This document shows, piece after piece, positions 1-64,000 of a stretch of 64,000 nt of DNA (its first letter is position 1; each line of letters opens with the position of its first letter). The notes under the pieces were generated by a model, which saw only the letters and a list, made by a program, of their open reading frames with translations, ran no database searches and had not been told where the DNA came from. The stretch comes from Candidatus Peregrinibacteria bacterium (GTDB taxonomy: Bacteria; Patescibacteriota; Gracilibacteria; UBA1369; JACRIC01). Location: contig JACPHH010000014.1 of assembly GCA_016188705.1 (NCBI GenBank), positions 1 to 64,000 on the forward strand. The letters are read 5' to 3'. The position numbers and the translations under genes are program-made.

Positions 1-161
1 AGGGCGAAAATTCGCTAAAAATGCTATCGGCTACGCATTTTTTAACGCTCATTTTTGCCTCTTTTTGAAAGCCGGCCTGCGTAACTCGCTCTGAACTCTC
101 GCCTGCCAGCATATGTATTCAAAGAAAAAAGCGTATGATCCGTTTTTCAGAGGTTCCTTAG
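1..161. repeat. Palindromic repeat (family C) plus terminal arm of family A
   Basis: Positions 2-57 form a long imperfect hairpin: GCGAAAAT and TAAAAATGC on the left arm pair with GCATTTTT and ATTTTTGCC on the right. The block to about 135 reappears at about 20575-20750 with few differences. The right end (about 143-159) reads CGTTTTTCAGAGGTTCC, the terminal arm of the family A palindromes. It lies 10-15 bases beyond the trpS stop codon. No gene is seen here. Confidence 0.8.
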
Positions 162-169
162 AAGATTTA

Positions 170-1138
170 TTAATCTAGGCCGACTTTTTTTCGTACTTCT
201 TCGGTAGTTTTTATTGCAAGAGCTTTTGCTTTCTTTCCGCCTTCGCTGAGAACGGATTCGACGTAATTTCGTTCTTGCATGAGTTTTTCACGTTTTTCCC
301 TCGGAGTATGAAATTCGTCCATTATTTTTTCAAAAAGCATTTTTTTACTATCGCCATAGCCGAAACCGCCGTTGAGAAATTTTTCCCTTAATTTTTTGAT
401 TTCTTCTTGTTTTGCAAGGAGGCTGTAAAGTTGAAATATAATATTTTTTTCTAGATTTTTCTTTTCTTCAACCGTGGCTGAATCGGTTATAATGCTCATA
501 ACCTGTTTTTTGAGAATATTTTCAGGCGCGAAAATATCAATGGTATTTCCATAACTTTTACTCATTTTTTCTCCATCTATTCCAGGAACCGTAGCGACGT
601 TTTCCTTAATAAGGGCTTCGGGTAAGGTGAATGTTTCTCCAAATGTTTTATTAAATCGTTGTGCAATGTCGCGGGCGATTTCGACGTGCTGTTTTTGATC
701 CTTTCCAACCGGAACAATATGCGGATGATACATGAGAATATCAACCGCCATGAGTACGGGATAATTAAAAAGGCCTACGGAAGATTCTTTTTTTCCTTTT
801 TTAACGGCATCTTTCCAAGCGTGCGCGCGTTCGAGCATGCCCATGGGAGTGATGCATTCGAGAATCCAAGCAAGTTCCGTATGTTCCGGTACATCGCTTT
901 GTCTGAAAAATACCGATTTTTGGGGGTCAAGTCCCAACGCGAGGTAATCTACTGCCAGTTCGAAGGTCATTTCACGAAGTTTTTCTGGATCCCGTACTGT
1001 CGTGAGAGCATGATAATTGGCAATGAAATAAAAACATTCTTCATGTTGGTTTTGAAGTTCAATGTGTTGTTTCATGGCTCCGAGGTAGTTTCCAAGGTGA
1101 GGATTGCCGCTCGGCTGCATTCCGGAGAGAACACGCAT
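170..1138 (-). CDS. trpS: Tryptophanyl-tRNA synthetase
   Basis: Class I aminoacyl-tRNA synthetase that charges tRNA-Trp with tryptophan. The HIGH-type signature lies in PSGNPHLGNYLG near the N-terminus and the KMSKS loop is intact (GEKMSKSYGN). Length from this start is 322 aa, normal for bacterial TrpS. An in-frame ATG at 1183 would add 15 residues, but a plausible promoter (TGTAAA at 1189-1194, TATACT at 1166-1171, spacer 17) predicts transcription from about 1159, inside that extension, and the family begins with RVLSGMQPSG. I therefore chose the ATG at 1138. It follows priA on the same strand. No Shine-Dalgarno sequence is visible. Confidence 0.95.
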   Translation of the reverse strand: MRVLSGMQPSGNPHLGNYLGAMKQHIELQNQHEECFYFIANYHALTTVRDPEKLREMTFELAVDYLALGLDPQKSVFFRQSDVPEHTELAWILECITPMGMLERAHAWKDAVKKGKKESSVGLFNYPVLMAVDILMYHPHIVPVGKDQKQHVEIARDIAQRFNKTFGETFTLPEALIKENVATVPGIDGEKMSKSYGNTIDIFAPENILKKQVMSIITDSATVEEKKNLEKNIIFQLYSLLAKQEEIKKLREKFLNGGFGYGDSKKMLFEKIMDEFHTPREKREKLMQERNYVESVLSEGGKKAKALAIKTTEEVRKKVGLD

Positions 1139-1197
1139 ATTTTTATTCAATATAAAATCTTTGCCAGTATAGCAGATGACCATTTACATTTACAGTA

Positions 1198-3078
1198 TCA
1201 TGTTAGGTTTATGGGATCGGGATCTATTTTCCATTCTTTTCCTAAAGGAATATTTTTGAGTAATTTTTGAGGATGTTCGCTTTTGATGATGATATGATGT
1301 TGATATTTGCCATGGTGAAAAGAGGGGATCGCCGGAATTTCATATATTTTCGATAATTCTTTTTTTTCAGCTATTTTTTTTAAAGTTTGTAACATTATAT
1401 TCGTCATATATTGAACTCGTTTACTATTTTCGTGTTGGCAAGTGAGCCGAAGCAGTCTCGTAAAAGGAGGATATTGGAATTCATTTCTTTTGTTTATTTC
1501 TTCTTTGAAGAATAGTGGATAATTATTTTGTTTCAGTTTCGTAAAAAAAATATTCGAAGGTTGGTAGGTTTGAATGATTACGGTATCTCCTGGCATGTTT
1601 GTTAGAATAAGTTGGCTGAAGGTTTGAAAGCTTTCTTCCGAGGCTTGATAATCCGGACGCGAAAGTTGAAGATCGGCTAAAATAATTCCAATGCATCCCG
1701 CCCTCGGATACGTTTCCAATTTCAGCAGGAGCTGTGTTCCAACAATAATATCTGCTTCCTGGATTTTCGGTATTGCTTTTTTGAAATCTTTTATAGTTTT
1801 TACGGTGTCGCTGTCAATTCTGATTATGTTGGATTTCGGAAAAAGATTATGGACCGTTTCTTCGACTTTTTCGGTTCCGCCTCCAAGCGGTTTTAAGTAT
1901 GTGCTATTGCATTTTTTGCATCTTACGGGAAGATCTTTTTTCAGACCGCAGGTATTGCATATGAGTAATTTTTTTGTTCGAAAATAAGGAAGCGCGGTAT
2001 GACAATTCGGGCATTCCACTTTTTCTCCGCATTCACGGCAGAGAATGGCTGAAATGCTTCCTTTTTTGTTTATAAAAAGTATTGTTTGTTTTTTTTCATG
2101 AAGATTTTTTGTGATTTCGCGCTCAAGACATTCACTTATAAGTGAATAATTTTTTCTTTTTAATTCGTCACTCATGTCTACCATAATGATATTTCGTTTT
2201 TTCTTTTTTTTACTTTGAACGAGTCGCGCATTTCCGGTTTGAGTGAGATAATAACTTTCAATCGAAGGCGCGTGGCTGGCAAGCACGACTGAATTTTTAG
2301 CACATTCTTGTATTTTTTTTACCACGTTTCTTGTGTGGTATTTTGGAGACTGTTCCTGTCGGTAGCTGATATTGTCATGTTCTTGATCAACGATGATGAG
2401 ACCGAGGTTTTGATAAGGAAGAAAAAGAGAGCTTCTTGATCCTATTATAAGAGATGTTTTATTCATTCGAACATCCATCCAGATTTCAGCTTTTGTTTTT
2501 TCCGTCAAAGATCCATGCCAGAGAACACATTTTTTATCCTGAAAATTTTTATCCTGAAAGATTGGAAGGATATTTTTTACCATACAAAGTTCTGACACGA
2601 GCAGCACGGCTTGTTGTTCTTTTTGAATGGTTTTTTCGATCATTTTTTTGTATTGCTCAAATCGTTCTTCTTCGAGCTCATGCTGATATATCCATGTTTT
2701 TGGAGTTTTTTTTTCAGACAAAGGATTTGAAAGAAGCGTCAGATGAAGCGGTATTATTCCCGAAAAAATTTTTTCAGGAATAAAAAGTTTGTAGGCTCGA
2801 TAAAGGTCGCATAGAGAATCATTTTGTATCCATTCGAGAAGTTTTTGCTGCCAAGGAAGAAGAATTGGACATTCGCTGAGGATTTCTATAATTTTTTTTG
2901 TCGGATATGATGGTTTTTTTTCGTGTATTTTAATAACTATTCCTGTTTTTTTGAGAGTTCGAAAGGGGATAGAAACGAGTTGTCCTTCTTGTATTTCAAA
3001 GGTTTCAGGTACTTCATAGGTCAAGTTTCCCTTGAGAGAAGAAATCGGGTGATTGACAAGAATTTCTGCGAATTTCAT
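1198..3078 (-). CDS. priA: Primosomal protein N' (PriA), apparently ATPase-defective
   Basis: PriA restarts stalled replication forks. The N-terminal 3'-end-binding domain, the Walker B region (VDQEHD, about residue 230), a zinc-binding region with eight cysteines (about 347-390), the GGGTEKVEE segment and the C-terminal DPDP ending all align with PriA. The P-loop expected as GVTGSGKT is replaced by WIYQHELEEER (about 129-139), and motif VI, normally QVAGRAGR, reads QLILTNMPG (about 489-497). An active ATPase is therefore unlikely; it may be a structural or DNA-binding form. The upstream in-frame GTG at 3099 is less likely than this ATG, where the typical MKFAEI start lies. Confidence 0.9.
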   Translation of the reverse strand: MKFAEILVNHPISSLKGNLTYEVPETFEIQEGQLVSIPFRTLKKTGIVIKIHEKKPSYPTKKIIEILSECPILLPWQQKLLEWIQNDSLCDLYRAYKLFIPEKIFSGIIPLHLTLLSNPLSEKKTPKTWIYQHELEEERFEQYKKMIEKTIQKEQQAVLLVSELCMVKNILPIFQDKNFQDKKCVLWHGSLTEKTKAEIWMDVRMNKTSLIIGSRSSLFLPYQNLGLIIVDQEHDNISYRQEQSPKYHTRNVVKKIQECAKNSVVLASHAPSIESYYLTQTGNARLVQSKKKKKRNIIMVDMSDELKRKNYSLISECLEREITKNLHEKKQTILFINKKGSISAILCRECGEKVECPNCHTALPYFRTKKLLICNTCGLKKDLPVRCKKCNSTYLKPLGGGTEKVEETVHNLFPKSNIIRIDSDTVKTIKDFKKAIPKIQEADIIVGTQLLLKLETYPRAGCIGIILADLQLSRPDYQASEESFQTFSQLILTNMPGDTVIIQTYQPSNIFFTKLKQNNYPLFFKEEINKRNEFQYPPFTRLLRLTCQHENSKRVQYMTNIMLQTLKKIAEKKELSKIYEIPAIPSFHHGKYQHHIIIKSEHPQKLLKNIPLGKEWKIDPDPINLT

Positions 3079-3099
3079 AGCTGTCTCATAAACTATCAC

Positions 3100-3416
3100 A
3101 TGCTGTCTTGATTTTCCATTTTTCGTTCAACCCGAAGGGAAAAGACGTATTTTGTCCATTTCTGCATTACTCCTTCTCGATGTACCTTTGGGTACACTCT
3201 TGTCGTCGTTCCTTGAACTGAACAAAATACGTCTCTTCCATCTGTAAAAATTTTATGTGAACACTGCCTAACATTTTTTTTAAAAAAAAATCGTATGATC
3301 CAGAATCCTACGTGTTTTATTTTGAAAAAAATAGAGAAAAGAACCTGAAGTAAGTCGATTTTTTAAAACATCACTGGAAGCTAGCCGGAAGAATTTTTAT
3401 TTTTTTTTAAAAAAAT
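3100..3416. repeat. Repeat-bearing intergenic region between tRNA-Arg and priA
   Basis: Positions about 3141-3238 form a large imperfect hairpin: AAGACGTATTTTGT at the left pairs with ACAAAATACGTCT at the right, with an inner TGTACC/GGGTACA stem. Positions 3234-3250 (TCTCTTCCATCTGTAAA) match the first codons of the SprT-like gene at 39904, and the preceding TTCCTTGAACTGAACAAAA also matches the region upstream of that gene. The family B motif TTTTATGTGAACACTGCCTA follows at 3251-3270. No gene is seen. Confidence 0.7.
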
Positions 3417-3492
3417 TGGTGCGCCAGGAGGGATTCGAACCCCCGACACCCGGTTCCGAAGACCGGTGCTCTATCCTCTGAGCTACTGGCGC
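3417..3492 (-). tRNA. tRNA-Arg (anticodon UCG)
   Basis: A complete cloverleaf reads on the minus strand. The acceptor stem is GCGCCAG/CTGGCGC, the anticodon stem CCGGT/ACCGG, the loop CTTCGGA gives anticodon TCG, and the T arm is GGGGG-TTCGAAT-CCCTC. Discriminator A is followed by an encoded CCA (3419-3417). A promoter TTGCAG (3526-3531), spacer 18, TACAAT (3502-3507) lies just upstream. The gene stands alone between secDF and priA. Confidence 0.97.
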
Positions 3493-3539
3493 AGCATCGG
3501 CATTGTAGCTTTTTTCTCTCTTTGACTGCAAATTTTTTA

Positions 3540-3701
3540 CCGCTTCTTGAGAGTATTTTACCTGATACGCCTTTTTCACCTCATTCTTCCCTTGCTTTGC
3601 TCAGTCCAGAACGGGGACCTCGCAATTTATCGCGATTCAAAATTTTCGCACAAAATTTGTAAATTTCGTAACGAAATGACGTTTTTTAGAGATTTTTTAG
3701 G
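3540..3701. repeat. Degenerate family A palindromic repeat downstream of secDF
   Basis: It carries the family A core (GTATTTTACCTGATACGCC, then TTTGCTCAGTCCAGAACGG and AACGAAATGACGTTTTTTAG) in a diverged form. It begins next to the tRNA-Arg promoter and reaches the secDF stop codon. The sequence is similar to the better copies at 14042 and 7430. Confidence 0.7.
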
Positions 3702-6700
3702 CTATTTTTGTTGCTTTTTTATATCCCAATTTCTCCACGCAACGAGAAGCGGGGAGGCAACGAAAATCGATGAATATGTTCCCGCAGTGATGCCAACTAA
3801 GAGCGCGAAAGCAAAAAATCGTATGGTCGGCGCTCCAAAAATGAAAAGAGTCAGGATGGTAAGCAAGGTCGAAAGAGATGTATTGATCGATCGAGCGAGA
3901 GTTTGATTTAAGGCTTTATTGGTAATATCTTCGAATGTTTCGTTACGCGTCTGAAATTTTAGATTTTCACGAATTCGATCAAACACGACGATGGTATCAT
4001 GCACCGAAAATCCGATAATGGTAAGAAGAGCCGTAATAAAAAGAGCATCGATTTCAACATTGAGAAATTTTCCAACAATGAGATAGGCTCCAATCGTGAT
4101 TATTACATCGTGTATAAGCGCTAAAATGGCACATATACCAAAACGCCAGGGATTAATCCTTTTTGGAATCCTTCTAAACGCGAAGGCAATATAAAGAACA
4201 ATCATGATGAGGGCCAAAATAAGGGCGTACAAGGCACGAATTTTGAGTGTTTTTCCTATGGTGGGACCTATTGTGGTGAAGCGCGGTTCTTCAAAATTTC
4301 CTAATTTTTCATTCAATGTTTTTTTAATAATTTCGTGAGTCTCGTTATCGATATACTTTGTCCGTATAATGAAGCTTTGTTGATCTGTTGGCATAACAAG
4401 AGGAGCTCCGAGTGTTATTGTTTGATTTTGTGGTTCAGAGTTAGTCTCATCGAGTTTTATTTGAGCGACTACGTCGGAAAATGTTTTGCCTTCCAAGTTT
4501 TGCAGAGCGTTGCTTACGCGATCAGTAGTTACGGTTTGATCCTCGAATTTTAATTCCATGAGACTTCCTCCAGTAAAATCGAGTCCGAAATTTGTGCCGA
4601 AAATTATGAGCGCCATCATACTGACAACGATCAAGCTTCCTGAAATTGTAAACCATGTTTTACTTCGCGCGATAAAATCAAAAGTTTTCTTTTCTTTTTT
4701 CTTCCTTGGCGCATAGAGAGCAAGTTTTTGTCCCCAACTGGTTTTAATCATCCAACGCAGAAGGGTATGTGTCACGGTAATAGCTGTAAACATCGATACA
4801 AGAATTCCCATCGCAAGATTGAAGGCAAAACCTTGAATAAGAGATGTGCCGAAGTAAAACAGAATAGCGCAAGTAATAAGTGATGAAAAATTTGAGTCGC
4901 GAATAGAACTCCATGCTCGATCAAATCCAATTTCTACGGCGGAAGTAAGAGGTTTTCCTTCATGTATTTCTTCTTTTATGCGTTCAAAAATGAGAATATT
5001 CGCATCAACCGCCATACCAATGGAAAGTATGACTCCTGCTATTCCTGCCAGGGTCAATACTACTGGAGTTATGAGTACAAGGGTCGTAAAGAAAAGAATA
5101 AAACAGGCCAGAATAAAAGCAATCATTTTTTCACCCCCTGATTCGTTGCTTTTCATTACTTTTGAAACGATCAGCACGAAAAGTATGGAAGAGAGGAATA
5201 ATGCGTATGAAAGTGGTAAGGCGGATTTTATAAGAAATAAAAGAATAACGCCGTACATAAACAGTGCGATTGTTGCGACCAGCCCGGGCAAGCGATAATA
5301 AAGAATCATGAAAAGTATTACGGCAATGAGCCCTAAAATTCCCGCTTTCATGCTTTTATCGAGCGCTATTTGGCCCAAACTTGCTCCAATCGTATATTGT
5401 CCCGCGAGTGTGATTGGCGCGGGAATCGCGCCGGTATTAAGATCGCGGGAAAGATTTGTCGCTTCGTCTATGGAGAAATTTCCACTGATTTGCGCGGACC
5501 CACCTGAGATTTTTTCATTGACCCGAGGCGCTGATATGAGATCGCCTCCGACAAAAATAGCTACTTGTTTTCCAATATTTCGTTCAGTTATTTGCTCAAA
5601 AAGTTTGGCTCCTTCATCGTTGAATTTAATCGACACATAGGGATTTCCTCCTTGCTGAAATGTAACGTCGGCATGAACAAAATGTTTTCCTGTCAGACCG
5701 GTGTCCTTCCATGCGTCTGGTGTCGTTGAATAGAAAATGCGGGCCAGTTTTACTTTTGGTTCGATTTTTGTTTCAGTAGAAAGTTCTTTAATGTTAGCTA
5801 CTTTGATTATGTGAAAACCGTATTGGCTTTTTACAATGTCGGATATTTGGTCTTTTTGCATTGCAAAAGCGGCATCGGAAAATTCTTTTACCATTTTTTC
5901 CGCAGTGAAAAATCCAAGATCTCCGCCATTTTCTTTACTTCCTTGATCTTCGGAATATTCTTTGGCAAGAGCGGCAAAATCAGCGCCTTCGGATTTTGCC
6001 TTGGCAAGGATTTCTTCCGCTCTTTTTTTTGCCTCGTCTTCCGTTCTCGTAACGGTTTCAGGCACATCTTTTACTCCCTTGTATTGAATTAAAATATGGC
6101 TTGCCTGAACTTCTTTCGGATGGTCAATTTTTCTTTCGCTATTATCTATTTTTTCAAGCAATTTATAGATTGCATAGCCTTTTTGAGTAACGAATTGTCC
6201 TGATTCATTTACTCCATAATTACCATCTTCTTCTTTGATTTCAATAAGTTCTGGGATAATATCTCCATTTTTTAAACTGGAATCAAAAGCTTTTTCGGAA
6301 ATTTTTCCTGAAAGTTGATCAGCGTAGCTATATTCTGAATCTTCGATGAATTCCACTTTTCCCGATAATTTTTTATTTTCTTCGTCCGCAATAGTTTTGA
6401 GGTCGGATTGTGGATTTTTTAAAAGAGTTTCGAGTACCGTCTGACTTTGAATTCGTATTTCTTCTTTCTTTTCAGGTTCGATTTCCGTTTTTTGTTCTTT
6501 GAATTCTAGCTGTATGATTTTTCCGACTGTTTTTTTTGCGTCTTCAATGTTCGTCAGACCAGCAAGCTCGGCTATTATATGAAATTCATTTCCAACATTG
6601 GATGTATAAATATAGGGTTCAGAAACTCCAAGTCCGTTGACTCTTCGATTGATGACTTCTTTTACTCCTTCAACGATATTTTCGCGATCACTATCGGGAA

Positions 6701-6896
6701 CATTGCTCAGATCAATTTTATAATCGAGTTGAGTCCCTCCCTGCAAGTCGAGTCCGAGTTGAATACCTGCGTTCAAAATCGACGCGGGTGTCGCGGGAAG
6801 TATTGTTTTTTGAATCGTATTCGGAAGATCAAAGAATCCGAGCAGAAGCGCTGCCACAAGGATGCCAATAACTTGCAGAGAAAGGTATTTTTTCAT
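3702..6896 (-). CDS. secDF: SecD-SecF fusion with embedded parvulin (PpiC) domain
   Basis: A 1064-aa membrane protein of the Sec translocon that uses the proton motive force to pull exported proteins outward. After an N-terminal membrane segment (about 5-24) comes the SecD head (GLDLQGGTQLDYK, 48-60). A parvulin prolyl isomerase follows at about 263-370 (SHILIQYKG, GGDLGFF, YGFHIIKV), preceded by a second, degenerate parvulin-like stretch (about 150-250). The SecD P1 end, six membrane helices (from about 515; GMAVDANILIFERI) and the SecF half (from about 740; GLDFTGGSLMEL, FSVHDTIVVFDRI) complete it. SecDF fusions are known; a foldase inside the SecD head is not part of the usual architecture. 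It lies just downstream of the cupin gene. Confidence 0.93.
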   Translation of the reverse strand: MKKYLSLQVIGILVAALLLGFFDLPNTIQKTILPATPASILNAGIQLGLDLQGGTQLDYKIDLSNVPDSDRENIVEGVKEVINRRVNGLGVSEPYIYTSNVGNEFHIIAELAGLTNIEDAKKTVGKIIQLEFKEQKTEIEPEKKEEIRIQSQTVLETLLKNPQSDLKTIADEENKKLSGKVEFIEDSEYSYADQLSGKISEKAFDSSLKNGDIIPELIEIKEEDGNYGVNESGQFVTQKGYAIYKLLEKIDNSERKIDHPKEVQASHILIQYKGVKDVPETVTRTEDEAKKRAEEILAKAKSEGADFAALAKEYSEDQGSKENGGDLGFFTAEKMVKEFSDAAFAMQKDQISDIVKSQYGFHIIKVANIKELSTETKIEPKVKLARIFYSTTPDAWKDTGLTGKHFVHADVTFQQGGNPYVSIKFNDEGAKLFEQITERNIGKQVAIFVGGDLISAPRVNEKISGGSAQISGNFSIDEATNLSRDLNTGAIPAPITLAGQYTIGASLGQIALDKSMKAGILGLIAVILFMILYYRLPGLVATIALFMYGVILLFLIKSALPLSYALFLSSILFVLIVSKVMKSNESGGEKMIAFILACFILFFTTLVLITPVVLTLAGIAGVILSIGMAVDANILIFERIKEEIHEGKPLTSAVEIGFDRAWSSIRDSNFSSLITCAILFYFGTSLIQGFAFNLAMGILVSMFTAITVTHTLLRWMIKTSWGQKLALYAPRKKKEKKTFDFIARSKTWFTISGSLIVVSMMALIIFGTNFGLDFTGGSLMELKFEDQTVTTDRVSNALQNLEGKTFSDVVAQIKLDETNSEPQNQTITLGAPLVMPTDQQSFIIRTKYIDNETHEIIKKTLNEKLGNFEEPRFTTIGPTIGKTLKIRALYALILALIMIVLYIAFAFRRIPKRINPWRFGICAILALIHDVIITIGAYLIVGKFLNVEIDALFITALLTIIGFSVHDTIVVFDRIRENLKFQTRNETFEDITNKALNQTLARSINTSLSTLLTILTLFIFGAPTIRFFAFALLVGITAGTYSSIFVASPLLVAWRNWDIKKQQK

Positions 6897-6902
6897 AGAG
6901 TT

Positions 6903-7358
6903 TTATTGAGAAATTTTATTGAGAAATTTGTGAAGTTCTTTATCTTCCGTTTCATTATTGCCTTTTCCATTTCGTCCGTAGTCATCTTCAATTTTTATAA
7001 CATCATCAAGTTCAGGAGTTGATACTTCAAAAATAAGAGCGTCTTCGATGGCTTCCAGACGGTGAATACAGCCAGGGGTAACATCAACTTTTTGGCCTTT
7101 GAGCAGTATTTTTTTTTGTAATTTTTTCATATTCGATCCCATGGTGAAGAGCACTTTTCCTTGAAAAATATACTGTGTTTCTTGTTTTTTCTCATGATAC
7201 TGCAACGAATAGCGGTGTCCCTTTTTCACTTCGAGAATTTTTCCGGCGTATTTTCCCGTGTGAGCAAACCAAATTTCTCTTCCCCATGGTTTTTCTTTTA
7301 TTTGCACTTTTGCAAGAAGAATATTTTTTTTCGTCTTATTTAAGGATTTTTTTATCAT
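6903..7358 (-). CDS. Cupin, C-terminal type II mannose-6-phosphate isomerase domain
   Basis: A 151-aa single-domain cupin. Motifs KPWGREIWFA, the metal-binding cluster around SLQYHEKKQETQYIFQG and the conserved VTPGCIHRLEA match the isomerase half of bifunctional ManC proteins, which interconverts fructose-6-phosphate and mannose-6-phosphate. The other half of ManC is encoded separately at 9753-10826 without a cupin, so the two genes together look like a split ManC supplying GDP-mannose for envelope glycans. The gene ends six bases before secDF. The C-terminal tail is charged and low-complexity. Confidence 0.85.
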   Translation of the reverse strand: MIKKSLNKTKKNILLAKVQIKEKPWGREIWFAHTGKYAGKILEVKKGHRYSLQYHEKKQETQYIFQGKVLFTMGSNMKKLQKKILLKGQKVDVTPGCIHRLEAIEDALIFEVSTPELDDVIKIEDDYGRNGKGNNETEDKELHKFLNKISQ

Positions 7359-7429
7359 TGAAGTCGATTTTTACTTTTAAGCTTTCATACTTTACCAGAA
7401 AAAAAAGCCTTTTTCCAAACTTTTCTATT

Positions 7430-7602
7430 TAAGGAGTTTTTGAAAAACAGATTTTTGTTACGAAATTTGCAAATTTTGTGCGAAAATTTTGAACCGCAAC
7501 GAAGTTTTGGATTGAGCGAAGCGAAGAAAGAATGCGGTAGGGGAGGCGTATCAGGTGAGATACGTCGAGGAGCGATGAAAAATTTTATGTGAACACTGCC
7601 TA
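7430..7602. repeat. Family A core joined to family B end motif
   Basis: Reads GTTTTTGAAAAACAGATTTT, then TTACGAAATTTGCAAATTTT, the GAGCGAAGCGAAG block, GGCGTATCAGGTGAGATACG, and ends with TTTTATGTGAACACTGCCTA (7583-7602). The last three bases are the complement of the stop codon of the protease gene. It fills most of the 240-base gap between the cupin and protease genes. Confidence 0.75.
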
Positions 7603-9240
7603 ATATATTTTTCCCAAAGGCTCTATAAGCATTTTCCCCCCCTGTTCAATGGTAAGTGAGGCAGAGACGAAATCGATATCAAGAGCCGCTCCATCTTGTA
7701 TGAAAATGCCTCCTGATGGACCTACTCGTACAGCTCCCATTGGCCCGAGAGTTTGACGAAGAATGCAATTTTTTTCAATAAACCATTCCGTAGTGCCTGT
7801 TATTTGGCAACTTTGTGAGGCAGCGCCCACGTCAATTCTTGCTGTTGTTATGCCATTTTTACTGTCTGTAATCAATACTCCGTTTTGTTTTAAAAATGTA
7901 AGGACATCATTGACTGAGGCATTTGGAATCATTTCCCGAATAAGCGCCCAACTGCCTGCAACATGAGGAGTGGCCTGTGATGTTCCAGTTTTTTCGCCGT
8001 AGGATCCTCCGGGAATGGAAGAAAGAATTGATGTCCCAGGAGCTAAAAGTGAAAGAAAGGCAGCGCTGTTAGAGCTTGCGCGAACGGTATCATTGTTTTC
8101 GGTATTGCCCACGCTGATGGCGTTTGATAAACAACCAGGCGCGGAAATTTTATCTGTGTAGCTATTATTACCGCTACTCATGATTGGAGCGACGTTGGCT
8201 GCGCGCAGATTATCGAATGCCGTTTTCCAATAGGAGTATTTTGTATCGCATTCCGATGACGTGGAATATCCTGTACTCGATTGGAGGCTGCCATTGACCG
8301 CTACAACGCTAAATCCGAAATTTTCATCTAATGCGAGTTCCAGTACGCGTTCGAATCCGAATGTGACATCGGAAGAAAAAGTTACGACGCATGGAGCATC
8401 TGATCCGCAGTATTCAGGCTTGTTTTCATACATGCTGTAGACTTGTATGGAGATGAGATTGGCGTTAGGAGCGACACCGTTCAATGTTTTTCCGCTGTAG
8501 TATCCGTTTTTTCCGGCTACAATGCCCGCGATATGTGTTCCATGTTCACACTGGGTTGTTTTCGTTACGTCGCAATTTTGCGCTGTTCCCGGACCTGTTT
8601 CTTCTTGTCCTCCTCCAGGGCAAAGATTATCCGAGTAGCAAGCCTCGGAGACAATTTTTCCTGTTAAAAAAGGATGAGTGGAATCAATTCCTGTGTCGAT
8701 TATTCCCACTGCTTGCCCAGCCCCTTGATTTCCAAGTGTCCATGCGTCGTCGGCATTGATGATGCCAATACTTTCCGAAAGGCTCGGAGTGAGTATTTCA
8801 TCTTCATATATGTTTATCACGTTCGGATTCGTTGCAATTGTTTTCAGCGTGGCCGCATTGACCTCAAGCGCTATAAATGGCATATATCGGTAGCGTTTGA
8901 TTCGTTGTATATTTGTATTGGAAAAAGTTGATAAAAATTCGTCTTGCGCGGATTTTACCGCTTTTTGTAACTCTGAAAAATATTTATTTTTCGCGAAATT
9001 TGTTTTTTGACTCGCGATTTCTATGATAATTCGAACGCTTTCCGTGCTCTGAGCTTTGAGCGCGAGTTTTTGTAATAATACGTTATTAATATTTTTTTCC
9101 GCAGTTTTTGCTTCGATAACAGATTTTCGCGCAATAGCCGTTGCATTTTTTGTTTTGTAAACGACGTACATGCCTCCATATAATATTATTCCGAGGATAG
9201 CGAGAGTCCAAAGTTTATGCAATTTGAGTGTATGAATCAT
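7600..9240 (-). CDS. Secreted or membrane-anchored subtilisin-like serine protease (S8)
   Basis: A 546-aa protein with an N-terminal membrane segment (about 10-30), an inhibitor-type prodomain (about 65-150) and a subtilase catalytic domain. The Asp lies in VGIIDTGID, the His in EHGTHIAGIVAG, the oxyanion Asn in SSGNNS and the Ser in GTSQATPHVAG. The cysteine-rich insert CYSDNLCPGG is extra. A glycine-rich, beta-solenoid-like tail of about 55 residues follows. Probably exported through Sec and active outside the membrane; substrate unknown. It is probably co-transcribed with the small secreted gene at 9265. Its TAG stop is the first triplet of a family B repeat. Confidence 0.93.
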   Translation of the reverse strand: MIHTLKLHKLWTLAILGIILYGGMYVVYKTKNATAIARKSVIEAKTAEKNINNVLLQKLALKAQSTESVRIIIEIASQKTNFAKNKYFSELQKAVKSAQDEFLSTFSNTNIQRIKRYRYMPFIALEVNAATLKTIATNPNVINIYEDEILTPSLSESIGIINADDAWTLGNQGAGQAVGIIDTGIDSTHPFLTGKIVSEACYSDNLCPGGGQEETGPGTAQNCDVTKTTQCEHGTHIAGIVAGKNGYYSGKTLNGVAPNANLISIQVYSMYENKPEYCGSDAPCVVTFSSDVTFGFERVLELALDENFGFSVVAVNGSLQSSTGYSTSSECDTKYSYWKTAFDNLRAANVAPIMSSGNNSYTDKISAPGCLSNAISVGNTENNDTVRASSNSAAFLSLLAPGTSILSSIPGGSYGEKTGTSQATPHVAGSWALIREMIPNASVNDVLTFLKQNGVLITDSKNGITTARIDVGAASQSCQITGTTEWFIEKNCILRQTLGPMGAVRVGPSGGIFIQDGAALDIDFVSASLTIEQGGKMLIEPLGKIY

Positions 9241-9264
9241 GGATAATTTAATATTAGGGTTTCC

Positions 9265-9651
9265 TTAGTTACAATTTCCGATACAAATGGCGCCGTCGGA
9301 CGTGATGTTTCCACTTCCTCCTGAGAAGCGCATGTTGCCATTGAGATCAAGTTCTCCGCTTACATTGAGGTTTTCATTGGCGTTTATTGTTCCATTTGAG
9401 TCAAGCGCGCCGTTTATATTAAGATTGCCGTTGACATCGAGTTTTGTTTGGGGAGTTGAGGTCCCTATGCCCACGTTTTTTCCTGAATCACGCGTATAAA
9501 TAGCCGTGTCGCTTTGTACCCAACCGCTTAAACCGATCGTCGTTGTTGGCATGATGTCGGCGGCTTGAACCGGAGTTTTTACAAAAAAGATTATTCCATT
9601 TGTAACCGTGAGAATGATTGCGGCTCCCATGAGCCATTTGGCTTTTTTCAT
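9265..9651 (-). CDS. Small secreted repeat protein
   Basis: A 128-aa protein with a signal peptide (hydrophobic 8-27, cleavage likely after VQA). The mature part contains the motif NVGIGTSTPQTKLDVNGNL, common in tail-fibre-like and surface proteins, followed by short degenerate repeats of the N-(I/V)-N/S-G type (LNINGALDSNGTINANENLN). It ends CIGNCN with two cysteines. It lies 24 bases upstream of the subtilisin and may be its partner or substrate; that is inference. No enzymatic motif is seen. Confidence 0.7.
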   Translation of the reverse strand: MKKAKWLMGAAIILTVTNGIIFFVKTPVQAADIMPTTTIGLSGWVQSDTAIYTRDSGKNVGIGTSTPQTKLDVNGNLNINGALDSNGTINANENLNVSGELDLNGNMRFSGGSGNITSDGAICIGNCN

Positions 9652-9752
9652 AAAGAAAAATTAAAAAATAAAATAATATAAAAAATTTATCCATTGCGGC
9701 AAAAATTTTCGGATTGCAGTGGAATACATATTTATGGATACGTTCTAAACGT

Positions 9753-10826
9753 TTATAAGATTTCAGGATGTGTTTTTTTTAGTTCTTGAATAAGTTTTTT
9801 TATATTCTTGCTTTCGCTTTTAGTGGAAATAAAAATACTATCTTTCGTGTTTATGACAATCATATCTTTCAGTCCAAGAGTTGTCACTGTTTTTTTATCA
9901 AAATTATAAATAATGGATCCCTCTGTAAGAAGATTTACGCTTTTTCCTTTTGTAATATTTTCTTTATCGTTTTCGGCGATTTCGTTAAAAAGAGCTTCGT
10001 AATTTCCAATGTCGCTCCAGCCAATATCCGCCGCGATAATTCTCACGCGCGCTGGATCGACTTTTTCCATAATCGCATAATCAATGGAGATTTTTTCAAG
10101 AGTTGGATAGATGTTTTCAAGCGTTTCTTTTTCCTTCGGCGTGTTAATCGCATTTTGAATGAGGTGAAGCTTTTTCCAAGTATCGGGCAAGTGTTTTTTG
10201 TATTCTTTGAGAATATCCTGAATTCTCCATACGAAATAGCCGGTATTCCAAAGGTATTTATATGATTGAACAAAGGTTTCAGCGATTTTTTTGTTCGGTT
10301 TTTCGATAAATTTTTCGAATTGAAAAATTTCAGTGTTATCAATTTCTTTGAGAGTTTTTCCGCGTTTTACGTAGCCGAGATGCGGATTTGGAGAGGAGGC
10401 TTTCACGAGAATGATATTGAGCGTATGGTCGCTGAGCGCCAGTTTTTCGGCAATTTTGAGCTTTTTGATAAATTCTTTTGGATCGCGAATAAGATGATCC
10501 GCGTAAATAACACTCAGGACTTCGTCGGGATATTTTTTCCCAATAATCGCGCAGGCCAAGCCGATGCAACTCGCCGTATCACGAAGAGCCGGTTCAATGA
10601 TAATGTTTTCTTCAGGAATTTCAGGAGCCTGTTTTTTTATGATATCCGCGTATGTTTGATTCGTGGCAACGAAAATATCTTTTTTTGAAAGAAAATGAAG
10701 CCGTTCAAGCGCTTCTTGGAATAAAGTTTTATCAGAAATGAGCGTCTGAAATTGTTTCGGCAGCGATTTTGTTGAAAGCGGCCAAAGCCGCGTGCCGCTG
10801 CCGCCGGCGAGTATTACTGCTTTCAT
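9753..10826 (-). CDS. manC: Mannose-1-phosphate guanylyltransferase
   Basis: Makes GDP-mannose from GTP and mannose-1-phosphate. The nucleotide-binding signature LAGGSGTRLWPLS stands at the N-terminus, followed by KSLPKQF, the metal-site ADHLI, the sugar-binding FIEKP and the NTGYFVW and DIGWSDIGNYEA motifs. The 357-aa length equals the transferase domain alone; the isomerase cupin found in many ManC proteins is missing but is encoded at 6903-7358. The gene stands alone, with 100 bases to the prepilin peptidase gene. Confidence 0.93.
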   Translation of the reverse strand: MKAVILAGGSGTRLWPLSTKSLPKQFQTLISDKTLFQEALERLHFLSKKDIFVATNQTYADIIKKQAPEIPEENIIIEPALRDTASCIGLACAIIGKKYPDEVLSVIYADHLIRDPKEFIKKLKIAEKLALSDHTLNIILVKASSPNPHLGYVKRGKTLKEIDNTEIFQFEKFIEKPNKKIAETFVQSYKYLWNTGYFVWRIQDILKEYKKHLPDTWKKLHLIQNAINTPKEKETLENIYPTLEKISIDYAIMEKVDPARVRIIAADIGWSDIGNYEALFNEIAENDKENITKGKSVNLLTEGSIIYNFDKKTVTTLGLKDMIVINTKDSIFISTKSESKNIKKLIQELKKTHPEIL

Positions 10827-10929
10827 GATTTTTGAGAGTGAGATATTTCAGAAGTTTTCGTAAAACATTTGTCCATAATTATTCGTTTTCAAAATTTGAT
10901 CGATTTTAAAAAATGAAGTTCTGTTTTTT

Positions 10930-11733
10930 TTATGAAAAATGTATGATTTTCAGATACCAATCAATTAAATTTTTTCCTAAGAAAATGCTGATAAATGTAC
11001 CAATGACGAGAAAAGGCGCAAAAGGTATTCTCGTTTTGAGCGTGCCTTTTTGAGAAAGTAAAATATAGGAGGAAACAATCGCTCCAATGAGGTAGCTCAA
11101 AATGAGCGCAACTATAACAGATTCCCATCCAAGTATGAGTCCCATAAAAACGCCTATACGCAGATCTCCAAGCCCCATCCATTTTCCTTTTGAAATAATA
11201 ATCTGTAATCCAAAAAATCCCAGCGGTATGAGCGAACCGATGAGCGCGTCGATGAGCACCGGAGTTGTTGGAAGTATTGTTGCCGTAAGCGCGAGAATAA
11301 TTCCAGGAACGAGAAGAGCGTCCGGCACTTCCATGTATTTGAGATCATAAAAAAATGTGCCAATGAGAATTGTCGCATAGATAAGAAAAAGCAGAAAAGT
11401 CAGCCATAAAATGAGCGGAGACATTTCAGGATTTGATTCCAATGGATTCCATTTTGAAAATACTAAAAGAAAAGATGCAGCGGTGAAAAGTTCTATCATT
11501 GGATACCAGAGTCCTATTTTTGCTTTGCAATATCGGCATTTTCCTTGAAGAAAAATATAGCTTACGAGAGGAATCAGTTCTTTTGCCGAGAGCGTGTTTT
11601 TACAATGTTGGCATTTTGACCTTCCAGTGACGATGCCTTTTTCGCGATATTTGAGACGCGGTATGACCACGCTGAGAAAGCTGCCGATCGAGGCTCCAAG
11701 CATCACCATAATGAAAGAAAAAAGTATTTGCAT
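10930..11733 (-). CDS. pilD: Prepilin leader peptidase / N-methyltransferase (PilD type)
   Basis: An eight-helix aspartic protease that cleaves and methylates type IV prepilins. Two CxxC pairs (CQHCKN and CRYCKA, about 41-75) form the cytoplasmic zinc module. The catalytic Asp residues are in YDLKYMEVPD and in the GLGDLRIG motif. The 267-aa length is typical. It is the only pilus gene in the window and implies pilins elsewhere. It starts one base after the stop of the TPR gene, so both are probably one transcript. Confidence 0.95.
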   Translation of the reverse strand: MQILFSFIMVMLGASIGSFLSVVIPRLKYREKGIVTGRSKCQHCKNTLSAKELIPLVSYIFLQGKCRYCKAKIGLWYPMIELFTAASFLLVFSKWNPLESNPEMSPLILWLTFLLFLIYATILIGTFFYDLKYMEVPDALLVPGIILALTATILPTTPVLIDALIGSLIPLGFFGLQIIISKGKWMGLGDLRIGVFMGLILGWESVIVALILSYLIGAIVSSYILLSQKGTLKTRIPFAPFLVIGTFISIFLGKNLIDWYLKIIHFS

Positions 11734-11734
11734 A

Positions 11735-13162
11735 TTATTTTTGTGAAAGTTCGTTATATTTTTTTAAGGCGAGATTTCCAACGGCATCGTTTTTTCCGAG
11801 TTCATATGCTTTTTTGTAGTAATTTTTAGCTTCATCGAGATTTTTTTTCGCTTCTTCAAGCTGTCCCAGATTCAGCCAGGCTGCCGCAAGATTTGGATCT
11901 ATTTCCAGGGCTTTTTTGAGATTTTCTTCGGCTTTATCCAGTTTTCCATTCGCGAAATATGCCCAACCGAGCAAATTATAGCTCATGGCGTTATTTGGAT
12001 TATTTTTAAGGGCATCCAGCGCGAGTTTGAGCGCTTTTTCCGGTTTTAAAAGATGTTCAAGGTAGATCCAAATTGGTCGCACGAATGCTTCAATGTCTTG
12101 AGGATTTTCTTGAGCAATCGATTCATAGTAAGTCACCGCTTCCGTATATTCTTTATTTACAAAATAGATTTCCGCGAGTTTTTGTTTTGCTTGTAACGCG
12201 GGTTCAAATCCATTTTCGAGCGCTAATTCGAGAGATTTTTCCGCATCGTCAAGTCGATCGAGTTCAAAATAAGTGAGTCCTAAAAAGTAAAGCGTTTCGG
12301 TTTTTTCAGGATCGAGATTTTGAGCCCGCGTGAATGAATCGAGCGCGCACTTCATGTCCTCGATTTTGAAGCAAGAATAACCGAGTAAAATCCAGAGATC
12401 ACGATAGTCATTTTTTTCTTGAATTCCGCTACTGCTCAGAGCTTTGGCAAGATGAAATTCTTCTATCTCGTTATAAACTTTGGATATGAGCGCTTTGTAA
12501 TACACTTCTTCGCTTCCGCTGCTTGATTCAAATGTTTCGATGGCTTCGATGAATTTTCGGGCGTTATTTGAAAATTCTTCGGTCGTGTTTAGATCAATGG
12601 CTTGTTGAAAATGTTTTTTTGCGCTTACTTTATCAAGATTGAATGCTTCCATCATTCCTTGGTAGAATTGTGCCATTTGGTTTTCTTCCGAGATGGAAGC
12701 AAGAATTTTCGTTGCCTCGCTGAATTGATCTTTTTTGATGAGACTTTTTGCGGAATATATTTTCGCTTCAATATTATTCGGCTCGAGTTTCAGGGCAATT
12801 GCAAAATTTTCGTAGGCTTTATCAATACTTTTTTCCTGCAAATGGATTTTTCCGATTTTTATATACGGTTCCGCTTTTGTTTCATCCAGCTTACTTGCTT
12901 GGCTGTATTCTTTAATGGCCAAGCCTGAATAGCCGTTTTCAATGAGTTTATCGCCTTTTTCGATGCGTTCATCAAAGCTGATGTTCCGCGAAACTTTCTT
13001 TTTTTCTGGAATGTCACTCACGTTCGTTTGCGTATTTTCGCCACCTGCCTTGTAGTTGTCGATAAATTTTCGAACGTAGCCTTCGATATCAATAGAAGTG
13101 TAGACGATTGCTACGAAAAGAAGAATTGCGGTTGTGGCGAGACAAGCAATAAATTTTTTCAT
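11735..13162 (-). CDS. Membrane-anchored TPR repeat protein
   Basis: A 475-aa protein with one N-terminal membrane segment (about 5-25) and about ten tetratricopeptide repeats from residue 65 to the end. The last ones are near consensus (NPNNAMSYNLLGWAYFANGK and DPNLAAAWLNLGQLEEAKKN). TPR arrays bind other proteins. The position directly upstream of pilD suggests a role in pilus assembly or envelope organisation, but this is inference. The TPR domain probably faces outward. Confidence 0.88.
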   Translation of the reverse strand: MKKFIACLATTAILLFVAIVYTSIDIEGYVRKFIDNYKAGGENTQTNVSDIPEKKKVSRNISFDERIEKGDKLIENGYSGLAIKEYSQASKLDETKAEPYIKIGKIHLQEKSIDKAYENFAIALKLEPNNIEAKIYSAKSLIKKDQFSEATKILASISEENQMAQFYQGMMEAFNLDKVSAKKHFQQAIDLNTTEEFSNNARKFIEAIETFESSSGSEEVYYKALISKVYNEIEEFHLAKALSSSGIQEKNDYRDLWILLGYSCFKIEDMKCALDSFTRAQNLDPEKTETLYFLGLTYFELDRLDDAEKSLELALENGFEPALQAKQKLAEIYFVNKEYTEAVTYYESIAQENPQDIEAFVRPIWIYLEHLLKPEKALKLALDALKNNPNNAMSYNLLGWAYFANGKLDKAEENLKKALEIDPNLAAAWLNLGQLEEAKKNLDEAKNYYKKAYELGKNDAVGNLALKKYNELSQK

Positions 13163-13179
13163 TTGTTTTAATTATTTAT

Positions 13180-13371
13180 GGAACGCCTGAAAAACAGATT
13201 TTCGTTGCGAAGCGTAGCAGGAAAATTTTTTTCAGAGGCTTCTTATGTCAATTATGTCGAAACCATTTGGAGGGGTCAAGTTTGTTTTATACGATCATAC
13301 GTTTTTTCCTGCCAGCAATCTTTCATTTTATTCAAAGTGATTTGAGCATGATCCGTTTTATAAAGGTTCCT
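13180..13371. repeat. Small family A element and degenerate family C element
   Basis: Positions 13180-13242 start GGAACGCCTGAAAAACAGAT and end TTTTTTCAGAGGCTTC, a minimal inverted repeat. Positions about 13290-13371 resemble the right half of the repeat at 1-161 (CCTGCCAGCA, then GCATGATCCGTTTTATAAAGG). The ruvC stop codon directly abuts the AGGTTCC arm. Confidence 0.65.
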
Positions 13372-13863
13372 TTATCGTCGTTCCAGCGATCGTATTTTCA
13401 TGCTTTGAGCGTGACAGAGCGCAATGGCGAGGGCGTCGGCCGCGTCATCGGGTTCCGGCATATAATTGAGGTTCAAAATAAGTTGCACCATTTTTTGCAC
13501 TTGTTTTTTATCGGCTTGTCCGTCTGAAGTTACTGCTATTTTTACTTCGCTTGGGCTGTATTCATATATATCAAGATTCCATTTTCGCGCGTTTTGCAAA
13601 AGAACGCCTCTTGCTTCAGCCACCTTGATCGCGGTTTTAATATTTTTTGCAAAAAATATTTTTTCGATGGCGCAGGTCTGTGGATTCCATTGCTGCATTA
13701 TACTTTTAAAATCTTCCGCGATTTGATGAAGACGATCCGCGGCGCTTAACAATTGTGATGTTTTAATACAGCCAAAATCGAGGAGTTGAAGATTGATGCC
13801 CGTAACATCAATGATACCAAAACCTGTTGTGCCTGTTCCGGGATCGATTCCGAGAATACGCAT
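13372..13863 (-). CDS. ruvC: Holliday junction resolvase RuvC
   Basis: Cuts Holliday junctions together with RuvAB. The acidic catalytic residues of the RNase H fold are visible: D7 in ILGIDPGTGTTGFG, E in AIEKIFF (about 67), and the pair in EPDDAADALAIALCH (about 140). The 163-aa length is typical. RuvA is encoded 8 kb away on the same strand; RuvB is not in the window. It stands alone between two repeat-filled gaps. Confidence 0.96.
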   Translation of the reverse strand: MRILGIDPGTGTTGFGIIDVTGINLQLLDFGCIKTSQLLSAADRLHQIAEDFKSIMQQWNPQTCAIEKIFFAKNIKTAIKVAEARGVLLQNARKWNLDIYEYSPSEVKIAVTSDGQADKKQVQKMVQLILNLNYMPEPDDAADALAIALCHAQSMKIRSLERR

Positions 13864-14041
13864 GCAATGTTTTTAAGATATTTTTAGGAACCTCTAAAAA
13901 ATTTTTATACAAAATTTATAAAATGCAGTAGAAAAGATGTTTTTTTGAGGTTCTTTTATACTATCTTATTTTTGGTTTTTGAGAAATCTTTTTAAAATTT
14001 TCGCACTTTTTTTGCTACATTCAAATTTCAAGTGCAATAAG
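13864..14041. repeat. Short family A inverted repeat in the ruvC-ppsA gap
   Basis: Positions 13888-13950 start AGGAACCTCTAAAAAATTT and end TTTTTTTGAGGTTCTTTT, a minimal palindrome with GCAGTAGAAAAGATG inside. The remaining 90 bases are AT-rich and I see nothing specific in them. Confidence 0.6.
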
Positions 14042-14257
14042 GGAACCTCTGAAAAACGTACCATCTACTGCAATTTTACCATGTCGGCTGCAAAATGTTC
14101 AAAGCTCCTCAACGTATCTTATCTGATACGCCTCCTTCACCCCATTCTTCCTTCGCTTCGCTCAGTCCAGAACGGGGACCCCGAAATTCGTCGCTTTTTA
14201 CATTTTTCGCTCGACATAGTAAAATTTCGTTACGAAGTTACGTTTTTCAGAGGCTCC
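14042..14257. repeat. Full-length family A palindromic element
   Basis: The longest copy, about 216 bases. It starts GGAACCTCTGAAAAACGT and ends ACGTTTTTCAGAGGCTCC. Internal blocks are CTACTGCAATTTTACCATGT, the small hairpin GTATCTTATCTGATAC, and CTTCGCTCAGTCCAGAACGG. A second inner pair is TTTTACCATGTCG with CGACATAGTAAAA. The structure is that of a non-autonomous miniature element or a large bidirectional hairpin. It lies between ruvC and the 3' end of ppsA. Confidence 0.9.
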
Positions 14258-14289
14258 CTAAGTGTATTTTGATGAGGTATCTGAAAAAA

Positions 14290-16704
14290 TTATCGTCTGC
14301 GTTTTTTTTCTTCTTCGAGAATTTTGAGCGTCGTTTTGATGACGGTATCCGGGTTGAGAGAAATGCTGTCAATGCCTTCTCGAACAAGGAAAGCCGCGAA
14401 ATCTGGAAAATCTGATGGTCCTTGGCCGCAAATTCCGATTTTTCGTTTATTTTTTTTCGCTTTTTTGATAACGTTCGCAATAAGATTTTTTACGGCATCG
14501 TTCCTTTCATCATAAATGTTGCTTACGAGTTCCGAATCCCTGTCAACTCCGAGCGTGAGTTGAGTGAGATCATTTGAACCGATTGAGAATCCGTCGAAAA
14601 TTTCGGAGAACGCGTCCGCGAGAATCACATTGGACGGAATTTCGCACATCATGTAGATTTCCAGACCGTTTTTTCCTCGTTTTAAACCATTTTCTTCCAT
14701 GACCTTTATAACTTTTTTCCCTTCTTCAACGGTTCGGCAAAATGGAATCATTATTTTAACATTTGTCAGTCCCATTTTTTCGCGAACTTTTTTTAGCGCT
14801 TTGCATTCCAATTCAAAGGCAATACGGTATTTTTCGCTGTAATATCTCGACGCGCCTCTCCATCCGATCATTGGATTGTCTTCGACGGGTTCAAACTCTC
14901 GGCCTCCGATGAGATTCGCGTATTCGTTTGATTTAAAATCGGAAAGGCGCATAATAATATCTTTTGGATAAAAAGCAGCCCCGATTATCGCTATGCCTTC
15001 AGCGAGTTTATCGATAAAATACTGCGATTTATTTTTATATCCCGCGGTAATTTTTTCAATTTCTTTTTTATCTTCGCGGTTTTTGAGATTTTTAAAATGA
15101 ATGAGCGCCAGCGGATGAATTTTAATGTGATTGTTGATGATAAATTCTTCCCGAGCGAGTCCGACTCCATCATTGGGGATAAATGATGATTGAAAGGCAA
15201 TATCAGGACTTCCAATATTCATCATTATTTTCGTTTTTGGTCGTTTCATATTTTTTAAATTCGTTTTTCGAATGGTGAATTTACTGATTTCTTCGTAGAC
15301 AAAACCTTTTTCCCCTTCAGCGCAGGAAACCGTTACGTTTTGATTATTTTTGATTATCTGAGTTGCTTTTCCCGTCCCGACTATGCAGGGAATCCCGAGT
15401 TCACGGGAAACAATGGCCGCGTGGCATGTCCTTCCTCCGCGATTTGTTACTATCGCTGAAGCAATTTTCATAATGGGCTCCCAATCGGGATCAGTCATGT
15501 CCGTTACAAGCACTTCATTTTTTTTAAATTGATCGATATTCGCGCTGTCTTTAATGATATGCGTTTTTCCCGCCCCGATTTTATTTCCAACAGGCGAGCC
15601 GATGATAAGTATTTTCCCGTGGGATTCCATTTCATAGTCTTCCAGAACCGTGAGATCTTTGACTGCTTGCACGGTTTCGGGACGAGCTTGGACTATAAAA
15701 AGTTGATTTGTTTCACCATCCAGCGCCCATTCCATATCCATTGGTCTTTTATAATGTTTTTCAATGGCGCAGCCCCAACGCGAAAGTGTCAAAATTTGTT
15801 CGTCGGTAAGAACGAATCGTTTTTGATCTTCAGGACTTACTGCTATATTTTTTGTGGGATTTTTTATATCGTTTGAATAGACCATTTTTATTTTTTTAGA
15901 ACCAAGTTTTTTGCTTAAAATCGGTTGATGCGTCGCGAGTGTTTTTTTAAAAACATAAAATTCGTCCGGTGTTACTTTTCCAAGAACAATGTTTTCTCCG
16001 AGACCCCAGCTTCCATTGATAAGCACAACGTCTCTGAAACCGCTTTCCGTATCGATACTGAACATAACTCCTGAACAAGCTTTGTCGCTTCGAACCATTT
16101 TTTGAATGCCGATTGAAAGTCCGATGGAAAAATGATCAAAATGTTTGTCGACTCGGTATGAAATTGCACGGTTTGTAAAAAGTGAAGCGAAGCATTTTTT
16201 ACAAGCTTCTATGAGGGCATATTCGCCTTTGATATTGAGGTAGGTCTCTTGCTGGCCCGCGAATGAAGCGTCAGGAAGATCTTCCGCGGTTGCCGATGAA
16301 CGGACCGCAACATCAACGCTTTCGCCGTATTCTTTTTCCATTTTTCGATAACTTTCACGGATTTCTTTTTCGAGATCTTTTGGAAAATGCGCGTTTAAAA
16401 TAGTTTCGCGCACTTTTTGGCCACGCGCCATGAGATCGCGAATATTGTGAGTATTCAAGCCCGTGAGAATTTTTTGAATTTTTTCTTTTATGCCAGCTTT
16501 TTCGAGCAGATAGTGATAAGAATAAGCGGTTACGGCGAAACCGTTTGGTATGAGAATGCGATTTTTTCCACTGCTACTTTGCGTGAACGCACGGTACATT
16601 TCTCCAAGAGAAGCATTTTTACCGCCGACGATAGGAACATCTTTAATGGTGAGATCTTTGAACCAAAGAATAAATGGATTGTGGGTTTTGTTTGTGTTTT
16701 TCAT
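14290..16704 (-). CDS. ppsA: Phosphoenolpyruvate synthase
   Basis: Converts pyruvate, ATP and water to PEP, AMP and phosphate. The N-terminal ATP-grasp domain has GGKNASLGEM and SSATAEDLPDASFAGQQE. The swivelling phosphohistidine domain carries the catalytic His in GGRTCHAAIVSRELGIPC, and the C-terminal PEP-binding barrel has GSNDLTQLTLGVDRDS and ICGQGPSD. Length is 804 aa, as usual. It lies beside pyruvate kinase on the same strand, so both directions of the PEP/pyruvate step are encoded together; 65 bases separate them. There is no SD sequence. Confidence 0.97.
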   Translation of the reverse strand: MKNTNKTHNPFILWFKDLTIKDVPIVGGKNASLGEMYRAFTQSSSGKNRILIPNGFAVTAYSYHYLLEKAGIKEKIQKILTGLNTHNIRDLMARGQKVRETILNAHFPKDLEKEIRESYRKMEKEYGESVDVAVRSSATAEDLPDASFAGQQETYLNIKGEYALIEACKKCFASLFTNRAISYRVDKHFDHFSIGLSIGIQKMVRSDKACSGVMFSIDTESGFRDVVLINGSWGLGENIVLGKVTPDEFYVFKKTLATHQPILSKKLGSKKIKMVYSNDIKNPTKNIAVSPEDQKRFVLTDEQILTLSRWGCAIEKHYKRPMDMEWALDGETNQLFIVQARPETVQAVKDLTVLEDYEMESHGKILIIGSPVGNKIGAGKTHIIKDSANIDQFKKNEVLVTDMTDPDWEPIMKIASAIVTNRGGRTCHAAIVSRELGIPCIVGTGKATQIIKNNQNVTVSCAEGEKGFVYEEISKFTIRKTNLKNMKRPKTKIMMNIGSPDIAFQSSFIPNDGVGLAREEFIINNHIKIHPLALIHFKNLKNREDKKEIEKITAGYKNKSQYFIDKLAEGIAIIGAAFYPKDIIMRLSDFKSNEYANLIGGREFEPVEDNPMIGWRGASRYYSEKYRIAFELECKALKKVREKMGLTNVKIMIPFCRTVEEGKKVIKVMEENGLKRGKNGLEIYMMCEIPSNVILADAFSEIFDGFSIGSNDLTQLTLGVDRDSELVSNIYDERNDAVKNLIANVIKKAKKNKRKIGICGQGPSDFPDFAAFLVREGIDSISLNPDTVIKTTLKILEEEKKRRR

Positions 16705-16769
16705 ACAGTAGATAAAATATTTTTTAGATTGGAGATTTTATTTAATTGAGGCTTTTATATAAACAATTT

Positions 16770-18326
16770 CTAATGTACAATATGAACTTTTATGACATTG
16801 CTTCGTTTGATTTTGTAAAGCTTTGAATATCCCGCGGCGATGATGACTTTGTCGTTTTTTTGAATGAGTTTGAGTTTTTTAAGGTGTTCGATACTTTCGT
16901 GGATAACATTTTCAAGCGAAGAAGAAAAGGGGAGTAAATAAGGCTTTATTCCCCAGGAAAGCATGAGTTCATGTTCTGTTTTTTTTGAAGGAGTGATGGC
17001 GTAAATGGGAATTTTTGGTTTAAAACGTCCAATAGTTCGAGCCGTAAATCCGGAATTGGTAATGCACATAATGGCTTTGGCATTGATTTGTTCTGCGATT
17101 TTATAAGTTGCTTGGCTTATGGCTTCCGTAATATTCATACTTTTTCGGTGTTTTGCAATGATAGGATCCGCGTCATTTTTCATCAATGTCGGTTCCATTT
17201 TTTTTGCCACGGTACTCATGATTTGGACGGATTTTACCGGATATTTTCCAACAGCCGTTTCACCCGATAACATCAGCGCGTCGGCTCCATCGAGTACCGC
17301 GTTGGCCACGTCCGAAACTTCCGCTCTTGTTGGAGTAGGGTTTTCTATCATGGATTCCAGCATTTGAGTTGCGATTATGCATGGTTTTCCATAGGCATTG
17401 CATTTTTGAGTGATGTATTTTTGAATAAGAGGAACATTCTCCAACGGCACTTCAATTCCGAGATCGCCGCGAGCCACCATGATTCCGTCCGCAACATCAA
17501 GAATTTCGTCAAAATGTTTTAAAGCGGCGCGACGTTCGATTTTGCCAATGACATGAGTTCGATAAGCCTCGGTTGTTTTTGTGTCTTCATAGAGTTGTGC
17601 GAGTTTTGTCGGATGTTGGTTTTCCTGCTGTTCAATGAGTTTTTTGAGTTGAATGATATCGTCAGCGGTTTCGGTAAATGAAAGCGCGATGTAATGTACG
17701 CCATTTTTGAGAGCAAAATATGTGTCTTCGATGTCCTTTTTTCCGAGAGGAGCAGTTTTTATTTGAAGCGCTGGAATATTTACGCCTTTATTGCTGCGCA
17801 CGGTTCCTGCCGTTATTACTTCTGTTTCTATTCCATTTGCATGCGTTTTGAGCACTTTTAGCTCAATTTCACCGTTGTCGATAAGAATTTCATATCCTGT
17901 TTCGAGAATATTTTCGATATGAGGAAGATCAATCGGAAGAATGATTGGAGTTTTTTGGAACCAAGATTGTTTTTCAGAGAACTTTTTAATGAGAGCTTTT
18001 TTATTTTGCTGTTCTTTTTTTATACTGTTTTCGTATGTGTTTTCGCTTACGAGAAGAACTTTTTGGCCTTTTTTTAGGAGTATGTTTTGTGATAATTTTC
18101 CAATTCTGATTTTTCGTCCTTGAATATCGGCAATAATGCTTATCGGCATTTTGAGCTTTTTTTCAATACTTCTCACTGCATCGATGATTTTTTTCATTTC
18201 CGCGTGATTTCCATAGGAAAAATTGAGCCTTATGCCATTCGCTCCAGCTTTTATGAGCTGTTCTATTTTTTGTTTTGTGCCGGTATTCGGCCCTACGGTT
18301 GCGATAATTTTTGTTTTTTTCTCCAT
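16770..18326 (-). CDS. pyk: Pyruvate kinase
   Basis: Transfers phosphate from PEP to ADP. The barrel motifs are KIIATVGPNTGT, GIRLNFSYGNH, the active-site region PLGKKDIEDT, VARGDLGIEVPLE and the SGETAVGKYPV loop, followed by the C-terminal allosteric domain (AIMCITNSGFTAR). Length is 518 aa from this ATG; an in-frame TTG four codons upstream is less likely. A TATAAT lies at 18363-18368 (minus) with a weak TTTAAA at -35, giving a leader of about 30 bases without SD. Confidence 0.96.
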   Translation of the reverse strand: MEKKTKIIATVGPNTGTKQKIEQLIKAGANGIRLNFSYGNHAEMKKIIDAVRSIEKKLKMPISIIADIQGRKIRIGKLSQNILLKKGQKVLLVSENTYENSIKKEQQNKKALIKKFSEKQSWFQKTPIILPIDLPHIENILETGYEILIDNGEIELKVLKTHANGIETEVITAGTVRSNKGVNIPALQIKTAPLGKKDIEDTYFALKNGVHYIALSFTETADDIIQLKKLIEQQENQHPTKLAQLYEDTKTTEAYRTHVIGKIERRAALKHFDEILDVADGIMVARGDLGIEVPLENVPLIQKYITQKCNAYGKPCIIATQMLESMIENPTPTRAEVSDVANAVLDGADALMLSGETAVGKYPVKSVQIMSTVAKKMEPTLMKNDADPIIAKHRKSMNITEAISQATYKIAEQINAKAIMCITNSGFTARTIGRFKPKIPIYAITPSKKTEHELMLSWGIKPYLLPFSSSLENVIHESIEHLKKLKLIQKNDKVIIAAGYSKLYKIKRSNVIKVHIVH

Positions 18327-18479
18327 GATTGTTTTCAATGCTATACTTTTTGTTTTCTTTTAATTATAGCAGAAAAATGCCTTTATTTAAAGATAAAAAG
18401 CAACAGCGGCGGGCAGGTATATAAAAAAATAAATTTTTTTGAAAAAAGTACATTGCGATGGTTTGCACTCGCGTAATTT

Positions 18480-20252
18480 TTATTTTACCGTGACGCTTTT
18501 GGCCAGATTTCGGGGCATATCGGGATTATTTTGGCGCATGATAGCCAAATGATAGGCGAGAATTTGAATGGGAATAATGTTTACAATCGGTGATGCGTCT
18601 CCAACATCAGGCACTTTGATCCAATAATCGAAAATTTCATTATTTTCAGGGCTAACGCCGATGATGTATCCGCCACGGGCTTTTATCTCAATGGTATTTC
18701 CAAGAATGTCATTTTTTGTTTCATCATTTGCAACAATAGCGATACAGGGTGTTCCCTTGCTAATGAGCGCAATTGGTCCGTGTTTCAGCTCCCCGCCCGC
18801 AAAACCTTCCGCGTGAATGTAGGAAACTTCTTGAAGTTTAATGGCGGCTTCAAGCGCCATTGGGTAATTGACGGCTTTTCCAATGACATACATGCTTTCC
18901 ACTCCGGCAATTTTTTTCGCTAGAGTTTTAATATGGTCTTCGTAGCGCGGATTCAACATGTCGTTAATTTGTCCCGCGGTATTGATGAGAAGCTGTTTTC
19001 CGCGGTCGAGGTCTCCGGCAAGCGCGTAAGCAATGAGCGTAAGAATGGCGAGTTGAGCCGTGGTTGCTTTTGTTGAGGCTACGGCTTTTTCAGGCCCTAC
19101 TTTCAGCGGAATTATGATGTCGGACATTCGCGCCATCGTGGAACTTTCCACATTTACAATGGAAATAAGTTTACAACCTTTTTCTTTCGCCACTTCCATA
19201 GCTTCCAGAGTATCGGCAGTTTCTCCGCTTTGAGAAACGGCAATCAGAAGCGAGCGATTCGTGAGGAAGTGATGGTAGCTTGGAAATTCCGATCCAAACG
19301 TTGTATTGATGTGTTTTTTTGCGATTTTTGAAAAAAGATATGAAGCGGCTAGGCATACTTTTCCCGCTGTTCCGCAGCCAACGAGGTATGTTCCGTAGGC
19401 TTTTTTTATGGATTCCACGACTTTTTCTATGCCACCTCCATTTTGATTAATCGTCCGGCAGATTGTGTCTTTCTGCTCCATTATTTCTTTGATCATAAAA
19501 TGCGGATAAACACCTTTTTCAGCATTTTCCACGTTCCATTCAATTGGAACTTCACGTTTTTTAATAATTTTATCGGTTTTTAAGTCGATAAATTTCGGTT
19601 TTTTATCAATGATCACCATTTCATTATCGTCGAGGTACTGCACTTTTTTTGTATATTCGAGGAACGCTGGAATATCGGACGCGATAAAATTTTCATCTTT
19701 GCCTACTCCCACGATAAGGGGAGAGCCTCTTCGAGCCGCGATAATAACGTCTTCCTTTTCGGAAATTACAAGAATGGCGTATCGGCCCTCGAGTTTTTTA
19801 ATTGCCATTTTTATGGCTTTTTCAAGACCTTTTTTGAGATTTTCTTCTATGAGATGGGCGACGACTTCTGTATCAGTTTCGGATTTGAATATATGACCAT
19901 TTTTGATGAGTATTTTTTTCAGTTCAGTGAAATTTTCGATGATGCCGTTATGGACTATCGCGATTTCATTTTTTTCCGTGCAGTGCGGGTGCGCGTTCAT
20001 TTGCGTGACGCCTCCGTGAGTAGCCCAGCGCGAGTGGCCAATGGCGAGCTGACTTTTAGCAGTCATTTTTTTGAGGTCCGAAATTTTGAAATCGCCAATT
20101 TTTCCGACCTGTTTGTGAATATTTAAAGCATGATCGGTTTTAAAGGCAATTCCCCATGAATCATACCCGCGGTATTCGAGCATTTTTAAGCCTTTAATGA
20201 CGATTTCCGGCGCGTTATTTCGATGCCCTTTGTACGCAAAAATTCCACACAT
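18480..20252 (-). CDS. glmS: Glucosamine-6-phosphate synthase (isomerizing)
   Basis: Makes glucosamine-6-phosphate from fructose-6-phosphate and glutamine, the entry to amino-sugar and peptidoglycan synthesis. Cys2 (MCGIFAYKG) is the glutaminase nucleophile, with GHSRWATHG and HNGIIENF in the same domain; two SIS domains follow (SQSGETADTLEA, EGFAGGELKHGP) and the typical NLAKSVTVK ending. 590 aa. The promoter TTGTAA (20300-20305), spacer 17, TATAAT (20277-20282) lies upstream with an 18-base leader, so there is no room for a glmS ribozyme. Confidence 0.97.
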   Translation of the reverse strand: MCGIFAYKGHRNNAPEIVIKGLKMLEYRGYDSWGIAFKTDHALNIHKQVGKIGDFKISDLKKMTAKSQLAIGHSRWATHGGVTQMNAHPHCTEKNEIAIVHNGIIENFTELKKILIKNGHIFKSETDTEVVAHLIEENLKKGLEKAIKMAIKKLEGRYAILVISEKEDVIIAARRGSPLIVGVGKDENFIASDIPAFLEYTKKVQYLDDNEMVIIDKKPKFIDLKTDKIIKKREVPIEWNVENAEKGVYPHFMIKEIMEQKDTICRTINQNGGGIEKVVESIKKAYGTYLVGCGTAGKVCLAASYLFSKIAKKHINTTFGSEFPSYHHFLTNRSLLIAVSQSGETADTLEAMEVAKEKGCKLISIVNVESSTMARMSDIIIPLKVGPEKAVASTKATTAQLAILTLIAYALAGDLDRGKQLLINTAGQINDMLNPRYEDHIKTLAKKIAGVESMYVIGKAVNYPMALEAAIKLQEVSYIHAEGFAGGELKHGPIALISKGTPCIAIVANDETKNDILGNTIEIKARGGYIIGVSPENNEIFDYWIKVPDVGDASPIVNIIPIQILAYHLAIMRQNNPDMPRNLAKSVTVK

Positions 20253-20800
20253 GGAAAAAAGTAAAAAACGTAAAGGATTATAGATGCGGTTCGTGTTTTT
20301 TACAAGCCGTCGCTTAAGGAGCCTCTGAAAAACGTACCATCTACTGCAATTTTACCATGTCGGCTGCAAATCGTTCACAGCTCCTCGACGTATCTAATCT
20401 GATACGCCTTCGTCGCTGTTCACGATTTTCGCTCGACATGGTAAAATTTCGTTACGAATTCAGAGGCTCCTTAAATAAACAGTTTATGGCTCATTTTTGG
20501 GTCATACGCTTTTTCCTTTGAAAAAAAGTACATATCGCTGGGAGGCGGGGGCTCGTCGCTCGGGTACTCGGCTGGATCAAAAAGGACGAAAATTCGCTAA
20601 AAATGCTATCGGCTACGCATTTTTTAACGCTCATTTTCGCCTCTTTTTGAAAACCAGCCTGCGTAACTCGCTCCGAACCCCCGCCTCCCAGCATATGTTT
20701 TCAAAGAACCCCCGCCTCCCAGCATATGTTTTCAAAAAAATTTGCGTATGATTCTCATTTTTTTGATTTTTCGTAACGAAATCATATGTATCAGAGTTTC
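20253..20800. repeat. Repeat-filled region: family A copy, family C copy and a tandem duplication
   Basis: Positions 20318-20470 are a family A palindrome (GGAGCCTCTGAAAAACGT ... TTCAGAGGCTCC). Positions about 20575-20750 are a second copy of the block at 1-135. Inside it a 31-base unit is duplicated exactly (20675-20705 and 20706-20736, starting GAACCCCCGCCTCCCAGC). The first 65 bases hold the glmS promoter. I see no gene in these 548 bases. Confidence 0.85.
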
Positions 20801-21842
20801 CTAAACAAGAATATTGAATTTTAATTCAAATGAGAGTGTATTGAGGCTTTTGGAGCCAGTTTTTGTTACTTGGTAGATATTTTCGAGGCGAATGCCGAAT
20901 TTTTCTGGCAAATAGATGCCGGGTTCGATGGTTATGAGCATATTTTCTTCAAGGATTTGTGGATTTGATTTATTCCAGAGCTTTTCTGATAGGGAAGGGG
21001 ATTCGTGGATTTCCAAGCCGACTCCATGGCCTAGAGCGTGGGTAAAATACGGCTCGTATGTTTTTAAAAAATTACGAACGGTTTTTTCGAGAAAACTGGA
21101 TTTGATCCCTTTTTGAATTTTTGACACCGCTCGTTCATGGGCATCCAGGACGAGCGAATAGATGTTTTTTTGCTCATTCGTTGGTGTTTCCGTAAAAACC
21201 TTCCGCTCCAAAATCTTCAGCGAGCATGCGAATTTTTCGATCGATTTCGAGTTCGGTTTGACCGATTTTTATGGTTTTTTTAAGCGTTTCATATACTTTT
21301 TCCGTGATTCTTTGGGCTTTTCTCGTGTATTCAATTTCCTGCGGCGTTTTTATGGCACGCAGAGATTCCATTATGCCGCTTGAAGGTTTGAGTTTGATGG
21401 CGTGATTCACTGACTTTGCGGTTTTGATGGAGTTTTTTTTAATTTTTTTGCGCGTCAGTCCTTTGAGCAGTTTTTTAAAATTTTGGTAACGGGCAAAACT
21501 GACATGATTTTCCTCAAAAAGAAGCGTTTGTATGTCATGTTTTTTGATGAGTTCCGTGAGTGGATGGGTTTTATTTCCTTTTTTAAATTCTACAAGTTTC
21601 AGAGTTGGCTGATATCCTATTTTTTTGAGTCTTAACCAGGCATTTTTATAACTTTCTTCGTGGGTATTTTTTGTAAAACTGCCAAAGAGTCGGATTGTTT
21701 TTTTTGTTTCTTCAAAATAGCGCGAGTCCGTGAAAAAATAGAGTATTTTCGGCGTGAGGAGTATTGATCCCGAGCTTCCCGTAAATCCCGTGAGATACTG
21801 AATGTTTTCCTTACTGGTTATGTAAATGGCTTTTTGACTCAT
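20801..21842 (-). pseudogene. Broken Xaa-Pro aminopeptidase / M24 metallopeptidase
   Basis: Two overlapping frames make up one gene. The first (21842-21174) has the creatinase N domain (YLTGFTGSSGSILLTP, FFTDSRYF) and the start of the M24 domain up to FGAEGF. The second (to 20801) resumes at VFTETPTNEQKNIY and carries HALGHGVGLEIHESP, TIEPGIYLPE and GIRLENIY. The 45-50 residues that normally lie between them, with the two metal-binding Asp residues and the LPHG loop, are absent, and the frame shifts at the junction (around 21190, at GGTTTTTACGG). One metal-ligand set is lost, so the enzyme cannot be active as encoded. An assembly error is possible but would need a deletion of about 140 bases. 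Confidence 0.85.
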
Positions 21843-21927
21843 ATTTTTTAGAGGTTTTTTTATTTTTAATGCAAGGTTTTCATTGCAATGGAAAGTTTTA
21901 ACCGATAATTATTTTTTTTGACTTAAG

Positions 21928-21988
21928 GAGCCTTAAAAAAACATTTTTTTTATTGTAATTGCAAATTTTGGCTGCAAATTTTTTACCG
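21928..21988. repeat. Half of a family A element
   Basis: AAGGAGCCTTAAAAAAACAT, then TTGTAATTGCAAATTTTGG and CTGCAAATTTTTTACCGC match the left half of family A. It ends at the ruvA stop codon. Confidence 0.6.
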
Positions 21989-22576
21989 CTATACGTTTTG
22001 CAGGAAATATTTGATGACGTCTTCGGTTTTTTCGAGTTTTTTGTCGAGGTTTTTTAGTACTTTTACAATTTGATATTTGTTATATCCAAGGCTTTCGAGC
22101 GCGGTTACGGCGTCAGGGTCAATGCTTTGCGATATTCCCGGAGTGATTCCGTGAGGCAGCCTTCCCTCTGAAGTAAGAACTGGCTCCACTTTTGATTTTA
22201 ATTCCAGTATTAATCGTTCCGCTGTTTTTTTGCCAAGGCCGTTAATATTTGTTAGAAAAGCGACATTGCTTGTAAAAATCGCGTTTTTTACCATCGCGAT
22301 AGGCGCCGATAAAATTTCTATGCCGATTTTTGGTCCAATTCCCGAAACTGAAATAAGAAGATTGAAAAAGTTTAATTCCGACATGCTGAGAAAACCGTAC
22401 AGTTTTATGTCGTCCTCTCGAACATGCGTATGAATAAAAAGCTGAAAATCCTGCCCTTTTTGACAATCCGTAAGTATTGAATTGGTTGTGAATATCTGAT
22501 ACCCGACCCCATTTACTTCCATAATGAGGTAGCGTTCTTCTTTTTCAAGTATTTTTCCTTTAAGATAAGCAATCAT
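21989..22576 (-). CDS. ruvA: Holliday junction DNA helicase subunit RuvA
   Basis: Binds four-way junctions and loads the RuvB motor. The N-terminal OB fold (MIAYLKGKI, VNGVGYQIF, HTHVREDDIKLYGF) is followed by two helix-hairpin-helix motifs (SVSGIGPKIGIEIL and NINGLGKKTAERLILEL) and the C-terminal RuvB-binding domain (ALESLGYNKYQI). 195 aa, standard length. There is no adjacent ruvB, unlike many bacteria. No SD. Confidence 0.96.
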   Translation of the reverse strand: MIAYLKGKILEKEERYLIMEVNGVGYQIFTTNSILTDCQKGQDFQLFIHTHVREDDIKLYGFLSMSELNFFNLLISVSGIGPKIGIEILSAPIAMVKNAIFTSNVAFLTNINGLGKKTAERLILELKSKVEPVLTSEGRLPHGITPGISQSIDPDAVTALESLGYNKYQIVKVLKNLDKKLEKTEDVIKYFLQNV

Positions 22577-22670
22577 ACGTTTAAAATAATATTAAAAATA
22601 GGATGTTTTTATTTCAAAAATGAGGTATTTCGATAAAAAAGCAGAGCGATTGTGGAATTTTTTTTGATAG

Positions 22671-24126
<1,456 letters not shown>

Positions 24127-24138
24127 TTACGAATTTTT

Positions 24139-25176
24139 TTAAGTTTTTTGTCGGTTGAGCGTTTCGTGTTCAAAAATTTCACGGACGATTTTTTCCATGC
24201 TTTTTTCGTGAATGGAAAGATCATCAATGGGAAGTTCTTTGAGAATTTTTGAAGTCATTTCAATTATTTTTTTGCGCGGAACAGCAATTTTTATATGATT
24301 TCCTTCTTGTGAAATTAATTCGCCATAACGGGTAAGTTTTGATTTTTCCACTTGATTTCGCAAGGATATATCGAGCAGTTTGGTATCGGCGTATTTTCGG
24401 ATGAGGTTGATATAACTTCCATCGTAAATAATTTTTCCGAGATCGATAATCATGACGCGTTTGCAGAGTCGGCGAATATCTTCAAGATAATGAGAAGTGA
24501 GCAGAATAGTGGCTTTTTTTTCGCGATTGTAAATGGCAAGAAAGTCACGAATGGCTTTTTGAGAAACCACGTCAAGTCCAATAGTTGGTTCGTCTAAAAA
24601 AAGAAGTTTTGGCTCGTGAAGGAGCGCGGCGGCGAGTTCGCATTTCATTCTCTGGCCGAGCGAAAGTTTTCGCACTTGAATATTGAGAATATCGTGAATT
24701 CCTAAAAGTTCGCTTAAATATTCAAGATTTTTTTGAAAATGTTTTTCGTGCAGTTCGTACATTTCCCGAAAAAGTTCAAAACTGTCGAGTGGCGTCAAAT
24801 CCCACCAAAGTTGATTTTTTTGTCCCATGACGAGCGCGAACTGTTTTTGCAGATTTTTTTCCCGTTTCCACGGCGTGTGTCCGAGTACCGTAATATCTCC
24901 GCCTGAAGGATAGAGAATTCCGGAAAGCATTTTGAGCGTGGTGGTTTTTCCTGCTCCGTTTGGTCCTATGAATCCAATAAATTCACCAGCTTTTATGTCG
25001 AACGAAATGCTATTTACCGCGTGAATGTATTCTGTTTTGCGATGAAAGAGATTTTTTATGGTGTTTTTTATGCCAGGCTCACTTTTGTGGTATTCATAAG
25101 TTTTTGAAAGATTTTTGACAGTGATGGCGTATTCCATTTGAAAGTGCTTTATTTTAGAGAGTCGTACTTTGTCCAT
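24139..25176 (-). CDS. ABC-2 type exporter, ATP-binding subunit
   Basis: A 345-aa ATPase. Walker A GPNGAGKTTTLK, Q-loop VMGQKNQLWWDLTP, signature LSLGQRMKCELA, Walker B LLFLDEPTIGLD and the switch His in LLTSHYLEDI are all intact. A C-terminal extension of about 100 residues follows, as in NodI/DrrA-like exporters. A later ATG at 25137 (MEYAITVKNLSKTY) is an alternative start. With the two permeases upstream on the same strand it forms an exporter operon; the substrate is unknown. Confidence 0.93.
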   Translation of the reverse strand: MDKVRLSKIKHFQMEYAITVKNLSKTYEYHKSEPGIKNTIKNLFHRKTEYIHAVNSISFDIKAGEFIGFIGPNGAGKTTTLKMLSGILYPSGGDITVLGHTPWKREKNLQKQFALVMGQKNQLWWDLTPLDSFELFREMYELHEKHFQKNLEYLSELLGIHDILNIQVRKLSLGQRMKCELAAALLHEPKLLFLDEPTIGLDVVSQKAIRDFLAIYNREKKATILLTSHYLEDIRRLCKRVMIIDLGKIIYDGSYINLIRKYADTKLLDISLRNQVEKSKLTRYGELISQEGNHIKIAVPRKKIIEMTSKILKELPIDDLSIHEKSMEKIVREIFEHETLNRQKT

Positions 25177-25308
25177 TCAATCTCATCGAATATTGCAGAT
25201 TGCCTGATGAATCCCTATTTATGGATAAGTTCTCAATAAACTTATGTGCCAGTATACTAGGATTCCGACATAATGTATTGTATCAGGAAAATGTATATTA
25301 CAGTATGT

Positions 25309-26094
25309 TTATCCCGCTGATGAATATTGTTTTAAGCCGTAATGAAAAAAAATATTACTGATAATTCCAAAAATGACCGTAACGCCTATAAAATAGAGCG
25401 CCATTTTCCATGATCCTAGATGCAGAGCGATTTCGGTCGGAAGGGAAGCGACCATGGCCAGAGGGATAAGAAAAATAAAGACAATTTTAGCGATATCCTG
25501 ATAGATTTGTCGCGGATAGCGTCCGATTTGAAGCAGATTCCAAATGATCGTATTCAGGGTTTCATTTTTTTGAAACCAAAACGTAAAAGTTGTAATAAAA
25601 AGCAGAAAATAGAAGAAAAAAATAATCGATATTCCTGTATATATGATTCCGAGAATAAGGTATTCGATTGAAATAGGTTCGGAAAGTTCACGAATCGCAT
25701 AAGCGAAAAGGAAAATATTAATGATAAAGCTGGCGAGTGAATCCATGCGAATTTTGTTAAAGAAAAGCATCATTTTTAATGATGCTGGCTTTGTGAGTAC
25801 TAGATCGAGTTGGCCTTGCCTCATGGCGTCGCCGAAATTTTCAAAATTATCTCGAAAGAAAACATTGCCCACGTTTTGAAAAAGATAATAAAATGACATA
25901 ATCATCAGCATTCCTCCTTTATCCCAGCCGGCCAAAGTGTCGATATGCTGAAAAATAACTTCGATAAAAATGACATATGCCGTGGTCCAGAGTAGCGTCG
26001 CGACGAAACTGATGTAAAAATTCGTCCTGTAAATCGTGAAATTTTTAAAATTGAGTTTGAGCAGTTGAATGAAGATTTTTATCGATTTTTTCAT
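25309..26094 (-). CDS. ABC-2 type permease (first subunit)
   Basis: A 261-aa integral membrane protein with about six hydrophobic segments, beginning with a cytoplasmic amphipathic stretch (LLKLNFKNFTIYRTNFYISF). It resembles the ABC2_membrane_6 family, which pairs with a second homologous permease and an ATPase; both are present here. Conserved-looking PASLKMM and GRYPRQIYQ segments support this. 67 bases separate it from the other permease. The 132-base gap to the ATPase contains a small hairpin (ATAAGTT/AACTTAT) and possibly its own promoter. Confidence 0.85.
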   Translation of the reverse strand: MKKSIKIFIQLLKLNFKNFTIYRTNFYISFVATLLWTTAYVIFIEVIFQHIDTLAGWDKGGMLMIMSFYYLFQNVGNVFFRDNFENFGDAMRQGQLDLVLTKPASLKMMLFFNKIRMDSLASFIINIFLFAYAIRELSEPISIEYLILGIIYTGISIIFFFYFLLFITTFTFWFQKNETLNTIIWNLLQIGRYPRQIYQDIAKIVFIFLIPLAMVASLPTEIALHLGSWKMALYFIGVTVIFGIISNIFFHYGLKQYSSAG

Positions 26095-26161
26095 CGTGAT
26101 ATTTTTTGAAATTTTGTGGCGCTTATGATTTTTAGTTTTTCATGACCATCGTTTTTTGTTT

Positions 26162-26953
26162 TTATTTTCCGGATGCCTCGTATTTTTTGAGACCTTTTTT
26201 ATACATGAACATCGCGGCGAGGCTTAAGAGTATTGCAAAGAAAATTTGCATTCGCAGGAGTAAAATATTGCTGTTTATATCGGCGCTTTGAAGAATTTTT
26301 ACGGGGAGATAAAAACTGTAGGGAAATGGAGTGTATTTAAGCGCTTCGAACATTTTTTGAGGAAAAAGGTCAACAGGTATGGTGAGGCCGGAAAAAATAG
26401 TGACGATGGAAAAATAAATGTAAACGAGTCGGCTTGAATCCGAAAACCAGAATGTGAGCATGCCGATCATGGCCACCATGCAGTAGTTGATAACAAAGCC
26501 AAATATCAGGCTGATGATCGCGAGTGGAATCGTTGAGAGCGAGAGATGAAAGGAAAAATAGCGGTAAAAAATAGCGATTATGACTCCATAAATGGTGATT
26601 CCTATTATGGTTCGAGCGAAATTCATGCTTATTTCGTAGATGAATTTGAAAAGAGGATAGGAAATGGGGCGGTGAAGAAAATTGGAGAGATCGCCGTTAT
26701 TGATATCGCGAGCATAGTGGAAACCGATATGTGAAAAAACGAAGCCCATAGCCATTTGAACAAGAATAAAATACGTGATAATTTCTGAAAAATTATAATT
26801 TCCGATCTGACTTTTTGATGCGAAAATGGCTTTCCATAAAAAAACAATAATCATAAGTCTCGTTATCCAGCCGATATAGGTGATATATATTTGGCTTCTA
26901 TATGCGGCAAAATCTTTAAGAGTGATTTTTAGCACCGCGAAGTATTTCCGCAT
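26162..26953 (-). CDS. ABC-2 type permease (second subunit)
   Basis: A 263-aa membrane protein with six predicted helices and the same layout as its neighbour (KITLKDFAAYRSQIYITY at the N-terminus, RPISYPLFKF after the second helix, FSGLTIPVDLFP before the last ones). Together with the 261-aa permease it should form the heterodimeric channel of the exporter. It is the first gene of the operon and is divergent from the unknown gene at 27085. Confidence 0.85.
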   Translation of the reverse strand: MRKYFAVLKITLKDFAAYRSQIYITYIGWITRLMIIVFLWKAIFASKSQIGNYNFSEIITYFILVQMAMGFVFSHIGFHYARDINNGDLSNFLHRPISYPLFKFIYEISMNFARTIIGITIYGVIIAIFYRYFSFHLSLSTIPLAIISLIFGFVINYCMVAMIGMLTFWFSDSSRLVYIYFSIVTIFSGLTIPVDLFPQKMFEALKYTPFPYSFYLPVKILQSADINSNILLLRMQIFFAILLSLAAMFMYKKGLKKYEASGK

Positions 26954-27025
26954 GAAATAATTTTAAAACCTTTGTATTATATCAGTTTTTTTCTTTATAT
27001 TTTCAGGTATATGTGTTGTTTTTAC

Positions 27026-27054
27026 TTGACATATTTTAAAAAAATGGATAAATA
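27026..27054 (+). promoter_or_regulatory. Promoter of the 431-aa gene
   Basis: TTGACA at 27026-27031, spacer 17, TAAATA at 27049-27054. Predicted start of transcription is about 27061, giving a 24-base leader without SD. Confidence 0.7.
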
Positions 27055-27084
27055 TTAGAATGTGATTTTTGTTTTTAAAGAAGT

Positions 27085-28380
27085 ATGATTCAGGGTCCTT
27101 TAGAATCTGGAAAAATAGTAAGTGGCGATGAAACGACGGAGGATAAGCAAGCATTGTCACGTCTTATTGATTATGTTGATGGAATTACTACTTCGGATTC
27201 ATTGCAAGAAGTTCTTGACGTTATTTTTGCCAATAGGAATCAGTGGGAAAAAATTACAGGTGTCAAAAGAGTTCAAGGCGGAAAACAATCATTGGCAGCT
27301 TCGGGAGAAGTATTTTTCAGCGAAAGTGCGACCCCTTCTCTGGTCTCATCTTCTCAATCGTTATCTTTTGAAACGCTTCTTGCGAATTCCGGTGTTGGAT
27401 TGCATGCGTTAACAGTTTTATTAGAGCATTTATCTTCTCATCTAACTCATAATGAAGATACTTTGAGTGATCTTCATGGTATGCTTTTTGAAGATGACGA
27501 TTTTGTTCAACTTGATGATTCTGAATCAGAGGATGTTCTTTTTCGATTTTTTCAAAATCCGGAAGCTTCTGATTATTTGCGTAATCAAGTGCTGGAAGAG
27601 CTTGTTAAACGTGCAATGAAGAGTTTTAAAGTTTTGTTTAAGATTTTGATGTGTCCACACCTTGATCAGAGAGTTTGCATTGCGATTTTGGAAGATGTAA
27701 GTAAAAATTGTATGAGGGATGAATTAAGATACCTTTCATTTATTGAAAGTCTTTGGTTTTTTTCTAAAAAGTTTCAGGAATCCGATGGGAAAAAACAGGT
27801 GGCGACTGCAATTAATATTTTTTTGGAAAGTTTTGATTTTAGTGATGAAAGATTTGCATTTGCTGCTTTGGTTCGACAGAAAACGTCGCCGGATACATTG
27901 AGGCGTATTTTTCGAGATGCACGAAGAAATAGCAGTGATTATCTTTTAAGTAGAAACGATAGCTATGTTTATGCGTTGTTTGATCATTCGAATACACCTG
28001 ATGATCTTGTTGATGATCTCGAAAAGACTGTGAAAGAACATTTAGATAATATTTCTGTGTTGGAGTGTGTTTTGAAATGTTCAAGATTACGAGTATCTTT
28101 TATTGAAGATACACTTTGTGGAGCTTTGGTATCTAAGGTTGATGATGCTATTGCTCATTTTGATAGTCTTTCAAAGATTCATGAAGTCAGTCTTTCTCGT
28201 GCAATGCATTTAATTATTGGAAATCATAGTGTTTCTCAAATTTTTAAAGATATTATAAAAAAAAAATTGAAACGTTTTCAATTTTTTCGGAAGAAGTCGG
28301 ATCGTGATTTGACGTCTATTTCTCCTTCGTCCTCTCCTGAAAAAGAATCCGATCCAACAAAAGTATCCGAAGCGGATTAA
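27085..28380 (+). CDS. Unknown 431-aa protein, mostly helical
   Basis: I do not recognise the family. No signal peptide or membrane segment is seen. The middle (about 170-390) is made of amphipathic helices of 30-40 residues, reminiscent of HEAT/ARM-like solenoids, and ends in a basic segment (KDIIKKKLKRFQFFRKK) and a Ser/Pro/Glu-rich tail. The codons look native. Its TAA stop overlaps the stop of convergent gshA in a shared TTAA. It resembles in style the unknown genes at 58-64 kb but no clear homology is visible. Confidence 0.8.
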   Translation: MIQGPLESGKIVSGDETTEDKQALSRLIDYVDGITTSDSLQEVLDVIFANRNQWEKITGVKRVQGGKQSLAASGEVFFSESATPSLVSSSQSLSFETLLANSGVGLHALTVLLEHLSSHLTHNEDTLSDLHGMLFEDDDFVQLDDSESEDVLFRFFQNPEASDYLRNQVLEELVKRAMKSFKVLFKILMCPHLDQRVCIAILEDVSKNCMRDELRYLSFIESLWFFSKKFQESDGKKQVATAINIFLESFDFSDERFAFAALVRQKTSPDTLRRIFRDARRNSSDYLLSRNDSYVYALFDHSNTPDDLVDDLEKTVKEHLDNISVLECVLKCSRLRVSFIEDTLCGALVSKVDDAIAHFDSLSKIHEVSLSRAMHLIIGNHSVSQIFKDIIKKKLKRFQFFRKKSDRDLTSISPSSSPEKESDPTKVSEAD

Positions 28381-29669
28381 TTTTTTAGAACATGGTGATT
28401 CGAAAATGATTGGACCGCGTTTTGTTCGTATCCGGCGGCGAGAGTGGCGATTTGAGCAATCACTAAATAAAGCATGGCGAGACAATTGAGATCGCAATCG
28501 GTGTCGAATTTGTTGTGATATTCGTTTATTTTGTGAAAACAGAGGCAATTGAATTTCATGCCGCGAGCATTGAGATTGTCGCGTTCGCTTTTTTCTTCGT
28601 TGAGCCTGAAAAATCCGCCGGTTGGCTCTCCTCCAATGAGATAAATCACAGGTTCCGCGACAAAATTTTGATAACGATCAATTGTTGGAATGCCTTCTTG
28701 AATGAGAATAGACCTTACTTTGTTTCCGCCTTTGCCGCTTTGGAGTTTATTTTTTATTTTTCGATTCATGCGCAGAATTTCTTCCACGTTTTCAAATTTT
28801 TCCACACCCATGCCATAAGTTCCGCTGTTGTTTTTAATAAAAATATAGGGTTTTTCATCAATTTCGTATTTTTTGTATTGAGCTGTGATTTCATTCAAAA
28901 GTATTTCAGCTTTTTTAGCGATTGAGTGAATGTTTTTTTCGTTCATAAAATCAACATTATCCATTGTTTCCGTCATTGGTGTAAAAAACCACGGATCCAT
29001 ATCGATGATTTTGGCAAATTTTTTGATGAGTTTTTCGAAGTAGCCCAGATTATCGCTTTTTTTTCGATAGGCCCAGCCAAGCAAGGGACTTGGAATAATT
29101 GATTGTTCGATATCTTTTAAAATATCAGGAATGCCATCCGAAAGATCATTGTTGATGATAATAAGATCATAGTGTATTTTTATCCCTTTTTCGTCAACGC
29201 AGGCAATAAGTTTCTTTTTTTTCCGCTGTATTTTTTTTAAAATAATTGGTTCATTTTCCGCGGTGGTAAGTTCTAAAATGTCGCCTTCCATTTCTTCACT
29301 CATGGTTCCAAGACATACTTCGAAACCTGCTTGGGTTATGATGCTTTGCAGTTTTTTTACATTTGAAAGGTAGTACTGATTTCGCGTGTGACTTTCCGGA
29401 ATAATGAGAATGTTTTTAACATCGGGAAAGTGGTTTGCCATGTATTTTTTTACCAATTCGCTCGCTTTTCTCGTGTATCCAGGACAAAGATTATTAAATC
29501 CGGCGGGGAAAAGATTCGTGTCGATGGCGCTTATTTTAAATCCGCTATTTCGAATATCGACGGAAGTATAGAAAGGAATAATAACTTTTTTTTGTTCTTG
29601 AGCGAGCCAACTTTCTATTTCCGTTTTATGTTTTTGCAATTTTTTTTCGAGGGTCTTAAGAATAATCAT
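28377..29669 (-). CDS. gshA: Glutamate-cysteine ligase (Acidithiobacillus type GshA)
   Basis: A 430-aa protein resembling the TIGR02049 group of glutamate-cysteine ligases, which join glutamate and cysteine in the first step of glutathione synthesis. Indicative segments are TNLFPAGFNNLC, an ATP-grasp-like FIKNNSGTYGMGV, EPVIYLIGGEPTGGFFRLN and NARGMKFNCL. The ATG at 29669 is preferred; the in-frame TTG at 29702 lies in repeat-like sequence. No glutathione synthetase is in the window. The family assignment comes from motif memory, so it is less certain than the reading frame. Confidence 0.75.
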   Translation of the reverse strand: MIILKTLEKKLQKHKTEIESWLAQEQKKVIIPFYTSVDIRNSGFKISAIDTNLFPAGFNNLCPGYTRKASELVKKYMANHFPDVKNILIIPESHTRNQYYLSNVKKLQSIITQAGFEVCLGTMSEEMEGDILELTTAENEPIILKKIQRKKKKLIACVDEKGIKIHYDLIIINNDLSDGIPDILKDIEQSIIPSPLLGWAYRKKSDNLGYFEKLIKKFAKIIDMDPWFFTPMTETMDNVDFMNEKNIHSIAKKAEILLNEITAQYKKYEIDEKPYIFIKNNSGTYGMGVEKFENVEEILRMNRKIKNKLQSGKGGNKVRSILIQEGIPTIDRYQNFVAEPVIYLIGGEPTGGFFRLNEEKSERDNLNARGMKFNCLCFHKINEYHNKFDTDCDLNCLAMLYLVIAQIATLAAGYEQNAVQSFSNHHVLKN

Positions 29670-29699
29670 TTTTTGAATGTAATAAAATTTATCGCGGTT

Positions 29700-29766
29700 C
29701 AATATTTTCGTACAAAGTTTCTAAATTTTTTTTAACCAAACCACGTTTTTCAGAGATTTTTTTACG
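29700..29766. repeat. Right half of a family A element
   Basis: TTTTCGTACAAAGTTTCTAA and CCACGTTTTTCAGAGATTTT resemble the right arm of the 39224 copy. It fills the gap between the gshA start and the rlmN stop. Confidence 0.55.
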
Positions 29767-30831
29767 TTATGGATATTTTTTTTGTATAAGTTGGCCGCAA
29801 GCCGCTGCGATATCATCTCCCATGGTTTTTCGAACTGTCACGGTAATTCCGTTTTTTTCAAGTACGCGGACAAATCGGTTGATGGATTCATTCGTGCTTT
29901 TTTGGTACGGCGCGTCATCGATAAAGTTATAGGGAATAAGATTTATTTTTACGTTGTCGATTGAACGCGCGAAATTTGCCAGCAAAATAGCGTTTTTCAG
30001 GGTATCATTGACGTCCCTGAGCATGACATATTCAAATGTCAGATGGTGTCTTTTATTTCCATGCTTTTGAAGGTATTTTTTTGCCCATTCTTCCAATTTT
30101 GGAAGAAATTGTTGCATGGAAGTCGGTACGATTTCTTGACGAGTTTTTGAATCAGCGCTATGAAGTGATATCGCGAGTTTTACATCAGGCCACTGCGGAT
30201 CTTTGAGAAGCTGATCGAGGATCGGAAGCAATCCCACGGTCGAAACCGTGATGCGCGTATTTCCGAGGTCCGTAACATTCAGCCATGTTTGAATGGTTGT
30301 TTTGACATTTTCGTAATTAGCAAGTGGTTCACCCATTCCCATGAACACGACGTTACTTATACGCTGCGGAAGATTAGGATGTTTCAGTAAAAAAGTATTC
30401 CAAAAACGATACTGATCCATGATTTCATCACTTGTGAGGTTTTGTTTGAGGCCAATTTTCCCCGTCGCGCAAAAACGACATCCCATGGCGCATCCAATTT
30501 GAGAAGAAACGCAGATACTCCATTGATCTCGTTTATTTTTCATCAGCACGCTTTCAAATTCTTCTCCATTTTCAGTTTTTAGAATGGCTTTATAGGTGTC
30601 TTTTCGTTCGCTTTCAAAAATTTTGACAGGCTCTATGCTCATCCAGGGGATTTTTTTTTCGAGTTCCGCGGTTATATGTTTCGGCAGAGTTGTTATGTCC
30701 TTCCACCCATAATATTTTTTTTTAAAAATAGCTTGTTCGATCTGTTTCCATCGAAATTCCGGTTCATTTTGAAATAACTCAAAAAAATGTTTTTTTCGGT
30801 TTCGTCGTATTTTTTTTTGATACGCCTTCAT
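29767..30831 (-). CDS. rlmN: 23S rRNA/tRNA adenine-C2 methyltransferase RlmN
   Basis: A radical-SAM enzyme that methylates A2503 of 23S rRNA and A37 of some tRNAs. The cluster-binding motif is CAMGCRFCATGKIG; also visible are VFMGMGEPLANYENV, STVGLLP, LAISLHSAD and the catalytic Cys near the end (DIAAACGQL). From this ATG it has 354 aa. The frame stays open upstream to 30945, but that part reads through repeat sequence, and even this start (MKAYQKK) lies on GGCGTATCA, a block of the family A core. Confidence 0.93.
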   Translation of the reverse strand: MKAYQKKIRRNRKKHFFELFQNEPEFRWKQIEQAIFKKKYYGWKDITTLPKHITAELEKKIPWMSIEPVKIFESERKDTYKAILKTENGEEFESVLMKNKRDQWSICVSSQIGCAMGCRFCATGKIGLKQNLTSDEIMDQYRFWNTFLLKHPNLPQRISNVVFMGMGEPLANYENVKTTIQTWLNVTDLGNTRITVSTVGLLPILDQLLKDPQWPDVKLAISLHSADSKTRQEIVPTSMQQFLPKLEEWAKKYLQKHGNKRHHLTFEYVMLRDVNDTLKNAILLANFARSIDNVKINLIPYNFIDDAPYQKSTNESINRFVRVLEKNGITVTVRKTMGDDIAAACGQLIQKKYP

Positions 30832-30880
30832 CGATTGTTCAGCGTTTTCGCTCGAATTTTGCAATTTTTGTGACGAAATC

Positions 30881-30900
30881 ATATGTGAACACTGCCTAGT
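30881..30900 (-). repeat. Family B motif
   Basis: The minus strand reads CTAGGCAGTGTTCACATAT, one of six copies of the TAGGCAGTGTTCACATAAAA motif in the window. Here it sits between the rlmN start and a full family A element. Confidence 0.7.
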
Positions 30901-30922
30901 TTTTGAAATTTCGTTCATTTGG

Positions 30923-31084
30923 GGAACCTCTGAAAAACGTACCATCTACTGCAATTTTACCATGTTGGCTGCAAAATGTTCAAAGCTCCTCAACGTATCT
31001 TCTCTGATACGCCTTCGTCGCTTTTCACATTTTTCGCTCGACATGGTAAAATTTCGTTACGAAGTTACGTTTTTCAGAGGTTCC
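30923..31084. repeat. Full-length family A palindromic element overlapping the aroC 3' end
   Basis: Starts GGAACCTCTGAAAAACGT and ends ACGTTTTTCAGAGGTTCC, with CTACTGCAATTTTACCATGT and CGACATGGTAAAATTTCG as an inner inverted pair and GTATCTTCTCTGATAC as a small hairpin. The last eight residues of AroC (EPLKNVTS) and its stop codon are read from bases 31057-31083. Confidence 0.93.
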
Positions 31085-32157
31085 TTAGCATTTTTCATCC
31101 GTAAAATGTGATCGGCAAGGACAATGGCCACCATGCTTTCCGCCACAGGAATAAGACGCGGAACAATGCATGCGTCGTGGCGACCTTCGATTTTTAGCGG
31201 CGTTTCGCCTCCGTCTTTTGATACGGTTTTTTGCGTTTTTAGAATGCTTGAAGTGGGTTTTACCGCAATTCTCATAACAATATCTTTTCCGTTTGATATG
31301 CCTCCTTGAATGCCTCCTGAGTGATTGCTACGTGTCGTTATTTTTCCATGTTTCATGGTAAATTCGTCGTTATTTTCTGATCCTGTTTTCGTTGCTCCTT
31401 CGAAACCGCTTCCAAATTCAATGCCTTTTACGGCCCCGATGGACAAAACGGCTTTCCCTATATCCGCCTCCAATTTGTCGAAAACAGGTTCTCCAAGTCC
31501 AATCGGTGTGTTTTTTATAATAATTTCAACAATGCCGCCAAGCGAATCTCCCTCTTGTTTTTTTTTGGCAATAAGCTCTTCCATGAGTTTTGCGATTTCG
31601 AGATCCGGGCATCGCACGACATTTTTTTCGATATTTTTTAGCAGGATTTTTTCTTGTGGCATCAACATTTTGATGTTTCCAATTTGTTTCGCATAGCCAA
31701 TAATGTGAATTTTGAATGGTTCGAGTATTTTTTTCGCAACTGCTGCCGCGGCGACTCTGGCCGCGGTTTCACGCCCTGAAGACCTGCCGCCTCCACGATA
31801 ATCCCGTATGCCGTATTTCGCTTCATAGGTAAAATCAGCATGGCCAGGTCGATATACATTTTTTAGAGGAGCGTAATCTTTGCTCATTTGATTTGCGTTT
31901 CGTATAAGAATGGCTATAGGGCTTCCGAGTGTTCGATTTTCAAAAACACCCGAAAGAATTTCAGGCACGTCGGGTTCTTTTCGAGACGTAGAAATGACAT
32001 TCGATTTCGGTTTTCGACGATCAAGTTCTTTTTGAATGTCTTCCACTTTTAAAAAAATGCCTGCGGGACAGCCGTCAATGACGACCCCAAGAGCTGGTCC
32101 GTGTGATTCACCAAAAGTAGTGATGCGAAAGATCTGACCAAAAGTATTTCCGGCCAT
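31057..32157 (-). CDS. aroC: Chorismate synthase
   Basis: The last shikimate-pathway step, EPSP to chorismate, needing reduced FMN. Motifs: FGESHGPALGVVIDGCPAG, RPGHADFTYEAKYGIRDYRGGGRSSGRETAARVAAAAVAK, GSGFEGA, RSNHSGGIQGGISNG (given here in part) and RHDACIVPR. 366 aa. It is separate from the other aro genes (53-57 kb). The natural C-terminus would end near LADHILRMKNA; the following EPLKNVTS comes from an inserted palindromic repeat. aroD and aroE are not in the window. Confidence 0.97.
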   Translation of the reverse strand: MAGNTFGQIFRITTFGESHGPALGVVIDGCPAGIFLKVEDIQKELDRRKPKSNVISTSRKEPDVPEILSGVFENRTLGSPIAILIRNANQMSKDYAPLKNVYRPGHADFTYEAKYGIRDYRGGGRSSGRETAARVAAAAVAKKILEPFKIHIIGYAKQIGNIKMLMPQEKILLKNIEKNVVRCPDLEIAKLMEELIAKKKQEGDSLGGIVEIIIKNTPIGLGEPVFDKLEADIGKAVLSIGAVKGIEFGSGFEGATKTGSENNDEFTMKHGKITTRSNHSGGIQGGISNGKDIVMRIAVKPTSSILKTQKTVSKDGGETPLKIEGRHDACIVPRLIPVAESMVAIVLADHILRMKNAKEPLKNVTS

Positions 32158-32172
32158 GAAGAGTTCAAAAAA

Positions 32173-32490
32173 TTACTTTTTTCCTTTCTTTGCGTTTTTT
32201 TTGACAGCCTTTTTTTCCACGGTTTTCTTTTCGGTGTCTGTCTCGATTGTTGCTGTTACTTTTTTTGAAGCCTTTGATTTTTTTTCAGCGGCTTTTTCAA
32301 CTTTTGCTCTAAATTTATCAACACGTCCAGCTGTATCAATGAGTTTCTGTTTGCCAGTATAAAATGGATGACACGCTGAACAGATTTCCGTTCGAAGTTC
32401 TTTGTGCGTTGAGCCAGCGATAATCACATTTCCGCACGCACAGAGGATTTTTACATCATCGTGATATGTAGGATGTATATTTTTTTTCAT
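32173..32490 (-). CDS. rpmE: Ribosomal protein L31 with long basic tail
   Basis: Large-subunit protein bL31. The N-terminal domain ([20 protein letters not shown]) holds the zinc-type cysteines CACG and [12 protein letters not shown], then [12 protein letters not shown]. About 40 extra lysine/alanine-rich residues follow. 105 aa from this ATG; an ATG three codons upstream overlaps the preceding stop (ATGA). The gene directly follows the TSP3 protein gene and precedes aroC by 15 bases. Confidence 0.95.
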
Positions 32491-32495
32491 GATGA

Positions 32496-33914
32496 TCATT
32501 TTTTATGACGTATTTTGGTTCCTGTTTTCCATTGTGACGGAAGGAAACCATTACGGGTGGCAGTGTAATAGAAAATGGCCAGAAACGCAAGTAAAAGAAA
32601 GAATATTGTCAGAGCCCAATTGCGTCCGGAATTGTTTACTTCGATTTTGAAGTTTGAAGATCTTATTTCTCCTTTGTCGTCAATGGCCTGTACCGTGAGC
32701 GTGTACATGCCATTTTGAGCAAAAAGTTTGTTAAGCACCGGTCCTGAAAAGTTTTCACTTTGTTTATCTGCCAGAAGGATGTTTGTTGCGCCAGGTTCGT
32801 CTTTTATGATTTTCCATTCGATACTGGCGATTTTACCATCAGGATCAAAGGTATTTTCGGCCGAAAGTGAAAGTTCGGTACCAGGGGAAATTGTTTTTGG
32901 TATTTCATTTAGCGCGATAACAGGACCTTTGTTTTCATCATTGCTATCCTCATCGTCATTTACTCCATCATTGTCATCATCAGTATCTTTTGTGTCACCA
33001 ATCCCGTCTTGATCGAAATCTTTTGTCTCCGTGCTATCTTTTGGAAAAATATCGGTTTTGTCATCGACTCCATCACCATCGGTATCCTCTTTTTTAGGAT
33101 CTGTTTCTTTTTTTATTTCCTCGTCATCGCTCAGACCGTCATTATCATCGTCGGTATCTTGATTATTTCCGATAGCGTCTTTATCGCTATCAAGAGCCTC
33201 TTTTGAATCTTCAGGAAAGGCATCAAGCGTGTCAATCGTGCCATCATCATCATCATCGAGATCGGTATTGTTTCCGATGCCGTCGTTGTCAGTGTCTTTT
33301 GATTCTTTTTTGTCGAGAGGGAAAATATCTTCATTGTCTTTTACGCCATCGTTATCATCGTCCGAGTCTTTTTGATTTCCCGTGCCGTCCCGGTCGGTAT
33401 CGCGGTCAACGCTTGTGGTTTTGGATGCGGAATTATTATTGGGATCGTCAGTTTCAGAATTCCATGGATCGAGTGTAACGTAAATGGTATAAGTTCCGTA
33501 ACTCGGTATCCAGTCTACGAATACATCATCGGTTTTTCCCGCAATCACGGAAATGGGTTGGTCTGAATCAATCTGCGTTCCCGTCGCGGCATCATAAAAT
33601 CGGACAGTGCCAAGCGCGTCATTTTGACCGGCATTGGTGACACTTGCGTAAATACGAACATTTTTCCCTTCAGTGAGTTCAGTTTGAGAAAAAAATATAT
33701 TTTCACTCGTAAGAAATAAGTCTCCATTTGTATTCGCGGCTGAGACAGTTTGAAATGGGATCAATAAGAATAATAAAAAAATGGAAAATAGAGCTTTTAA
33801 GAAGCACTCAGCGGGTGATTTGCGGTAGTAAGCATATTTATCAGGGTTTTTTTTATTAAATAAATTTTGTGATGAAACCATGTTTTTTAGAAGTTTCAAT
33901 ATTTTTTTGCGCAT
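32496..33914 (-). CDS. Surface protein with CARDB-like, thrombospondin type-3 and PKD-like domains
   Basis: A 472-aa exported protein. A hydrophobic signal (about 40-58, ending VSAAN) is followed by a CARDB-like domain (about 65-170; [17 protein letters not shown]), then about seven calcium-binding DxDxDG repeats ([33 protein letters not shown]; about 170-330), a PKD-like domain (about 335-430) and a C-terminal membrane helix with basic tail. This looks like a calcium-stiffened stalk anchored at its C-terminus. A later ATG at 33881 is an alternative start. It overlaps rpmE by ATGA. Confidence 0.88.
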
Positions 33915-33952
33915 TTTTATGAAAAAAATGAACGAAAATCCGAAAATTATTT

Positions 33953-36565
33953 TTATACCAGAGTTGGCTGGGCGGTTTGCGCTTCGGATTTTTCAGCGTC
34001 TGGTTCTTCTATTTCCTTTGGAAGCGTTGAAACTGAAGCTACTTTGTCGTCTCCTTTCATGCGCATCATGTAGACGCCTTGCGTGGCGCGTCCTTGCGTT
34101 GGAATGGATTCAAGAGCCATGCGGATAACCTGACCTTTTTTTGAAATAATAAGAAGATCGCCTTTTGTATTTGTCGTAATAATTTTTGCCGCAATAATTT
34201 GGCCTGTTTTTTGTGTAATCTTCGCGGTTTTTACACCTGAGCCACCTCGAGCTTGGAGGCGATAGTTCGTTACGAGTGAATATTTTCCAAGTCCATTTTC
34301 CATAAGCACAAAAAGTTTGGAATCACTGAGATCACTAATAGCATCCATTTCTTTTACCTCGTCTCCGCTTTTTAAACGTATTCCCCGAACTCCCATCGAA
34401 GGCCGACTTAGTGGACGAGCCTCTTTTTCGTTGAATCGAATACATTTTCCTTGTTTTGTAACCATCATGATTTGGTTATCAGGACTTACTTCTTTTACCC
34501 ATTCAAGTGAATCTTCCGGTCGGAGTTTTATTGCGATGAGTCCGCTTTTTCGTACATTTATAAATTCTTTCACCGCGGTTTTTTTTACGGTGCCCGTGTG
34601 GGTTGCCATAAACAGGAATTTTCCTTCGAGTTTTCCGTCTCTCGCGACAAGCATTGCTGTTACCCGTTCATCTTTTCCGATCTGTAGAAGGTTTACAATG
34701 GCCTGGCCTTTGGCGGTTCGCAGGGTTTGTGGAATTTCATAAACCGGCAAACGATAAACCCGTCCGAGATTCGTAAAAAAGAGGAGCTCATCGTGATTTT
34801 TGACGTGCGTCATCATGCGAATTTCATCTTCGTCTTTTGTGGTTGCTCCAACAACGCCTTTTCCGCCGCGCTTTTGTGATCGGAAACTTGCTGGAGCAAT
34901 GCGTTTTATGTAATTTTCTTTTGTAAGCATAACAATCATTTCTTCATTCGGAATGTAATCTTTTGAAGCAATTTCTCCAATTGCATGCGGTATAATTTTT
35001 GTTCGACGTTCATCCGCATATTTTTCCCTGATTTCTTGAAGTTCTTTTTTAATGATGCCAAGGATTTTTTTTGGACTTTTGAGCAAATCTTCGAGATATT
35101 TGATAAGTTCGAGTATTTGGTTGTATTCGTCGATGATTTTTTTCCGTTCGAGTCCCGCGAGCGTTTGAAGCCTCATTTCAAGAATGGCGGTGGTTTGCTT
35201 ATCGGAAAGTTTGAATTTTTTCATTAAATTGGCGTGTGCTTCTTCTTTTGTTTCCGATTTTCTGATTGTTTCAATGACGGCGTCAATGTGATCGAGCGCG
35301 ATTTTTAAACCTTCGAGAATGTGGGCGCGGTCTCGAGCCACTTTAAGCTCAAATAGCGTGCGTTTTGTTACTACTTCTTGTCGATGTATAATGAAATATT
35401 CCAGCACTTGCTTGAGATTCAAAAGACGCGGTTGAATGCCATCGACCAGCGCGATCATGTTCATATTAAACGTGCTTTGAAGCTGTGAAAATTTGTAGAG
35501 CTGATTGAGCACTTTTTTCGGAAATGAGTCTTTTTTGAGATCAATCACGATTCGTATGCCTTCGCGATTTGATTCATCGCGAATATCTTGAATTCCGACG
35601 ATTTTTTTCTCTGAAATGAGGTCGGCAATTTTTGTTATGAGAATGGATTTGTTCACTTGGTAGGGGATTTCCGTGACGATAATTTGCGCTTTTCCACCTT
35701 TTTTTTCGATCATTTCCGCTTTGGCGCGAATGACAATGCCGCCGCGTCCATTGACGTACATGGCTTTAATGGCTTCTATGTCATAAATAATTCCTGAAGT
35801 TGGAAAATCTGGACCTTTGACGTGCTGCATGAGATCATCAATGGTTGCTTCAGGATTTTCTATAAGAAGATTTAAACCGTCGATTATTTCACCTAAGTTA
35901 TGAGGAGGGATATTTGTTGCCATGCCTACCGCGATTCCCATTGTTCCATTGAGAAGCAGTTGCGGGATTTTCGTTGGAAGCACTTTTGGTTCTTTGCGCG
36001 TTCCATCATAATTATCTTGCCAATCTACGGTTTCTTTATCAAGATCCGCGAGCATTTCTTCAGCCATTTTTTGCATTTTTACTTCCGTGTACCGCATGGC
36101 CGCCGCGGAATCTCCGTCAATGGAACCGAAATTTCCCTGACCATTCACAAGCATATAACGAAGCGCGAAGTCTTGAGCCATGCGAACCATGGATTCGTAA
36201 ACCGCGGCATCTCCGTGCGGATGGTATTTTCCCAGAACATCCCCGACTATGGCAGCGGATTTTCGATATTTGGCGTTGGGCCGAAGTCCCATTTCATTCA
36301 TGGTATGCAAAATGCGTCGATGCACGGGTTTTAAGCCATCGCGCACATCGGGCAGGGCACGCGAAACGATCACGCTCATCGCGTAATCGAGGTAGCATTC
36401 TTCCATTTCCGCGGAAATGTTTTTCGGTTTGATGATTCCGGCATGAACGCGGAGATCGAGCTTTGGAGGATCGTTCGTATTTTCTGTATTTTTATTATTT
36501 TCATTCGAAGTCGTCTTTTTTTTCGGCACCTCGTTTTCGAGTGATTCTTTGTCCTTTTTTGGCAT
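33953..36565 (-). CDS. gyrA: DNA gyrase subunit A
   Basis: Cuts and rejoins DNA for supercoiling with GyrB. The catalytic Tyr is in AAAMRYTE; the breakage-reunion domain begins at [20 protein letters not shown], and the GyrA-box-like QKRGGKG lies at the start of the C-terminal beta-pinwheel. 870 aa with a polar N-terminal extension of about 35 residues. The quinolone-resistance region reads [17 protein letters not shown], so the positions equal to E. coli S83 and D87 are Ala and Glu. gyrB lies 8 kb away on the other strand. Confidence 0.97.
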
Positions 36566-36654
36566 ATTATAAAGAGGAAATTAAGTATGAATGTTTCGCC
36601 TTCGTGAAGATAGCATAAAGAGAGAAAAAAATCACGTCGAAAAGGTCTCTCTTC

Positions 36655-36683
36655 TTGTAGATCGTGCTATTTTGTGCTATAAT
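36655..36683 (+). promoter_or_regulatory. Promoter of the VirB4-like gene
   Basis: TTGTAG at 36655-36660, spacer 17, TATAAT at 36678-36683. Transcription from about 36690 gives a 15-base leader to the ATG at 36705 and excludes the upstream in-frame ATG at 36591. Confidence 0.75.
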
Positions 36684-36704
36684 AATTTGAATTATTGTTT
36701 TTTT

Positions 36705-39194
36705 ATGTCTCAGAATAATAGCGGTATTTTACAGAATAGCAATGCACAGATTGCGAAAGGTTCGCAAGTTATGAAAAGCGTCCAAGCTACAAAAGCCGCG
36801 CAATCTACTAAAGGCGTGGTTCATGCTACAAAAAGCGTAGCGCAAATTGCGCAAGAGGTAGAGCCGTCTACAAAAGCTGAGCAGTCTCTAAAAAGCGCGC
36901 AGTCTACGAAAGGTTTAGCGCAGTCTGAAAAAGACGTAGTGCTTACGGCTCTTGTTGATCCGCCTGTAAAATCAAAAAAACTTGGTATTTTTCCAAAAAT
37001 TTCTTTAAAAAAAGAACAAGATGAAGTAAAAACAGACGTTTTTACAAATGACGTTGATGAAACGAAAAGTGAAGACACGAAAAAAATTGATGAGCTTTTT
37101 GAAAAGAAAAAAATGGAACAGGAACATATTGAAACACTCGCGGCGCAGCATGAAACAAAAAAAAAGAATTGGATTGAACGATTATTGGATCCTTTGAAAT
37201 CTCGTTTTGAAGCCCGCCGCCAGCGAGGTTTGCAAATATCTGAGGATTCGCAAACACTCTCTGAAAATGTGCGAACGCTGTCCGAGGATGTGAAAATTTC
37301 ATCCGAGGATGGGCGAAAATCTTCTCATGACGTGAAAATCTCATCTCAAAAGAACTTTGATGCTCTTCAAGTTGTCGAAAAACCAAATATTAAAGCCGAG
37401 GAAAAATTGAGCAGCCAAGAACAAAAAGACCTTGTTGAAGCGGAAAAACTTTTTCAACAAGGGTTGGCTTCCATTCGCGATCTTATTGCTCCGTCTTCGG
37501 TGGAAATTTTTAGCGACCGTCTTACGATAGACGGCATTCATTCCATGAGTTTTTATGTTTTTGCTTATCCGCGCTATCTCGAAGCTAATTGGCTTTCTCC
37601 TGTTATCAATTTTGATGTTTCCATGGATATTTCCCAGTTTATTTATCCCATGGATTCGGCTAAAATCATGCGTATTTTGAGAAAAAAAGTCGCTCAAATG
37701 GGTGCTTCGATTCGTATTCAACAGGAAAAGGGGATAGTTCGTGATCCGGCTTTGGAAACCGCTTATGAAGATGCTGAAGAGCTTCGTACTAAGTTGCAGC
37801 GCGGAGAAGAACGATTTTTTCAATTCGCGTTGTATTTTACGATCTATCATGAAGATGAAAAGCAGCTTCAGAAAATTTCTAAACAATTGGAAGGCCTTCT
37901 TGGAGGCAAATTAGTGCTTACGAAGCGCGCCTATATTCAGGCAGAACATGCTTTTAATGCGACTTTGCCTATTTGTCTCGATGAACTTGAGGTTTTACGA
38001 AATATGAATACATCTCCGCTTTCTTCCACTTTTCCTTTTAGTTCATCTGATCTTACATCGAATGAAGGAGTGCTCTATGGACTGAATCGTCACAATGACA
38101 GTTTGATTATTTTTGATCGTTTTTCTCTGGAAAACGCGAATTCGGTTGTTTTCGCGAAATCCGGCGCTGGTAAATCCTATGCGGTAAAACTTGAAATTCT
38201 TCGTACCCTTATGCTCGGTACCGATATTATTGTTATTGATCCTGAAAATGAATATGAAGCCCTTACGGAAACCGTTGGCGGAAGTTATTTGCGTGTTTCA
38301 TTGAATTCCGACCGCCGCATAAATCCTTTCGATCTTCCTTCTTCGCTTATGGATGAAGAGCCCAAGCCTGGCGACCTTCTTCGTTCTAATATTATAAGTC
38401 TTAACGGTCTTATGAAGCTTATGCTTGGTGATATGACTACTGCCGAAGAAGCGCTTCTTGATAAGGCTTTAATGGATACTTATTCATTGAAAGGTATAAC
38501 CATGGATGTTGTGGATCCTACGCAATTTGAAATTCCCACAATGGAGGATTTTTACGATGTTCTTTCAGGAATGGAAGGAGCTCTTAATCTTGCCCAGCGT
38601 TTGCAAAAATATACGCGGGGTACTTTTGCCGGTATTTTTAATAAACCCACGAATGTCGATTTGAAAACAGGACTTATGGTTTTTTGCATTCGTGATCTTG
38701 AAGATATTTTAAGGCCGATTGCCATGTATATTATTTTGAATTATATCTGGAATCGTGTTCGCAGTGAGTTAAAACGGCGTATTCTTGTCATCGATGAAGC
38801 CTGGACCATGATGCAGCATGAAGATTCCGCGAGATTTCTTTATGGTTTGGTGAAGCGTTCGCGAAAATATTACCTTGGCATTTCGACTATTACGCAAGAC
38901 GTGGAAGATTTTGTTCGAAGTGATTTTGGAAAACCTATTATTACGAATTCTTCCATTCAGCTTCTTTTGAAGCAGTCAGCTTCCGCGATTGAGCCGCTCG
39001 CGAAAATTTTTAATCTTACGGAAGGTGAAAAATATCTCCTGCTTAATAGCGGAGTTGGTCAAGGGCTTTTCTTCGCGGGAACTAAGCACGTTGCTATTCA
39101 AGTTATTGCTTCCTACAGTGAGGACAAGCTTGTTACCACCAATCCGGAAGAATTGTTGCGCATGCGCGCGGGGCAAAAAGATTTTAAGGCTTAA
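36705..39194 (+). CDS. VirB4/TraC-type secretion or conjugation ATPase
   Basis: An 829-aa AAA-like ATPase. Walker A AKSGAGKSYAVK (about 484), then IIVIDPENEYEAL, and Walker B RRILVIDEAWTMM (about 691), followed by the TQDVEDF sensor and QLLLKQS segment, as in VirB4. The first 60 residues are a degenerate low-complexity repeat (KAAQSTKGVVHATKSVAQ type), then a charged linker. The middle (about 230-480) matches VirB4-like N-domain architecture. No other type IV secretion gene is nearby; such lone VirB4 genes could serve DNA transfer or pilus functions. Start chosen by promoter position. Confidence 0.88.
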   Translation: MSQNNSGILQNSNAQIAKGSQVMKSVQATKAAQSTKGVVHATKSVAQIAQEVEPSTKAEQSLKSAQSTKGLAQSEKDVVLTALVDPPVKSKKLGIFPKISLKKEQDEVKTDVFTNDVDETKSEDTKKIDELFEKKKMEQEHIETLAAQHETKKKNWIERLLDPLKSRFEARRQRGLQISEDSQTLSENVRTLSEDVKISSEDGRKSSHDVKISSQKNFDALQVVEKPNIKAEEKLSSQEQKDLVEAEKLFQQGLASIRDLIAPSSVEIFSDRLTIDGIHSMSFYVFAYPRYLEANWLSPVINFDVSMDISQFIYPMDSAKIMRILRKKVAQMGASIRIQQEKGIVRDPALETAYEDAEELRTKLQRGEERFFQFALYFTIYHEDEKQLQKISKQLEGLLGGKLVLTKRAYIQAEHAFNATLPICLDELEVLRNMNTSPLSSTFPFSSSDLTSNEGVLYGLNRHNDSLIIFDRFSLENANSVVFAKSGAGKSYAVKLEILRTLMLGTDIIVIDPENEYEALTETVGGSYLRVSLNSDRRINPFDLPSSLMDEEPKPGDLLRSNIISLNGLMKLMLGDMTTAEEALLDKALMDTYSLKGITMDVVDPTQFEIPTMEDFYDVLSGMEGALNLAQRLQKYTRGTFAGIFNKPTNVDLKTGLMVFCIRDLEDILRPIAMYIILNYIWNRVRSELKRRILVIDEAWTMMQHEDSARFLYGLVKRSRKYYLGISTITQDVEDFVRSDFGKPIITNSSIQLLLKQSASAIEPLAKIFNLTEGEKYLLLNSGVGQGLFFAGTKHVAIQVIASYSEDKLVTTNPEELLRMRAGQKDFKA

Positions 39195-39223
39195 ATAACC
39201 GAAGTACTGAAGTAAGTAATTGA

Positions 39224-39385
39224 GGAACCTCTGAAAAACGTGCTTACTACTGCAATTTGAAAACTTTGGCTGCAAATTTTTCACCGCTCCTCAACGTATC
39301 TTATCTGATACGTTTTCGTCGCGGTTCAAAATTTTCGCACAAAGTTTGCAAATTTCGTGACGAAACCACATTTTTCAGAGGTTCC
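39224..39385. repeat. Full-length family A element overlapping the SprT-like gene end
   Basis: Starts GGAACCTCTGAAAAACGT and ends CACATTTTTCAGAGGTTCC. The inner hairpin is GTATCTTATCTGATAC. It separates the convergent VirB4-like and SprT-like genes and supplies the last 19 codons and the stop of the latter. Confidence 0.92.
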
Positions 39386-39904
39386 TTGAAAAGGTTCGGA
39401 ATGGTTTTTTTTACGTGTTTTTTTGTTACTGAAAGAATATTTTTTTGTATTTTTTTTGTATTCTTCAATGTAATGCTGCCAGTGGTTTTTCGTCCATTTT
39501 TTTTGAATGGAAAGCGTTTCACCAAATCCTCTTCGAATAAGTTCTTTGTCAACAAGGGCGCATCTGTGCGGAAATTTGGCTTTTTTCTCCAACTGTGATC
39601 CGAATCCTTGCGCGTAGTGGGTCATTTCGTGCGCCAAGATTGCCTGTACCACTTCGTTTGGAATTGATGGATCGCGAAAATGTCCATTCATGATAATTTT
39701 CGATACTTTTTTTCGCGTGAGTCGAATTGATCCGAGTCGAACCCGAGCAGGACGTCCAAAGGCTGCCATAACAGGATTTTTTCGTTCAATATCGGAAAAA
39801 TACTGCTTCCATAGTGTTTCAAACTCCGTCATCAACCATGCATTGTCCCGAAGTTTTCGGTCTTGGCTGGGTTCACATATGATTTTTACAGATGGAAGAG
39901 ACAT
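39326..39904 (-). CDS. SprT-like zinc metalloprotease with repeat-derived tail
   Basis: A 192-aa protein with the zincin motif LAHEMTHYAQGFG (HExxH, about residue 93) and a basic region after it, resembling SprT-like or related DUF45-type peptidases. The stretch before the motif (RVRLGSIRLTRKKVSKIIMNG) fits a beta-sheet edge strand. The last 19 residues (GTSEKCGF to FVRKF) are read from an inserted palindromic repeat. The first 12 codons match a repeat copy at 3234-3265, so the true start may be the later Met (MTEFETLWKQYF). Substrate unknown. Confidence 0.75.
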   Translation of the reverse strand: MSLPSVKIICEPSQDRKLRDNAWLMTEFETLWKQYFSDIERKNPVMAAFGRPARVRLGSIRLTRKKVSKIIMNGHFRDPSIPNEVVQAILAHEMTHYAQGFGSQLEKKAKFPHRCALVDKELIRRGFGETLSIQKKWTKNHWQHYIEEYKKNTKKYSFSNKKTRKKNHSEPFQGTSEKCGFVTKFANFVRKF

Positions 39905-39991
39905 ATTTTTGGAAAAGATATATTTTGTTCAGTTCAAGGAATTATGACAAAAGTGTTGCAAGAAGTAGATCGAGGAAAAGTGACGTATCTT
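39893..39991. repeat. Diverged copy of the 3141-3265 repeat
   Basis: On the minus strand TTCCTTGAACTGAACAAAATA and TCTCTTCCATCTGTAAAAAT occur in the same order as at 3211-3250, here with about 18 extra bases between them. The copy spans the presumed promoter and start of the SprT-like gene. Confidence 0.65.
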
Positions 39992-41809
39992 TTAGATTTT
40001 TTTTTGTACTTCTTTTATGGCTTTCTCGAGCTGCGGATCTTTTCCTGCATCGCGATCTTCCTGTGAAATAGTGACAACAATATCAGGAGTTACGCCTTTT
40101 TCTTGAATACTGTTTTTTTTCGGACTGAGCCATTCCGCTATAGTAATTTTGAAAAGAGATCCGTCTTCGTAAGAACTGAGTTCTTGCACTGTCCCTTTTC
40201 CAAAAGTTTGAGTTCCCACAATAGTCGCGAGTGAATTTTCTTGTAATCCAATGGCTAGAATTTCAGCCGCCGAGGCGGATCCTTCATTGGCGATGACTAT
40301 TATGGGATATTTTGCATATTCTCCTGGACCGTCGGAATATTCGGTATATATGCTTCCATCTATGTAACGAATGGCGGTTACTGGTTGCCCTTTGGCGATA
40401 AAATGTTTCAGAATTCCAATGACGCTGGTAAGATAGCCTCCCGGATTATTTCGCACGTCAATGATGAGTCCTTTTATTTTTTCCTTTTCTAATGAATCCA
40501 TGGCCTCAATAAAGTCTTTTTCTGTATTTTCACCAAAAAGACTGAGCTCAATGAGACCAATATTTTTTTCAACAATATGGGCTGAAATATAAGGAATTTC
40601 AATAATTTCACGAGTGATGGTGAATTCTAGTGTTTTTCCCGTTGATTCGCGGTAAAGAGTGAGTGTTACTTTGCTGCCTGCTGGACCTTTAATTTTATCG
40701 ATGGTTTTTTCGAGCGACATATTTTCCACGGATTCACCGTCTATTTTTATAATTTCATCTTTTACTTCAACTCCGGCTTTTTCAGCTGGCGCATTTTTTA
40801 TCAGACTGATGATAATGATTTTTTCGTTTTTTTCGAGAAGCGTTGTTCCGATGCCTTCAAATTTACCGCTGAGCGATTCTTGCGTGCCTGTCGCGGTTGA
40901 CGGTTCGAGAAATTCCGTATAAGGATCTTTGACTTTATTCGTGAGTCCGCTTAATGCTCCGTAGATGAGTTTTTCTTCGCTGATTCCTTCTTTTTCATGG
41001 AAATAATAGTCTTTGTTCAGTTTTTTCCAGACATCAAGAAAAATGTCGATTTTAGGTATATTGCTGATTTCTGTTAATAGAGCATTATTTTCAGCTGTCA
41101 CGGAGTTGTTTTTGGCGCTGTTTTCAGTGGTTGTATTTTCAGCCGGTTGGCTTTCGGATTGTTTTTTATTTTCATCTATATATTGGATAGCGCGGTAAAG
41201 AAGTTCCGCGGCATCCGCCCTTGTTATTTTTCGATAGGGCCGGAAATAATTTTTATTGTCCGTTTCAAGAAGGTTTATTTCCGCGTTTTTTTGAATATAT
41301 GGCATAAACCAGACGTTTTCATTGACATCCTTGTAGGTTGTTTTTGTTTCGGCAATGAGCGGCGTTGGTATTCCATATATGGAAAATGTTAATTTTAGAG
41401 TTTCGACGCGCGAAAGTTTTTTTTCGGCGTTGCATTTTTTTGAAAGAACATTTTTGGAAATAATATGTACTGAAAGAGCTTTATTAAAATAAGGAATGAG
41501 GTCTTTTGACGTGACATCGCTACATTGGCTTTTTGCTTTTTTTTCCGTGTCGGTTGGCGCGTATTTTAGCGAAATTAAAGCCATTTTTATGAAATTTTCC
41601 AGTGTCATTTCTTTGTCCGGTAAAAATTCCACTCCATCAATGGCGTTCATTTCATAAAAATAATTGATGGCATCATAATTTTTGTGATTTGTTGGGACAT
41701 CGGTAAAAGGTGAAGCGGCTGAGACGCTTGGAATCGCAAGCGAAAAAAATACGAAAAAAACAAGAATTTTCGCGGAAATTTTTGTAGAATTTGCAGAAAA
41801 AGTTTTCAT
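39992..41809 (-). CDS. ctpA: C-terminal processing peptidase (S41) with SLH domains
   Basis: A 605-aa exported protease. Signal peptide (about 13-32, SVSA-A), two or more S-layer-homology domains (about 33-215; FTDVPTNHKNYDAINYFYE and ITRADAAELLYRAI), a Thr/Asn/Glu linker, a PDZ domain (about 315-400; GIGTTLLEKNEKIIIISLI) and the S41 catalytic domain with Ser in NEGSASAAEIL and Lys in TFGKGTVQE. SLH domains normally bind cell-wall glycans, so the protease is probably held at the wall. The symbol marks the family rather than proven orthology. Confidence 0.92.
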   Translation of the reverse strand: MKTFSANSTKISAKILVFFVFFSLAIPSVSAASPFTDVPTNHKNYDAINYFYEMNAIDGVEFLPDKEMTLENFIKMALISLKYAPTDTEKKAKSQCSDVTSKDLIPYFNKALSVHIISKNVLSKKCNAEKKLSRVETLKLTFSIYGIPTPLIAETKTTYKDVNENVWFMPYIQKNAEINLLETDNKNYFRPYRKITRADAAELLYRAIQYIDENKKQSESQPAENTTTENSAKNNSVTAENNALLTEISNIPKIDIFLDVWKKLNKDYYFHEKEGISEEKLIYGALSGLTNKVKDPYTEFLEPSTATGTQESLSGKFEGIGTTLLEKNEKIIIISLIKNAPAEKAGVEVKDEIIKIDGESVENMSLEKTIDKIKGPAGSKVTLTLYRESTGKTLEFTITREIIEIPYISAHIVEKNIGLIELSLFGENTEKDFIEAMDSLEKEKIKGLIIDVRNNPGGYLTSVIGILKHFIAKGQPVTAIRYIDGSIYTEYSDGPGEYAKYPIIVIANEGSASAAEILAIGLQENSLATIVGTQTFGKGTVQELSSYEDGSLFKITIAEWLSPKKNSIQEKGVTPDIVVTISQEDRDAGKDPQLEKAIKEVQKKI

Positions 41810-41892
41810 GAAAAAAAATTAAGGGCATTTTGAAAAATGCCATTTTGAACGTAAAAATGCAAGACATTAACTTTTTTGATTAATATTTCCCC

Positions 41893-41990
41893 ACCGCCGT
41901 TGCTTTTTATTCAGATAAAAGAGGACGGGGACTCCATTTTCGCTACGCTTCGCTATGCGCTCAAATGGGAGTCCCCGTCCTCTTCTTCTA
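41893..41990. repeat. Family D strong hairpin repeat
   Basis: AAGAGGACGGGGACTCCATTT pairs with AAATGGGAGTCCCCGTCCTC (41919-41984), about 20 pairs with one bulge; the loop CGCTACGCTTCGCTATGCGC folds again. It lies in the divergent gap between the SLH protease and the FecR-like gene. A copy truncated after the loop lies at 53231-53304. Confidence 0.9.
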
Positions 41991-42021
41991 AAAAAGCGAT
42001 GGGCAAGTATTTTTGTCCAAA

Positions 42022-42050
42022 TTGTCTTTTTGCCTTTTTTATGGTAAAAT
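42022..42050 (+). promoter_or_regulatory. Promoter of the FecR-like gene (extended -10)
   Basis: TTGTCT at 42022-42027, spacer 17, TAAAAT at 42045-42050 preceded by TGG, an extended -10. Predicted leader is 18 bases. Confidence 0.65.
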
Positions 42051-42074
42051 TATAAGATATGCTGCCATATTTAT

Positions 42075-46648
<4,574 letters not shown>

Positions 46649-46687
46649 AGGCATAAGGTTTTTTTTCGTCATGCCCTTGAATTTTCA

Positions 46688-47488
46688 TCACAACTGATTC
46701 ATAAAGCGAAAAGGATTTTCTAAAAAAGATCGTAGACTGAATGATGGGGATTGAGGAGAAAATGTTTTAGGAATTTTGATATCTTTAATATCAATGTAAG
46801 ATATGATTCCCCTATCATCTCTGACCTCCAATGTATTTCTATTCATTAAGGAAAGTCTTACGTATTTAAATTTTTTTTCCTCCCCATATTCACTTATGGT
46901 GATTTCATCTCCTTCTCTTAGTTGAGCAATATATCTTACTTTTTCAGATCGTGATTCCCTAATAGGCTCCTCCTTAATAGGCCCTTCATTTGGGGCTGTT
47001 GCTGGGCATTCAGAATTCATTGTTTTTGCAATATTTTTCCTACAATATCTGCTCGGAGATGTTTGGTCGTTTCGGCTTGGATATTCTCTTTTTAGAGCTG
47101 TAATTGGATTGCTTGTTGGATTTTTTCTCATCATTCTCCACTCTGCGCGCCCTAAATGGCGCGCTGCTCCAAAATATCCTTCTCGATCCAGAGTTTTTCT
47201 CGTTGATGCTTTTAATCCTCTGAGTTCTCTTCTTTGCCCCTTGCTTAAGTCTCCTGTCTCCATGAGATATCTTATTCTTAGCACAGTCTCTTCACTAGTC
47301 CTGTTGATTTCCGATTTTAATTTTTCATCTTTTTCTTGAGTAGCTACAATTTGAGCTGATTGAACTGAAGCACGTTCAACCAATCGTCTATATCGTTCAT
47401 CAGGGCTTATATAATCTTCATCTTTATCTTTATCTTTATCTTCGTCTGAAGGTTTGCGATGTTGTCTTTCATTTCTAAATCTGGTCAT
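46688..47488 (-). CDS. Unknown 266-aa protein
   Basis: I do not recognise it. The N-terminus is polar with a DK repeat (DEDKDKDKDED), then a helical region (about 35-110) and a likely disordered stretch (115-180). The C-terminal part (about 185-240) has alternating hydrophobic residues (LREGDEITISEYGEEKKFKY, NTLEVRDDRGIISYIDI), like a small SH3-type beta barrel. No signal peptide or membrane helix. It converges with gyrB. A short hairpin (GGCAT/ATGCC) lies between them. Confidence 0.7.
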   Translation of the reverse strand: MTRFRNERQHRKPSDEDKDKDKDEDYISPDERYRRLVERASVQSAQIVATQEKDEKLKSEINRTSEETVLRIRYLMETGDLSKGQRRELRGLKASTRKTLDREGYFGAARHLGRAEWRMMRKNPTSNPITALKREYPSRNDQTSPSRYCRKNIAKTMNSECPATAPNEGPIKEEPIRESRSEKVRYIAQLREGDEITISEYGEEKKFKYVRLSLMNRNTLEVRDDRGIISYIDIKDIKIPKTFSPQSPSFSLRSFLENPFRFMNQL

Positions 47489-47559
47489 ATAAAATTTTAA
47501 ATATTAGGTTTTATTATAATTTTTTGCGTTTTTTAAGCAAATTTTTTGTGATGTTTTTA

Positions 47560-47588
47560 TTGCTTTTTTATAAAAAGTATGTTATAAT
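47560..47588 (+). promoter_or_regulatory. Promoter of the 86-aa gene
   Basis: TTGCTT at 47560-47565, spacer 17, TATAAT at 47583-47588; a 26-base leader to the ATG at 47621. Confidence 0.75.
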
Positions 47589-47620
47589 TATTTTGTTGAA
47601 AAGAGCTTTTTATTTTTCCT

Positions 47621-47881
47621 ATGATCACGTTTGGTCCGCAAAAAAGTCATTATTTTTTTGATACGCTGGAAGGAGTGAAACGAATGATCAAAAAATTGAA
47701 TGATCGAAAGGTCGGGAAATATGCTCTTATCAGGCAAAAAGGAAATTCTTGGCTTATTGAAGAGGATGTTGGCGATGATTATTTGGATTATGCTCTTGTT
47801 GAAGTTGTTGGAAATAAGGTTCACGCGATTAGTCAGGATGTTATGGATTTTCTTCTCGAACTACGCGCGAAATCAAAGTAA
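47621..47881 (+). CDS. Unknown 86-aa protein
   Basis: A small, soluble, mixed-charge protein (starts MITFGPQKSHYFFDTL, ends LLELRAKSK) with an alpha-beta pattern and no recognised family. A good promoter upstream and a hairpin terminator downstream (47897-47928) support it as a real single-gene unit. It is transcribed toward the SAM-riboswitch gene, and both share the bidirectional terminator. Confidence 0.75.
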   Translation: MITFGPQKSHYFFDTLEGVKRMIKKLNDRKVGKYALIRQKGNSWLIEEDVGDDYLDYALVEVVGNKVHAISQDVMDFLLELRAKSK

Positions 47882-47896
47882 TAAAATTTTAGGGAT

Positions 47897-47928
47897 AAGG
47901 GAAAAAACAGTCTGTTATTTTTTCCCTT
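47897..47928. terminator. Bidirectional intrinsic terminator
   Basis: AAGGGAAAAAACAG pairs with TTATTTTTTCCCTT. The A-rich and T-rich arms give a T run in both directions, which suits the convergent 86-aa and 137-aa genes. Confidence 0.75.
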
Positions 47929-47940
47929 TGCGACAGCCAT

Positions 47941-47960
47941 TTTATGTGAACACTGCCTAG
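47941..47960 (-). repeat. Family B motif
   Basis: The minus strand reads CTAGGCAGTGTTCACATAAA, nine bases after the stop codon of the 137-aa gene. Other copies are at 3251, 7583, 30881, 50252 (partial) and 62113. Confidence 0.75.
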
Positions 47961-47969
47961 TCTCGAATT

Positions 47970-48383
47970 TTAATGTTTTTCGAGATCTGTTGTTAAGGCT
48001 GTTCCTGTTAAAACTTCACGCAGTTTTGTCCTTCTTTCTTTCAGTCCTCCATCTTCACCTAGACTATTTCCGTCAGCTCTGTAAACATTTAAGGCTGCTT
48101 CTAATAAGTCAGTATCCCCTGTCGCAAGTTTTTTCAATTTTGCAAGTGTTCCGCATTCTGCTTGAAGTTTTTGTACTATATCCGTCGTTGGCGGTATGCC
48201 TGTTGCCTCCTGTATCGCATGCAGCGCCGACAGCAAAGGTGTACTTGCAAATTTTGATCTTTCACGAGAATGGGCTGGAGGCACTTTTATTCCAGTTTCT
48301 CTAAATTCATCTGTTTCCAAAAGATCGCATAAATCAGGGTATTTTCTTATTTCTTGCGTGGATTCTCCACTAGTAGATGTCAT
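47970..48383 (-). CDS. SAM-riboswitch-controlled protein of unknown function
   Basis: A 137-aa soluble protein that I do not recognise. It starts with a polar segment, then has a helical core (ALHAIQEATGIPPTTDIVQKL, KLKKLATGDTDLLEAALNVY) and ends with a charged helix. One pair of cysteines (CDLL, ECGTL). No methyltransferase, transporter or methionine-pathway motif is seen. It is the only gene between the SAM-I riboswitch and the terminator, so its expression should fall when S-adenosylmethionine is plentiful; a role linked to methionine or SAM is inferred from this alone. No SD. Confidence 0.8.
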   Translation of the reverse strand: MTSTSGESTQEIRKYPDLCDLLETDEFRETGIKVPPAHSRERSKFASTPLLSALHAIQEATGIPPTTDIVQKLQAECGTLAKLKKLATGDTDLLEAALNVYRADGNSLGEDGGLKERRTKLREVLTGTALTTDLEKH

Positions 48384-48463
48384 GGTTTTGTGATTAAAAA
48401 GTAAAAAATTGCATAATGAAAATTTTATTATTGAGCTATGCGTTGAGCTTTGTTTTTTGTTAT

Positions 48464-48494
48464 ATAATAAAAAAATCTTTCCAACGAGAAAGAT
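48464..48494 (-). terminator. Riboswitch expression-platform terminator
   Basis: ATCTTTC-TCGTTG-GAAAGAT followed by seven or more T on the minus strand. The 5' arm ATCTTTC can instead pair with GAAAGAT of the aptamer 3' end (48524-48530), giving the antiterminator. Confidence 0.85.
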
Positions 48495-48517
48495 AAATAT
48501 GGCTGCTCAGGCCGTAG

Positions 48518-48630
48518 GTTTCATCTTTCCCAATTGCTTGGGGCGGATTTAGCACCACTTCCTGATGGCCATCTAAGGAGAGGTTGCTGTGGTTTCATAG
48601 GGCCGAATCCCTCCACCACTCTGGATAAAC
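48518..48630 (-). promoter_or_regulatory. SAM-I (S-box) riboswitch aptamer
   Basis: The minus strand shows all S-box hallmarks in order: GTTTATCCAGAG, GGTGGAGGGATTCGGCCC, TATGAAACC, CAGCAACC, then GGTGCTAAATCC, the P4 stem GCCCCAAGCAATTGGG and AAAGATGAAAC closing P1 (GTTT-ATC with GAT-G-AAAC, one bulged G). Binding of S-adenosylmethionine stabilises P1; this holds GAAAGAT in the aptamer and lets the downstream terminator form, so it is an OFF switch. It precedes the unknown 137-aa gene. Confidence 0.95.
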
Positions 48631-48644
48631 TGAATTGTGATTTA

Positions 48645-48672
48645 ATTATATATATTCTTTTTTCTCTGTCAA
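48645..48672 (-). promoter_or_regulatory. Consensus promoter of the SAM riboswitch
   Basis: TTGACA (48667-48672), spacer 16, TATAAT (48645-48650) on the minus strand, a perfect sigma-70 match. Transcription from about 48638 begins just before the aptamer. Confidence 0.9.
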
Positions 48673-48709
48673 TTTTTTTTTAAAAAGGTTTTTGTGGCGT
48701 CGAGTATCA

Positions 48710-48779
48710 TTGACTTTTTTTCGTGTTTGACTATACTTTTGGAGTATTCATGTACTTAATTTACTCTTAAATAGGAGGT
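48710..48779 (+). promoter_or_regulatory. rpsU promoter and perfect Shine-Dalgarno sequence
   Basis: TTGACT (48710-48715), spacer 16, TATACT (48732-48737). The leader carries AGGAGGT at 48773-48779, ten bases before the ATG. It is the only strong SD among the gene starts I inspected in this window. Confidence 0.85.
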
Positions 48780-48789
48780 ATTTTTTTCT

Positions 48790-48996
48790 ATGTCAACACG
48801 AGTTTGGAAAAATGATAAAGAATCTACGGAACGTTTTTTTCAGCGTTTTAATGCTCAAGTTCAAAAGAGTCGCGTGGTTTTGGCAGCCAAGGATTCGATG
48901 CATTTTAAAAAAAAGTCGAATAAGCGGCGTACCCGGCAAGCCGCGAAAATGCGTGATTTTTATAGAACGGAACGAGAAAGAAAGAAGTTTTACTAA
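48790..48996 (+). CDS. rpsU: Ribosomal protein S21
   Basis: Small-subunit protein bS21, 68 aa, next to the anti-SD end of 16S rRNA. The N-terminal part (ESTERFFQRFNAQVQKSRVV) matches the S21 RRF helix, followed by the basic HFKKKSNKRRTRQAAKMRDF helix. It lacks the typical FYEKP motif, which here appears as MHFKK. Its mRNA has a strong SD whereas its neighbours have none, which suggests autogenous control. prmC follows 34 bases later on the same strand. Confidence 0.88.
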   Translation: MSTRVWKNDKESTERFFQRFNAQVQKSRVVLAAKDSMHFKKKSNKRRTRQAAKMRDFYRTERERKKFY

Positions 48997-49029
48997 TTGT
49001 CGATTGTTTTATATCGGCTTACAATTTTT

Positions 49030-50199
49030 ATGAGCCTTTTTTTTGACGCGGTTCAAGACAATGCATGCGTTTCAAAAGTTCTTCAGCATGCGTTTCGTGA
49101 ACTTTCGCTTTATCGTGGAGTTCCATTGTACTCTAGTAAAACACCATTTTCTTTTAAGAAAAGTGAGGTTGTTTGTGAAAAAGGCGTCGCTGATTGTCAA
49201 AAAGAAGTGGCTGTTTGTGAAAATGTTACAGTTGCTTTTGAAAAATCTGTAGACGCTTTTGATAAGATTTCGGTTGAAAAAAATGTTTTTTGGTTGGAAT
49301 GCGAGCTTCTTTTAGCCCATGTGCTCGAGCTTCGTCGTGAAGATATTTTCATGGCTCAAGAAAAAATTTTAGATTCAGAGCAGTTGGAACGTTTTTTTTA
49401 TTTTTTTCAGCGTCTCAAAGAAGGTGAACCGCTTGCTTATATTATTAATACAAAAGAATTTTATGGACTTTCTTTCTATGTTGACGATCGAGTGATGATT
49501 CCTCGGCCTGAAACCGAGATGCTGGTCGAAACGCTTAAGGAATTGCATGAAAATAGAAATGAACATTTGAATAGTGATATTTATTTAGAATCTGAATGTC
49601 GCTTAAAAAATTATGATTGTTTGAAAAGTAGTAATTATTTAAAGGATGATGTTTGTTTGAAAAATGATGTTCGTTTGAAACGCGATATAAAATTTGTGGA
49701 TATTGGCACGGGATCTGGAAATTTGGCGATCGCGCTTGCTCATATTTTTAAAAACGCGCACGTTCTCGCTCTTGATGTCTCAAAAGACGCTCTTGATGTT
49801 GCATCCATGAATGTTCGGCGTTTTGGTCTTGAAAATCGCGTTTTACTTCGTCAAAATGATCTCCTTTCCGGATTTGCCGATGAAAATTTCGATGCCGTGG
49901 TGGCGAATTTGCCCTATATTGGCACTGAAAAGTACCATTTTGTTTCTGATCAGACGAAACGTTTTGAACCCCATCTCGCTTTATTCGGAGGATCAGATGG
50001 TTTAGAATGTTATCGTCGTCTTTTTTTACAAATAACCCAGATGAAAATTCGGCCGCGATATGTTCTCGGTGAAATAGGATTTTTGCAAGGAGAAGGACTG
50101 AGAACCGAAGCCGCGCGTTTTTTTCCGGAAATTTTTTGTGAAATACGACAAGATTTGGCTGGACTTGACCGAATGTTTGTACTGAAAATGTATCCATGA
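49030..50199 (+). CDS. prmC: Release-factor glutamine methyltransferase PrmC with low-complexity insertions
   Basis: Methylates the GGQ glutamine of release factors. SAM-binding motif VDIGTGSGNLAIALA (about 223-237), ALDVSKDALDVA and the catalytic motif NLPY (293-296; the usual form is NPPY). MIPRPETEML precedes the domain. 389 aa is about 100 longer than usual: residues about 33-84 hold a repetitive KSEVVCEKGVADCQKEVAV-type insert and about 176-218 a SECRLKNYDCLKSSNYLKDD-type insert. The target gene prfA follows. The ATG is preferred over an in-frame TTG at 48997. Confidence 0.92.
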   Translation: MSLFFDAVQDNACVSKVLQHAFRELSLYRGVPLYSSKTPFSFKKSEVVCEKGVADCQKEVAVCENVTVAFEKSVDAFDKISVEKNVFWLECELLLAHVLELRREDIFMAQEKILDSEQLERFFYFFQRLKEGEPLAYIINTKEFYGLSFYVDDRVMIPRPETEMLVETLKELHENRNEHLNSDIYLESECRLKNYDCLKSSNYLKDDVCLKNDVRLKRDIKFVDIGTGSGNLAIALAHIFKNAHVLALDVSKDALDVASMNVRRFGLENRVLLRQNDLLSGFADENFDAVVANLPYIGTEKYHFVSDQTKRFEPHLALFGGSDGLECYRRLFLQITQMKIRPRYVLGEIGFLQGEGLRTEAARFFPEIFCEIRQDLAGLDRMFVLKMYP

Positions 50200-50351
50200 A
50201 TATGTATCGGAACCCTTGATACATATGATTAGTCAGTGTTTATATGAAATTTTTATGTGAACACTAGGAGCCTTAAGAAAAATATTTTTTACAGTATTTT
50301 TCAAAATTTGACTACAAAGGTTTTATTATTTTTATATTTGAAATACATTGA
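50200..50351. repeat. Partial family B and family A repeat ends in the prmC-prfA gap
   Basis: TTTTATGTGAACACT at 50252-50265 is joined directly to AGGAGCCTTAAGAAAAATAT, a family A arm, followed by ACAGTATTTTTCAAAATTTG, a diverged core. The join supports the idea that both motifs are alternative ends of the same kind of element. Confidence 0.6.
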
Positions 50352-51428
50352 ATGAAAGATATATTGCAAAAAATTGAAGACGAATTTCGCGGCATAGAGC
50401 ACCGCATTACTGATCCGGAGATGTTTTCGCCGGCGAAACGTGATGAATATCGAAAGCTCATGCAGAGACGCGCTGAAATCGAGCCTCTTGTTATCCTTTA
50501 TCAACAGTTGAAGCAAACGGAAAAAGATATTCAAGACGCTGAAGATCTTTTGAAAAGTGAAAATGATTTAGAGCTTGTTTCTTTTGCGAAGAGCGAGCTT
50601 ACTCTTGGCAAAGAGCGGAAAGAAGGGCTGGTTAAGGATATTACAATTGCGTTGCTTCCTAAGGATCCGAATGATCAGAAAGATTGTATCGTTGAAATTC
50701 GCGCGGGAACCGGTGGCGAGGAGGCGGCTCTTTTTGCGAGCGAACTGGCGCGAGCGTATATGCGTTATGCGGAAAAAAATCGATTTCGAATTGAACTTAT
50801 AAGTACAAGCGAAGCGGAAAAAGGCGGCGTGAGAGAAATAATATTTTATGTTCGCGGTTCTGGAGCCTATGGACGCATGAAATACGAAAGCGGCGTGCAT
50901 CGAGTTCAGCGTATTCCTGTTACGGAAAGCCAAGGACGGCTTCATACGTCCACCATTACTTGCGCCATTTTACCCGAAATTGAGGAAATTGATCTTCAAA
51001 TTAAGGAGAGTGATATCAAACTCGATGTTTTTCGTTCAAGCGGACCTGGTGGGCAAAGTGTCAACACGACTGATTCAGCGGTTCGGCTGACGCATATTCC
51101 AACCGGCCTTGTTGTTATTTGCCAGGATGAAAAATCTCAGATGAAAAATCGTCAAAAAGCCATGTCGGTCATGCGTTCGCGTCTTTATGCCATGGAAGAG
51201 GAAAAGCGGCTTCGGGAACAAGGGGAGGCGCGTTTGGCTCAGATTGGAAGCGGAGATCGGTCTGAGAAAATTCGCACGTATAATTTTCCACAGGATCGAG
51301 TTACCGATCATCGAATAAAGGTAAGCTGGGGCAATATTTCAGGTATTATGAACGGTGAAATGGATGCGATTATTGAAAAACTCGCTTTGGAAGATCAGAC
51401 ACAAAGACTTGCTGAAGTTTTAATTTAA
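50352..51428 (+). CDS. prfA: Peptide chain release factor 1
   Basis: Recognises UAA and UAG and triggers peptide release. The tripeptide PVT ([14 protein letters not shown]) is the RF1 stop-codon reader, and GGQ lies in [18 protein letters not shown]. 358 aa, standard. Since TGA is also used as a stop here, an RF2 must be encoded elsewhere. It lies next to prmC in the order prmC-prfA, the reverse of the common arrangement. Confidence 0.97.
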
Positions 51429-51439
51429 TTTTGGGCTTG

Positions 51440-51504
51440 TCGTTCAGCGTTTTCGCTCGAATTTTTGCATTTTCGTTTTTGAAATTGCGTTTTTCAGAGG
51501 TTCC
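51440..51504. repeat. Right part of a family A element at the nadB stop
   Basis: TCGTTCAGCGTTTTCGCTCG then GCGTTTTTCAGAGGTTCC. The last codons of nadB (AGG AAC CTC TGA, minus strand) lie in it. Confidence 0.75.
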
Positions 51505-53182
51505 TTAATATATTTTTTTTAAATGGGAAGATGAAAGAAATTGATGACTTCATGTACTTTTTTTGTCGAGTGGAGGAGGAAGTTCGTGAATGCGTTTCAG
51601 TTTTTGTGATTTTTTTAATCATGTGGCTGCCGAGGCTTTTTTTGCGTTTGAGGGCTGATTTTGTTACGAGCGTTGCCGCGCAGAGGATACTTTCGACTTC
51701 GTGAATGAGCGGATGGGTTATGTTTAATGAATTTTTAATGCTCAATATGTTTTTTTCATGATTTTTTTGGATTTTTTTGAGCATTTTTAGCGCGTCCTTT
51801 AAACCTTGGCTGGTTCGGATAATTCCAACTTTTTCCCACATTAAATTTTGAATATTTTTTTTGGCGTTTTCGAGGTGTTTTTTTTGCGGAAAATTTAACT
51901 CTCTACATTGCGGTTTATTATAATGCGGCATTTTTTCCATTGATTGTTTTGATATTTTTCGTGAAATTTTAAGAATTTGTTCACTGAATACCAGCGCTTC
52001 GAGAAGCGAATTTGAGGCTAAACGATTGGCTCCATGGACTCCGGTGCATGCTACTTCGCCAAAGGCATAGAGATTTTTTACATTCGTTTCTCCGCGGAGA
52101 TTGACTTTGATTCCACCGCAAGAGTAATGGGCGGCAGGGGAAATGGGGATGAGATTTTTCGTTAGATCAACGCCGTATTTAAGCAATTTTTGATAAATTT
52201 GAGGAAAGCGAATTTTTGTTTGTTTTGCGTCTTTATGCGTAATGTCGAGGTAAACGGGTCCTTTTTTTTCTTCTTCAAAAATTGCACGCGCGACAATGTC
52301 TCTTGGCGCGAGTTCCGCCATTTCGTGATAACGATGCATAAATCGTTCTTTGCGAGCATTTTTTAAAAAAGCGCCTTCGCCGCGAACGGCTTCGGAAATA
52401 AGAAATTTCGGAGCTCCTTCAATATTGAGCGCCGTGGGGTGAAATTGTATGAATTCCATGTCTTGAAAATGACATCCGGCTTCAAATCCAAGTTTTATAC
52501 CATCACCGGTAGAAATTTCGGGATTCGTTGTGTATTTGTATATGCGTCCAAGACCTCCTGTCGCGAGAATCGTATTTTCCGCGTAGACGGTTTTAATGGC
52601 ATACGTCCTTATGTTTTTTTTGTGGGTTGATTGAGCGGTTTTCGAATATTTTTTGAGAATATGCGCTCCATGGCAGATTTTTTTCTTTCCTTTTTTTTGA
52701 GTGCTTGTGAGGAGTTTCATAGCTGTCGCGTGTTCCCAAATCGTGATATTGGGATGTTTTTTTGTTTTATTTACGAGAGTTTTTTCTATTTCTTTTCCAG
52801 TATAATCGCCAACAAAAGCAATTCTTCGTTCCGTGTGGCCGCCTTCACGCGTCAAAAGCAGTTCGCCATTACTCGAAGTGGCAAATGGCACGCCTTTTTC
52901 AATGAGTTTGTAAATGGCTTCTTTTGAATGATGAATCATGAATTCTGTGACTTTTTTGTTATTGTGAAAAGATCCCGCTATGAGCGTATCTTGCATGTGT
53001 TTTTTGGCATTGTCCGTTTGAGCGAGTACAGCCGCCACTCCGCCTTGAGCGTAATTTGTGCTTGTTTCAGCTGTTTCTTTTTTCGTTACAATAAGAACTT
53101 TGCCTTTTTCAGCAGCGTTGAGAGCGAAATTAAGGCCTGCGATTCCTGATCCTATAATGAGATAATTGATTTTCACGTTCAC
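51494..53182 (-). CDS. nadB: L-aspartate oxidase
   Basis: FAD enzyme that oxidises aspartate to iminoaspartate in NAD synthesis. FAD motif LIIGSGIAGLNFALNAA, TNYAQGGVAAV, MEFIQFHPTAL, SEAVRGEGAFLKN, HYSCGGIKVN and GANRLASNSLLEALVF. 562 aa with a Lys/Ser-rich C-terminal tail that ends in a family A repeat (codons RNL and TGA). The start is GTG; a second GTG lies two codons on (53176), and TATAAT at 53183-53188 would start transcription near it, so the mRNA may be almost leaderless. nadA and nadC are not in the window. Confidence 0.95.
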   Translation of the reverse strand: MNVKINYLIIGSGIAGLNFALNAAEKGKVLIVTKKETAETSTNYAQGGVAAVLAQTDNAKKHMQDTLIAGSFHNNKKVTEFMIHHSKEAIYKLIEKGVPFATSSNGELLLTREGGHTERRIAFVGDYTGKEIEKTLVNKTKKHPNITIWEHATAMKLLTSTQKKGKKKICHGAHILKKYSKTAQSTHKKNIRTYAIKTVYAENTILATGGLGRIYKYTTNPEISTGDGIKLGFEAGCHFQDMEFIQFHPTALNIEGAPKFLISEAVRGEGAFLKNARKERFMHRYHEMAELAPRDIVARAIFEEEKKGPVYLDITHKDAKQTKIRFPQIYQKLLKYGVDLTKNLIPISPAAHYSCGGIKVNLRGETNVKNLYAFGEVACTGVHGANRLASNSLLEALVFSEQILKISRKISKQSMEKMPHYNKPQCRELNFPQKKHLENAKKNIQNLMWEKVGIIRTSQGLKDALKMLKKIQKNHEKNILSIKNSLNITHPLIHEVESILCAATLVTKSALKRKKSLGSHMIKKITKTETHSRTSSSTRQKKYMKSSISFIFPFKKNILRNL

Positions 53183-53230
53183 ATTATACGCCTTTATGCC
53201 ATGTTTTTGGATATTATGAATTGTGCTTGT

Positions 53231-53304
53231 CCGCCGCTATTGTTTTTTATTCAGATAAAAGAGGGCGGGGACTCCATTTTCGCTACGCTTCGCTATGCGC
53301 TCAA
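53231..53304. repeat. Truncated family D repeat at the aroK stop
   Basis: Nearly identical to 41893-41964 (TTTTTATTCAGATAAAAGAG, CGGGGACTCCATTTTCGC, TACGCTTCGCTATGCGCTCA) but the right arm of the hairpin is missing. The aroK stop codon TAG and its last codons (TTG AGC GCA) are in the repeat. Confidence 0.88.
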
Positions 53305-53832
53305 GTTGTTATGTTTTGCCAAAGAGGAGAGCGTATTTAAACATTTTATTTCATCATGTTTTGTTTCATTTTTTAGAATAAGGTCAGCCGTTTTTATATA
53401 TGTGTTTTTTCTTTCGTTCCATACATTTTCCAGCTCATCGAGAAAATTTGTCGAGTGAATTGTTTTATGGGATTGAAGAGCAGGACGCGACGTGTCGTTT
53501 TTGAGCCGTTTTCGTATAATTTCGCATGAGCATTTTAATACAATTATCATGCCATTTTTTTTTAACATTTTTGCATTTGTTTCATCCATAAGCGTTCCTC
53601 CGCCGGTTGCTATAATGCATCCATCAGATTCAGCAATTCGTTTTGTGATTTTTTTTTCCAGTTTTCGAAAATAATTCCAGCCGTATTTTTTTACAATATC
53701 GGCGATTTTTTCATTCGCGTCCTTTTCGATTTCGTCATCCAAATCAATAAAAGTGGATTCAAGCTTTTTTGCAAGCAATCGTCCGAGCGTGGTTTTTCCC
53801 GTCCCTCTCATTCCCGTGAGAATAATGTTCAT
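53293..53832 (-). CDS. aroK: Shikimate kinase
   Basis: Phosphorylates shikimate. P-loop GMRGTGKTTLG, substrate Asp/Arg motifs DLDDEIE and YFRKLEKK, the glycine motif ATGGGTL, and the lid with R in SRPALQS. 179 aa. It starts by an ATGA overlap with aroA. Its last residues (LSA) and stop are read from a truncated family D repeat, so the natural end was lost. Last gene of the aroF-aroB-aroA-aroK operon. Confidence 0.95.
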   Translation of the reverse strand: MNIILTGMRGTGKTTLGRLLAKKLESTFIDLDDEIEKDANEKIADIVKKYGWNYFRKLEKKITKRIAESDGCIIATGGGTLMDETNAKMLKKNGMIIVLKCSCEIIRKRLKNDTSRPALQSHKTIHSTNFLDELENVWNERKNTYIKTADLILKNETKHDEIKCLNTLSSLAKHNNLSA

Positions 53833-55130
53833 ATTTTTTCGTTAAGGCATTGTAACAAAGTCAATTGTACACCGATACTTTCCAAATCTTTCCAAAACAG
53901 TGGATAAGTTTTCGCAACACATTTTGGATTTTTGATCACCATGCCTGGAATTTTTGTCGCGGCTGCGGCAAAACACATTGCCATTCTGTGGTCTTTGTAC
54001 GTTTCGATTGTTGCTCCATGAAGATTATCTGGATTTCCATGAATAATGAGTCCATCAGAAGTTTTTTTTACGTGACAACCGATTTTTTCAAGTTCTTGAA
54101 AGAGAGCAAGCAGTCGATCTGTCTCCTTATATCGAAGATTTTTCAGTCCTTGTAAATGACTTTCGCCTTTTGCGAAGGCGCATACTATTGCCGTTGTCAT
54201 CGCGGCATCCGGCATGATATTGAGATCGATTTTTCCGAGATTTTTGAGTTTTTTCGGGCCACGAAACATGAGTGTATTTTTTTTATATTCGTACGTACAG
54301 CCCATTTTTTTTAAAATATTCAGAAATTGAAAGTCTCCTTGAGCGGAAAATGTAATATCACGCGCAATAATTTCGGCATTGTGAATCGCCGCAATGGCAA
54401 GAAAATAGCTCAGGGAAGACGCGTCGGCAGGTATGGCATATGTAGAGGCTTGATATGTTTGTTTGGGTTTAATTATAAAGGTCGCGCTGAGTATTTTTTT
54501 TATTTTTACGCCAAAATGATCCATGATATCGATTGTTGTATCAATATAGGATGCAGAAGTTATTTTTTCTGTTATTTGAATAGTCGTTTTTTTTTCAGCG
54601 TAAGGCGCAGCAATAAGAAGCGCTGAGATAAATTGGCTGCTTATATCGCCGCGAATGATTGTTTTTCCGCCAACTAATCCGCATCCGTCAATAATTATTG
54701 GAGGACAGCCATTTTCGCATTGCACATTGGCGCCAAGTTGATTGAGCGCGTCTACAAGATCTCCAATGGGACGTTTTAGCATCTGTTTATTTCCGGTAAT
54801 GACGGATTTGAAATGTGTCAAAGTGAGTACGCTTGTGAGAAATCGCACCGCGGTTCCGGCATTTTCCAAAGAGAGCGCTTTTTTCGCAGAAGTAAAATGT
54901 CCTTTTTTTCCTTTGATTATAAGATTATTTCCATGTTTGGTTATTTTTATGCCGAGATTTTTGAGCGCATGAATAGTTACCAAAGTGTCGTCTGAAATGA
55001 GTACGTTTTTTAAGATACTGGTGCCTTTGGCGAGCGCGGCGAGTATGAGAGCTCGATTGGTATAACTTTTAGAACTCGGGACACGTATGAAAAATTTTTT
55101 GAGTCGAGTTGGCTTGATGGAAATGGACAT
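53829..55130 (-). CDS. aroA: 3-phosphoshikimate 1-carboxyvinyltransferase (EPSP synthase)
   Basis: Joins PEP and shikimate-3-phosphate. Motifs: RVPSSKSYTNRALILAALA, LENAGTAVRFLTSVL (the usual GNAGTAMR loop), GDISSQFISALL, RYKETDRLLAL and TYKDHRMAM. 433 aa from this ATG; the frame stays open to a TTG at 55172, but those codons (QILAANSSPHKK) come from repeat sequence. It is separated from aroB by a repeat-containing gap of 174 bases. Confidence 0.96.
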   Translation of the reverse strand: MSISIKPTRLKKFFIRVPSSKSYTNRALILAALAKGTSILKNVLISDDTLVTIHALKNLGIKITKHGNNLIIKGKKGHFTSAKKALSLENAGTAVRFLTSVLTLTHFKSVITGNKQMLKRPIGDLVDALNQLGANVQCENGCPPIIIDGCGLVGGKTIIRGDISSQFISALLIAAPYAEKKTTIQITEKITSASYIDTTIDIMDHFGVKIKKILSATFIIKPKQTYQASTYAIPADASSLSYFLAIAAIHNAEIIARDITFSAQGDFQFLNILKKMGCTYEYKKNTLMFRGPKKLKNLGKIDLNIMPDAAMTTAIVCAFAKGESHLQGLKNLRYKETDRLLALFQELEKIGCHVKKTSDGLIIHGNPDNLHGATIETYKDHRMAMCFAAAATKIPGMVIKNPKCVAKTYPLFWKDLESIGVQLTLLQCLNEKI

Positions 55131-55304
55131 GGTTTTTTTGTGCGGTGAAGAATTTGCAGCCAAAATTTGCAATTACAGTAGAAAAGATATTTTTTTTAAG
55201 GCTCCTTTAAAAGTTGGCGTGGTTTTGGTGAGTTGTCTCATGCAGTGGAACGTTGTTCAGCGTTTTCGTTCGAATTTTGCAATTTGCAGTAGCAAGCATA
55301 TTTA
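55131..55304. repeat. Diverged family A element between aroB and aroA
   Basis: AATTTGCAGCCAAAATTTGC, ATTACAGTAGAAAAGATATT, AAGGCTCCTTTAAAAG and CAGCGTTTTCGTTCGAATTT are blocks of family A in rearranged order. It interrupts the operon, but no terminator with a T run on the minus strand is evident. Confidence 0.65.
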
Positions 55305-56534
55305 TCAAGATTTTCTAAGGCGAGTTTTTGTCTCGTGTTCATTTTTGAGAACGCTTTTAATATCTTCATTTTTAATGTCGGTTACTATTTCCGCATGGCC
55401 TATTTTTTTTACTATGATCCAATTTTTTTTACCGTTGTGAAATTTTTTATCATGATGAAGTGTTTTCATAAGAGCGTTTTTATCGATTTTTTTTGGCAGA
55501 GATGTATCGATTTCAAAGGTTTCTAAAAGGCGTTGGATTTTTTCCGAGTCAATTTTTTCCATCCATTTTTTTTTCACGGCGATTTTGTTGATAAGAATGA
55601 TTCCTTTGGCTACGCAAATGCCGTGAAGGAGACGATAATTCGTGACTTGCTCAATGGCATGACCGAGTGTGTGTCCGTAATTTAACAGCATGCGAATATT
55701 ATTTTCTTTTTCGTCTTTTTCTATAACGCGAGCCTTAATTTTGCAAGACTGAATAATTATTTTATTCATTATTTCGTTTTTTATTTTATTTTCATCATTT
55801 TTTTCTGAATTTTTTGAACGAAGAATAGTGTTAATGTTTTTTTCATGATTTTTTGTGTTCGCCATTAAATGATTATTATTTTTCGCATTTTTCGCGTTGA
55901 AAATAGCATGAGCGTTTTTTTCTAAATAATCAAAAAGCTCGGCATCGCGGATAATGGCGTGTTTTATGACTTCCACCACACCGTTTTGTATGTGTTTTCG
56001 GGGCAAGGTTTGTAGAAAAAACGTGTCAATATAGACTTTTTTCGGTTGATGGAAGGTTCCAATCATATTTTTCGCCAAACTGTTATTCACGCCGGTTTTT
56101 CCACCGATTGAGGAATCGACCATTGCGAGAAGCGTCGTAGGAATTTGAATGTATGGAATTCCCCTCATAAAAATAGAAGCTACGAATCCGGCTATATCGC
56201 CAATAACTCCACCTCCTAATGCCACAATCATCGAAGATCGATCGCAGCTTTTTTTTGTCATTTTATTGATGATTTTTTCAATTGATTGGAGATTTTTTGA
56301 TGTTTCACCTGATTTTAGCGCGATAATGCTGGTTTTTAGACCATGTTTTTTACATTTTTTTAAAATTTTTTTTCCATGAAGTTTTTTTACCGTATGATCC
56401 GTGATGATGATATATTTGCTCGCTGGAAAATGTTTTTTGAGTTCATCCGCTATACTGTTCATCATATTCGTTCCAATGACGATGGAATACGAATGATCGA
56501 TTTTTTTTTGGAGTGATATAATATGTTTTATCAT
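55305..56534 (-). CDS. aroB: 3-dehydroquinate synthase with Asn/Lys-rich insertion
   Basis: Second shikimate step, DAHP to 3-dehydroquinate, using NAD and a metal. NAD region ALGGGVIGDIAGFVASIFMRG, IPTTLLAMVDSSIGGKTGVN, the metal ligands Glu in VVEVIKHAI and His in LNYGHTLGHAIE and LLHGICVAKG. 409 aa, about 45 more than usual because residues about 211-252 are a low-complexity NAKNAKNNNHLMANTKNHEK-type insert. It overlaps aroF by ATGA. Confidence 0.95.
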   Translation of the reverse strand: MIKHIISLQKKIDHSYSIVIGTNMMNSIADELKKHFPASKYIIITDHTVKKLHGKKILKKCKKHGLKTSIIALKSGETSKNLQSIEKIINKMTKKSCDRSSMIVALGGGVIGDIAGFVASIFMRGIPYIQIPTTLLAMVDSSIGGKTGVNNSLAKNMIGTFHQPKKVYIDTFFLQTLPRKHIQNGVVEVIKHAIIRDAELFDYLEKNAHAIFNAKNAKNNNHLMANTKNHEKNINTILRSKNSEKNDENKIKNEIMNKIIIQSCKIKARVIEKDEKENNIRMLLNYGHTLGHAIEQVTNYRLLHGICVAKGIILINKIAVKKKWMEKIDSEKIQRLLETFEIDTSLPKKIDKNALMKTLHHDKKFHNGKKNWIIVKKIGHAEIVTDIKNEDIKSVLKNEHETKTRLRKS

Positions 56535-57556
56535 GATTTTATGGTGAATTTTCGTCTTACCGCAGGGGCGATGACGGCTATTTCTTTGACGAGCTGTTCA
56601 AATGTATCGGTCGTTATGGATTGATCTCCGTCGCAAAGCGCTTCATCGGGTTGCGGATGAACTTCGATAATGAGTCCGTCGGCGCCGGCTGCAATAGCGG
56701 CACGCGCCATTGGAGGCACGAGCGTCCTTTTTCCCGTTGCATGGCTTGGATCCGCTATAATCGGAAGATGACTCAGCTCTTTTATGAGAGGAATGGAATT
56801 GAGACCAAAAGTGTTTCTTGTTTCTTGCTCGAAAGTGCGGATACCACGTTCGCAAAGCATAATTTCAAGGTTTCCTTTTGCCATAATACGTTCAGCGGCA
56901 AGGAGTAGTTCCGTTACCGTGGAAGAAAGTCCGCGTTTTAAAAGTATGGGTTTTTTTACGGATCCAACTTCATTAAGGAGTGTGAAATTTTGCATATTTC
57001 GAGCTCCGATTTGAATAATATCCGCATATTCCATAATAAGATCGATGTCGCGAATATCCATGAGTTCCGTAATGACGGCAAGTCCATGGCGGTCCGCGGC
57101 AGCCCGAAGGATTTTTAGGCCATCTTTGCCTAATCCTTCAAAAGAGTAAGGTCCTGTGCGCGGTTTGAATGCTCCTCCTCGAAGAATTTTCGCGCCGGAT
57201 TTTTTTATCGAACTTGCTGTTTTTTCCACTTGATCCTCATTTTCTACGGCGCAGGGACCTGCCATGATTGCAATTTCTTCGCTTCCTATTCGAACACCGT
57301 TTACTTCAATAACCGTGTTTTCGTATTTGGTTTCGCGGCTCGCGAGTTTGTAAGGTTTGAGAATAGGATGAACGTCGCTCACTCCTGGAAGCGAACGCAG
57401 GTGGTGAATGTCGAGAATCCGTTCATCACCGATGACCGCGATAACGGTTCGTTCCGTTCCGATGAGTGGCACTGGTTTTAAACCTTGGGTAATCATTTCC
57501 TGTATAACATGATCGATGAGCTTCTGTTCAGCCTGTCGACGCATAACGATAATCAT
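56531..57556 (-). CDS. aroF: DAHP synthase, type I-beta with ferredoxin-like domain
   Basis: First shikimate step, PEP and erythrose-4-phosphate to DAHP. The N-terminal 70 residues (KPVPLIGTERTVIAVIGDE) are the regulatory ferredoxin-like domain known from Thermotoga, where Tyr and Phe inhibit. The barrel has IMAGPCAVE, RGGAFKPRTGPYSFEGLG, QIGARNMQNF, LKRGLSSTV and ADPSHATGKRTLV. 341 aa. First gene of the aro operon behind an attenuator. 240 bases separate the attenuator terminator from this start and hold only a doubtful 62-codon frame (57601-57789). Confidence 0.96.
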   Translation of the reverse strand: MIIVMRRQAEQKLIDHVIQEMITQGLKPVPLIGTERTVIAVIGDERILDIHHLRSLPGVSDVHPILKPYKLASRETKYENTVIEVNGVRIGSEEIAIMAGPCAVENEDQVEKTASSIKKSGAKILRGGAFKPRTGPYSFEGLGKDGLKILRAAADRHGLAVITELMDIRDIDLIMEYADIIQIGARNMQNFTLLNEVGSVKKPILLKRGLSSTVTELLLAAERIMAKGNLEIMLCERGIRTFEQETRNTFGLNSIPLIKELSHLPIIADPSHATGKRTLVPPMARAAIAAGADGLIIEVHPQPDEALCDGDQSITTDTFEQLVKEIAVIAPAVRRKFTIKS

Positions 57557-57794
57557 ATTTGACGGGGTTAAAGTGTGAATTTGACGTGCGCGGTTTTCAG
57601 TTACCGTGAAGTTTTTTTTGTTTGATTGTTTTTTATCGCCAAAGGCAATAAAAGTTGTTTTTTGTTTGTTGCCAAAGTCGATAAAGATAGTCTTTTTTTG
57701 TGCCAGCGAATGCGTGTCGCGATTGATTTTTTATGAAGTTTTCGCGTTTTTTCTCGCGCAGGAAGGATTGTAACATGGTTTTTTTTCATTAAAT

Positions 57795-57824
57795 AATAAA
57801 AATCCCCGCTCTAATGCGCGAGGA
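57795..57824 (-). terminator. aro attenuator terminator (arms 3:4)
   Basis: TCCTCGC (57818-57824) pairs with GCGGGGA (57803-57809), seven pairs including one G-T, followed by TTTTTATTATTT on the minus strand. Arm 3 can instead pair with arm 2 at 57853-57861. Confidence 0.88.
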
Positions 57825-57861
57825 GTATATGGATCAGGAATACTTGAAACTACCTCGCGCA
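57815..57861 (-). promoter_or_regulatory. aro attenuator antiterminator (arms 2:3)
   Basis: TGCGCGAGG (57853-57861) and CCTCGCGCA (57815-57823) are perfectly complementary, nine pairs with a 29-base loop. This excludes the terminator. Arm 2 overlaps the last leader codons and touches its TAG stop; it can also fold locally with ACCT/AGGT (arm 1:2). Confidence 0.88.
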
Positions 57862-57969
57862 GGTCAGAGGATAAAAATAGAAACCCCAAAATGATATGAC
57901 GTTTTGTTTCGATTTCGTGTCGAAATATTTTTGGTTTTTTATCTTATTTTTTTGCCTTTCCAAAGTCAT
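57850..57969 (-). CDS. Leader peptide of the aro operon (attenuator)
   Basis: A 39-codon frame (starts MTLERQKNKIK, ends PLTCAR) whose codons 27-33 read F-W-G-F-Y-F-Y (57871-57891), six aromatic codons in seven, including all three aromatic amino acids. The stop codon lies beside arm 2 of the attenuator. If the ribosome stalls at the aromatic codons arm 2 is free, the antiterminator forms and aroF-aroB-aroA-aroK are transcribed; if it reaches the stop, arm 2 is covered and the terminator forms. This is the trp/phe leader logic. Earlier in-frame ATGs exist to 58059 but lie upstream of the predicted transcription start. Confidence 0.88.
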   Translation of the reverse strand: MTLERQKNKIKNQKYFDTKSKQNVISFWGFYFYPLTCAR

Positions 57970-58011
57970 TTTTTTGAATATTTTTTCGAAATATATGGCT
58001 TTCACGATTGT

Positions 58012-58040
58012 ATTATATTGAAATATCCATTTTTTTTCAA
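58012..58040 (-). promoter_or_regulatory. Promoter of the aro operon
   Basis: TTGAAA (58035-58040), spacer 17, TATAAT (58012-58017), minus strand. Transcription from about 58005 starts 36 bases before the leader ATG. Confidence 0.85.
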
Positions 58041-58102
58041 GTTTTATTTTTATTGACATTTTTTTAAGATATGTTTATCATGTCGACCTTTTAAAGAAAA
58101 TT

Positions 58103-58130
58103 TTGACAAAAAATTAAAGAAGTTTAAAAT
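58103..58130 (+). promoter_or_regulatory. Promoter of the 407-aa gene
   Basis: TTGACA (58103-58108), spacer 16, TAAAAT (58125-58130). A second TTGACA lies at 58054-58059. Both are divergent from the aro promoter. Confidence 0.65.
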
Positions 58131-58169
58131 ATATTTAACTAACGATATTATAAATTCATTATACATTTT

Positions 58170-59393
58170 ATGTCTAAAGATCATGCATCAGGTGGCTTAA
58201 ATATTGAAAAAGATGGTTTGGATGGTCAAGAAAATTATGGTCTTACTGTTAAAGATTTTGATGGTACGCCCGATGGCATGCCTCAATCCGATGAAGAAGC
58301 CATGCAACTTTTAATCGAGAGTGATGGCATTTTGAATGATGTTTTACAAAAACTGAGAGAAGTTGATTTTAAACCAAGTGATAGGGCTCTTCAAGGTGTA
58401 ACTGATGCTTTTCAAACAGCGCGTCGAGAATTATCATCTTCCGAGACAGTTAATAGAGATGGTTCGCAAGGAATATTTTCTGATAAAGTTAACGGTTTTA
58501 AGAGTCGTTTTCGACTTCGTCTTTTAAGAAGAGTAGTATCGAAAGTCCAAGGGGGTTTAGTCGATTTAAAAGATGCTGTCCAAATGCGTTTTTTTAGTGC
58601 TCAACCTATTGATATTCGAGTTGCCTCATTAATTACAAAAGCCGTTGAGTCTTTTCAACAGGTAAGAGATAATATTGATCCCCTGATGGAATTATCGGCT
58701 CAATTAGATTCGGATTGTTTATTAATAAGAGCAAAGTTTGATCTTGTTGGATTGTATATTTCTTCTCATCGAGAAAAAAGCCCATCTCCCTCCAGAAATA
58801 AGCTTTTAGCAATGCTTGCCAAAAGAAATGCAGGATTAGCCTTATTATATAAACAATCTAGATTTTTGAGAAAAAATATAGAAAATAGAATGGTTGTAGT
58901 AGATTTGTTATCTGCGGATTTGCCGTTCCTTCAATCTTGCTTGATGATTTCTGGCGGAATTGCCCAGGGCGCTGCTGAACTCGCTGCTCTGGAAACAATT
59001 ATGCAATCTCTTTATGAGCTTAATAATACGCTTGTTCTCGTTAATGCTGAAATGAGTGGAAGAAATGAACAAGACGCGCTTCGTCTTGTTGGGGCAACTG
59101 TTTTTGATGAATTAACTATGCGAAAATTAGAAGAGATTAATGCACGAAATGATAAACTTTTTATTGAAGCCATAGAAGACGCAAGGAAGCGATTGGACGG
59201 CGCTTTAAGAATGTCTTTACCTTCCTTGTCTGAAGGTTCTGCTGGAGTCATTGATGGTTTATTTTCTCTAACAATATCAACTTCTCGCTTTTTAGGTTCT
59301 TCGTCTGTCGTTGAGGGTGAAAAAAGGGGAGGGGGATATCCAATAAATGCGGTTGCAGAAGAAAAAATTAAAGGAGAAGAGGGAGAAGAATAA
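58170..59393 (+). CDS. Unknown 407-aa helical protein
   Basis: Not recognised with certainty. No signal peptide or membrane helix. An acidic N-terminus (1-60) is followed by a basic patch (about 112-130; KSRFRLRLLRRVVSKV) and long amphipathic helices (about 150-370). The later part (LQSLYELNNTLVLVNAEMS, LEEINARNDKLFIEAIEDAR) faintly recalls TelA-type coiled coils, but key motifs cannot be confirmed. A Gly/Glu-rich tail ends it. It is the first gene of a plus-strand cluster of unknown genes. Confidence 0.75.
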   Translation: MSKDHASGGLNIEKDGLDGQENYGLTVKDFDGTPDGMPQSDEEAMQLLIESDGILNDVLQKLREVDFKPSDRALQGVTDAFQTARRELSSSETVNRDGSQGIFSDKVNGFKSRFRLRLLRRVVSKVQGGLVDLKDAVQMRFFSAQPIDIRVASLITKAVESFQQVRDNIDPLMELSAQLDSDCLLIRAKFDLVGLYISSHREKSPSPSRNKLLAMLAKRNAGLALLYKQSRFLRKNIENRMVVVDLLSADLPFLQSCLMISGGIAQGAAELAALETIMQSLYELNNTLVLVNAEMSGRNEQDALRLVGATVFDELTMRKLEEINARNDKLFIEAIEDARKRLDGALRMSLPSLSEGSAGVIDGLFSLTISTSRFLGSSSVVEGEKRGGGYPINAVAEEKIKGEEGEE

Positions 59394-59514
59394 AGGATGA
59401 GAGATTGAGCAGTTTTTGATGGTTTTTTCATAAAAATTGAAGATTTTGAAGCAGTAATTTTTTTTCGAAAAACACATTTATGACAATAATTTTTATCTCA
59501 TATTTATCGTTTTC

Positions 59515-62115
59515 ATGGAATCATCTTTTTCGAAAATTCGTCCTTTTTCTTCTCATGAAAACCCCTTTGTTTCAGCCGAAGAACGGGAGCGGTGGCAGTA
59601 TGTGTTCTATGGAGAGTGGTTTTTTGACCTTGAAATAGACGATGAGTATCGAGAAAGAGTTGGTTTGCTTGAAAATTTTGTTCAAGAAGAGAAAATCGTT
59701 TCCGAACCCATGGGTGTTATTTTGGATGTCACAAGAAATGAAACAGAATTCATTGTGGCAGTAAAAACGAAACAGGACTCTCAAGTGGCGATGGAAAAAA
59801 TTATTGAAATTAAGAAAAAACTTGAAGAAAAACATGGATGTCTTCTGCGTGATGGTTATATGGCGGAAAATATTGATAGTTTTTTTGAGAATGATTTTAG
59901 TAGTGTAATGAGTCAGTGCCCTGAAGCATATCTTGTCGAAGCTCGCGGGAGACGAGTTATACTTCAATCACAAAAAATTATACGCTGGAGGCTCGAACGA
60001 GCTCTTGCACGTCAACAAAGGGTCGAACGAATATTAGAAGATTCACCCGGAGGAACTTCTCAAATTCATGAACAAGGAGAAAGTGATACCTCATCTTCTC
60101 CTTTCATTGCTTTTTATCGACAACAGGTAGCACGGCAGATTTGCGCACTTCAAAAAGCTCTTCAACTTATAGAAATAACGATGCAGAAGACTGACGAACC
60201 CTTAAAATTTGGAGGTATGCTTACAGACACACAGAATATATCCAGATTTCCGATTCCAGAGATTGTGCCTTTGTCTTCAATAATGTCTTCAGCATCACTT
60301 CGAGATACATCTTCTGATCACCAGGAAGTAAATCCTTCTCTATGTTCCACGGTTGGAGATATTTTAGAACATCCCCTTATTCAAGCGGCTGTGCGAAAAG
60401 CTGTTCCTCAATCAAGAGAAACACATGAAATTACACTCATATATCTCCTTTCCACGGAAGAAGGGACCAGAATACTGCTGAGACATCTTAAAGAAATCGT
60501 AGATCGCATTCAATCGATCCAGAGAGAAAAGAGCGTTTGTGATGATGAACAGTGGGAGGATCAAAAATCGCGTGCGCTTAAAGGACTGGATGCTTTGCGT
60601 CGTTATGTTCGAACGTATCCTCGAGAAAAATTTAGTACGGAACTCAAGGCTCAACGTCTAAGGGACTTGAAATGTCCTGAAACATTGGTTGATGATGCCA
60701 GTATGGAAATTCCCGGATCGAAAGAGCAGAATTCCTCTTGTTTGCCTTTTGGAATTCAGGAATTCCGTTCACCATCGGGTGAAACTTTCTATTTTCAAAA
60801 AGATTCAACAGGGACCTTTTTACCAGCAATCTACAAAAATAAAAAAATAAAAAAGATACAATATTGCTCTATTTCTTTTTCAGAAATTACAGAAAAGAAC
60901 AGAGGATATGCCATTATAACAGAAGATGATCATGGTTATTTCGTAGATGAAAGCACTGGGGTTATGCAGGAATTCGCTCAAGCCTATTGTAGCGCCGTTA
61001 CAGGCGATTTTTTTTATCAGACAGAAAAAGATGGTTCTTGGTATCATGATGGTTGTATCGTAGAACCTGTGTTGACTCGAGAAAAATCACGTGCGGATTC
61101 AAATGAAACTGTTGACCTTGTCATTATCAGTCTTAAAGGGAAAAAAGAAATTATTATACCCGAAGGAATGAGTAAGGGCGTATGGAATATAGGAAATCTT
61201 ATCTGTTACACTCCACATACAGCTAGCTCTGCTTTTCCTAATTGTATTTTTGATGTGAATTTAGATCCTGTGATGATAGATGAGGAAATAGGATGTCAGA
61301 TAAGTGAAATTTTTACCTTTGGTGAAAGAACATGGGTACGTCTAGAATCTGCTGGTATGTTATCACGGGCAGCAATAATAGATGCCGAAACAGCAAAATG
61401 TACTCGAGTAGTTGATTCAAATTTCGGATTGCCTAGCACTTCACGAATTCCATCATTCTTACAGATTTCTTCTGAAGCTGAATGCGTTAAACAGGATCCT
61501 CGGACTCCTCAGATGAAAAGACAAAGTTTCACCATTACATGTCCTATTATGCCTGTTCCATCATTTTTTGGACGACCAGCTTTAATTAATCTTTCAAGCT
61601 ATAATCAAGAAGAAGGCACATTTCAAATCGTCCGTATTCAAGGTATTCAAGGCGAACATATTGAAAATTTAGAAGAAGCTTTTTATTGGGGGTTAGAAGC
61701 AGCTTTTGATCCTAATAAAACGTCTTCATTCCTTAAACAAACTATGCCGAATGAAATTTTGGGATTCAGAAAAGCAAAAATAAAAAATGATGTCCTCATG
61801 GTGGATATGGATTCTTTTGATCCAGAAAATTCCACTCTAAAAATGATTACAGTCGAAGATATGCCTGGTTTTATAACTTCCATTGAACCGGTGGTTAAAA
61901 TAAGATCTTTCGGAGAAAAAATAAGAAAGTTTAGAGTTGTTCTTTCTCAAAAGAATGCTACAACAGGAAAAAGAGATATTGTGACGATAGTTTTTTCTGT
62001 GGAAAATTATGATCCCGAGACATGTATGATTCGAGGTTCGAAAGATCTTGTGATACAGAGAAGGGGTTGGGGTTTTTTTGCAAAAAAAAGGGCGTTATCA
62101 TATTTAATACATTAA
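59515..62115 (+). CDS. Unknown 866-aa protein, paralogue of the next gene
   Basis: No known family recognised. N-terminal block (about 12-45; PFSSHENPFVSAEERERWQ, EWFFDLEIDDEY) matches the next gene closely, as does CSTVGDILEHPLIQAAVRKA (about 282-301). The first 400 residues are helical and charged; from about 420 to the end the pattern is beta-rich with repeated short strands (PSGETFYFQKDSTGTFLPAI and similar). No signal peptide or membrane helix. The TAA stop begins a family B repeat (TAAGCAGTGTTCACATAAAA). Confidence 0.8.
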   Translation: MESSFSKIRPFSSHENPFVSAEERERWQYVFYGEWFFDLEIDDEYRERVGLLENFVQEEKIVSEPMGVILDVTRNETEFIVAVKTKQDSQVAMEKIIEIKKKLEEKHGCLLRDGYMAENIDSFFENDFSSVMSQCPEAYLVEARGRRVILQSQKIIRWRLERALARQQRVERILEDSPGGTSQIHEQGESDTSSSPFIAFYRQQVARQICALQKALQLIEITMQKTDEPLKFGGMLTDTQNISRFPIPEIVPLSSIMSSASLRDTSSDHQEVNPSLCSTVGDILEHPLIQAAVRKAVPQSRETHEITLIYLLSTEEGTRILLRHLKEIVDRIQSIQREKSVCDDEQWEDQKSRALKGLDALRRYVRTYPREKFSTELKAQRLRDLKCPETLVDDASMEIPGSKEQNSSCLPFGIQEFRSPSGETFYFQKDSTGTFLPAIYKNKKIKKIQYCSISFSEITEKNRGYAIITEDDHGYFVDESTGVMQEFAQAYCSAVTGDFFYQTEKDGSWYHDGCIVEPVLTREKSRADSNETVDLVIISLKGKKEIIIPEGMSKGVWNIGNLICYTPHTASSAFPNCIFDVNLDPVMIDEEIGCQISEIFTFGERTWVRLESAGMLSRAAIIDAETAKCTRVVDSNFGLPSTSRIPSFLQISSEAECVKQDPRTPQMKRQSFTITCPIMPVPSFFGRPALINLSSYNQEEGTFQIVRIQGIQGEHIENLEEAFYWGLEAAFDPNKTSSFLKQTMPNEILGFRKAKIKNDVLMVDMDSFDPENSTLKMITVEDMPGFITSIEPVVKIRSFGEKIRKFRVVLSQKNATTGKRDIVTIVFSVENYDPETCMIRGSKDLVIQRRGWGFFAKKRALSYLIH

Positions 62116-62132
62116 GCAGTGTTCACATAAAA
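62113..62132 (+). repeat. Family B motif at a stop codon
   Basis: TAAGCAGTGTTCACATAAAA; the first triplet is the stop of the 866-aa gene, exactly as TAG of the same motif ends the protease gene at 7602. Confidence 0.8.
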
Positions 62133-62188
62133 TTTTATGTTTAGTGAAACCCTCATAAATATATTTACTACTAAAATTATCCATTAAT

Positions 62189-64000
62189 ATGGAAAAAGAT
62201 ATTACAGATCGTGATTTTAGTACTTATCCTTTTTCTTCTCATGCAAACCCTTTTGTTTCAACCGAAGAACGGGATAGGTGGCAATGTTTATTTTGGGCTG
62301 AATGGTTTTTAGCCCCGATGGATGATGAATATAATCAACAGATACCTCAACTTCATGCTTTTATTCAAGAAGGAAAAGAGCGTTGGAGTTCTTTAGGAAT
62401 TGATGTGAACACTCGCGCTGAAGAAAGAGGTTTGTTTGTCGAGGTAAAAACTCAAAATCGATCTCCAGATGCTGGTGTAACTCTTATGGAAATTCAAAAA
62501 ACGCTTCAACGCCAGTTTGCACTCAGTATTTTTGATCTGCATATTTCGGATTCTATCACTGATATTTGGGGAGATGTATTTCAACTTGAAAGGCCTGAAG
62601 CCGATGTACTGACGCCGCGAGGTCGAAGAATGCATACTCAAGGAATACTCGCGGAATGTAACAGGTTAGAACGAAGAGAAGAAAAATTTGGTCGTATAAA
62701 TGAATGGCTCCAAGGCGATCAACATGGGTTATCTCAAGAATTATGGGCATTGCAATCGAATGCCATTTCGAGGCAACGCATGCAGATTCGCGAAACTCTC
62801 AAAACTTTAATCCTGTTTTTAAAAGTAAATGAAGGTCTTCAAATGGTTGTTCAGTCCACCATGCCGCAAGCCCATGATTTTACTCCTCGTCTTTCAGCAT
62901 CATCGCATGAGCCGGAATTTTTGAGAGAAGAGAGCGATCCTGAGGAAATTCTCCCTTCGATTTGTTCTACTCCTTGGGATATTTTACAACATCCTCTCCT
63001 TCAAAAAGCTTTACGAAGAACCGTAGATACTTTTAAGGAAGATTATGATATTGAACTTCTTAAAGTCCTTATTGATGATGAAAAAAACGAGTTGTTTTTT
63101 GGAAATTTACGACGAATGATACAAGGTATTTATAAAAAATCTGTCCATACTGCTGATGAAAGAAAAAAATTTTTTCTCCAAATGGAAAATGGGTTAAAAG
63201 GTTTAATGCAACTCGTGAATGTAGCCAAAAGAAATCCTCAATCAAGGTTTGAAAAGCAACACGGTCTTTCTGAGCCATTGCGATCAATGGAATTTAAAAC
63301 AATGAGTCTCGAAAATCTTCCTCAAATTTGTCTCGAATATGTTGAGGTTTTTTCTCAAAAATCTGAAACAGAAGCTCAAGATGAAGAAAAAATACAAAAA
63401 CTTTTTTCAAATCATCCAGCTAAGGAAATTCCGTACAGAGGTCTCCTTATAGATGGTCAGCAAATCAAAAGTTATGAAATGACTCCCTTTGGAATTTACA
63501 AAGTAGTGGTTGGTTTCGATGAAAAAATGTATCTCACCCATGATGGAAATAATTTTGTCAGAGCAGAATATGAAGGCGAGCCGGTTATTTTTATCGCTCA
63601 AGTGAGTCATAAAAATGTTCCGAGCGATTCATCTCGGTTTTCAGATGCAAATGTTTCAGAACAAGATATTCTTTTTACAGAACAGCACGGTTATATGCGA
63701 GAAAGAGAGACAGGTGTTTTGACGCCGCTTGATGATTTTTATCTTGGAAATAATCGCAAAGATTTTTTTTATAAATTGGGAAAATTTTGGTTTAAAAGAG
63801 ATGGTTTCGTGTTTCCGGATAGCTTTTTTGTTTGTGATAGATCGTCCTTTCAATCATGTTTGGTATATTCTCCGAAAACGCACAAGGAAAGAGTGTTCGA
63901 TAATTATAATGGACATCCATTCACTTATGGAAATATTCTTAGATTTGATACCCATTCAGGCGGTCAAGACATTTTTGATTCTCATCTTAATCTTTTAGAA
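62189..64000 (+). CDS. Unknown protein, partial (C-terminus beyond the window), paralogue of the 866-aa gene
   Basis: I translated 604 open codons from the ATG at 62189 to the window end without a stop. The N-terminus (PFSSHANPFVSTEERDRWQ, EWFLAPMDDEY) and the block CSTPWDILQHPLLQKALRRT align with the preceding gene, so the two arose by tandem duplication. It has the same layout: a helical first half and a beta-rich second half (YRGLLIDGQQIKSYEMTPFG, FTEQHGYMRERETGVLTPL). No signal peptide is seen. The function is unknown. Confidence 0.85.
   Translation, partial: MEKDITDRDFSTYPFSSHANPFVSTEERDRWQCLFWAEWFLAPMDDEYNQQIPQLHAFIQEGKERWSSLGIDVNTRAEERGLFVEVKTQNRSPDAGVTLMEIQKTLQRQFALSIFDLHISDSITDIWGDVFQLERPEADVLTPRGRRMHTQGILAECNRLERREEKFGRINEWLQGDQHGLSQELWALQSNAISRQRMQIRETLKTLILFLKVNEGLQMVVQSTMPQAHDFTPRLSASSHEPEFLREESDPEEILPSICSTPWDILQHPLLQKALRRTVDTFKEDYDIELLKVLIDDEKNELFFGNLRRMIQGIYKKSVHTADERKKFFLQMENGLKGLMQLVNVAKRNPQSRFEKQHGLSEPLRSMEFKTMSLENLPQICLEYVEVFSQKSETEAQDEEKIQKLFSNHPAKEIPYRGLLIDGQQIKSYEMTPFGIYKVVVGFDEKMYLTHDGNNFVRAEYEGEPVIFIAQVSHKNVPSDSSRFSDANVSEQDILFTEQHGYMRERETGVLTPLDDFYLGNNRKDFFYKLGKFWFKRDGFVFPDSFFVCDRSSFQSCLVYSPKTHKERVFDNYNGHPFTYGNILRFDTHSGGQDIFDSHLNLLE

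Follow-up and report, generated by a model that had tools for sequence, protein, structure and literature searches.

What does a SAM-I (S-box) riboswitch do in front of a gene that resembles no methionine or SAM gene? The 64,000-nt stretch of DNA analysed here (the window) raises this question with a single switch, followed by an ORF of 137 amino acids. Riboswitch control offers one of the few hints to what orphan genes do in uncultured bacteria with reduced genomes. We asked whether the switch is complete, whether the ORF is a gene, and how both came to lie where they do. The features of the locus are as follows.

48672-48645 (-), sigma-70 type promoter TTGACA-N16-TATAAT, 12/12 matches
48518..48631 (-), SAM-I (S-box) aptamer, RF00162, 78.6 bits vs 44.4
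48520..48529 (-), antiterminator 5' arm GAAAGATGAA, overlapping the 3' strand of P1
48488..48497 (-), antiterminator 3' arm TTTATCTTTC, ten pairs with GAAAGATGAA
48468..48494 (-), intrinsic terminator, ATCTTTC..GAAAGAT stem followed by T7, hairpin -5.8 kcal/mol
47970..48383 (-), 137-aa orphan gene, sole gene under the switch, called from the ORF, codon score and length statistics
47882..48789 (no strand), putative lineage-specific 908-nt insert (switch plus gene) between a conserved 86-aa gene and an rpsU-like gene

The riboswitch is complete

The initial annotation, made by reading the letters, had described a perfect promoter, a full S-box aptamer, a terminator with a T run and an antiterminator drawn from the aptamer's own strand. 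All four were borne out. The promoter agrees with the sigma-70 consensus at every position. The Rfam covariance model of SAM-I (RF00162) matched the minus strand at 48631-48518 with 78.6 bits (E 8.4e-17), well above the gathering cut-off of 44.4 bits, and the match is full-length, covering all 108 model positions (1-108/108). A genome search found no second SAM-I element in the 1.37 Mb, and this aptamer scores highest of all SAM-I in the class. Compared by eye, the pseudoknot bases covary between relatives: CGG/CCG here, AGG/CCT in G007 and TGG/CCA in G122.

The expression platform is of the transcription-terminating type. The core stem of the terminator, ATCTTTC/GAAAGAT, forms seven pairs (48494-48475) and is followed by 7 T. 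Upstream, GAAAGATGAA can form ten pairs with TTTATCTTTC, and this pairing would open both P1 and the terminator, making the two folds mutually exclusive. The 3' strand of P1 is thus common to the aptamer and the antiterminator, with an intrinsic terminator as the alternative, as in RF00162 switches that terminate transcription. Relatives G007 and G122 have the same kind of platform.

The local antiterminator is predicted at -10.6 kcal/mol; at -5.8 kcal/mol, the stem of the terminator is weak. A generic terminator scan missed this terminator, which is too poor in G-C pairs to be listed. With ligand and pseudoknot left out of the ViennaRNA calculation, the antiterminated leader folds at -44.5, versus -41.6 for P1 plus terminator (the ligand state); the unconstrained optimum of the whole leader (-47.2) is a misfolded aptamer that corresponds to neither functional state. 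The modelled energies thus fit the expected switching logic only loosely.

Judged by its sequence, the riboswitch is genuine: a complete transcriptional SAM-I switch of a known kind, with an uncharacterised target. It shares with the terminating type of RF00162 the complete aptamer, the overlap of P1 and antiterminator, and the terminator with its T run, and differs in having an orphan gene of 137 aa, not a methionine or SAM gene, as its target.

We propose, with a probability of roughly 0.75, that this is a functional SAM-I riboswitch through which abundant SAM shuts down transcription of a 137-aa gene specific to the lineage. The proposal draws on the score and completeness of the aptamer, the promoter, the mutually exclusive terminator and antiterminator with their overlap with P1, the same platform logic before metK in relatives, and the pseudoknot covariation seen by eye. 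It draws further on the ORF statistics, the synteny with G001 and the unlinked metK-ahcY pair that lacks a switch, all described below. We infer SAM binding, the direction of control and expression from the SAM-I family. Bound SAM would hold P1, the ATCTTTC/GAAAGAT hairpin would form and RNA polymerase would halt at the T run. When SAM, and hence methionine, is scarce, GAAAGATGAA of the aptamer would pair with TTTATCTTTC, no terminator would form and the 137-aa protein would be made.

The 137-aa ORF looks coding but has no recognisable relatives

The 137-aa gene seems monocistronic: the next possible gene on the same strand starts at 47488, past a convergent gene on the plus strand. A chance ORF is unlikely: among 5000 dinucleotide-shuffled versions of the 908-nt insert, only 0.9% contain an ORF of at least 137 codons. 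The codon score of the ORF is the best of the six frames and beats every overlapping spurious ORF tested; at 0.13 per codon, it is lower than that of known genes (0.21–0.30). No clear Shine-Dalgarno sequence precedes the ATG. The ORF thus looks coding, a judgement that we base on codon statistics and length because the protein has no relatives.

We found no convincing homologue in the 353 genomes of the class, and none in genome_contigs or viral_contigs with searches able to show only close relatives. Two class matches (E 0.001 and E 0.006) were rejected as homologues: one is a lysine-rich ORF that lacks SAM-I, the other a piece of 57 residues containing a stop. Searches of Pfam, NCBIfam, PADLOC, PHROGs and PDB sequences gave no usable match. 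AlphaFold, run without an alignment, returned an all-helical model at low confidence (mean pLDDT 62), so the protein is probably helical; the best Foldseek hit to this model (E 1.1) is meaningless, and no fold relative emerged. The initial annotation had called the gene unrecognised and the only target in cis, and so it appears after these searches. The target has no Pfam, NCBIfam or fold match that would place it in the S-box met regulon, and a methionine function of an unrecognised type is compatible with this result.

SAM-I elements of the class mostly precede metK

We wondered what SAM-I elements control elsewhere in the class. SAM-I was found at E 0.001 or better in 136 of 353 genomes, and metK lay downstream on the same strand at 82 of the 101 loci that we read in other genomes. 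The loci read come chiefly from the high-scoring end of the list, which leaves weak matches under-represented. The metK switches (those of G010, G009, G022, G007 and G122 among others) share the platform logic of the switch in the window, the nearest being ∼70–75% identical in the aptamer, but they precede metK, whereas here metK and ahcY lie on another contig and have no switch. A keyword search of the literature available returned nothing on SAM riboswitches in these bacterial groups.

In the genome under study, metK and ahcY are adjacent on contig C21, and no SAM-I was found upstream of this metK, even sub-threshold, at E up to 1. The metK genes of G001 (same family) and G002 also lack a switch, and in both the upstream gene resembles the same epimerase-type gene as here, the family being judged by eye.

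These data bear on a second reading, in which the switch once stood before metK or another met gene and was moved or left behind, next to an ORF that arose by chance or is decaying and has no function. The usual place of SAM-I before metK in the class would agree with such a history, as would an orphan ORF with a codon score under that of known genes and a metK that has no switch of its own. However, none of the four elements (promoter, aptamer, terminator, antiterminator) is damaged, and no aptamer of the class scores higher, unlike what decay would leave. Aptamer resemblance cuts both ways: the metK switches of G010 and G022 are close, yet the closest aptamer among the loci read is the second, non-metK copy in G022 (80% identity). 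Moreover, in G000, G001 and G002 alike metK lacks a switch and follows a similar gene, and thus shows no sign of a recent move. We consider this second reading unlikely. That the terminated RNA is itself the product, for example restoring SAM feedback on a metK without a cis switch, has a precedent in SreA/SreB of Listeria, SAM riboswitch leader RNA acting in trans (PMC8079631), but is very improbable here: the leader is predicted to pair with the metK start region no better than with shuffled sequence (44% of shuffles as good) or with the starts of other genes.

Switch and gene form an apparent insert among housekeeping genes

We next asked how the switch came to its present site. The locus in relatives runs gyrB, a small gene of the 86-aa type (in some), rpsU, prmC, prfA. 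In G001 (a genome that is only 80% complete), the 86-aa gene is followed directly by rpsU, prmC and prfA, with no switch at the locus. As G001 has a switch neither at metK nor at gyrB-rpsU-prmC-prfA, the switch and the 137-aa gene are most simply explained as a 908-nt insert specific to the lineage. The initial annotation had allowed for a switch that precedes a met gene in relatives, the gene being deleted here. Its first half holds, with metK at 82 of 101 loci; the deletion does not, since metK is present elsewhere beside ahcY without a switch and the host locus of G001 has none. On the sequence comparison, the insert is not the stump of a met gene deleted at this site. Switch and gene may have arrived jointly, or they may have been assembled on site among the conserved housekeeping genes.

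Between gyrB and the 86-aa gene of the window, the opposite strand carries a 266-aa orphan (46688-47488, minus strand), and G022 (L176) has a different opposite-strand ORF, of 400 aa, upstream of its 86-aa-type gene. The window also contains a repeat, TTTATGTGAACACT, at 3252, 7584, 47941, 50252 and 62400 (+) and at 62118 (-), six copies at ≤1 mismatch versus 0.03 expected. Four of the copies extend to TTTATGTGAACACTGCCTA or nearly so, and one of the six is found where the 137-aa gene has its 3' end.

Other small genes lie behind SAM-I elements

At about one in five of the loci read, the gene behind the switch is not metK, and many of these genes are small and unknown, showing that SAM-I is used outside metK in the class. 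These 19 of 101 loci include ahcY (G098, assigned by eye), a homocysteine S-methyltransferase (G166, PF02574), small unknown genes and a zinc-ribbon-like protein (G021, G073, G068 and G350, with a more divergent one in G169). By eye, none of the other non-metK targets looked related to the 137-aa protein.

The zinc-ribbon-like protein, about 85–115 aa with the motif VPxGLKKCxKCxxYKG, occurs in 5 of the 353 class genomes (G021, G073, G068, G350 and G008). In all five its gene lies directly behind a SAM-I element (L044, L051, L073, L094 and L202), that of G008 being sub-threshold at 22.4 bits, and the protein has no Pfam match above cut-off. Like the locus in the window, these loci combine a switch with a small unknown gene and are patchily distributed; unlike the 137-aa protein, which occurs in one genome and is unrelated by eye, their protein recurs across several families. 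The zinc-ribbon-like family is thus a better lead than the 137-aa gene for a new member of the SAM-I regulon.

As for what the 137-aa protein does, an accessory response to methionine or SAM shortage is our guess. It is conceivable, though we hold it doubtful, that SAM shortage switches on a protein whose function is new, its gene being among several small accessory genes brought under SAM-I control in this class outside the methionine pathway. At one locus of the survey (L053), two near-identical SAM-I elements lie ∼930 nt apart (G017:C2:293406-293508 and 294337-294439), and the ORFs behind each have their N-terminal sequence in common.

Follow-up and report, generated by a model that had tools for sequence, protein, structure and literature searches.

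The window, that is, the whole stretch of DNA analysed, is 64,000 nucleotides long and lies within contig 17 of a Candidatus Peregrinibacteria MAG (Patescibacteria/CPR; 35 contigs, 1,374,393 bases), referred to below as the host genome. Its forward strand carries rpsU, the gene for ribosomal protein bS21, preceded by a Shine-Dalgarno (SD) sequence and followed by prmC and then prfA:

48710 to 48737, forward strand: predicted rpsU promoter, TTGACT, 16 nt, TATACT (consensus scan, 10 of 12 matches)
48773 to 48779, forward strand: Shine-Dalgarno sequence AGGAGGT of rpsU (from the sequence, from a predicted pairing with the 16S tail stronger than that of any other leader, and from its retention in most relatives)
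48790 to 48996, forward strand: rpsU, ribosomal protein bS21, 68 amino acids (PF01165, TIGR00030, orthologues)
48997 to 50199, forward strand: prmC, release factor methyltransferase (PF17827, E 1.7e-12), without an SD

The GGAGG of rpsU is separated from the ATG at 48790 by 11 nt (48779-48789). If the predicted promoter is used, the leader would be about 46 nt long; 1.9 promoter-like sites are expected by chance within the 800 bases scanned. The start of prmC is either the TTG at 48997 or the ATG at 49030, the latter being the choice of the gene caller, and the gene, lying directly 3' of rpsU, probably shares its transcript. As for the other release factor gene, prfB (C33:15004-16056) is a single open frame without a programmed frameshift. 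Divergent from rpsU, on the reverse strand, the window contains a SAM-I riboswitch (48518-48631) with a perfect promoter, TTGACA-16-TATAAT, at 48672-48645; below it lie a gene at 47970-48383 (137 aa) and another at 46688-47488 (266 aa), both without a Pfam match.

The product of the rpsU reading frame matches PF01165 with 24.9 bits (E 1.6e-5), marginally below the curated cut-off of 27, and TIGR00030 with an E-value of 5e-4. Relatives located via bS21 are labelled Candidatus Peregrinibacteria or Patescibacteria, with one Gracilibacteria, and 59 relatives of the host's order were compared; the scan of contigs for bS21 used a narrow alignment, an alignment of 15 diverse bS21 sequences being too variable. 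Orthologues with 34-51% identity were found in 52 of the 59, and a profile built from the bS21 proteins of the order matches solved bS21 chains (E 1e-6). Judged by these sequence comparisons, the rpsU product is a divergent member of the bS21 family. No bS21 was detected in G016 and G027 (family f16), G004, G015 and G028, where gaps in the assemblies are possible.

The frequency of SD motifs was determined over all 35 contigs with gene calls from a simple hexamer model without an SD term, which gave 1109 genes with uncurated starts and a coverage of 86%. Among the 45 genes called in the window, a number in agreement with the roughly 45 starts of the original observation, a single one has even a weak GAGG or AGGA. 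In the 17-nt leader windows of the 1109 genes, AGGAGG occurs once, GGAGG twice, AGGAG four times and GGAG 11 times. Shuffled leaders give much the same counts (AGGAGG 0.3, GGAGG 0.8, AGGAG 3.1), and a control window farther upstream exceeds them (2, 4 and 8, respectively). Likewise, a pairing with the anti-SD of -7 kcal/mol or stronger is predicted for 17 real leaders and for 46 mock windows. SD motifs are hence not above chance over the 1109 genes, and the host genome is SD-less.

Duplex energies were computed with ViennaRNA and the 16S tail of the relatives, the host's own 16S being absent from the assembly. The leader of rpsU ranks first among all called leaders (-11.6 kcal/mol). It is followed by that of C8:57027-58056 (-11.1 kcal/mol; AAGGAGG, TTG start, AAGGAGGATATTTTT), encoding an HTH_17 protein of 342 aa that contains polar repeats, while ranks 3 and 4 are held by C32:50951 (-9.2) and C22:45610 (-9.1). 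The original prediction that rpsU is the only gene with a strong SD thus stands within the window but not genome-wide, where rpsU is better described as nearly the only such gene, since C8:57027 comes close. The count over the whole genome otherwise agrees with it, as few strong SDs lie outside the window. Nor is the SD of rpsU a product of chance, because only about 0.3 AGGAGG are expected in 1109 shuffled leaders and most orthologues of the order have the motif too. A generous scan of all possible starts found seven sites at -11.6 kcal/mol or below at positions other than rpsU. The strongest of them (-18.3, C14) was discarded as an internal codon run encoding Gly-Lys-Gly-Gly-Asp-Gly, and the remaining ones are alternative starts, mostly within called genes. 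The pattern GGAGG, 5-10 nt, ATG, sought in the whole host genome against the same pattern with CCTCC, gave 164 vs 165 matches and was likewise set aside; counts based on genes were preferred to such patterns because coding-strand bias makes the control less clear in the genomes of relatives.

Leaders of rpsU could be read in 50 genomes of the order, host included, and in 30 of them the predicted pairing reaches -11 kcal/mol or stronger, so that the motif recurs in most orthologues, as the original prediction would have it. By comparison, of 603 other genes at the loci of the same genomes, one reaches -11 kcal/mol and four have GGAGG or AGGAG. Outside the host's family, SD-bearing rpsU genes pair with -13.9 to -20.5 kcal/mol. 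The values of the host (-11.6) and of its family sister (-11.4) are weaker than the -13 kcal/mol taken as a mark in Bacteroidota, in which rpsU pairing runs from -14 to -21 kcal/mol (PMC9976891), these energies having been obtained with free_scan and not, as here, with ViennaRNA. The SD is missing before rpsU in f3, f11, f12 and f15, in parts of f4, f13 and f14, and in G054 (f2). The sequence flanking it diverges freely across families, and the nucleotides complementary to the 16S tail are kept; besides the SD, no conserved element was seen among the leaders compared. The gene rpsR, which bears an SD in several orders of Bacteroidia (PMC9976891), has none in any of 41 genomes of the order, nor does it serve as a substitute in lineages whose rpsU lacks one, and an SD is also absent from the genes around rpsF and rpsR in the loci sampled.

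In Flavobacterium, bS21, bS18 and bS6 mask the anti-SD, and ribosomes lacking bS21 preferentially translate rpsU (PMC9976891); Tyr54 of bS21 is central to the masking. The Flavobacterium bS21 sequence used in the alignment was checked against 7jil, and one residue was corrected. MAFFT places a conserved aromatic residue of the order's bS21, Tyr58, opposite Tyr54, in a C-terminal region where the alignment is not reliable, and hhalign aligns just the first 40 or so columns of the two profiles, leaving the Tyr54 region outside. This aromatic residue occurs also in lineages whose rpsU has no SD. Conservation of Tyr54 was dropped as a proof of masking after the profile comparison had left the region unaligned, and it is by analogy with Flavobacterium that bS21 is taken to mask the anti-SD in Peregrinibacteria. 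The reading that we favour, and hold to be moderately probable, is that bS21 regulates its own synthesis through the availability of the anti-SD, as in Flavobacterium, and that this is a retained CPR trait. Translation in Peregrinibacteria would generally initiate without SD pairing, though most lineages retain CCUCC, and rpsU would be the main gene using the anti-SD. On a 30S subunit devoid of bS21 the anti-SD would be free, allowing efficient initiation at the strong SD of rpsU; once bS21 is bound, the anti-SD would be masked and rpsU translated less, so that masking would set the level of bS21.

The 3' end of the 16S rRNA was read in 40 genomes of the order, most of which have the CCUCC core of the anti-SD. 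The core is altered in G033, G041, G026, G024, G057, G013, G048, G042, G030, G037, G016 and G027, where it reads AUCUCU, ACCUCU, AUCUCC or AUUCCC; the most altered version, AUUCCC, is that of the two f16 genomes, G016 and G027, in which bS21 is undetected. Both traits could be compared in 36 genomes on a tree of 16S sequences from which the tail had been omitted. Of 26 genomes with intact CCUCC, 22 have an rpsU SD and four (G003, G011, G023 and G034) do not, while none of the ten with an altered core has one, two of these ten being G016 and G027, without detected bS21. Inspection of the 16S ends bears out the expected anti-SD: every one of the 22 genomes that carry an rpsU SD in the tree test has CCUCC, a set to which the host, for want of its own 16S, does not belong. 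G042, an eleventh genome with an altered core and outside the tree test, fits the pattern. Fisher's test, which ignores relatedness, gives p 4e-6; among six independent contrasts the SD changes in the same direction in five and in the opposite direction in none (sign test, p 0.06). Within families f4, f13 and f14, the rpsU SD and the anti-SD vary jointly between sister lineages. A compensatory SD fitting an altered anti-SD (AGAGA before rpsU) was not seen in the rpsU leaders of the order. Overall, the SD of rpsU tracks the anti-SD of the 16S rRNA, with support that is good but not overwhelming.

This association bears on another way in which bS21 could control its own gene, namely classical autogenous repression, in which the protein binds its own leader directly and the SD is simply the site that it covers, with no masking of the anti-SD. 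Such a role would suit bS21, a small, strongly basic protein that binds RNA beside the 16S tail. Nevertheless, the SD is the sole conserved leader sequence seen among the relatives, and its loss together with the anti-SD points to pairing with rRNA, which makes direct binding very improbable.

Autoregulation through the anti-SD need not be the only constraint on the 16S tail, and the four CCUCC genomes without an rpsU SD imply that the core either is under another constraint or decays slowly. One candidate is Era, which binds GAUCACCUCC and is lost in most CPR (PMC10582724). Era was not detected in the 59 genomes, as all the matches to the Era model that were listed extend at most slightly beyond the GTPase domain, and they belong mostly to proteins with tandem domains, like Der; being undetected, Era is unlikely to maintain CCUCC. 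Another candidate is the processing of the precursor. In nearly all of the 40 genomes the 16S tail pairs with the flank of the pre-16S, a hairpin that is mostly kept where the anti-SD core is altered, and this makes precursor processing a rival constraint on the tail. Independently of these questions, the 16S loci show a variety of altered anti-SD cores within one order (for example L078, L079, L081, L085, L088 and L255). An open reading frame resembling a LAGLIDADG homing endonuclease (L168 2570-3005) lies by the enlarged 16S gene of G034, which probably contains an intron, and G046 and G043 have long 16S genes too.

The rest of the phylum was sampled through 30 short loci from other CPR families and through pattern counts. 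A pairing of -12 kcal/mol or stronger is predicted for rpsU in at least 16 of the 30 loci. In genomes elsewhere in the CPR, some to tens of ATGs have an extended SD before them, as in G122 (30 matches vs 3 in the control) and G217 (33 vs 0), whereas nine genomes of the host's order, summed, stay at the control level (43 vs 41). In some other CPR (L288, L291, L300 and others) an extended SD is found some 115-150 nt 5' of the part that encodes the conserved region of bS21, which suggests N-terminally extended bS21 proteins. Since the SD of rpsU is common in CPR where other genes also carry SDs, it appears to have been retained rather than newly gained, and the simplest reading is that it is old in the CPR and was kept while Peregrinibacteria lost the others.

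The same survey lends something to two explanations that dispense with regulation. Because rpsU elsewhere belongs to a set of some to tens of genes bearing an extended SD, its SD could merely ensure a high, unregulated translation of bS21 by way of a free, unmasked anti-SD, with the other genes relying on their A/T-rich, unstructured leaders. Leaders are indeed A/T-rich, and masking by bS21 is in this phylum a matter of analogy; yet other ribosomal protein genes, whose products are needed in equal stoichiometry, have no SD (rpsR being the case in point), and a generic signal of strength would not be expected to be confined to rpsU across 11 families. This explanation is accordingly considered unlikely. 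The SD could also be a relic of a wider ancestral use, lingering by slow decay or by some other constraint on the start region and having no present function in pairing. Strong rpsU SDs across the phylum, and their loss in four lineages with intact CCUCC, are in line with this, but a relic would not be expected to keep the tail-complementary nucleotides while the flanking sequence diverges, and a site serving something else would not predict the absence of the SD from every genome with an altered anti-SD; we regard it as quite unlikely. Autoregulation through the anti-SD fits these data better. The original prediction of a convergent or ancient bS21 circuit is upheld in part, as regards the SD-less genome, the near-unique SD of rpsU, its conservation and its dependence on the anti-SD, and it is narrowed to retention, for which the evidence is better than for a new gain.

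The arrangement resembles, down to details, that of Flavobacterium johnsoniae (McNutt et al. 2023, PMC9976891), with an SD-less genome, an intact anti-SD and an extended SD on rpsU, whose presence depends on the sequence of the anti-SD (PMC9976891). It differs in belonging to another phylum, in having no secure equivalent of Tyr54, and in the fact that Era is undetected. The consequence of a change in the anti-SD core also differs, as the rpsU SD is absent in Peregrinibacteria but compensated in the relatives of Chryseobacterium. A further parallel is offered by Chlorobia, also a phylum different from that of the Peregrinibacteria, in which a strong SD gives rpsU the best pairing among ribosomal protein genes and bS21 lacks the Tyr54 signature (PMC9976891); there, conservation or conservative substitution is reported for 11 further contact residues in bS21, bS18 or bS6 (PMC9976891). 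Within the same candidate phylum, the accessible part of a survey that treats genomes as wholes reports the same scarcity of SDs and loss of the anti-SD, with Ca. Peribacter riflensis listed as SD-scarce and without CCUCC, and that part draws no link from rpsU or bS21 to the retention of the anti-SD in Peregrinibacteria (PMC10783764). In the open-access literature, subscription papers and preprints being outside the search, an rpsU SD, bS21 and anti-SD masking are linked only for Bacteroidota, and the signature described here outside that phylum is provisionally regarded as new.

Specialised ribosomes dependent on bS21 are among the clearest bacterial cases in which the composition of the ribosome selects an mRNA. 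The signature in Patescibacteria, where the anti-SD and the rpsU SD have both been lost repeatedly, puts the circuit to an evolutionary test, and it may explain why an anti-SD is retained in bacteria that make no use of SDs. A more far-reaching proposal can be made tentatively, with the odds somewhat against it: in Era-less, SD-less Peregrinibacteria the rpsU mRNA may be the main force preserving the anti-SD, which would decay, repeatedly, once the SD is lost, and the loop may be old and common to CPR and Bacteroidota rather than an invention of the latter.

Two further features of the host genome can be recorded. On the reverse strand of the window, positions 3702-6896 encode a fusion of SecD and SecF, in which residues 249-375 of the SecD part match a PrsA/parvulin-like peptidyl-prolyl isomerase. 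Finally, a dispersed repeat of about 250 bases has inverted arms, GAGACGTATTTTGTTCAGTTC and GGACAAAATACGTCTC, and contains AAGGAGTGACGCAGAAATG; 14 copies were counted by one motif, and the repeat is found on C7, C11, C13, C20, C22, C25, C31, C32 and C35 (for example L043 and L094), possibly representing a mobile or structured element.
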